NCBI GenBank assembly: GCA_035573895.1
Contig: DATLZR010000052.1
Location: forward strand, 1-36,108
Length of the DNA: 36,108 nucleotides
Direction: 5' to 3'
Origin: Blastocatellia bacterium
GTDB taxonomy: Bacteria > Acidobacteriota > Blastocatellia > HR10
Position numbers and translations under genes: made by a program. Positions 1 to 36,108 of the stretch are shown one piece after another; positions within the stretch are counted from its first letter, which is position 1, and every line of letters begins with the position of its first letter. The notes beneath the pieces were generated by a model, which saw only the letters and a list, made by a program, of their open reading frames with translations, searched no databases and was not told the origin of the DNA.

Positions 1-2472
1 GGTTTCCACCGGTCCGATGACCTCGCGGTAGGTGCATTCCTGCCGGTAGCAGTAGTGGATGATCCCCTCGCGTTTGCTGACTTTCTCCAGTACGAAACTG
101 CTTCCACAACGGGGACATTCCTTCTTCACCGGTTTATCCCAGACGGTGAACGAGCAGGTGGGATAGTTGTTGCACCCGTAGAAGATGCGCCCTCGCCGCG
201 ATCGTTTGACGACGAGTTCGCCGCGACAGGGAGTCAGCGGACAGGGGATACCGAGCTTCTCCTGCTGGATATAGGAGCAGTCGGGACGGCGGCTGCAGGC
301 GATGTACTCGCCGTAGGGTCCTTGCTTGAGCACCAGATGCGCTCCGCATTCGGGACACGTCTGATCGAGCGGACGATCAGGGGCGCTCAGTTGACCATCT
401 TTCTTGATGCGTCGCGTGGTGCGACACTCGGGATAGCCCGTGCAGGCGAGGAACTGACCGAAGCGACCGCGCTTGATGGCCATGGGGCGTCCACATCGCT
501 CGCATTTGATCTCACCGAACTGATTTTCGGCGTCGGCGATCTGGGCTTGAACCTCGGCTTCCGCTTCCGCCGTTCGGCGCGTCGCTCCACAGGACGGGCA
601 CTTGAGATAGGGGCCGTAGCGCCCCACTTTCTTCAACAGGAGTGCCCCGCACTGCGGACATTTTTCTTCGGTGGCCACGCCCGCCTTGACGTTCTCCATC
701 TCGCGCTCGGCCCGCTTTAAGTCAGCCTCAAACTTGCGGTAGAAATCCTTGAGCACCTTCACCCACTTCACCCGACCCTCTTCGATTTTATCCAGCTCCT
801 CCTCCATCTCCGCCGTGTACTGGACGTTGAAGATGTCGGTGAAGTGTTCGACCAGCAGATCGCAGACGAGCGTGCCCAGTTCGGTCGGTCGGAATTTGCC
901 CTGGATTTTCTCGACGTAATCGCGATCCTGGATGATGCTGAGGATTTGAGCGTAGGTCGAAGGTCGGCCAATTCCGTTCTCCTCCAGCGCCTTGACCAGG
1001 GTGGCCTCGGTGTAGCGCGGGGGCGGTTGGGTGAAATGTTGTTCGGGCACGATCTCCTGGACGGTGAGTCGCTCGCCGACCTCCAGAGGAGGCAGGACGG
1101 CCGTCGCCGCTTCGCCGTTATTATTTTCCTCCGATTCCTCGCGGGCCTCCTCGTAGACGGTGAGGAAACCCGCGAACTTGAGGACCGATCCGGTCGCCCG
1201 GAAGATGCAATCCCCCGCCTGAATGTCAATGATCGTTTGATCGAAGACGGCCGGTTTCATCTGGGATGCAACGAATCGTTGCCAGATCAGCTTGTAAAGT
1301 GCCAGCTCATCACGGCTGAGGTAGGGAGCGACGCTCTCAGGCGTTCGTTCGACCGAGGTCGGACGAATGGCCTCGTGGGCGTCCTGGGCATCCTTCTTCG
1401 AGCGATGGAGGTTCGGCTCGGCCGGGAGAACGTCCTCCCCGAAATGCTCGGCGATGAACCGGCGCACCTGCTCCAGTGCCGTCGGAGAGACTCGCGTCGA
1501 ATCCGTTCGCATGTAGGTGATGAGGCCGACGCTGCCCTCGGCGCCAAGCTCCACCCCTTCGTAGAGTTTTTGTGCCAGGCTCATCGTCTTCTTCACCGGG
1601 AAGCGCAGCCGCCGCGATGCTTCCTGTTGCAGCTTGCTGGTGGTAAAAGGAGGCGGAGGATTTCGCTTCTTTTCCCTGGTCTCGACCGAGGCGACGATGA
1701 AATCGGCTCCCGCGAGGGCAGCGATGATGTCACGGGCTTCGGCTTCGGTCTTGATGTGCCGCTCGGTCGGTTTCTCCGGCTCATCGAAATTCCCCGTCTT
1801 GACGGTCTTGTCACCGATGCGAACGAGGTTGGCCACAAACGGGGGAGGAAGCGCCGCCGAGAGGGTGGCGTGGATGGTCCAGTACTCGGTGGGGACGAAG
1901 TTTTGAATTTCTCGCTCCCGCTCCACGATCAGCCGCAGGGCGACCGATTGCACCCGACCGGCCGACAGCCCCCGCTTCACTTTCTTCCACAGAAGCGGAC
2001 TCACCAGATAGCCGACGAGCCGGTCGAGGATGCGTCGCGCCTGCTGGGCTTCATATTTGCGCAGGTCAATCTGCCCCGGATGCGCGAACGCCTCCAGCAC
2101 CGCCGCTCGCGTGATCTCGTTGCAGAGGACGCGATAAACGGGTTTTGTGTTTCGCGTCCCCACAAGCTCCTCCTTCAGATGCTGACAGATGGCTTCGCCT
2201 TCGCGGTCGGGATCGGCCGCCAGATAGATGGCCTCGGCCGCCGCGGCCGCTTTCTTCAACTCGGCGAGGATTTTCCGGTTGTTTTTCTTGATGCTGTCGG
2301 GGATGACGACGTAAGTGGGCTTGAAGCCGTTTTGAATATCTACGCCCAGTTCCTTCTCGGGCAGGTCCTTGATATGCCCGACGCTGGCCATGACCTTGTA
2401 GTCCGCGCCGAGATACTTATTGATCGTCCTGGCCTTGGCCGGTGATTCGACAATGACGAGATTCTTGGCCAT
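1..2472 (-). CDS. topA: DNA topoisomerase I (3' end cut by window edge)
   Basis: Type IA topoisomerase, which relaxes negatively supercoiled DNA in the cytoplasm through a 5'-phosphotyrosine link. The minus-strand frame is open from ATG 2472 to base 1 (824 codons, no stop reached). It begins MAKNLVIVESPAKA, the Toprim start, and has the acidic Toprim motif AADPDREGEAI. The active-site Tyr lies in LITYMRTDSTR. From about residue 650 the C-terminus holds five Cys4-type zinc-ribbon modules in a row (CPQCG, CERCG, CPECG, CPLTPC, CPRCG, each with a second Cys pair). It starts 3 nt after the dprA stop, so the two are probably co-transcribed, the usual dprA-topA order. The missing C-terminus is probably short. 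Recognition is firm. Confidence 0.96.
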   Translation of the reverse strand, partial: MAKNLVIVESPAKARTINKYLGADYKVMASVGHIKDLPEKELGVDIQNGFKPTYVVIPDSIKKNNRKILAELKKAAAAAEAIYLAADPDREGEAICQHLKEELVGTRNTKPVYRVLCNEITRAAVLEAFAHPGQIDLRKYEAQQARRILDRLVGYLVSPLLWKKVKRGLSAGRVQSVALRLIVEREREIQNFVPTEYWTIHATLSAALPPPFVANLVRIGDKTVKTGNFDEPEKPTERHIKTEAEARDIIAALAGADFIVASVETREKKRNPPPPFTTSKLQQEASRRLRFPVKKTMSLAQKLYEGVELGAEGSVGLITYMRTDSTRVSPTALEQVRRFIAEHFGEDVLPAEPNLHRSKKDAQDAHEAIRPTSVERTPESVAPYLSRDELALYKLIWQRFVASQMKPAVFDQTIIDIQAGDCIFRATGSVLKFAGFLTVYEEAREESEENNNGEAATAVLPPLEVGERLTVQEIVPEQHFTQPPPRYTEATLVKALEENGIGRPSTYAQILSIIQDRDYVEKIQGKFRPTELGTLVCDLLVEHFTDIFNVQYTAEMEEELDKIEEGRVKWVKVLKDFYRKFEADLKRAEREMENVKAGVATEEKCPQCGALLLKKVGRYGPYLKCPSCGATRRTAEAEAEVQAQIADAENQFGEIKCERCGRPMAIKRGRFGQFLACTGYPECRTTRRIKKDGQLSAPDRPLDQTCPECGAHLVLKQGPYGEYIACSRRPDCSYIQQEKLGIPCPLTPCRGELVVKRSRRGRIFYGCNNYPTCSFTVWDKPVKKECPRCGSSFVLEKVSKREGIIHYCYRQECTYREVIGPVET

Positions 2473-2475
2473 GAG

Positions 2476-3606
2476 TCACATCTTTTTCACGAAGTTCTTT
2501 CCCGGTAATTGGCTGATTTTACCCTTCACTTCGAGCTCGAGCAAGACCTGCATCAGCACGGACGAGGGAAGACCGCTTGTCGCCAGCAACTCATCAATGT
2601 GCGTGGGAGTATCGAATGAAAGAAGAGCGAGAACTTTCTGCTGGCGCTCATCGAGGGTCAACGTGAGCTGCTCGGCGTCGGGAGCGGGCGCCGCCAGCTC
2701 CTGCTGGAGGATCCGCCGACTGATGTCGTAGGGCAGCTCCTCGACGACATCGCGCCAGTACTGGACGAGCTTGGCCCCGCTTTTGATGAGATAGTTGGGA
2801 CCGAAGCTGGTGGCCGACGTGATATTGCCCGGCACGGCAAAAACATCGCGATCTTGTTCGATGGCCAGGCGAGCGGTGATAAGCGAGCCGCTCTGTTGAG
2901 CCGCTTCCACCACCACGACGCCGAGCGACAACCCGCTGATGATACGATTGCGAAAGGGGAAATTCTGCGGCGCCGGAGGCGTTCCCAGAGGGAATTCCGT
3001 CACCAGTGCCCCGCTGGAGCGAATCGCCTCGGCCAGTCGCTGATTCTCCCTCGGATAGGTGAGATCGAGCCCGGTGCCGAGGACGGCGATGGTTTTCCCT
3101 TTGGCTTCCAGGGCCCCGCGATGAGCGGCGGAGTCAATGCCCCGGGCGAATCCCGAAACAATCGTCAGCCCGCGCGCGGCCAGATCACGGGCCAGTTGTA
3201 CGGCGACATTGGCTCCGTAGGTGGAGGGACGGCGCGTTCCCACGATGGCGATACACGGCTGGCCGAGCGCCTCCTCCAGGCGGCCCAGGGCATAGAGCAC
3301 AATCGGCGGATCATAAATCTCGCGCAGGAGCGCCGGATACCGGGGATCGGCCAGAGTCACAACTTCCGCTCCCATGGCGTCGAGCCGCTTCAGCTCCTCC
3401 TCAGCCAGACGACGGGGCTCCGACGCATGGAGGCGATCAATCGCATCATCGCTCAGACCAAAGCTCTGCAGATCGGTCCGCGACGCGGCGAACACGGCCG
3501 CGGGCGATCCAAACCGCTCGATGAGTCGGCTCGCCGTGCGTGAGCCCACGCCGGTGATCAAACTCAAAGCCACCCAATCGTTGAGACCTTCCTGCGCGTG
3601 TGACAT
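2476..3606 (-). CDS. dprA: DNA processing protein DprA
   Basis: DprA/Smf binds incoming single-stranded DNA and loads RecA during natural transformation. The 376-residue product has an N-terminal helix-hairpin-helix/SAM-like region (residues ~10-75), then the Rossmann-like DNA-binding core with AIVGTRRPSTYG and SGFARGIDSAAH, and a C-terminal winged-helix (DprA_WH) segment near LDERQQKVLALLSF. I chose ATG 3606; a GTG four codons upstream (3618) is also open and neither has a clear ribosome binding site. Directly upstream of topA with a 3-nt gap. Its presence suggests possible competence but does not prove it, since dprA is widely kept in non-competent bacteria. Confidence 0.94.
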   Translation of the reverse strand: MSHAQEGLNDWVALSLITGVGSRTASRLIERFGSPAAVFAASRTDLQSFGLSDDAIDRLHASEPRRLAEEELKRLDAMGAEVVTLADPRYPALLREIYDPPIVLYALGRLEEALGQPCIAIVGTRRPSTYGANVAVQLARDLAARGLTIVSGFARGIDSAAHRGALEAKGKTIAVLGTGLDLTYPRENQRLAEAIRSSGALVTEFPLGTPPAPQNFPFRNRIISGLSLGVVVVEAAQQSGSLITARLAIEQDRDVFAVPGNITSATSFGPNYLIKSGAKLVQYWRDVVEELPYDISRRILQQELAAPAPDAEQLTLTLDERQQKVLALLSFDTPTHIDELLATSGLPSSVLMQVLLELEVKGKISQLPGKNFVKKM

Positions 3607-3778
3607 CGGGAATCTCACTGAACCGGACGTCAGCGAATCCGCTCCTTCCGGGACTGTCGTTGGTGCCTTTCAGGAGGAAAGGCGTTTTCTCTGACTGCCG
3701 GTGTCGCGCTCAAGGCGCATGAGTGTAGCCGCTCAGGACGAAGAAGGCAACTGCCGATTACCTCCGATCAACATTTCA

Positions 3779-3813
3779 CTCTCGATCCCGGTGTCGAGAA
3801 ACGGGATCGAGAG
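3779..3813 (-). terminator. Perfect 12-bp hairpin after the cytochrome peroxidase stop
   Basis: Arms at 3779-3790 and 3802-3813 are perfectly complementary (CTCTCGATCCCG with its inverse) around an 11-nt loop. It begins about 30 nt downstream of the minus-strand peroxidase stop. There is no strong U-tract, so it is either a weak intrinsic terminator, a 3'-end stabilising hairpin or a small repeat. The rest of the 3619-3843 gap holds no gene that I can see. Confidence 0.4.
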
Positions 3814-3843
3814 AGTCCGTGACTCGCCGACCGACAGATCCCT

Positions 3844-4929
3844 TCACTGCGGGAGCTGTCGGGGTCGCTCAATGGCCGGTAGCTCTCCGGTGAGCGACTT
3901 CAGGAATTCGACGACCGATTTCAGCTCGTCATCGGTGAACGGCTTGATCGGCATGATCTCTCCGTGTTCCTTCATGTACCGGCGACTTCGGCCATTGAGG
4001 GTGAAGAAGGCGACGTCTTCCAGCGTCGCCTCGTAGCCGTTGTGCAAATAGGGCGCCGTCAGAGCAATGTTGCGGAGCGTGGGCACGCGGAACTTCCCCA
4101 CGTCATATTCCTTCTTGGTCAGATTGTACAGGCCGTAGTCCGGCGCCATGTAGAGCGTCGTGCGGGCGATTTCATGATTGGTGAAGAAGCGCGTGCGATG
4201 GCAATCGGTGCATTTTCCGCGGGTGAGAAAGATCTCCAACCCTTTCTTCTGCTCCTCGGTGAGAGCTTCGGTGTCGCCCTCGATGAACTTATCGAAAGGA
4301 GAGGGGCCGGTGACGATTGTCCGCTCGAAGGTCGCCAGCGCCTTGGCCAGGCGGTCCGGCGTCACCTGATCGCTGCCGAAGGCCGCGCGAAACAGCGGGC
4401 CGTAGCCGGGGATGGCGGCAATGGCTCGGGCCGCTCGCTCGGGCGAACTGCCCATGTGCGGACTGGAGAGTTCCTTGAGGGCTTGATCTTCTAAACTCCT
4501 CGCCCGCCCATCCCAGAAGAATTTTTGATAGTAGGCGACGTTCAGCAGCGACGGCGTATTGCGCATCCCTTTGCGCCCACCGACTCCCACGCACACGACT
4601 CTGCCATCGGCCCAGGCTTTCTCCGGAATGTGACACGAAGCGCAACTTGTCTTTCTGTCGCCCGAAAGACGGGGATCGAAAAAGAGCATCTTCCCCAGTT
4701 CGACTTTCTCGGGAGTGATGGGATTATCGGGGGGCACGGGGACATTTCCCAATGGACCCAAGGCTGCTTTGAAGAACGCCTGCCGGGCCTTGTCGCTCAG
4801 TTGGGCCAGCGCCGCTTCCCGCCCCTTGGGAGGAGCTGACGTCGTCACTTCCTTGCGCCCGCAGCCCACCAACACCACCGACAGAAGGGAGAGGATCAAG
4901 GCCGGGAGAACGATTCTTTGCTTACCCAT
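3844..4929 (-). CDS. Di-haem cytochrome c peroxidase (MauG/CCP family), lipoprotein
   Basis: Periplasm-facing di-haem peroxidase that would reduce H2O2 using electrons from the respiratory chain. The 361-residue product has a lipoprotein signal peptide with lipobox LVGC (Cys23). Two c-type haem motifs follow: CASCH at 96-100 and CTDCH at 240-244, plus the family regions around FFDPRLSG and RVPTLRN. An earlier in-frame ATG at 5145 exists, but ATG 4929 is preferred: it has AAGGAGG 5-6 nt upstream and places the signal peptide at the N-terminus. It stands as a single gene with a hairpin downstream and a candidate promoter at 4966-4995. CCP and MauG subtypes cannot be separated by eye. Confidence 0.92.
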   Translation of the reverse strand: MGKQRIVLPALILSLLSVVLVGCGRKEVTTSAPPKGREAALAQLSDKARQAFFKAALGPLGNVPVPPDNPITPEKVELGKMLFFDPRLSGDRKTSCASCHIPEKAWADGRVVCVGVGGRKGMRNTPSLLNVAYYQKFFWDGRARSLEDQALKELSSPHMGSSPERAARAIAAIPGYGPLFRAAFGSDQVTPDRLAKALATFERTIVTGPSPFDKFIEGDTEALTEEQKKGLEIFLTRGKCTDCHRTRFFTNHEIARTTLYMAPDYGLYNLTKKEYDVGKFRVPTLRNIALTAPYLHNGYEATLEDVAFFTLNGRSRRYMKEHGEIMPIKPFTDDELKSVVEFLKSLTGELPAIERPRQLPQ

Positions 4930-4965
4930 AGCGTCCTCCTTCGTCGGAGAAAATCGTCCTCGCTT

Positions 4966-4995
4966 AGGATAGCCCTCCTCCCTGCTCCAGATCAA
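4966..4995 (-). promoter_or_regulatory. Candidate sigma70-type promoter for the cytochrome peroxidase gene
   Basis: Read on the minus strand: -35 TTGATC (4995-4990), an 18-nt spacer, and -10 TATCCT (4971-4966). Transcription would start near 4958, giving a leader of about 30 nt that contains the strong AAGGAGG site. Each box matches consensus at 4 of 6 positions, so this is tentative. Confidence 0.35.
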
Positions 4996-5116
4996 GAAAA
5001 GCTTCTCCGCTCCGAAAGGGACGGTCGAGGGTAAAACCATCGAGATCAAACGAATGAGCCCTCCGCCAGCAGGACCTTCCCTCTCTTCATGAGCCAGCAT
5101 ATTTAGCGCCCCGTGA

Positions 5117-5153
5117 GGAGCGGCATGTTTGGCCGACATGCACATGCCGCTCC
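5117..5153 (-). terminator. Perfect 11-bp hairpin after the S9 peptidase stop
   Basis: Arms GGAGCGGCATG (5117-5127) and CATGCCGCTCC (5143-5153) pair perfectly around a 15-nt loop. It starts about 20 nt past the minus-strand stop of the S9 peptidase. Only a short A/T patch follows and there is no run of T, so termination is plausible but not certain. Confidence 0.4.
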
Positions 5154-5173
5154 GCCGGAGCCGGGGGATCCCC

Positions 5174-7669
5174 CTAGCGCATCCCCGTCCGCGAGGATCG
5201 TGCGGATGACTGTCCGGCCACCGTCAGTGGAGGGAGCGGACGCTTGAGCACCTCCTCGAAGAGATTGAAGATGCGCCGATAAGAATCCAGCCGCGAGGAC
5301 TCGTTCTGCCACCCGTGATCCTCGATGGGCATGGTGGCCAGCTCCCAGCCGGTCTTCTTCAACTCGATGAGCCGTTGAACCAGACGGATGGTGTCTTGAT
5401 AGTGGACATTGCGGTCGTGCATTCCGTGAAGGATGAGCAACCGATCCTTCAACCCATCGGCATGGTAGATGGGCGAACTCCGACGATACGCTTCCTCGTC
5501 CTCATAGGGGAGATTGAGAATGTTCGACGTGTAGGGATGGTTGTAGTGGGCCCAATCGGTCACCGGATAGAGCGCTGCTCCGGCAGCGAACACGCCCGGA
5601 TGTTTGAACAGCGCCATCAGGGTGAAGAATCCGCCGTAGCTGCCTCCGTAGATGCCGATGCGGCGGGGGTCAATCCCCTGCGTCTGTGCGAGCCAGCGGG
5701 CCGCCGCCACGGCTGAATCCACGTCCTTGCCGCCCATGTTACGGTAAATGGCCGTGCGACAGTCGCGCCCGTAGCCCGATGAGCCGCGATAATCGAGATC
5801 GAGTACGGTGTAGCCCGCCTGGAGGAGGACGTTGAAAAACGGCGTCGTCCCGAAGCCTCCCCAATTCTTGAACACGCTCTGCGCGTATCCGGCACCGTGC
5901 ACATAGATCACCGCCGGTCGCGTCGGATGAGGAACATCCGGCTTATAGAGGCGGGCGTAGAGCAGGTTGCCGTCGGCATCGGGGATGGTCACGATCTCGA
6001 ACTTTCGCCAGCGATAACTCTTGAACTCGTCGGTGTAGGAATCGGTCAGGCGGGTCATCGGGGCTCCCGGCCGATTCTCCATCAGGTAGAGATCGGGAGG
6101 CATATCGGGATTGGTGTAGATCACGGCCATCCACTTTTCATCGGGCGAGAGGGTGACGGAATAAACGCCTTCGCCGCTCGTGATGCGGGTGAGAGATCCG
6201 CCGGTCACCGGCAGAGAATAGAAGTGGCGCTCGCCGGGATGAGGCTCGCTGGCGGTGATGTAAAACGTCTTCTTATCGCGGGAGAGTTGCACGCCGGTGA
6301 TCTCCCAGCGACCCGACGTGAGCGGTCGAGCCGGACCACCGTCAATGGAAATCGTGTAGAGGTGGAAATAGCCGTCCCGCTCGCTGCGGAACCAGATGGT
6401 GCGATTGTCGGCCAGCCAGCCATACGGTCCCTGGCTTAAGATCCAGGCGTCATCATGCTCGGCATCGAGAATGCGAGCGGTCGCCTGGGCGACATCCAGG
6501 AGCACGATCCAACGATCCTTATTATCGCGGGCCCGCAGGACGCAAAAGGCCTGGCGGCCATCGTCGGACCATTGCACGGCCACCCCGCCGGGGCCACCAA
6601 ACGGACCGGCCTCCGGGCTCATCAATTGAAAGCCGTACTCTCGCTTGCCCAATCCCATATCCACATAGCGGATCGCTCCTGTTTCCGTATCCATCACGCC
6701 GAGCTTCTGCTGCACCTGCGGAGCGCCAACTTTCACGCGACCCGTCCCGCCGATTTGCGTGGCCAATCGTTCGGTCTCCACATATCCGCTCCGGGTGACG
6801 TACTTGGGCATTTCGGGGATTTTGGCGCGGGCGGCTTCGGTGCGATCGTTGAGGATGAAGGTCACGAACTTTCGATCCGGGCTCAATTGCAGGCTGGTGA
6901 CCGATTCGTTCTCTTTCAGGTAGGTGGGATCGGGAAAAGGTCCTCGCTCGCGTTTGGTCCGTTCCTTCTGCTCCTTCTCCTCCTTATCCTGCTTCCGAAT
7001 GATCTCGAAGAGTTCGAGCTGCTGTTTCTCCAGATACTCATCCTGCCTGGAGAGTTTGGGCTTTTCCTCGGGATCGCGGCCCCGGCGAAAATCGGTGATC
7101 TGCCGGGTCTCGCCGGTCTCGATCACCCACTCGAAGAGGTTATCGCCCCGCTGGTAGACGATGCTCCGCTCATCGAAGCTGAAGCGAGGGTTCGACTCCG
7201 CGTCGGCTGTGCGTGTGATCTGGCGCGTCCGGCCGCTGCGGATGTCGTGAAGATAAAGGTCGCCCTGAAAAGCGTAGACTTTCAAGGTTCCGGCAGCGTT
7301 GCGATCGCCGGGATTGGATGAGAGCCAGCGCTTCTCTTCATCGGCGACCTTCCGCGGTGTGGCTCCCGGCGTGCGAATATCCAGTTCGTAGAGTTCGGCG
7401 CGATCCTGTCGTTCGGGATTCCATTGAAAATGCAGTTTGCTTCCATCCTCGGTCCAGCGAATTTGCGACGGGGGGGTTCCGGCCCATTTGCCGGGATCGC
7501 GCGAGATGGCTTCGAGCGTCAGTTGCGGAGGAGGTGGAGCGGCCGGTGACGTGCTTCTCCGGGCGCTCCTTTGACCCGTCCCCGCGAGTGCTCCAAACGG
7601 GAGCGTCAGCCCCCAGATGAGGGTGAGTGTCACGGCGATGAGTCGGGCAACCGATAGGCGTAGACGCAT
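5174..7669 (-). CDS. Secreted S9 family peptidase (prolyl oligopeptidase/DPP-IV type)
   Basis: Serine peptidase likely cleaving peptides, often after proline, outside the cytoplasm. The 831-residue product opens with a signal peptide (hydrophobic residues ~8-30, ending near GALAG). Residues ~45-560 form a beta-propeller with repeated TolB/PD40-like strands such as SPDRKFVTF and SPDEKWMAV. The alpha/beta-hydrolase domain follows, with Ser677 in GGSYGG, Asp752 in GMHDRN and His785 in EDHGW; all three catalytic residues are present. ATG 7669 was chosen because AGGAGG lies 9 nt upstream and the signal peptide follows directly; the longer frame to 7846 lacks both. A Lys/Glu-rich stretch near residues 225-255 (EKEQKERTKRER) interrupts the propeller. 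It diverges from polX. Confidence 0.93.
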   Translation of the reverse strand: MRLRLSVARLIAVTLTLIWGLTLPFGALAGTGQRSARRSTSPAAPPPPQLTLEAISRDPGKWAGTPPSQIRWTEDGSKLHFQWNPERQDRAELYELDIRTPGATPRKVADEEKRWLSSNPGDRNAAGTLKVYAFQGDLYLHDIRSGRTRQITRTADAESNPRFSFDERSIVYQRGDNLFEWVIETGETRQITDFRRGRDPEEKPKLSRQDEYLEKQQLELFEIIRKQDKEEKEQKERTKRERGPFPDPTYLKENESVTSLQLSPDRKFVTFILNDRTEAARAKIPEMPKYVTRSGYVETERLATQIGGTGRVKVGAPQVQQKLGVMDTETGAIRYVDMGLGKREYGFQLMSPEAGPFGGPGGVAVQWSDDGRQAFCVLRARDNKDRWIVLLDVAQATARILDAEHDDAWILSQGPYGWLADNRTIWFRSERDGYFHLYTISIDGGPARPLTSGRWEITGVQLSRDKKTFYITASEPHPGERHFYSLPVTGGSLTRITSGEGVYSVTLSPDEKWMAVIYTNPDMPPDLYLMENRPGAPMTRLTDSYTDEFKSYRWRKFEIVTIPDADGNLLYARLYKPDVPHPTRPAVIYVHGAGYAQSVFKNWGGFGTTPFFNVLLQAGYTVLDLDYRGSSGYGRDCRTAIYRNMGGKDVDSAVAAARWLAQTQGIDPRRIGIYGGSYGGFFTLMALFKHPGVFAAGAALYPVTDWAHYNHPYTSNILNLPYEDEEAYRRSSPIYHADGLKDRLLILHGMHDRNVHYQDTIRLVQRLIELKKTGWELATMPIEDHGWQNESSRLDSYRRIFNLFEEVLKRPLPPLTVAGQSSARSSRTGMR

Positions 7670-7875
7670 AGATTCGATCCTCCTTGCTGAAGTGATTTCG
7701 CCACTGGTTACGTCTGACCGTACGAGGAAAGTTACATCCCGCTTCCCACCGCAAGCAAGCAAAAAGGGGCTCCTTCCTCGCGTGCATCCCCGAGCGTCTC
7801 GCATCGGGGCGGGCACCGAGCGATCCCTTGCAATCCCCCCGCTCATCGTGGTTATCTATTTCGGGACAAGGAGCC

Positions 7876-9609
7876 ATGGCCATAACCAATGCAGATGTCG
7901 CTCGCCTCTTTCGTGAGATCGCCTTCCTGCTCGATATGGAGGGCGTGGCCTTCAAGCCGCGCGCCTACGAAAAGGCGGCTCATGCGATTGAAGCGATGAC
8001 CGAGCCGCTCACCGATGTCTACCGACGGGGAGGTCTGGCGGCTCTCGAAGCGATTCCCGGCGTCGGGCGGAGCCTGGCCGAAAAGATCGCCGAATATCTT
8101 CAGTCGGGCCGGATGACCTACTACGAGGAACTCAAAGCGAAGTACCCGATTGATCTCCCCTCGCTCATGGGCATCGAGGGCGTGGGACCGAAAATGATTC
8201 GCACCCTCTACGAAGAACTCGGAGTGAAAACGCTCGACGATCTGGAACAGGCGGCCCGTCAGGGCCGCATTCGCCATCTCCCTCGCTTCGGCGAGAAGAT
8301 GGAGCAGAAGATTCTCAAAGGGATTGAATTTCGCCGTCGCCACGGCACGCGATTTTTGCTCGGCGAGGTGCTGCCGTTGGTGCAAGAGCTGTGCCAGCGG
8401 CTGGCGGCACGGGACGACGTCGAGATGATCGAAATCGCCGGTTCCATCCGCCGACGCAAAGAGACCGTGGGAGATGCTGACCTGCTGGTTGTCTCTCGCC
8501 GCCCCGGCCCGGTCATGGACTTTTTCGTCGCTCAACCTGAAGTCCTGCACGTCCAGGCCAAGGGCGAGACCAAAACCAGCGTCAAATTGAAAAACGGCAT
8601 GGATGTGGATCTGCGAGTGGTCGAGCGAGAGAGCTTTGGTGCCGCCCTCCAGTACTTCACCGGCAGCAAGGATCACAACATCGAACTGCGCCGCATCGCC
8701 GAGAAGAAAGGCTGGAAGCTCAACGAGTATGGATTGTTCAAAGGCCGCAGGCGCATCGCCGGACGAACCGAAGAAGAAATTTATGACGCCCTCGGCCTCT
8801 CCTACATCCCCCCGGAACTGAGAGAAAATCAGGGGGAGATCGAAGCCGCGCGCGAGGGGCGGCTGCCCCGGCTCATCCCCTACGGGTCACTGCGCGGCGA
8901 CCTTCAGGTTCAAACCAACTGGACCGATGGAGCCAATACGATCGAAGAAATGGCGCTCGAAGCCAAGCGCCTCGGCCTTGAATATATCGCCATCACCGAC
9001 CATACCCGGAGCCTGGCCATGACCGGAGGCTCGGACGAGAAGAAACTCCTCCGCCAGATGCGGGAGATTGATCGGCTCAACGAGAAACTCGACGGAATTC
9101 GCCTGCTCAAGGGAGCCGAAGTCAACATCCAGCGCGATGGGACGCTCGACATTCGCGATGATGTTCTGGCGCAGCTAGATGTCGTGGGGGTGGCCGTCCA
9201 CTCCCACTTCAACCTCTCGCGGCAGGAGATGACCGAGCGGATCATTCGAGCAATGCGGCACCCCTACGCCGACATCCTGTTTCACCCCACCGGGCGGGTG
9301 CTTCACAAGCGCGAGCCTTACGAGGTGGATATTGATGAGATCATCCGGGTGGCGAAAGAAACGGGAACGATCCTGGAAATTGATGCCTATCCCGAACGGC
9401 TCGACCTCAAAGACGAGCACATCCGGCGAGCCGTCCAAGCCGGTGTCCCGCTGGTCATAGACTCGGACGCGCATCATCTCAGTCACTTTCGCGTCCTCAG
9501 TTACGGGATTGCTCAAGCGCGTCGTGGCTGGGCACGATCGGAAGATATTCTCAACACGCTTCCCTGCGATGAATTCCTCGCCCGATTGAAGCGGCGCCGT
9601 CTCCGGTGA
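7876..9609 (+). CDS. polX: DNA polymerase/3'-5' exonuclease PolX with altered PHP motif
   Basis: Family X repair polymerase. The 577-residue product has an N-terminal HhH/lyase-like domain (residues ~1-150, with [15 protein letters not shown] and [12 protein letters not shown]). The nucleotidyltransferase core includes GS at 189-190 and catalytic Asp200/Asp202 in GDADLLV, with the third Asp in MDVDLRV. A C-terminal PHP domain runs from ~335. In the PHP domain the first motif reads DLQVQT (Gln344, Gln346) where the family usually has an HxH pair, while TDH, VHSHFN, HPTGR and DSDAHH are kept. ATG 7876 fits family starts; an AAGGAG lies unusually close (2 nt). The open frame extends 16 codons upstream to 7828. 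Polymerase function is likely intact; nuclease function is uncertain. Confidence 0.93.
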
Positions 9610-9691
9610 CGTACCGCAGACTTCAGGCCACCGAACAGGCTCAATCGCCAACGTTACCTCCGTCACAGAGCAGATGGCCGGCGCTGCCGCC

Positions 9692-12491
9692 TTAGCCGTA
9701 GAGCGCCCGATGGACGGCCTTCGCTAGCGTTTTCACATCGTAGGGCTTGGTGACGACGCCCACCACCCCATAGCCGAAGAGCTGCGTGCCGATCTCTTCT
9801 GAACCATATCCGCTAACGAGGACGATCTTGACCCCGGGATTGATCTCGTGGAGACGGCGGCTGACCTCGCGCCCGTTCATATCCGGCATCAGGAAATCGA
9901 GCAGGACCAGGTCAACACCGGGCCAGCGGGCAGTATAAATGCGGAGCGCCTCCATCCCTCCTTCGGCGGGAAGCACCCGATAGCCCAACGATTCCAGGAT
10001 GTTCTGTCCCAGCTCTCTCACCATCGGCTCGTCATCCACGAGGAGGATCGTTCCCGTTCCCCTCGGCACCGTTTCGTCGCGGTCCGCTGCAGCGGGCACC
10101 TTCAGTATCCCTACGACGGGAATGTAGATGAAAAAGGTCGTTCCCCGATCCACTTCACTCTCGACATCAATCCAGCCGCCGTGAGCTTTGATGATGCCGT
10201 AGGCCATTGACAATCCCAGACCGGTTCCGGTCCCGATCTCCTTGGTAGTGAAAAAGGGATCGAAGATATGGGGACGGATGGAGGGCGAGATGCCGAAGCC
10301 CGTATCGCTGATGGTCACGCGGGCGAACATCTCGCGGGGAGCAGTCTCTCCGGGACGCGGCACCGAGGTGTACTCACAGGCAATCCGCAGCCGACCGCCG
10401 TGCGGCATGGCATCACGGGCATTCATGAAGATGCTCAAAAGCGCCTGTTGAATCTGCGCCGGATCGGCCGTGATGAGAAGCGTCTCTTCCGGCAGTTCCG
10501 TTTCCACCCGAATATTTTCCGGCAGCGCCCGTCCGAGCAACGTCGCCATAGTCGAGAGAAGCTGTGTGAGGTTGCACGGCTCCTTGTGGTCTGTTCTGGG
10601 GCGGCTGAAGAGCAGCAGTTGACCGACGAGATCGCGCGCGCGCGCCCAAAACGAGGATGCGCTCCAGATAGTCATTGAGGGCCGGGAGGTCAGAGCCGAA
10701 GCGAACCTGCGCCACTTCGGCAAATCCCAGGATGCCGGTGAGAATATTGTTGAACTCGTGAGCGACGCCTCCGGCCAGCGTCTCAATGGCCTGGAGCTTC
10801 TCGGCCAGAAAGAGTTGCTCTTGCAGCTTGCGTTGAGCCTGTTCGGCCCGCTGACGCTCGATCTCCGCGCCCAGGCGCTGAGCGATGATTTCCAGCAGGC
10901 GCATTTCCACCTCGCTGAAATTCTTGGGTCGGGAATCAAAACCGTTGACAATCCCGATGACCTTCCCATCGCTCGCGTAGATCGGCGCTCCGATGTAGGA
11001 CTCGATCCGTAGGGTTCGCAACTCGGGATCGTTGGGAAAGAGCTGCCATGTACATTCCGGATAGGCGCAGACCCGAGGCTCCTCGATGACGGTCTCGCAG
11101 GGCGTCCCCGCCAGCTCATAACGCCGACCGTGCTCGATCAGGCCGTTCTGATAGAACGTCAGGGCGCGCACCTCCCGCGTCCGGGCGTCGAGTTCGCCGA
11201 CGACGACGTAGGAGACCCCCAATAAATCGGCCAGCGTCTTCGCCGCCTGGTCAAAGAGGCTCTGTCCATGGTAGCGGGTGGCCACGTCATAAATCCGGGC
11301 GATGCGCCGCTCCGCCTCATATCGCTCGCTGACATCGCGGGCAATCGTGTGCATCAGAGGGCGACCGCGAATGATAACCCTTCGATTGCTGAACTCCACC
11401 GATACCTTCCGCCCGTCCTTGCGCCGGAGAAAGGCTTCCGTGGTGATGTCCCGACCGCTCATGATCGCACGGAAGGTGCTGCGAAAGGCCAGCAGGTCTT
11501 CCTCCTCGTGGAGATCGGGGATACTCATGCGGAGCAATTCCTCGCGGCTGTAGCCCGTCAACTCGCAGGCCGCCTGATTGACGTCAATGAATCGCGCATG
11601 TGCATCCACCAGGAAAATGGCGTCGCGCGAGCCTTCAAAGACGGCTCTGAACCACTCCTCGCCTTCCTCAAGAGCATCCCTCAAGCGCCGCTGCTCGGTG
11701 ATGTCTCGCTTGATGGCCAGAAAGCCGATGGGCTGTCCCGCTCTATCAGTGAGCAGTGTGAGCGTCACATCGAGGACGAGTTCGCGCCCGTCCCGGTGGT
11801 ATTGAATGATCTCGCCCCGCCATTGGCCCTTCTCACGAAGGATTCGTTGCTGCTCGGCCCACGCCTGCTCGCGGGTCTGTCCTTCGAGCTTCGTCCTAAT
11901 GACCTCGTTCACGCCCTTGCCGATGACTTCGTCGGCGCGCCAGCCAAACAACCGCTCGGCCGCTTGATTCCAGGCGGTAATGCGATAGTCCAGATCCACC
12001 GCAATCACTGCCTCGCCAATCTGATTGAGGAGTTGCGCCTGATAAGCCAACCGCTCTTCAGCCTCCTTTTTCTCGGTGATGTCAATGAGCGTTCCCTCAT
12101 AGTGAAGAACGCGTCCCTCTGCATCCCGCACAACCCGCGTCAGACCACGAACCCAGACGATCCTCCCATCCCGCCGACGCAACCGGCCCTCCGACTCCAA
12201 AACGCCCGCCTGCTCGAGTGTCCGTTGCCAGCGCGACCGATCTTCCGGATCGCAGTGAAGATCGAAGGCCGAGATTTTGAGAATCTCCTCCGGAGTGTCA
12301 TAGCCCAGCAAACGTGCCAGCGTTGGATTGGCATAGAGGATTTTTCCCTCCGGCGTGCTTCGATAAACTCCGATGAGCGCATCGGTAAAACCATCGGTGA
12401 ACTCAGGAGCCCGATGAGCTGACTGAACAGCCATAAAGGCGATCTTCCCCTCCTTCCGCGGTGAATCGCTTCCGACCATCTCGCCCCCCAC
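9692..12491 (-). CDS. PAS-PAS-PAS-GAF hybrid histidine kinase with receiver domain, interrupted by one frameshift
   Basis: Cytoplasmic-type sensor kinase with no transmembrane segment seen. The first frame (12491 to ~10634) holds PAS1 (residues ~30-140), PAS2 (~150-270), PAS3 (~280-395), a GAF domain (~405-555) and the HisKA H-box VAHEFNN with His578. The reading then slips frame in a (CG)6 tract at 10633-10644. The second frame (to 9692) carries the HATPase (N box NARDAMP, G boxes GFGIS and GTGLGLSM) and a C-terminal receiver domain with DDE, phospho-Asp in LLDFLMPD and Lys in TKPYD. Adding one CG restores a 933-residue protein reading [11 protein letters not shown] across the joint. ATG 12434 (MAVQ) is an alternative start. 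It may be truly broken, phase-variable, or an assembly error. Convergent with polX. Confidence 0.88.
10633..10644. repeat. (CG)6 dinucleotide tract at the frameshift in the sensor kinase
   Basis: Six uninterrupted CG units, flanked by AT on one side and CCC on the other. The two halves of the kinase join in frame if the tract holds seven units (or loses one base). Dinucleotide tracts are prone to slippage in replication and in some sequencing chemistries. Confidence 0.9.
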
Positions 12492-12910
12492 ATTGCCGAA
12501 TTTTCTATAGGCTCACGGGTGGTTTTCCAGCTTCTGCTCCACTTCTACTGAAGAGCCAGAGTCCAGCAAGCTCAGGAGTTCTTCCCGGGTGAGCGCAAGA
12601 GGCTACGTATATCAAGGTCACGGCGAATTCGTCAAGGCGATTTTGACTCTCCCGCCACGGCCAAGGGAGGCATTCTCACGCGCTATGACAACCACGGGGC
12701 AGCCGTCCACCCCTGTGGGGGGTCTCCCCCTTTCAGCCTATCCGGGGCAAATCCGAAGGGCGACCCCTCGACGGGAACTTGAAGAAGAGCTTTCTGCTCC
12801 TCTGTCGGGGAAGCGGTGAGCGGAACGAGGCCATCGCTGACGTGGGTCAGCTCTGATGACCGTTTTCGCCCTTGAATAATTCGACGGGAGTCCTCAAAAT
12901 CAACCTTTCT
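12492..12910. other. Intergenic region between divergent kinase and M16 genes
   Basis: About 420 nt with no complete gene. On the minus strand a 30-codon open stretch (12602 to stop at 12513) reads LTREELLSLLDSG and looks protein-like, but no credible start precedes it and a stop lies immediately upstream; it may be a decayed gene end. GC-rich inverted pieces near 12691-12730 could fold weakly. Both flanking genes must have their promoters here, but I found no convincing boxes. Confidence 0.5.
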
Positions 12911-14371
12911 ATGTCTCAGGCGGTGACCGTGCTCAACTCTGCTCGACGCCTCATCGGTGGACTTATTCACCGGCTTTTGATCGGTGGATGCGTGATCTTG
13001 CTCTGTCTGTCGCCTGTGGGAGGACAGGGCCAGGAGACTCCGACGTCCTCTTCAACGGCGTCGCCCATTCCACCGGTTTATGTTGACAACCTCCTCAACG
13101 GTCTTCGGGTCTTCATCGTAGAGCGGAAAGGAGAGCCGACGATCACGCTCAGCTTGCTGGTGGAAAACGGTTCTGTTTTTGATCTGGCGCGGAAGACGGG
13201 AACGGCGGCGGTGATGGTGCGCGCGATGCTTCGCGGGGCGCGTGATCTCAGCGGGCAGACCATCGCCGAGCGGCTCGAGGCCCTCGGCGCCCGCGTGGAT
13301 GTCTCGGTGACGGTGGACGCCATGCACATCCTCCTGGAAGCCCCTTCGCGCGGAGCAACGGAACTCATTCCCCTGATGGCTCGGTTCGTTTCCTTTCCCA
13401 CGTTTGCGGCTGAGGAAGTCACCCGTGTGAAGCAGCAGTACCTGGCGGAACTGCGCACCCGGCGCACCGATCCGGCCGCCCGCGCCGATGAAGAATTCCT
13501 CAAAGCCCTCTATCAGCCTCACCCCTACGGACGCCCGCCGGAGGGAACCGAAGAGGAGGTGGCGGCGCTGTCGCCTTACGATCTGCTTCGTCACCATCGC
13601 CGATTCTTCATCGCCAACAAAGCTTCTCTGGTGATCATCAGCGATCTATCGCCCCAGGCGCTGATGCCGCTTGTACGACCCTATTTTGGGGCGTTCCTCA
13701 AAGGAGATCCCGTTCCCGCCAGTTTCCTGCCTCCTTCGGCTCACACGGGCATCACCATCAAGGTGTACGATCGTCCCGATCTCACCGAGTCTCACATTCG
13801 CATCGGATACTTCGGGCTGGAAAAATTCAACGAAGACTATTTCCCCGCCCTCATCCTCGGCCAGATTCTCACGACCGACCGATTGCCCCGGCTGATCGGC
13901 TCGAGCGATCAGCGCGCGGCGTCGGGCTGCCGGTTCGAGCTGCGGTCCTTCAAAGGGCTTTTCCTCTGTCAGGCCGCTGTGCCGGGCGCGAAAACAGTTG
14001 AGACCGTTGCCGGTCTGCTTCGTCTTTTCGCCGAGATTCGCACGCACGGGGTGACCGAGGCGGAGGTCAACGCCGCCGCGTCACGGCTGATCGAACACTA
14101 CAGCTCCCGGATGACACAGGCCAGGGAGATCGCCCGCGAATTGCACCGGATTGAACTGTATCGTCTGGGCCGCGATTATCCCCAGAAATTCCGCGAGCGT
14201 CTGAGTCGCGTCACTCCGACCGATGTGAAGCGGGTCGCCGACAAATACCTTCCCTCGTCCACGGCCATCATCGCCGTCGTTGGTCCGGCCCACTCGTTTG
14301 CCGAGAATCTGAAATCCCTGGGAGCCGTCGAGATCGTCAATGCCCCACCGGCGAGCAAACCGGGCGAATGA
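12911..14371 (+). CDS. M16 family (insulinase-like) protein lacking the zinc-binding motif
   Basis: Secreted or periplasmic protein of the M16 fold, 486 residues from ATG 12911. A signal peptide covers residues ~10-35 (hydrophobic LLIGGCVILLCLSPVGG). The N-terminal M16 domain spans ~50-210, and the M16_C domain runs from ~215 with LSPYDLLRHHRRFF and the segment RIGYFGLEKF. Active M16 peptidases carry HxxEH in the first domain; the equivalent region here reads KTGTAAVMVRAML and has no His-Glu-His set, so catalysis by the usual mechanism is unlikely. Such zinc-less members usually pair with an active partner, but none is adjacent. A TTG at 12872 would extend the frame 13 codons; no good ribosome binding site supports either start. 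Confidence 0.85.
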   Translation: MSQAVTVLNSARRLIGGLIHRLLIGGCVILLCLSPVGGQGQETPTSSSTASPIPPVYVDNLLNGLRVFIVERKGEPTITLSLLVENGSVFDLARKTGTAAVMVRAMLRGARDLSGQTIAERLEALGARVDVSVTVDAMHILLEAPSRGATELIPLMARFVSFPTFAAEEVTRVKQQYLAELRTRRTDPAARADEEFLKALYQPHPYGRPPEGTEEEVAALSPYDLLRHHRRFFIANKASLVIISDLSPQALMPLVRPYFGAFLKGDPVPASFLPPSAHTGITIKVYDRPDLTESHIRIGYFGLEKFNEDYFPALILGQILTTDRLPRLIGSSDQRAASGCRFELRSFKGLFLCQAAVPGAKTVETVAGLLRLFAEIRTHGVTEAEVNAAASRLIEHYSSRMTQAREIARELHRIELYRLGRDYPQKFRERLSRVTPTDVKRVADKYLPSSTAIIAVVGPAHSFAENLKSLGAVEIVNAPPASKPGE

Positions 14372-14403
14372 TCCCGGTATCGCTCCCACACCGGTAAGGA
14401 CCA

Positions 14404-16872
14404 TTACGAAGGACCGGGGCGAAGCTGCAAGCGATGTCGCGCGGCTCGCTCGACGGCAGCCTCACTGAAGGGAAAAAGACCGGGCTGGACGCGAATCCAC
14501 TCGTCGAGCTGATCCTGATAGTGAGGACTCGCGTGATGCCCCGATTGACCCAGTGTGATATGCAGGCGCGTTCGGTCGAGGTCGGAGAAGTCCACGATCA
14601 AGCGCATGGAGACGCCGTACATGCGCTTTTTGCCGTAGGCATTGATCGTGTTGGGCGATCCCCCCATCTCGATCTCTCGCGAGTTGAGCAGCCTCTTGAG
14701 CACGCTCAGCCGACTGAGCGGATGGGCGAACGTCAGCGTGTTGAGCCGACCATAGCGCCAGGATCGAGAATCCGGGCCGAGGTCGCGGGTCAACTGTTCG
14801 AGAGCTTCCAGATAGCAATCCTGGAGCACCTTCTCGTAGGAGTCATACCCCGAGGGCAACCACTCGCGAGGTCGTTCCGTGATGAGCCAGTCCACGAGCA
14901 GCGAGTCATTGGCCCACTCATAGTTCTCCCAGCGGTCGCCGAGAACGCCTTTGAGGATCATCTGGCGGAAGAGAGTCCGCATGGTCGTCACGAGCGCCGC
15001 CGCCCGGCTCTCCGGGCGTAGTTGACCGTCCCAATCGGCGAGCCATTCTTTGATCTCTCGCCAGAGGCGATGATCCCCTCCAGCGCGGGCATTTCCCAGG
15101 ACGGCATCGGCGATTTTCACCACCTCGCGGGCGAAAAGAGCGTCGGGAATCGAATAGACGTCGGCCTGGATGAGTCGAACATCTTCCACGCTCACCCGGG
15201 GTTTCTGCGAGAGAAGCTCGATGATGCGAGCCGCTCGATACGGCGGATACCACAGGTGCGTCAGGTGGTACCGGTATGATCTCCCCACGATACGTTGATT
15301 GGCCGTGACGATGACTCCTTCGGGGGGATTGTACAGATGCGGCAATTCATCAAAGGGGACGTATCCGATCCACTCCCCCTGGCCGCGTGCGCCGTCAACC
15401 GGGACCGATCCGTCGCCGTGCGCCCGCAGCGGGATACGACCTGCGGCATAGTACCCGATGTTGCCCGCGCCGTCGGCGTAGACGAAATTTTGCATGGGGC
15501 CGGGAAAGTGTCGGAGCGCACGGCAAAAGTCTTCCCAGTTTGTGGCCCTCATGATGGCGGCGAAGGCGGCGAACTCGCTGGCATCGTCCAGCGCCGTCCA
15601 GCGCAGCGCGAGCTTCTTATTCTGCTCCTCGGCGATGATCGGACCGTGACGCGTGCGCACCACACGATGAATCACCGTCTCCGTCCGGTTTGAGATCAGC
15701 GATGTCCGAACCCGAATGGGCTCGTCGAAGACCTCGGCTTGCTGCCAGGTGGAACCCACCCGGTAGAGCTGCGGGTTGTCCGGGTGAAACTCCTCGATGA
15801 AGAGGTCCTGGACGTCGGGATAGACGTTGGTCGCGCCCCAGGCGATGTGTTCGTTATGGCCGAGAATCACGCCCGGCACGCCCGGCAGCGCCACGCCCGC
15901 GACATGTAGTGTCGGGCACTTCAGGTGAACGGCATACCATATCGAGGGATTGGTGTGACCGAGATGAGGATCATTCGCCAGAAGAGGCTTGCCGGTTTCC
16001 GTGCGGGAGCCGCTGAGGACCCAGTTGTTGCTCCCCATCAATCCCGGAGCCACGCCCAGAAGAGCACGCGCCTGATCCTCGGCCCTCATCCAGGCGGTGA
16101 GGTCAGAAAAAGCGGGCCGGGATTCTTTTCCCTGCACCGCACCAGCAGAAGCCGTCGCCTTCGTCCCCGGAAGGGGCTCGGATTTCACGGGCGGCGCAAC
16201 GGAGTCATCCGTTCCCACGACCGGACGATCGAAGGGCGAGAATTCCGGCAGAAGCTTTTGTCGTTTGCCCTCGTCTATTCCGGCCAGGACGAAACCGCGC
16301 ATCCAATCCGCTCGCCAGGTGGAACTGAGCCATTCGGCCAGAACTTTGCCGATGACGAGCGAATCCACCGGCTCCCACGGTCGGGGTCGGTAATTCAACA
16401 GACGAAACTCGAAGGGAAGCTGATGACTCTGCGATTCGATATAAGCGTTGACGCCCCGGGCGTAGGCGGTGAGGACCTGTTGAATGTGAGGATCCAGTTG
16501 ATGCAGCGCCCGTTCGCAGAGGCGGCGATAGCCGAGCGTGCGGGATCGCTTGTCCATCTCCAAAGCTTCCGCGCCGAAGATTTCCGCCAGCTCGCCGCGT
16601 CCGACGCGCCGACTGATGTCCATCTGCCAGAGCCGGTCCTGGGCCGTCACGTAGCCCTGAGCGAAGAAGAGGTCCTCTTCGGTGGCTGCCCGGAGATGAG
16701 GAATTCCACGATCATCGCGGAGCACCAGGACGGGAGCGGTGAGTCCCTTCACGATGATCTCGCCATCGAGCTGCGGCAGACCCGCCCGCGACCAGCGATA
16801 GTAAACGCCCGCTCCAACGGTGACCGTGAGGACCACAAGGACGACGACCACTGTGAGGAGCTTTTTCACCAT
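14404..16872 (-). CDS. Penicillin acylase family (S45) Ntn-hydrolase
   Basis: Amidohydrolase of the Ntn fold that would cleave acyl-amide bonds (beta-lactam side chains, acyl-homoserine lactones or other N-acyl compounds) outside the cytoplasm. The 822-residue precursor has an N-terminal hydrophobic anchor or signal (residues ~4-24). The alpha-chain region contains GIPHLRA and FAQGYVTAQDRLWQMD. A low-complexity linker lies at ~215-255. The nucleophile is Ser281 in MGSNNWVLSG, which becomes the N-terminus of the beta chain after self-cleavage. The family oxyanion Asn region (HNEHIAWGATN) and a beta-chain TANQR motif are present. It starts 38 nt after the aminotransferase stop and converges with the M16 gene. 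The substrate cannot be told from sequence. Confidence 0.92.
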   Translation of the reverse strand: MVKKLLTVVVVLVVLTVTVGAGVYYRWSRAGLPQLDGEIIVKGLTAPVLVLRDDRGIPHLRAATEEDLFFAQGYVTAQDRLWQMDISRRVGRGELAEIFGAEALEMDKRSRTLGYRRLCERALHQLDPHIQQVLTAYARGVNAYIESQSHQLPFEFRLLNYRPRPWEPVDSLVIGKVLAEWLSSTWRADWMRGFVLAGIDEGKRQKLLPEFSPFDRPVVGTDDSVAPPVKSEPLPGTKATASAGAVQGKESRPAFSDLTAWMRAEDQARALLGVAPGLMGSNNWVLSGSRTETGKPLLANDPHLGHTNPSIWYAVHLKCPTLHVAGVALPGVPGVILGHNEHIAWGATNVYPDVQDLFIEEFHPDNPQLYRVGSTWQQAEVFDEPIRVRTSLISNRTETVIHRVVRTRHGPIIAEEQNKKLALRWTALDDASEFAAFAAIMRATNWEDFCRALRHFPGPMQNFVYADGAGNIGYYAAGRIPLRAHGDGSVPVDGARGQGEWIGYVPFDELPHLYNPPEGVIVTANQRIVGRSYRYHLTHLWYPPYRAARIIELLSQKPRVSVEDVRLIQADVYSIPDALFAREVVKIADAVLGNARAGGDHRLWREIKEWLADWDGQLRPESRAAALVTTMRTLFRQMILKGVLGDRWENYEWANDSLLVDWLITERPREWLPSGYDSYEKVLQDCYLEALEQLTRDLGPDSRSWRYGRLNTLTFAHPLSRLSVLKRLLNSREIEMGGSPNTINAYGKKRMYGVSMRLIVDFSDLDRTRLHITLGQSGHHASPHYQDQLDEWIRVQPGLFPFSEAAVERAARHRLQLRPGPS

Positions 16873-16910
16873 CGTCCGATGAAACGAGAGATCGCCGTCG
16901 CACCGCCATG

Positions 16911-18092
16911 TCAGGTGGAGGGATCAGCCCCTGCATAGACATCGCTGGCGGCCTCCACGCCGGAGCCGCAGCGGAATCCCTCGCTGCGCAAAACATGTTC
17001 CAGAGCGCCGAGCAAAAGCAATACGTTCGCGCGGGTGCTGCTTTCGCCCATGAGGCCGATCCGCCAGATTTTCCCTTTCAACGGTCCCAGCCCACCGGCG
17101 ATCTCGATATTGAACTCGGCCAGAAGGCGCGCCCGCACGCGGGCCTCATCAACTCCATCCGGGACACAGACGGTATGGAGCGTCCAGAGCCGGTGGGATT
17201 CGGGGACGAAAAGTCGAAGCCCCATCGCTTCGAGTCCCGCCCAGAGAGCGCGGGCATTCAGCTCATGCCGTCGCCAGCGAGCTTCCAGGCCCTCTTCGGC
17301 GATCATGCGCAGTGCTTCTCGCAGCGCGTAGTTCATCGAGATGGGAGCCGTGTGATGATAGGTTCGCTCGCTGCCCCAATACTTCTCCACGAGCGAAAGA
17401 TCGAGATACCAGCTCTGCACCGGCGTCCTGCGTCGGCGCATCTTTTCCAGAGCGCGATCGGACACGGTGATCGGCGCCAGTCCCGGCGGACAACTGAGGG
17501 CCTTCTGCGAGCCCGAGTAGCATACGGCCAGGCGATGCTGATCCACGCCGACCGAATGGGCGCCCAAACTGGTGACGGCATCCACGATGAGGAACCCTTC
17601 GCGCTTGTCAATCGCGGCGGCGAGCGGCTCCAGAGGCTGAAGCACACCGGTTGATGTCTCCGCATGAACGACGAAGACGACGCGGGCGCGCGACGCCTCC
17701 AGCGTCGCCACGATTCGCTCGGCATCCAGAGGGCGCCCCCATTCCGTCTCCACTCGCAGCGGACGCGCTCCCGCGCGACGGGCAATCTCATACATCCGCT
17801 CACCGAAATAGCCGGCGATGCCGATGATCACTTCTTCGTCGGGTTCCACCATGTTGACCATGGCCGCTTCCATACCGGCGCTGCCCGTCCCCGACAAGGG
17901 AATCGTGAGCCGGTTGCGCGTCTCGAAGACATAGCGCAAAAGCTCCTGCACATCGTTCATGCAGGAGAGAAAGACCGGATCGAGATGTCCCACCAGCGGC
18001 TCGCTCATCGCACGAAGGACGCGATCCGCCACCAGGCTCGGACCGGGACCAAGAAGGACGCGACGCGGGGGATGGAATTCAGCGACGTTCAT
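16911..18092 (-). CDS. Alanine-glyoxylate / serine-pyruvate type aminotransferase
   Basis: Class V PLP-dependent aminotransferase of 393 residues, acting in the cytoplasm on alanine or serine with glyoxylate or pyruvate. The N-terminus [14 protein letters not shown] and the PLP phosphate site [12 protein letters not shown] (68-78) are typical. Asp171 in IVDAVTSLG contacts the pyridine ring and Lys197 in [12 protein letters not shown] forms the Schiff base. The C-terminus has [19 protein letters not shown]. The ATG overlaps the upstream protease stop as ATGA, and GGAGGTGAA precedes it, so translation is probably coupled. Alanine-glyoxylate and serine-glyoxylate subtypes cannot be separated by eye. 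Confidence 0.93.
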
Positions 18093-19375
18093 TTCACCTC
18101 CTGGAGAAGATCGAGGACGAATCGAATGGGCGTGGCCAGACCGATGGATCGGGCGCCGGGATCGAGAGGCTCCCCCAGTTCGCCCAATCGCGCCGTGAGA
18201 ACGCCGATGACTTTTCCCTGGCGGTTGAAGATCGGACTGCCACTGAACCCTTGAAAGACGGGAGCATCCAGTTGAATGATCGTGGGAGTGCTCTTGCTGA
18301 TGGTGCTGCGGGTCAGGGTCGTGGTCGCTCGCTGTTGACCGGTCGTTTGCAGCAGCGTCGTCCCCAGAGGAAACCCGATGATGGCGACCTCGTCGCCCTG
18401 TCGCGCCTGAGCGGTGTCCGGCTCGAACCCGGAGACCACCGGGACGGGCCGGTCGGTGACGATCTGCAAAACGGCCAGGTCCGTCTCCTTCGATCCCCGC
18501 AGCAGTCGCGCCTCCAGAGCATCCTCAGGGGTTCGATCGGCGAAGATGACCGTGAGCGAAGTCGTCCTTCCCTGAACCCCCTGCGACATCATCTTCGGAT
18601 CAACTTCCCAGGGACGGATGATGTGATAGTTGGTTACCACCAGACCCGAAGGATCAACGGCAAAACCCGATCCTTCGCTGACGGCCGCGGTCGTCTGACC
18701 GGTGGTCGGATTAGTGAGGGTGAAGGAGTTGCGGATGAGAACGACTGCCGCCTGATTGAGTTCGGCCACCGCAGAGAAGCTCGAATCATTACCGGATGAC
18801 GAGGGATTCAACGAGCGGTCCCGCACGAGGAATGTATAGGAGGTGGCCGCCAGAACGCCGAGCGCCACAAGCGACAGCCCCATCACCCACCAGCGAAGTC
18901 GTCGGGAGGATCGGCGCAGCGCCGCATCAATCATCATCTGCACGGTCGTCCGGCCCAGGCGCGAAGAACTGGCCTCGCGGGCTTCCGTCTGAATGAAAGA
19001 GGACACCGAGGACGTTGCCGCCCATCCCTCCTGCTCCTGAAGCAAACCGGTGCCGGTTTTCACCTCGACCTCCGGGCCCACCTCGATGCGCAGGCGCGGC
19101 CCTTTGCGCCCGAACTCGACGAGATCGCCGCTTCGCAGGTGCGCCCGCTTGACCTTCACGCCGTTGACGTAAATTCCGTTGGTACTGTTGAGGTCTTCGA
19201 GGATGCACTCTCCGCCCTGAACGAAGAGGGCGGCATGATGAGCCGACGCTCGTACATCCTGGGGATGAAAGACGACATCGTTATCGGCGGCGCGACCGAA
19301 GGTGATCGCTTCTTTGTCGAGAACCTGACGCTGTCCGGCCCATCCCCCCGTGAGATGTGTGATGATGACAGCCAT
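18089..19375 (-). CDS. FHA domain - transmembrane - trypsin-like serine protease fusion
   Basis: 428 residues in three parts. An N-terminal FHA domain (~20-97) has GRAADNDV (Arg28), a Ser/His pair around 44-47 and LNSTNG at 62-67, the phosphothreonine-binding face. A Ser/Arg-rich linker leads to one transmembrane segment (~162-183). A trypsin-fold domain follows (~205-425) with His251 in TNYHII, Asp299 in ETDLAVL and Ser378 in QGFSGSPIF. Topology predicts FHA inside and protease outside. No PDZ domain is seen, unlike DegP/HtrA. It starts 9 nt after the DUF3108 stop, and its own stop overlaps the aminotransferase start. A role in reading cytoplasmic Ser/Thr kinase state to control an envelope protease is inference. 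Confidence 0.87.
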
Positions 19376-19384
19376 CGCTCGAAC

Positions 19385-20290
19385 CTAGGTGTCGGGTTCT
19401 TTGCTCGGTTCTTGAAGGGGTGGTTTATAGCCTTCGATGAGTTGCGCCGTGACGGTTCCGAAGCCGGTGCGGAGTCGCGCGGCCACGGGAACGTGTCGCT
19501 CGTCTTCGGTCACCCACACGACCATCTCGCCCTCTCGCTTGATGAGTCGCCCCTCACCGAACACCTGCGGTTCCAGCCGCAGGGCTTTGATGCGACCGAG
19601 CGGCGTTTCCACTTCTTCCGGCGGAAACACCTTCACCTCCAGATCGAAGGTCTCCCCTTCGTCGCTCAAGGGGAAGACAAACGACGTGTTGGGGACGAGC
19701 GGCTGACTCCGCACGTAATAGGTGGCCGAGACGATGTCCTGAACCCAATCTCGCGTCGGCTTCTCGCCGACTTTCGGCGGTTCATCCGGCCGGGTCAAAT
19801 CCCGCACGACGAAGGTAACGCGTTGATTCTCCCGATCGAAAACGGCCAACTGAAACAGTCTCGTCTTACCCTCGGCGAGATTTTTGCGCGTGCGTACCAC
19901 GCCGAACGTCTCGATATCTACAAACGACTCGAAAAGGTCTTCGACGGTGATGCCGAGCAGGGCCAGCAGGACGCCTTCCGAGCGGGCTTCGGCCCGAATG
20001 TGATAATGCCTGGTCAGCGGTTTCTCCTGGGAGAGATCGAAAGTGAAGGTCAGCTTCCCGACGGTCGCCGAGATAATGAACTTCGAGTAGCGCACCTGAT
20101 AGACGAGTTTCTCTCCGGGAGAAAACGGCAGGGTCTTGGGGATTCTCGCGGTCGCTTCCGACGGCCCCGTTTGCTGGAGACTGCTTGAGGGTCTTCCCGG
20201 GCGGGAACCAACAATCACCAACAGAACGATCAACCCCCAGCCGATGCGGGAGCGCAGCCTGACCGATCCCGAGTGCCGCGCACCACTCAT
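19385..20290 (-). CDS. DUF3108 domain-containing secreted protein
   Basis: 301 residues. An N-terminal signal peptide or anchor (residues ~15-30, GWGLIVLLVIVG) leads to a beta-rich domain with the DUF3108 pattern: FSPGEKLVYQVRYSKFI near the start, RYSKFIISATVGKLTF, then SATYYVRSQPL and TPLGRIKALRLEP, and a closing VWVTEDERHVPVAARL. The family is periplasmic in many Gram-negative bacteria with no established biochemical role; an envelope function is inferred from its neighbours. Its start overlaps the upstream methyltransferase-like stop by 4 nt (ATGA), so the genes are probably coupled. Confidence 0.85.
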   Translation of the reverse strand: MSGARHSGSVRLRSRIGWGLIVLLVIVGSRPGRPSSSLQQTGPSEATARIPKTLPFSPGEKLVYQVRYSKFIISATVGKLTFTFDLSQEKPLTRHYHIRAEARSEGVLLALLGITVEDLFESFVDIETFGVVRTRKNLAEGKTRLFQLAVFDRENQRVTFVVRDLTRPDEPPKVGEKPTRDWVQDIVSATYYVRSQPLVPNTSFVFPLSDEGETFDLEVKVFPPEEVETPLGRIKALRLEPQVFGEGRLIKREGEMVVWVTEDERHVPVAARLRTGFGTVTAQLIEGYKPPLQEPSKEPDT

Positions 20291-20916
20291 AGGGCCTTCA
20301 CCAGCAACAGAGCGCAGACCAGGAGGAACCCGACGAGCGCCCGATATTCCCGGTTTTCCCAGTAGACCGAGAAGGCGAATCGGGGCGGCGCGTCCATTCC
20401 CACAGACGCCCGTCCGGGGGTTCCGACGTCAGAAGCGGAAGCCACTGTCTCCGCAGACGCGCGCGCGCCTCGCCGCAACCGGGGAAGAAAGAGGGGAACC
20501 GCCTGCTCATAACGATCATAAGCCGGCCCGAAGAGGGCCCGGAGATGTTCGCGTTCGGCCACCATCGCCGGATAGTAAAAGACGCCAAAGAAGAGAGCAA
20601 ACCATAGCAGAAGGCCGGGACTCCCGCAAGCAAGGCACAGTCCAACCCCAATAAGCAGTGATCCGAGGTAGAGCGGATTACGAGTGAGGGCGTAAGGACC
20701 CGCTTGAACGAGGACGCGATCTTTCCTGAGATAGCCCGACGCCCATGCCCGAAGGATCAATCCCACCGCGGCCACACTCATGCCCCACATCAACGAGGAG
20801 ATCGTCGGCTGCGCCACACTCAGGCTGATGAGGACAAAGAGGAAGCCCGCCGGGACGCGCGCTCGACGCAATCCTCGAATGAGTTTCCAGCGATGATCGG
20901 TCAGCGAGTCTGCCAT
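20287..20916 (-). CDS. Isoprenylcysteine carboxyl methyltransferase-like membrane protein
   Basis: 209-residue integral membrane protein with hydrophobic segments around 24-38, 42-58, 83-100, 102-120 and 190-207. It carries the ICMT/PEMT C-terminal pattern: GPYALTRNPLYLGSLLIGVG, followed by EREHLRALFGPAYDRYEQAVP, which forms the SAM-binding and active region. Bacterial members usually methylate unknown, probably lipidic, substrates; protein prenylation is not implied. It overlaps the upstream waaC end by 16 nt and the downstream DUF3108 start by 4 nt, so it lies inside an LPS/envelope operon. The substrate is unknown. Confidence 0.87.
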   Translation of the reverse strand: MADSLTDHRWKLIRGLRRARVPAGFLFVLISLSVAQPTISSLMWGMSVAAVGLILRAWASGYLRKDRVLVQAGPYALTRNPLYLGSLLIGVGLCLACGSPGLLLWFALFFGVFYYPAMVAEREHLRALFGPAYDRYEQAVPLFLPRLRRGARASAETVASASDVGTPGRASVGMDAPPRFAFSVYWENREYRALVGFLLVCALLLVKAL

Positions 20917-21986
20917 CGCAGCTCCGTGCCGGAGGCAGTGAGTGCCAGCCTCCGCTCGATGGCCTGTTTCACCGATTCGACGGGAATTTGCAGCATGGAG
21001 GTGGGGTCGGCACGGCGGCTGTAATAGCGATAGCCCTGGTCGAGCGACTGCTCAACCACCTCGTCCCGAGGGTCAAAGGGCCCGTTGCGCCGCGCCGACG
21101 TTGGACCGTAAAGAGCCACAAGCGGCGTTGCCCGTGCTGCCGCCAGATGAAGCGGTCCGGTATCTCCGCCGAGGAACAATCGCGCGCGGTCGCAAAGCGC
21201 CGCCAGTTGCTTGAGCGAACAGGGCAGAACGAGCGGACGTGCCCGCCGACACCCACGGACGATTTCTGCAGCCAGGTTCTCTTCTGCCGGGCCGATCGGG
21301 ATCACGCTCGCCAGCCCGTAGGCTTCATGGAGGAAATCGGCGATCTCGGCGAAACATATCGGAGGCCACCGCTTGGCCGCCCATCCGCCTCCGGGAGCGA
21401 GCACCACAAACTCGCGGATTCCCACCGCGCGCAAGCTGTCCTGGACGAACTCCCGATCTCGCTCGGAAATGAAGAGAGGGAACTCATAGCCCGAACCCGC
21501 GCCCGCGTCTCCCACCGATGCTCCCTGGCCGAAGGCCGAGCGAACGAGTTGAAGGTGCTGATCAATCACATGCTCGGACGACAACACCGGCACCTGCTCG
21601 GTGAGAAAGAACCGGCTGGCCGGTTCTTTCAGGGCTGCCGTCTCCCGCCCGATGCGCCGGGGTGCGCCCGAAAGAGCGGCGATGACGCCCGACTTGATCA
21701 ATCCCTGGAAATCGAAGGCGAGATCGAAAGACTGGCGGCGGAGATCGCTCCCCATTGCGCGAATTTCTCGCCAGGTGGCGGGGCTTCCGAGAGCCCGTCG
21801 CCACCGCCGCGTATCCACCGTGATGAGCCGATCCAGGACGGGGCTTCCCTCAAGCAGCTCGGCAAACGGACGTTCAACGATCCATGCGATCTCGGCCTCG
21901 GGACGCGCGCGCCGCACCCAGGCCACCGCCGGAAGCGTGTGAATGATGTCACCGAGCGAACTGAGCTTGACGATGAGAATCTTCAC
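20901..21986 (-). CDS. waaC: Lipopolysaccharide heptosyltransferase I-like (GT9)
   Basis: Family 9 glycosyltransferase, 361 residues, adding L-glycero-D-manno-heptose from ADP-heptose to the Kdo-lipid A core at the inner membrane. The N-terminus [20 protein letters not shown] is the characteristic WaaC start (GTG start codon at 21986). The C-terminal domain has the nucleotide-sugar site [14 protein letters not shown] and LVALYGPTS. The start overlaps the hldE-C stop as GTGA. WaaC rather than WaaF is suggested by the [11 protein letters not shown] motif and by the second GT9 gene nearby, which looks like WaaF. The exact acceptor is inferred. Confidence 0.88.
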
Positions 21987-22498
21987 CGTTGATCTCCCGA
22001 AGCGGACGTATCAGACGACGAGAACCGCTCCACGATCCGCCGCACCAGCTCCTTGCTCGAATGCTTTTTCTCATCACCGACGATGGCGACCGCACCTCCA
22101 TAGGAGCGAACGACCTCGCGTTCGGGAACGGAATCTTCGGTATAGTCGGTCCCTTTGGCGTGAACATCCGGCCGAAGGGCGTGCAGGAGGGCATCGGCCG
22201 TGGGCTCGTCGAAGATGGTGACGAAATCAACGCAGGCGAAGGCCGCGATGATCTCCGCTCGTTCCGCGGCCGAGAGGATCGGTCGGCCCGGCCCCTTGAG
22301 CGCCCGGACCGAGGCATCCGAATTAATCCCCACCACGAGGAGGTCGCCGAGCGCCCGCGCCGCCTGAAGGTATCGCACATGGCCGACGTGAATGAGATCG
22401 AAGCAGCCGTTGGCCAGCACGATTCGTTTGCCCTCGGCCCGCGCCTGAGCCACACGAGCCACCAGTTCATCGCGCGGGAGAATTTTTTCCCTTCCCAT
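21983..22498 (-). CDS. hldE-C: D-glycero-beta-D-manno-heptose 1-phosphate adenylyltransferase (RfaE domain II)
   Basis: 171-residue cytidylyltransferase-like nucleotidyltransferase that transfers AMP to heptose-1-phosphate. It shows the HxGH signature in [13 protein letters not shown], then [17 protein letters not shown] and the family strand [12 protein letters not shown]. In enterobacteria this domain is fused to the kinase as HldE; here it is a separate gene, overlapping the kinase gene by 32 nt at its start and the waaC start by 4 nt. It acts immediately after GmhB. A later in-frame start would reduce the long overlap, but the first Met gives the usual length. Confidence 0.92.
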
Positions 22499-23525
22499 TG
22501 CGGAAACTTCCTCCTGCTGTTGCGAAGGCTACCGATGCCGCCAGCTCCTGCGGGCTGGCCGTGGCCGTGCCCCGCTTCATGACGACGATGCCACCGGCGT
22601 GATTGGCCAGGTGAGCGGCCTCCAGAAAGGTTGCTCCCGCCGCCAGCGCCAACGTATAGGTGGCAATGACCGTATCTCCGGCGCCCGTCACATCCACCGG
22701 CTCATCGCTTCCGACAACCGACAGATGCACAGCCGACCGCCCATTCTCGAAAAGCGACATGCCGTCTTTCCCGCGCGTGATGAGCAGAGCCCGAAGGCCC
22801 AACTTCCGGCGCAGGTCTCGTCCCACCCGTTCGAGTGTCGCCAGATCATCAATGTGGTGACCGTAGAGCGCTTCCACTTCCGATTGATTGGGAGTGGCCG
22901 ATGTGAACCCCTTCAGTTCCGCCAGGCGATAGCGCGAATCAACCGTGACGAGCAATCCTCGCCGATGGGCCAGCTCCCTCACCGCATCTGCCACCGCCGG
23001 AGAGACGACGCCGTAGTTGTAATCGGAGAGGATCACCGCCTGAGCGTGCCGCGACGCCCGACGAAGCTGCGCGATGAGGTCCCGCGTGAGCGTGTCAGCG
23101 ATGCGCTGGTCCGGCTCGTGATCAATGCGGATGACCTGCTGCCGCGTCGAATGGACCGAACCGGCGAGAATGCGCGTTTTCGTCGGCGTGCGATAACCGC
23201 TCACCGGGAGAATTCCCGAGGTGTCCACACCCCGACGCCGAAGGGCCTGGACGAGCTGCCGACCCGCCGCATCCCGCCCCACCACGCCGACGACCGCCAC
23301 CCGAGCCCCCAACGCCGCCAGATTGGCCGCCGCATTCCCGCATCCTCCCGGATGCAACTCCTTCCGCTCAAACCGCAGGATCATGACTGGCGCCTCCCGC
23401 GAAATGCGAGAGATCTCCCCGTAGATGAACTCATCCGCGATCACATCACCGACGACGACGATCCGTCGGTCGGAGAACGCGCGGATGAGGTCGAGTAATC
23501 GGTTGCGATCAGGCGCGGCCACCAT
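22467..23525 (-). CDS. hldA: D-glycero-beta-D-manno-heptose-7-phosphate kinase (RfaE domain I, PfkB family)
   Basis: 352-residue ribokinase-like sugar kinase that phosphorylates heptose-7-phosphate at C1. It has [17 protein letters not shown] at the N-terminus, the sugar-binding [26 protein letters not shown] mid-protein, and the catalytic PfkB signature [11 protein letters not shown] with its conserved Asp. The closing [12 protein letters not shown] is typical of HldE-N/HldA. The open frame continues upstream to 23624 through gmhB; ATG 23525 was chosen because the family homology begins right after it. This leaves a 17-nt overlap with gmhB and no obvious ribosome binding site, suggesting coupling. 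Confidence 0.92.
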
Positions 23526-24090
23526 GACGGAGAATCCAGTGAACGGCTTCCAGAAGCGTCGGCGCAACATGATCGGGCGGTCGCGGCCAGAGATGGCGCC
23601 CGGCTTCGTATTCCGCTCGGCCATAGCCGGTCAGCACGAGGATGGCCCGAGCGCCGACGGCGTGAGCCAGCTCCACATCCGTGTACTTATCCCCCACAAA
23701 ATAGGACTGCGTCAGATCAAGCGCGAACTCCCGCTCGGCCCATTCGACCATTCCCGGCAGAGGCTTGCGACAGCGACACTGCTGCCGATAGGCCGCAACG
23801 GTGGCTTCGGGATGATGCGGGCAGTAATAAATGGCATCGAGTCGTGCTCCCCGCGCCTGCAAGTCCCGACGGAGCTGATCGTGAATCGCCGCAATGTCCG
23901 CTTCCGTGAGGTATCCTCGCGCAATCCCCGATTGATTGGTGAGCACGATGGCGCGAAACCCCGCCTCGTTAATCAAGCGCACCGCTTCCGCCGCCCAGGG
24001 AAAAAGACGCAAGCTCCCCACATCGGTGACGAATCCGACTTCTTCGTTGAGCGTCCCATCTCGATCTAAAAAGACGGCGCGTTCAGCCAT
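23509..24090 (-). CDS. gmhB: D-glycero-beta-D-manno-heptose-1,7-bisphosphate 7-phosphatase
   Basis: 193-residue HAD-superfamily phosphatase that removes the C7 phosphate between HldA and HldE-C. It starts MAERAVFLDRDGTLNEE with the catalytic Asp9/Asp11 pair. Motif II lies in LTNQSGIARG. The GmhB zinc loop has CPHHPE and QQCRCRKPLPGM, and the closing acidic motif is FVGDKYTDVE. ATG 24090 has AGGAG 6 nt upstream; the longer frame to 24165 is not needed. It overlaps the waaF stop by 8 nt. Confidence 0.94.
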   Translation of the reverse strand: MAERAVFLDRDGTLNEEVGFVTDVGSLRLFPWAAEAVRLINEAGFRAIVLTNQSGIARGYLTEADIAAIHDQLRRDLQARGARLDAIYYCPHHPEATVAAYRQQCRCRKPLPGMVEWAEREFALDLTQSYFVGDKYTDVELAHAVGARAILVLTGYGRAEYEAGRHLWPRPPDHVAPTLLEAVHWILRHGGRA

Positions 24091-25165
24091 GAGCTTCTCC
24101 TTGTGCGAAAATGCCGGTGCGGGCGCGGTCGAGAATCTCGGTGGCCGGTGCGAGGACATCGTCAACCTGGACCCGCGTCATGCAGCGATGATCAATCGGA
24201 CACTCCCGCAACATGCAGGGGGAGCATTCGACGGGATGCTTGACGACATACGCGTGATCCGAGAAGGGGCGGGTGGCGAAATCCTCCGTCGGGCCGAAGA
24301 TCACCACCGTGGGGACACCGACGGCAGCGCCGACATGAGCTGCGCCCGTATCATTGGAGATGAGAAGGTGTGCACAACTGAGCAGTGCCAGCAGATCGGC
24401 CACCGTTGTCTGCCCGGTCAGCACGAGCGGCTCTTGCCTCATCTGCTGGCGGACGCGCTCAGCTACCGCCCGCTCGGCTGCCGTCCCGATGAGGATGACG
24501 GCCGTATCGCCCCGTTCGAGCAAGGCATCGGCGACGGCGGCGAATCGCTCCGGCAGCCACTGTTTGGCACGACTGTTGATGGCTCCGGGGTTGAGAACGA
24601 CGAGCTTCTTGCGCAGATCCAGACCGGCTTCGGCCAGCCGCTTCTTCATCTCCTCCTGACGAGGAACGGGCACCGTCAGACGAAGATCCGAAGGTGACAT
24701 CATCGGGCGAGCATCTGCCGACAGCATCCGGGCCGCCTCCGCTACCAGGTGGAGGTAGCGATGCACCTCGTGCTGCCGCAAGAGCGTCGGCGCGAGAGCA
24801 ATCGGATGCGTCAGCAGGAAGCGACGCCCGTGCGTGGCATAGCCGATCCTCACGGGAATTCCCGCCACGGCGGTGAGAACTGCCGCACTGAAGGCATGAG
24901 GGAAAAGGATGGCAGCATTGTACCGGCGTGACCGCAGCTCCCACCCCACCCGAAGAAAGTCGGTCATCGAGCGAAGCGGTCGAACCAGCACATCATCCAC
25001 GCACTCCAGCTCGCGGAACACATCGGCGACCGATGGTCGCACGAGCAATGTCAGATGGGCCCGGGGAAAACACCGACGCAGATGCCGCAGGGCCGGGATC
25101 GTCATGATCGAATCCCCCAGCCAGTTCACGCCCCGCACGAGGATTTTTGTGTTCGCATCCGCCAT
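24083..25165 (-). CDS. waaF: Lipopolysaccharide heptosyltransferase II-like (GT9)
   Basis: 360-residue family 9 glycosyltransferase that would add the second heptose of the LPS inner core. It has ILVRGVNWLGDSIMTIPALR at the N-terminus, the WaaF-type variant of the first nucleotide-binding loop. LVVLNPGAINSRAKQW follows mid-protein, then LLISNDTGAAHVGAAVG, VVIFGPTEDFATRPF and a C-terminal Cys-rich CSPCMLRECPIDHRCM typical of WaaF. ATG 25165 is preferred over the 26-codon extension to 25243, which has no family character. First of the tightly packed heptose genes; 93 nt separate it from the Cys-rich gene upstream. Confidence 0.9.
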   Translation of the reverse strand: MADANTKILVRGVNWLGDSIMTIPALRHLRRCFPRAHLTLLVRPSVADVFRELECVDDVLVRPLRSMTDFLRVGWELRSRRYNAAILFPHAFSAAVLTAVAGIPVRIGYATHGRRFLLTHPIALAPTLLRQHEVHRYLHLVAEAARMLSADARPMMSPSDLRLTVPVPRQEEMKKRLAEAGLDLRKKLVVLNPGAINSRAKQWLPERFAAVADALLERGDTAVILIGTAAERAVAERVRQQMRQEPLVLTGQTTVADLLALLSCAHLLISNDTGAAHVGAAVGVPTVVIFGPTEDFATRPFSDHAYVVKHPVECSPCMLRECPIDHRCMTRVQVDDVLAPATEILDRARTGIFAQGEAHG

Positions 25166-25258
25166 GACAGATCGCCATCCAGCGTCGTTGACGGAAGCTC
25201 CCGGCATCTCGCGCCCTCCTGCCGACCGGGAAACTGCTCGCACGCGTCATCCGTACCA

Positions 25259-25891
25259 TCACTCCGGCACAACGATCAGCCGCGACTCCTCCTGAGGATA
25301 CGGCTGATAGAGCGAGGCCACTCGAATATACGCCTGCGCATCCTCCTTCTTTTGCAGAGCAGACGCGAGGATTTTCACAACGGCTAGACTCTGGATGATC
25401 GCCTCCGTGGACACTCGTCCTCCCGCATCCGTCACCACCTTCTTGAGATCGTCGAGCAGCCCCAGAATCTTTTCGACGACACGTTGAACCCGGGGGGACT
25501 CGGAGGTGTGCTGATAAATGATGCCGCGCTGAAGCGTCTCATAAGTTTGCAGGGCGAGACTCAGTGCCGCGAGGACTTCCGAATCGGTGAGATCGGGATG
25601 GTGCTCACGACGCACCTGGACAATCGCGTGCTCGATGGTGTGCAGCAGAGGAGTCAGGGACTTGACATCCTCGATCCAGTCATCATGATCCGCCGCGATC
25701 AGAGCATTCACGAGAGCTTCCATCAGGCGCTTCCCCGTCGTCTCACGAGCATCTCGTAGATAGGGACACGCTTCGACACAGGCAATCGTCATCATGCGGT
25801 GGGTGGCACAGCACACCGAACAAATCTGCGCCCGCAGAGGTGGACAAAAGCGCTTGCCTTCTCGCTGTTGGCACTGGATGCATCGGGCCAT
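25259..25891 (-). CDS. Cys-rich N-terminus, helical protein of unknown function
   Basis: 210 residues, function not recognised. Residues ~4-45 hold a compact Cys cluster (CIQCQQ, FCPP, ICSVCCATHR, CVEACPYL), a likely metal-binding module, probably zinc. The remainder (~50-200) is predicted mostly helical and charged, with heptad-like segments such as VVEKILGLLDDLKKVV. No signal peptide, so it is probably cytoplasmic. ATG 25891 has AAGGAG about 9 nt upstream. It sits 59 nt after dnaJ and 93 nt before waaF in the same direction, so it may be co-transcribed with either. A link to chaperone or LPS function is not shown by the sequence. Confidence 0.8.
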   Translation of the reverse strand: MARCIQCQQREGKRFCPPLRAQICSVCCATHRMMTIACVEACPYLRDARETTGKRLMEALVNALIAADHDDWIEDVKSLTPLLHTIEHAIVQVRREHHPDLTDSEVLAALSLALQTYETLQRGIIYQHTSESPRVQRVVEKILGLLDDLKKVVTDAGGRVSTEAIIQSLAVVKILASALQKKEDAQAYIRVASLYQPYPQEESRLIVVPE

Positions 25892-25950
25892 CGGTGAGAC
25901 TCCTTATCCGGCAACAAGCCGTCGCTCCGCCTGCCATACGGCGAGCGGGT

Positions 25951-27234
<1,284 letters not shown>

Positions 27235-29100
27235 TCAACGGCACGAGGGATTGAAGCCCGTGAGTCGAAGCACGAAGGCGCGCTCGCCGAGCGCAGCTTG
27301 TTTCTCGATCTCCATCGTCACCCAGAGCGCGGGATTTAACTCGGGTTCCCTGACTGTCGGCATCGAGGCTCGAATCCCGCCGCCGGCAAACTGAATGTCC
27401 GTCGCCTCCAGCAGTCCCACGCCGAGGATCAGGACCTGCCCGCGAGACCCGGGAGCCGCTTCATCACCAAGAGAGGGCAGAAGCTGTCCCGCCGATGCAG
27501 TTCGGTCACCCCTGAGGGGAATGCTCCGCACAATGTCGGCCAGTCGCCTCCGCAGGCGATCCTCTCGATCTTTCCCCGTCAAGGGGAGCAGTTCATCACG
27601 CCCCCGTCGCACAACCGACCGGCCGCGCACGGCGACCAGGGCCGATGGGGAAGCCGGCCCCGTTTCCGTGCTGAGCAGGAGAATCTGCGGCGGAGAGACG
27701 GTGAAGACCGTCGTCCCGCTCCCGACGCGCGACCGGGGCGTGGTCACCGAAAATGTGCGCGATCCCAAAACGGCAGTAGCGGCAACCGTGAGCTGAATCG
27801 GAGCCGGCTCGTTGAGAATGAACGGCCCATCATTACGGACGATGACGCGGGCATCAATGCCGCCGGGATCATCAAATGTCACCGCCGTCAGATCACGAAC
27901 GCCGACCCCTCCAACGAAGGCCATGCCGCAGGCGCCGGGCGATGCCTGACTGAGGTTGTGGCCGTCGGCGATGAAATCAATCCTCGGCGGCGTCACGGTC
28001 AAGCTCACGTTAGTGTCCGCGCTCCGAACGACTCCGGGAGGGCGGGGAATGATCAGGGAAAACGGATGCTCGCCAAGCGGTGCGGAGGAATCAATCGAAA
28101 GCTGCACCGGGATCAGCGGATTGAGCTTCTCCTGTTCTTCTGCCGGGATCGGCTCGATTGTTGCTGTTATGCCCGAGACGGCAAACTGCATCGCCGTCGC
28201 ACCGCCCAACCCCGTGCCCATGACGAAGACGCGCCCTGACGTTCCCGGTGCGCCTTCGCCGCTCGGACTGAAATCACGACCGCCGAGAAAGTTATTCCCC
28301 TCCAGGAGAGCATCAATCCGAGGAGGCACGATCGTGAAAGCCACATCACGGGTGGTGACCTCGCCGCGCGCGGTGCGCAAAGTCACGCTGCGCGGTCCCG
28401 GCGCAGCATCGGAACTGATGCGCAGAGTCAGCGAGAGAGTCGGGTTGAGCGCTCTCGCGCCCTCGCTCGCCGGAGGCGGATCCACGGTGGCAGTCACGCC
28501 GCTGCCGCTCAAGCGGGCTTCCACCACCTCGTCCAGACCGATGCCGCAGACATCCACGCGACCGGACGATCCCGGTGCTCCTTCAGGATCGCCGAAATCA
28601 ATGATCTCGGGCGGTTGAACAATGAAGACCACTTCGCCGCTCGTGATCGCTCCATCCGGCGTGATGAGGGTAAACCGCCGAGGACCCCAAGAAGCTCGCT
28701 CGGCGATCGTAATCTTCACCAGAAGCGACGGATTCAACCCATCCGAGCCGAGGACGCCGACGATCTCTCCCCTGACGTCCTCGTCCTCAAAGCGAATGGC
28801 CGTCGCGCCCGCCAGACCGATGCCGAAAATCTGGACGAGTCCCCGGGCGCCGGGTCGGCCACGACCGTTTCCATCACCCGGCGCGCGCGAGCAGTCGGTG
28901 GTGCTGCCGTCCCGAATCTCGGTGACCCGCGGCGGCACAATCCGGAGCACAACCGTTCCGCTGGAGATCACCGAATCGGCCGCCAGCGCGATCGGATGAA
29001 TCGCCAAAGAGAGCATTACCCCGAGGTGCATCCCTGCTGTCGCTGTGAATCGAATCGGCTTCTTTCGCCGTGTGCCTGTAGCCGTGCCCGTGGGATTCAT
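27235..29100 (-). CDS. Secreted protein with five ~100-residue IPT/TIG-like repeats
   Basis: 621 residues. A basic N-terminus (RRKK) and hydrophobic stretch ending in ALA at ~41 form a signal peptide. Five repeats follow, each marked by a PPxI/V start at about residues 56, 163, 259, 371 and 470. Inside each unit come a Gly-rich APGSSGRV-type turn, a GTGLGGATAM-type strand, an LNP segment and an ALGxRxF close. The pattern resembles bacterial IPT/TIG immunoglobulin-like folds. The fifth unit contains a charged insert (~490-545, DREDRLRRRLADIV). No sorting signal, anchor or enzyme domain is visible. AGGAG lies 8 nt before ATG 29100. Function unknown; surface adhesion or scaffolding is a guess. 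Confidence 0.83.
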   Translation of the reverse strand: MNPTGTATGTRRKKPIRFTATAGMHLGVMLSLAIHPIALAADSVISSGTVVLRIVPPRVTEIRDGSTTDCSRAPGDGNGRGRPGARGLVQIFGIGLAGATAIRFEDEDVRGEIVGVLGSDGLNPSLLVKITIAERASWGPRRFTLITPDGAITSGEVVFIVQPPEIIDFGDPEGAPGSSGRVDVCGIGLDEVVEARLSGSGVTATVDPPPASEGARALNPTLSLTLRISSDAAPGPRSVTLRTARGEVTTRDVAFTIVPPRIDALLEGNNFLGGRDFSPSGEGAPGTSGRVFVMGTGLGGATAMQFAVSGITATIEPIPAEEQEKLNPLIPVQLSIDSSAPLGEHPFSLIIPRPPGVVRSADTNVSLTVTPPRIDFIADGHNLSQASPGACGMAFVGGVGVRDLTAVTFDDPGGIDARVIVRNDGPFILNEPAPIQLTVAATAVLGSRTFSVTTPRSRVGSGTTVFTVSPPQILLLSTETGPASPSALVAVRGRSVVRRGRDELLPLTGKDREDRLRRRLADIVRSIPLRGDRTASAGQLLPSLGDEAAPGSRGQVLILGVGLLEATDIQFAGGGIRASMPTVREPELNPALWVTMEIEKQAALGERAFVLRLTGFNPSCR

Positions 29101-29145
29101 CGCACGTTCTCCTGTTGTGGCGAGCCAGAGCTTCAACGGGGTGCT

Positions 29146-29174
29146 ACTCTACACCGAGCAACTGGCGAGGTCAA
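29146..29174 (-). promoter_or_regulatory. Sigma70-type promoter for the TIG-repeat gene
   Basis: On the minus strand: -35 TTGACC (29174-29169, 5/6 match), exactly 17 nt spacer, -10 TAGAGT (29151-29146, 4/6). The predicted start near 29139 gives a ~39-nt leader containing the AGGAG site of the downstream gene. The best promoter match noted in the window. Confidence 0.5.
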
Positions 29175-29271
29175 CAGAAAAGTCCGGCAGGGGCCGATCT
29201 CCCCAAAGTCTCCCGCGTGCTGCCCTGCTCGTTCTTTCCGCCCGTGAGAAATCAAGCATCCCGCCCTACAG

Positions 29272-29333
29272 GGAGCGCGGACTTTCCAGTCTGTGAACGT
29301 CCCGCCCGTCTGCCCGTGAGAAAGCCAGCAGGG
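29272..29333. repeat. Degraded third copy of the palindromic element upstream of ctpA
   Basis: The left arm GGAGCGCGGACTTTCCAGTC at 29272-29291 and the adjoining CTGTG match the second copy near 31833 at 18 of 24 positions. The right part contains GAAAGCCAGC, matching GAAAGCCTGC of that copy. The middle is longer (~62 nt overall). It shares no coding signal with ctpA. Confidence 0.5.
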
Positions 29334-29430
29334 AAAAACACAATTCCGCCTCTGTGGACGGAGGATGGGCGGAGCGTGCGCTGGTTTCTCAAGGGGGGAT
29401 CGCTGTGGTATATTTCCAGCGGTTGCGACG

Positions 29431-31032
29431 ATGAAGAACAGACTCATTCTGGCAGCGACGCTGACTCTGGCGCTGGCGTTGGCCCTGAGCGCCTGGGTGG
29501 TCGAAGGAGCGCTCACGGTTGGAGCCGGCTCATCCCCTGCGCTCATCAAGCAGGATTTCCTGGAGGCACTGAACGTGGTCCGCACGCATTATGCGGACGT
29601 TGTGGATCCGGCCCGGGTGACAACAAGCGCCATTCGCGGGATGCTGGCGGCGCTCGATCCCCACTCGACCTATCTCACGCCCAAAGAATACAACGATTTC
29701 CGTCAAGAGCAGGAGAGCGAGTTTTACGGCATCGGCGTGACGATCAACCAGAGGAATGGACGGGTGTATATCCTGTCGGTCGTGCCGGGAACACCCGCGG
29801 CGCAGGCCGGACTGCGCTATGGCGATGCCATCCTGGCCGTTGACGGCGAGTCGGCCCTGGAGTGGACGACGCAGGAAGTCGCCCGTCATGTGCGCGGGGA
29901 AAAAGGCAGGCCCGTCGAACTGACCATTGAGCGCGTGGGAGAACCGGCTCCCCTGGTGGTTCGCCTCACGCGCGGATTGGTGCCGCTGCCGAGCATCCGC
30001 ACGGCATTTATGATTCGCCCGGAAGTGGGTTATATCGGCCTGACCGGAGGATTCCAGAGCACGACCGCCGATGAACTGGATGACCATCTTCAGCGCCTGA
30101 AAGCTCAGGGGATGAAGTCGCTCATTCTCGATCTGCGCAATAACCCCGGGGGCTTTCTCGATCAAGCCGTGGCAGTGGCCAGCCGGTTCTTGAAACCCGG
30201 CGAGGCCATCGTCTCGATTCGCGGTCGGACGCGCGAGCGCACGTTCCGCGCTGAAGCCGATCGCACGGAAGACATGCCGCTGGTGGTGCTGATCAATCGC
30301 AACTCGGCATCGGCTTCGGAAATCGTCGCCGGCGCTCTTCAAGACCATGACCGCGCTCTGATCGTCGGGGAGACGAGTTTCGGCAAGGGATTGGTGCAAA
30401 CAGTCCTTCCGATTCTTCGGGGCAGCGGAGGAGCGGTGACGCTCTCGACGGCCCGCTATTACACGCCGTCGGGCCGACTCATCCAACGCGATTATAGAAC
30501 CGTCTCCGCTTATGAGTACTACACCGGACGGGGCAACGGCAAACACGGTCCGGCAGCCAAAACCGATGGCGGACGACGCGTCTACGGCGGCGGAGGTATT
30601 GATCCCGATATCGTCGTTCCGTCGCCGAACGATCCCCTGCGGTCGCAACTGTTCGGCGCGGTCTTTGAGTTCACGCGCCATCTGATGGCCGGGCGGATCG
30701 CCGGATTCGAGAACTATCGCGTCGAGAGAGCGACGCCACTGGCCCGCGAGGAAGACCTCCTGATTCCCATCAGCGATAACCTCCTTCAGGCATTCATTGA
30801 CTTCGTCACGGCGCGTCCCGACTTCGGCCTCGCGGAGAAGACCATCCGGGCGCATCTGGACTATGTGAGGGACAAGCTCCAGGAGGAGATCGCCACCGCC
30901 CGCTACGGAATTGATACGAGCACCCGTCTGACATTGCTGCATGATGAACAAACGACCCGCGCCATCCAGGCTCTGCCCCAGGCCAAACAGCTCGTTGAAA
31001 CCATGCGTCACGGGAAACGAGTCCGCTCCTGA
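29431..31032 (+). CDS. ctpA: C-terminal processing peptidase (S41A, CtpA/Prc type)
   Basis: 533-residue periplasmic serine protease that trims C-termini of envelope proteins. A signal peptide covers residues ~5-27. An N-terminal helical region with LDPHSTYLTPKEY leads to a PDZ domain (~95-180, VVPGTPAAQAGLRYGDAILAVDG). The S41 core has LILDLRNNPGGFLDQAV, the nucleophile Ser in NSASASEIVAGAL (292-303) and the general-base Lys319 in SFGKGLVQT. ATG 29431 follows the -10 box by about 17 nt, with no clear ribosome binding site, so the message may be almost leaderless. lolA follows on the same strand with no intervening terminator seen. Confidence 0.94.
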   Translation: MKNRLILAATLTLALALALSAWVVEGALTVGAGSSPALIKQDFLEALNVVRTHYADVVDPARVTTSAIRGMLAALDPHSTYLTPKEYNDFRQEQESEFYGIGVTINQRNGRVYILSVVPGTPAAQAGLRYGDAILAVDGESALEWTTQEVARHVRGEKGRPVELTIERVGEPAPLVVRLTRGLVPLPSIRTAFMIRPEVGYIGLTGGFQSTTADELDDHLQRLKAQGMKSLILDLRNNPGGFLDQAVAVASRFLKPGEAIVSIRGRTRERTFRAEADRTEDMPLVVLINRNSASASEIVAGALQDHDRALIVGETSFGKGLVQTVLPILRGSGGAVTLSTARYYTPSGRLIQRDYRTVSAYEYYTGRGNGKHGPAAKTDGGRRVYGGGGIDPDIVVPSPNDPLRSQLFGAVFEFTRHLMAGRIAGFENYRVERATPLAREEDLLIPISDNLLQAFIDFVTARPDFGLAEKTIRAHLDYVRDKLQEEIATARYGIDTSTRLTLLHDEQTTRAIQALPQAKQLVETMRHGKRVRS

Positions 31033-31081
31033 GCGGCTGATGAAAGCCCACCCAAACAACCGGGCGCGTGGAAAGGTGAGC

Positions 31082-31774
31082 ATGACGGCAGTGGGACTAC
31101 TCGCGGGGTATGTAATTCTGCTGCTCACCGCTCTGAGAGAAACTCCCGGCATTCAGGTGAGCGGAGCATCCTCGAACCCGCCGGCGCGCCTGGATGAGAT
31201 CATCAGTCGGCTCCAGGTGAAATACTCGCGGGTGAGAAGCCTGGCCGCCGACTTCATTCAGATGTATCGGGCTCCCGGCGTCCGGATGCGACGCGAAGAG
31301 GGTCGCGTGATTCTCGCCCGAGGACGGAAGATGCGCTGGCACTATACGAACCCGGAGGAGAAATTTTTCATCTCCGATGGCCACACGGTTTATCTCTACG
31401 TCCCGCGCGAGCGCTACGTCACCAAAGCCAGGATTACCGAACATCAGGACATCAAAGCCTCGTTTGCCTTCTTCCTGGGCGATCTTAACTTGCGCAAGAT
31501 GTTCGCCCTCATCGAGTGGGCCGAAAGCGAGCCGCCGCTTGATCCCGGCGATCTCGTCCTCCGATTCATCCCCAGAAATCCCCGCCTGGGGGTCGCTGAA
31601 GTGATCGTCGAGGTCGCTCCCGAGACGCTGGAATTACGCCGCCTCTCGCTGCGTGAGTTCGACGGCGCACGGTCGGATTTTTTCTTCTCCAACGTGCGAG
31701 AGAATATCGCCGTATCCCGATCCACCTTTCTCTTTGCCATTCCGCCGGGCGTTCAGGTGGTGGAAGCCCGGTAG
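31082..31774 (+). CDS. lolA: Outer-membrane lipoprotein carrier protein LolA
   Basis: 230-residue periplasmic chaperone that ferries lipoproteins to the outer membrane. A signal peptide (~3-18, VGLLAGYVILLLTAL) precedes the LolA fold: LQVKYSRVRSLAADFIQ, then GRKMRWHYTNPEEKFFISDG with the basic/aromatic strand, YVPRERYV, and a closing VVEVAPETLELRRL strand. ATG 31082 is preferred (AAAGG ~5-9 nt upstream, signal peptide at once); ATG 31040, eight nt past the ctpA stop, is an alternative. The stop codon TAG lies within the first bases of the palindromic element downstream. Confidence 0.9.
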   Translation: MTAVGLLAGYVILLLTALRETPGIQVSGASSNPPARLDEIISRLQVKYSRVRSLAADFIQMYRAPGVRMRREEGRVILARGRKMRWHYTNPEEKFFISDGHTVYLYVPRERYVTKARITEHQDIKASFAFFLGDLNLRKMFALIEWAESEPPLDPGDLVLRFIPRNPRLGVAEVIVEVAPETLELRRLSLREFDGARSDFFFSNVRENIAVSRSTFLFAIPPGVQVVEAR

Positions 31775-31824
31775 TGTGGGCTTTCCCGGCTCTGCCCTTT
31801 CCCGAACGGGGACGTCTGCGCTAC
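31771..31824. repeat. 54-nt palindromic repeat, copy A
   Basis: Begins GTAGTGTGGGCTTTCCC and ends GGGGACGTCTGCGCTAC, so the ends are imperfect inverted repeats (11 of 17 positions). It is 39 of 54 identical to copy B with no gap. It overlaps the stop codon of lolA. Confidence 0.75.
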
Positions 31825-31832
31825 TTTTTAGT

Positions 31833-31886
31833 GTAGTGCGGGCCTTCGAGCCTGTGCCCTTCGCCAGACGCGAAAGCCTGCGCTCC
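31833..31886. repeat. 54-nt palindromic repeat, copy B
   Basis: Begins GTAGTGCGGGCCTTCG and ends CGAAAGCCTGCGCTCC, giving well-paired arms around a CCTGTGCCCTTCGCCAGACG middle. It lies 8 nt after copy A and 15 nt before the priA start. The size and shape resemble REP-like dispersed elements; that identity is inferred. Confidence 0.75.
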
Positions 31887-31901
31887 GTGTGGTGAGCGAC
31901 G

Positions 31902-34343
31902 ATGTTTGTTGATGTTGCAGTACCGGTGAAGATGACCGGGACGTTCACCTACCGTCTGCCCGACGGGATGGGAGCGGCGCTCGGCGCGCGCGTCGTCGTT
32001 CCGTTCGGCAAGAAGCTGATGACGGGATTTATCGTCGCCGTTCACGAAGACCTGCCGCCGGATCTCTCGGAGGTCTCGATCAAACCGATTGCGCGACTGG
32101 TGGATGAAGAGCCGCTGGTCACCGAGGAGATCCTCGATCTCACGCGCTGGGTGGCGGAGTACTACTTCGCTCCCTGGGGCGACGTCATTCAGGCCGCGGT
32201 TCCGTCCGGAATGCGCCTGGCTTCGGAAGTGAGCGTCTCGATCACGGAAGCCGGTCGGCAGGCGCTGGCGGCAATGACACCGACGCGGCTGAAGCTGTCG
32301 GCGCGCGCACAGGCGCTGGAGATGCTCGGTCAGGTTGAGTCGCTTCCCCTCACGCGATGGGAGAAGAAGTTCGGCAAGACGCGGGCGAAAGCCATTCTCC
32401 GCGAACTGGAACGGAAGGGGTACGTTCGCACCCGATATGACATCGGCGGGCCTCAGGTGAAGCCGAAGCTGCAAGAGCTGGTGGCATTATCCGATGGGCC
32501 TCGGTCGGAGACACGCCGGTCGCCTCAGGCGGCACGGGTACTCGACATCCTCGCCGCCGCCGAGCACCCGATCCCTCTGAGCGAGCTGGCCGCCCGTGCC
32601 GGAGTCACCCCCGCGCTCATTCGTCGCCTGGCCGCGCGCCAGCAGGTCACGATCCTCCGCCGCGCGATTCGACGCGATCCTTTCGTTCGCACGGGTGAGA
32701 CTCCGCCGCTGCAATGGTTCGAGCTGACGGCGGAACAGGCGGCTGCTCTGGCCGAGATCGAGAAGAAGCTCGACGAAGGCACCTACGCCACCTTCCTCCT
32801 TCACGGCGTGACCGGAAGCGGAAAAACCGAGGTCTACATTCGCGCCATGCACGCCGCCCTGCGTCGCGGAAAAACGGCGCTCATGCTAGTGCCGGAGATC
32901 GCCCTGACGCCGATGCTCAGCCAGCGATTACGGTCGCATTTCGGCGAGGCCGTGGCCATTCTTCACTCCTCGCTGTCGGAAGGAGAACGCTACGACGAAT
33001 GGATGCGCATTGCGCGGGGAGAGGCGCGCATCGTCCTCGGCACGCGCTCGGCCGTCTTCGCTCCCCTACGGCAACTTGGTCTCGTCGTCGTGGACGAAGA
33101 GCACGACACCTCCTATAAGCAGGACGATTCGCCCCGCTACCACGGGCGCGACACGGCCATTGTGCGGGCCCATCGCCAGAACGCCGTGGTGATCCTCGGC
33201 AGCGCCACACCGTCAATGGAGTCCTTCCACAATGTTCACCTGGGCAAGTACGTCTATCTCCCTCTGGGAGAGCGCATCGGCGGGCGACGCCTGGCCGACG
33301 TCGAAGTAGTGGATATGCGTCAGGTCTTCGCCCGACACGGCCAGCAGCGCGTTCTCTCCGAGGAACTGCTCACCGCACTCCAGCAGACGTATGAACGAGG
33401 CGAGCAGGCCATCCTGCTCGTCAATCGGCGGGGATTTTCCTCCCTCGTGCTCTGCCGTCGCTGCGGGTTGACGATTCGGTGCACCCGCTGCGATGTGACG
33501 CTGACGTATCATCGCTCGATGGAGCGGCTGATCTGCCACTATTGCAACCAGCAGAGAGCAGTGCCCACCTCCTGTCCGAGCTGCGGCGGCCAGTACATCT
33601 ATTTCGTCGGCGTGGGAACCGAACAGGTTGAAGAACGGGTGAAGCGGCTCTTTCCCCAGATGCGGGTGGCGCGGCTGGACCGGGATACGGCGCGCCGTCG
33701 CGGCGCTCATGAGCAGATCATCCGCGAGTTCGCCTCCGGTGCGATTGATACTCTCATCGGAACGCAGATGGTGGCCAAGGGACACGATTTCCCCAACGTG
33801 ACGCTGGTGGGAGTAATCTCGGTGGATGCGGGCCTGGGACTGCCGGATTTCCGCGCCGCCGAACGCACCTTCCAATTGGTGACGCAGGTGGCGGGTCGAG
33901 CGGGTCGAGGCGACATTCCCGGTCGCGTCATCATTCAAACGTACTATCCCGAACACTACGCCCTGCAATTTGCCCGGGCGCAGGACTACGAGGGGTTCTA
34001 CCAGCGGGAGATTCAGTTTCGTCAGGCGCTGCACTATCCCCCGGTGACGACGCTCATTCAGGTGATCGTGCATCATCGGCGGGCGGAGCGGGCGCAGGCC
34101 ATCGCCGGCGAGCTGGTCGCTCAGCTTCGCCGAGCGGATGCGCTCGGACAGATCCGCACGCTGGGACCGGCGCCGGCGCCGCTGGGACGATTGCGCGGAG
34201 AATATCGCGTCCAGATTCTGCTCAAAACCCGGCAGCGCATGGCCGCCCATCGCGCGCTCGAACAAGCGCTCGATGCGCTTCGCGCCAGCCGCACAGACAC
34301 CCATGCCATCGCCATTGATGTTGACCCTGTGGATGTGATGTAA
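31902..34343 (+). CDS. priA: Primosomal protein N' (replication restart helicase PriA)
   Basis: 813-residue superfamily 2 helicase that reloads the replisome at stalled forks. The N-terminal 3'-DNA-binding domain reads VDVAVPVKMTGTFTYRLPDG. A winged-helix region lies at ~175-265. Walker A GVTGSGKTEVY is at 302-312 and the DEEH box at ~397. Paired zinc-binding cysteines fall between ~515 and 560 (LCRRCGL, RCTRCD, CHYCNQ, CPSCGG). Motifs V/VI have GTQMVAKGHDFPNVTL and QVAGRAGRG. The C-terminal domain completes normal length. GGTGAG about 6 nt before ATG 31902 is a weak ribosome binding site. Confidence 0.96.
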   Translation: MFVDVAVPVKMTGTFTYRLPDGMGAALGARVVVPFGKKLMTGFIVAVHEDLPPDLSEVSIKPIARLVDEEPLVTEEILDLTRWVAEYYFAPWGDVIQAAVPSGMRLASEVSVSITEAGRQALAAMTPTRLKLSARAQALEMLGQVESLPLTRWEKKFGKTRAKAILRELERKGYVRTRYDIGGPQVKPKLQELVALSDGPRSETRRSPQAARVLDILAAAEHPIPLSELAARAGVTPALIRRLAARQQVTILRRAIRRDPFVRTGETPPLQWFELTAEQAAALAEIEKKLDEGTYATFLLHGVTGSGKTEVYIRAMHAALRRGKTALMLVPEIALTPMLSQRLRSHFGEAVAILHSSLSEGERYDEWMRIARGEARIVLGTRSAVFAPLRQLGLVVVDEEHDTSYKQDDSPRYHGRDTAIVRAHRQNAVVILGSATPSMESFHNVHLGKYVYLPLGERIGGRRLADVEVVDMRQVFARHGQQRVLSEELLTALQQTYERGEQAILLVNRRGFSSLVLCRRCGLTIRCTRCDVTLTYHRSMERLICHYCNQQRAVPTSCPSCGGQYIYFVGVGTEQVEERVKRLFPQMRVARLDRDTARRRGAHEQIIREFASGAIDTLIGTQMVAKGHDFPNVTLVGVISVDAGLGLPDFRAAERTFQLVTQVAGRAGRGDIPGRVIIQTYYPEHYALQFARAQDYEGFYQREIQFRQALHYPPVTTLIQVIVHHRRAERAQAIAGELVAQLRRADALGQIRTLGPAPAPLGRLRGEYRVQILLKTRQRMAAHRALEQALDALRASRTDTHAIAIDVDPVDVM

Positions 34344-34403
34344 CGCCATCTCCGCCACCAGACAGGAGAATAGACAACCATCACGAATTTACCTCTGACC
34401 GTT

Positions 34404-34805
34404 TTACTCCTCCAAGCATCGCACATGCTCGACCGTCTCGGTTATAACCTGAACCAAACGCTGCGCTTCGGAAGCCGGGACCCCCTCCAGGCGAAATCGT
34501 TCCGGCTCGAGGCCGAAATCTTCAAGCATCAACTCGATCGCCTCGGCGCGCGCCCTGACCCGCAAATTACCCTCCAGGTAGCGACAATCACCGGGATGGC
34601 AGCCGCAGATGAGCACGCCATCGGCGCCGCTCGTGAGCGCTTCGATGACGAAGTTGGGATGAATCATGCCGGTGCACTGCACGCGGATGATGCGGATGTT
34701 GGGCGGATACTGAATGCGCGATGTGCCCGCCAGATCCGCTCCGGCGTAGGCGCACCAGTAGCAGCAAAACGTAATGATCAGCGGTTCAAATTGTTCGTCG
34801 TTCAT
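34404..34805 (-). CDS. MvhD-like hydrogenase/heterodisulfide-reductase iron-sulfur subunit
   Basis: 133-residue protein of the methyl-viologen-reducing hydrogenase delta-subunit family, which carries electrons to HdrA through an Fe-S cluster. It shows the family cysteines in FCCYWCAYAGADLAG, VQCTGMIHP and ICGCHPGDCRYLEGN, plus RIQYPPNIRIIR. ATG 34805 has GAAGGG about 7 nt upstream. Normally it follows a full hdrA; here only an hdrA C-terminal scrap remains just upstream, with a nested palindrome directly before the ribosome binding site. Its coding frame looks intact, but whether it still has a partner is unknown. Confidence 0.85.
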   Translation of the reverse strand: MNDEQFEPLIITFCCYWCAYAGADLAGTSRIQYPPNIRIIRVQCTGMIHPNFVIEALTSGADGVLICGCHPGDCRYLEGNLRVRARAEAIELMLEDFGLEPERFRLEGVPASEAQRLVQVITETVEHVRCLEE

Positions 34806-34815
34806 GGGAATCCCT

Positions 34816-35067
34816 TCATGAAATCCCGCGCCAACGGATAAAAGTTTCCAACGGATAAAACATCCGTTGGCACTTTTCATCCGTTGGGGATTTCACTTCG
34901 GCGAGCAACTGCTCCGGTCGGAAGTGCCAGACGTAGATCGCCTTCTTCGGGCAGGTGGCCATGGAGGTGCCACAGCCCTTGCAGATGGCCTCGTTCACTT
35001 CCACACGCTTCTTGCCCTCGCCATTCACTAAACTTCTAGCGTCTCTTCGCTCTGACACCGCTACCAT
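34816..35067 (-). pseudogene. C-terminal remnant of an HdrA-like ferredoxin-domain protein
   Basis: An 83-codon frame. Only residues ~18-57 look homologous: VEVNEAICKGCGTSMATCPKK is followed by HFRPEQLLAEV, matching the last 4Fe-4S motif and tail of HdrA. The third cluster Cys is replaced by Ser (CxxCxxSxxxCP). The preceding FAD and Fe-S domains expected of HdrA (several hundred residues) are missing, and the sequence upstream turns into IS debris. The last ~25 residues are translated palindrome, not family sequence. No convincing ribosome binding site precedes ATG 35067. Confidence 0.7.
34819..34895. repeat. Nested palindrome (77 nt) upstream of the MvhD-like gene
   Basis: Inner perfect 9-bp stem CCAACGGAT / ATCCGTTGG (34848-34856 and 34862-34870) with 5-nt loop AAAAC. 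Outer arms repeat the same word: CCAACGGATAAAAGT (34831-34845) faces ACTTTTCATCCGTTGG (34872-34887), and TGAAATCC (34819-34826) faces GGATTTCA (34888-34895). A 12-nt copy of CATGAAATCCCG recurs at 35078-35089. Confidence 0.85.
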
Positions 35068-35295
35068 TTAAGCTCATCATGAAATCCCGTCGGGAAGTGA
35101 AAACAAAGAGACTTCGTATGAAAAGAGCCGAAAAGTCGCTCCCCTCTTCACCCGCCGGACAGCTTGATGCTCTTGAGGACTTGTTGAAGGTCTTAAGCAA
35201 AGTGGTAGCTTCACATTTAATCGTGGTCATGTGCACCACCTCGCCACAAGGAGTTTGGTGGCCTGTGACGGGCTTCACGGCCGCTTTGGCGCAGA
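35068..35295. other. Non-coding flank between hdrA remnant and transposase remnant
   Basis: 228 nt with open frames on both strands but none with family character or a good start. It probably contains the end of the decayed insertion sequence and the junction where the 5' part of the hdrA-like gene was lost. Includes the CATGAAATCCCG repeat at 35078-35089. Confidence 0.4.
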
Positions 35296-35850
35296 CTAGG
35301 GAGGCGGCGGGGCCCGAAACCACATCAGTTTGGTAATGGTCCAACAAGGGTCGGTGATTCCGACGGCCATGGCGAGCGTTTGGTATAACCGCTTATGACT
35401 GACCACCAGACCGGGGGCGAAGGCTCCGATGCTCAGTACAGAAGTTGTAGACCGTTCCAACTAGATACAGACCCCAGTGTAGGGTCTCGGTCAGCCGGGC
35501 CAGGGTGCGGCTGCGACGGCAGAGACAGCTCAGCCATTGGTAATGCGCCGCCGGAGCCGCTCGATGAAAGCCACGTTGATGCGATGCTGCCCCCGCCTTG
35601 CTACCGGTCGATCACCGCCTGAATGTGTTCGGCGGCGCCTTGGATGAGGCGCCGTACCACTCCCACGACCGCCCTTGGGCGTACTGTTTGACAGTCTCGG
35701 CCATACCCATGTTGTTCCAGGGTCGCCACGAGGCCGCCCTAACTGGCCGTTGTTGATTGCTTGCCGAAAGACCTAGCAGACAGCGGTGATATGGGCCCGC
35801 CAGCCAGAGGATTACCTGTGGACCCTTTCTCGTCCAACATCTCATCTCTC
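35296..35850 (-). pseudogene. Degenerate IS transposase (multiple frameshifts and stops)
   Basis: Piecing minus-strand frames together gives transposase-like segments in order: FRQAINNGQLGRPR, then PWNNMGMAETVKQYAQGR, VVGVVRRLIQGAAEHIQAV, INVAFIERL, TLARLTETLHWGLYLVGTVY with NFCTEHRSLR, and finally TLAMAVGITDPCWTI ending at a stop at 35296-35298. The order and spacing match the C-terminal half of a known IS transposase type with IERL and LVGTVYNFC motifs, recalled from family knowledge. At least four frame changes and internal stops show decay. The N-terminal half is not recognisable. Confidence 0.7.
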
Positions 35851-35899
35851 CACAGTTTAATGAAGAGCTACTTCAAAAGGGAGACATTCTAAAAGGTGA

Positions 35900-35929
35900 T
35901 TGTTTATTTCGTTCCACCAAGTGTATTTA
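35900..35929 (+). promoter_or_regulatory. Candidate promoter for the right-edge transposase
   Basis: TTGTTT (35900-35905), 18-nt spacer, TATTTA (35924-35929), in an AT-rich patch (about 35850-35965) unlike the GC-rich surroundings. It precedes a strong ribosome binding site. Confidence 0.3.
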
Positions 35930-35965
35930 ATCATGTTATCATGCAAGGAATAGAAAGGAGGAGTT

Positions 35966-36108
35966 ATGACTACCTTGCAGGAGCTCACGAAGGCGACCCG
36001 ATCGGATAAGGCCGCTGAGAGGTTTTTGTTGCAGGTTGGAGTTTTGGTGCGTTATCGCTCTTGTCCCTGGTGTGGTGAGAGGAGGGTGTGGCGGGTACGG
36101 CGAGGGGG
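35966..36108 (+). CDS. Probable transposase N-terminus (cut by window edge)
   Basis: Open from ATG 35966 to the end (47 full codons), with AAAGGAGGAG just upstream, a strong ribosome binding site. The product begins MTTLQELTKATRSDKAAERF and reaches YRSCPWCGERRVWRVR, the first CxxC of a zinc ribbon. This layout (short helix, then zinc ribbon) resembles the start of IS1595/ISXO2-type transposases. It faces away from the decayed transposase and appears undamaged as far as seen. With only 47 residues the family call is tentative. Confidence 0.5.
   Translation, partial: MTTLQELTKATRSDKAAERFLLQVGVLVRYRSCPWCGERRVWRVRRG

Follow-up and report, generated by a model that had tools for sequence, protein, structure and literature searches.

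The window analysed here, by which we mean the whole stretch of 36,108 nucleotides, carries on its minus strand (12491-9692) a hybrid sensor kinase gene whose reading frame changes at a CG tract. The question raised by this locus is what the break represents. An earlier note, made from the letters of the stretch, had offered three readings: phase variation, a recent loss and a sequencing error. In the following, these readings are weighed together with an older pseudogene and with recoding.

Domains and reading frames of the kinase gene

The gene starts with a GTG at 12491, with alternative ATG codons further in, and its domains are encoded in the order PAS-PAS-PAS-GAF-HisKA-HATPase-receiver. 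The upstream frame encodes 692 aa between 12491 and its first stop at 10413. Pfam matches to three PAS domains, a GAF domain and the N-terminal two thirds of HisKA lie in its part from 10634 to 12491, in agreement with the multi-PAS kinase that had been proposed, and the last 72 or so residues (10413-10633) are an out-of-frame run-on. The downstream frame (9692-10633), with 313 codons and no internal stop, encodes the end of HisKA helix 2, HATPase_c and the receiver domain, the Pfam matches to HATPase_c and Response_reg falling within 9692-11119. HisKA, HATPase_c and Response_reg do not share one open frame, HisKA being split from the other two. The HisKA match comprises residues 571-614 and model positions 4-45 of 66, with the phospho-acceptor His at residue 578 (codon at 10760); its score of 23.7 bits is under the curated cut-off of 26.9, as expected because the domain is cut. 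The short form foreseen in the earlier note, with PAS, GAF and HisKA kept and the ATPase and receiver lost, is accordingly right except for HisKA, which is severed at position 45 of the model. By eye, the motifs HEFNN, NARDAMP, DTGFGIS and GTGLGLS and the receiver Asp and Lys, which we take to be catalytic, are conserved on the two sides of the break. The neighbouring gene at 7876-9609, presumably polX-like judging from its sequence, is convergent with the kinase gene.

Location of the frame switch

The frame switch was located with a codon-usage Viterbi scan that was trained on the long ORFs of the assembly and used no homology input. The sample consisted of the window and 22 other stretches, a non-random set made up of contigs C1-C10, C55 and C100 and contigs with kinase matches; it amounted to 330,568 bases with 228 coding segments longer than 300 bases. 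Switches were listed when they were on the same strand and had more than 150 coding bases on either side. Fifteen were obtained. The one in the kinase gene lies at 10635 and has a run-on of 222 bases to the upstream stop, while the remaining 14 have run-ons of at most 54 bases and resemble ordinary overlaps or short frameshifts. The break on the CG tract is the sole clear mid-gene frame break in the scanned bases; since the scan can overlook frameshifts whose run-on is no longer than 54 bases, the frameshift rate that it gives is a lower bound. Seven of the switches with short run-ons were inspected: L109, L120 and L122 have a start codon of the downstream frame no more than 40 bases before the upstream stop, and for L104, L115, L117 and L121 the ORFs picked by the script were unhelpful. 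In the assembly, the frameshift in the kinase gene is real, closely placed and recent in appearance.

The tract itself is a run of 13 alternating bases at 10633-10645, with (CG)6 at 10633-10644 in plus-strand coordinates. It is the single (CG)6 of the window, against 0.07 expected, and at least one (CG)6 was present in 6 of 100 dinucleotide shuffles of the window; in itself the tract is therefore only mildly unusual. The 3.9 Mb assembly has two (CG)6 sites, of which that in the window is the longer (13 versus 12 alternating bases). The second is on contig C55, in frame within an ORF of 974 aa, and homologs of this ORF in the sister-genus genomes G002 and G003 align across the tract, from query residue 6. 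The C55 tract (L092, 6618-6629) follows a possible internal ATG closely, within the first codons of a sequence that reads MLRARAAALLLVALL and looks signal-peptide-like by eye. The abundance of CG runs differs markedly within the family: the sister-genus genomes G001-G005 have 18 to 56 (CG)6 matches apiece, overlapping registers counted, and the window's genome has two.

Comparison with homologs across the break

The family search covered six genomes of two genera, the genus of the window being represented by its own genome alone. Seven homologs were compared at the tract, namely five from the sister genus (L087-L091) and two paralogs from the same genome, on contigs C118 and C176. The five sister-genus homologs are single open frames of 1321-1490 codons from stop to stop, longer than the window gene, and the paralogs on C118 (1171) and C176 (1256), which the ends of their contigs truncate, are open through the break point; thus all seven keep the frame open where the window gene breaks. 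Well-conserved kinase sequence flanks the break on both sides, as had been claimed, and the HisKA match extends to model position 65 in L088 and 64 in C176. A wider contig scan for distant homologs gave 51 loci with 22-56% identity in the best segment, which were left out of the tract comparison. Among 21 plasmid records, the matches were partial and none covers 80% of the query.

The homologs give the size of the break. From the helix-2 Tyr codon (10670) to the Asp codon (10633) there are 37 bases in the window gene and 39 in each of the seven homologs, and between the phospho-acceptor His and this Asp, which follows the tract, the counts are 127 and 126 bases, respectively. The simplest account of these distances would be one extra loop codon before helix 2 together with a shortfall of two bases. 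A one-base gain would fit the overall length (127 versus 126), but it is less likely than a two-base loss because the upstream frame follows helix 2 of the homologs as far as the tract, with best BLOSUM scores of 11 to 26, and the other frame of the same DNA does not (-2 to 4). The shortfall is in the tract or in the few bases adjoining it, a finer assignment being impossible. The split of a hybrid kinase at (CG)6 described in the earlier note is thereby borne out, both by coding potential and by the homologs, and so is its restored reading, since GARARDLV is present in all five sister-genus homologs (CERARDLI in C118, STRARDLV in C176). The note had counted seven CG units for a restored frame; the number of units does not by itself tell the frame, because L088 has (CG)6, preceded by the Gly codon GGG, and stays in frame.

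The tract codons are GCA CGC GCG CGC in L087, GCG CGC GCG CGC in L088 and GCG CGA GCG CGC in L089-L091. A CGA interrupts the run in three of the five family homologs, a GCA shortens it in one, and the paralogs on C118 and C176 have no CG run at this position. A comparison of the tract in relatives had been called for as a check; it shows that the relatives have not preserved the tract as a repeat. A chimeric assembly of two paralogs joined at the tract was considered as well and is unlikely, C118 and C176 having no CG run there.

The contigs C118 and C176 end inside the HATPase domains of these close paralogs (C118, 1-4138; C176, end at 35719), and kinase matches also extend to the beginning of C118 and almost to the end of C54 (29174), as if similar 3' parts of kinase genes had broken the assembly at these ends.

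The sister-genus kinases are the nearest homologs of the window kinase, orthology not being established. Positional orthology, with the kinases of the relatives adjoining polX, was rejected: in tblastn searches of L087-L091 with six neighbours of the window gene, none matched at 1e-10, and weak matches only (best 0.019) were obtained at E values up to 10. In G001-G004 polX lies elsewhere, away from the family kinases, and G005 (73% complete) gave no polX match. Neither part of the kinase was matched at 1e-8 in the stretches around polX of G001-G004, that of G004 being only 8 kb. The absence of the kinase from these polX stretches in four sister-genus genomes makes it look accessory.

Age and constraint of the two parts

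Stops and additional indels would be the expected marks of long neutral decay, and none are seen. Divergence by codon position was calculated against the five family homologs for 214-215 upstream and 309 downstream codons, and was about 0.34/0.27/0.58 at positions 1, 2 and 3 upstream and about 0.35/0.27/0.59 downstream. With this similar constraint in both parts, and 313 downstream codons free of a further stop, the break looks young; it appears to be recent, reversible or an artefact. A fixed, older pseudogene is very unlikely. The accessory look of the kinase would suit such a gene, and so would the downstream part being more diverged than in the paralogs; the uninterrupted downstream codons and the clustering of differences at third codon positions, as upstream, argue against it. 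The earlier note had linked a fixed pseudogene to a tract of stably six units in all relatives with decay downstream, and we found the relatives in frame and no pattern of decay.

In its downstream part, the window gene diverges more than any other member of the set (0.52-0.56 amino acid identity) and forms the longest branch in the tree of this part. The identity of C118 and C176 to L088 and L090 in the same part is 0.65-0.69 over 161-162 shared codons. This may reflect a relaxation of constraint or else gene conversion between the other copies.

The constraint that persists downstream of the tract would also be expected under recoding, in which a two-base slip of the ribosome or of RNA polymerase at the CG repeat would yield some full-length kinase; the period-two repeat would let GCG and CGC codons re-pair identically two bases back. 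We consider recoding extremely improbable. From the tract onwards, the fold of the RNA is less stable than that of its shuffles (z = +1.63; 194 of 200 shuffles were as stable or more so), so that folding gives no sign of a stimulatory structure, and the homologs, already in frame, have no need of recoding. To our knowledge, slippage by two bases has not been described for a CG repeat.

Sequencing error, phase variation or loss

The reading that ranks second is that the gene is intact in the cells and the consensus lost two bases in the GC-rich repeat through a sequencing or assembly error, which we regard as possible but not likely. In its favour, the assembly is fragmented (184 contigs), contig ends cut two close kinase paralogs, pointing to kinase genes that are hard to assemble here, and the kinase gene otherwise looks constrained. 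The scan speaks against it: with no second mid-gene switch with a long run-on in the sampled bases, the assembly does not look error-ridden. Furthermore, the other (CG)6 of the assembly is in frame, with homologs of its ORF aligning across it, and the CG tracts sampled in the sister genome G004 were assembled without loss of frame.

The G004 sample (from a genome 87% complete) comprised the first 20 separate CG tracts listed, of 12-15 bases, fetched with their flanks; all 20 lie within one continuous coding frame by coding potential. This result also bears on phase variation, that is, on a tract which slips reversibly at a useful rate and turns the kinase on and off, as with the homopolymer of bvgS. 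It speaks against frequent switching only, because a phase-variable tract that is mostly on would look identical in a consensus. Phase variation is nevertheless improbable, as the repeat is not conserved among the homologs, and a single consensus allele cannot reveal variation. Two points speak for it: six dinucleotides just reach the cut-off of PhasomeIt (PMC6321876), and switching of a sensor kinase by a short tract is described for bvgS (PMC1891110). Slightly less probable again is the more particular proposal that the tract acts as a reversible switch of low rate, through which some cells of the population would make only the sensor fragment; it would be a dinucleotide counterpart of the bvgS switch in an unrelated lineage. 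Thus, of the three readings first offered, recent loss and error fit the data, and phase variation is not supported.

We favour, with moderate confidence, a recent, one-off loss of two bases by slippage in an accessory hybrid histidine kinase paralog with multiple sensors, which is the most economical account. Polymerase slippage would probably have dropped one CG unit from the tract, which is the longest CG run in the assembly, or else two adjoining bases were lost, and the cells would then carry the break. Translation would give the 692-residue product with PAS and GAF sensors, a cut dimerisation and phosphotransfer domain, and neither ATPase nor receiver, and such a product should be unable to autophosphorylate. 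If real, the loss would be another example of a signalling gene lost through slippage in a short GC repeat.

Comparison with known systems

The core order GAF-HisKA-HATPase_c-Response_reg of the window kinase is that of hybrid kinases with PF00512, PF02518 and PF00072, as in the intact L088, and C176 shares it as far as the contig end within HATPase_c. Unlike such kinases, the window gene splits into two frames inside HisKA. The sensor parts differ as well, with three PAS and one GAF in the window kinase and an extra receiver, four GAF and one PAS in L088.

The nearest precedent is BvgS, likewise a hybrid kinase. In Bordetella pertussis, slippage in a homopolymer truncates this sensor kinase, and both alleles and the switching between them were observed (PMC1891110). 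The window kinase is likewise truncated by a change in length of a short tract inside the coding sequence. It differs in that the tract is a dinucleotide repeat rather than a homopolymer, that there is one consensus allele rather than two, and that the tract is not conserved in homologs. No phase-variable histidine kinase with a CG dinucleotide tract was found among the titles and abstract openings listed by literature searches, which does not prove that none has been published. A variable tract would add another lineage to those with kinase phase variation.

The tract resembles the SSR contingency loci of the PhasomeIt survey in being a six-unit dinucleotide run inside an ORF, at the cut-off of the survey; its authors caution that the mutation rate of tracts at these limits may be too low for phase variation, with mutability possibly below 1e-5 (PMC6321876). 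It differs from such loci in that the 20 CG tracts sampled in G004 all keep their frame. In this family, then, a short CG tract would seem as a rule to be a stable run of codons, which is a reason for caution in calling contingency loci by sequence alone.
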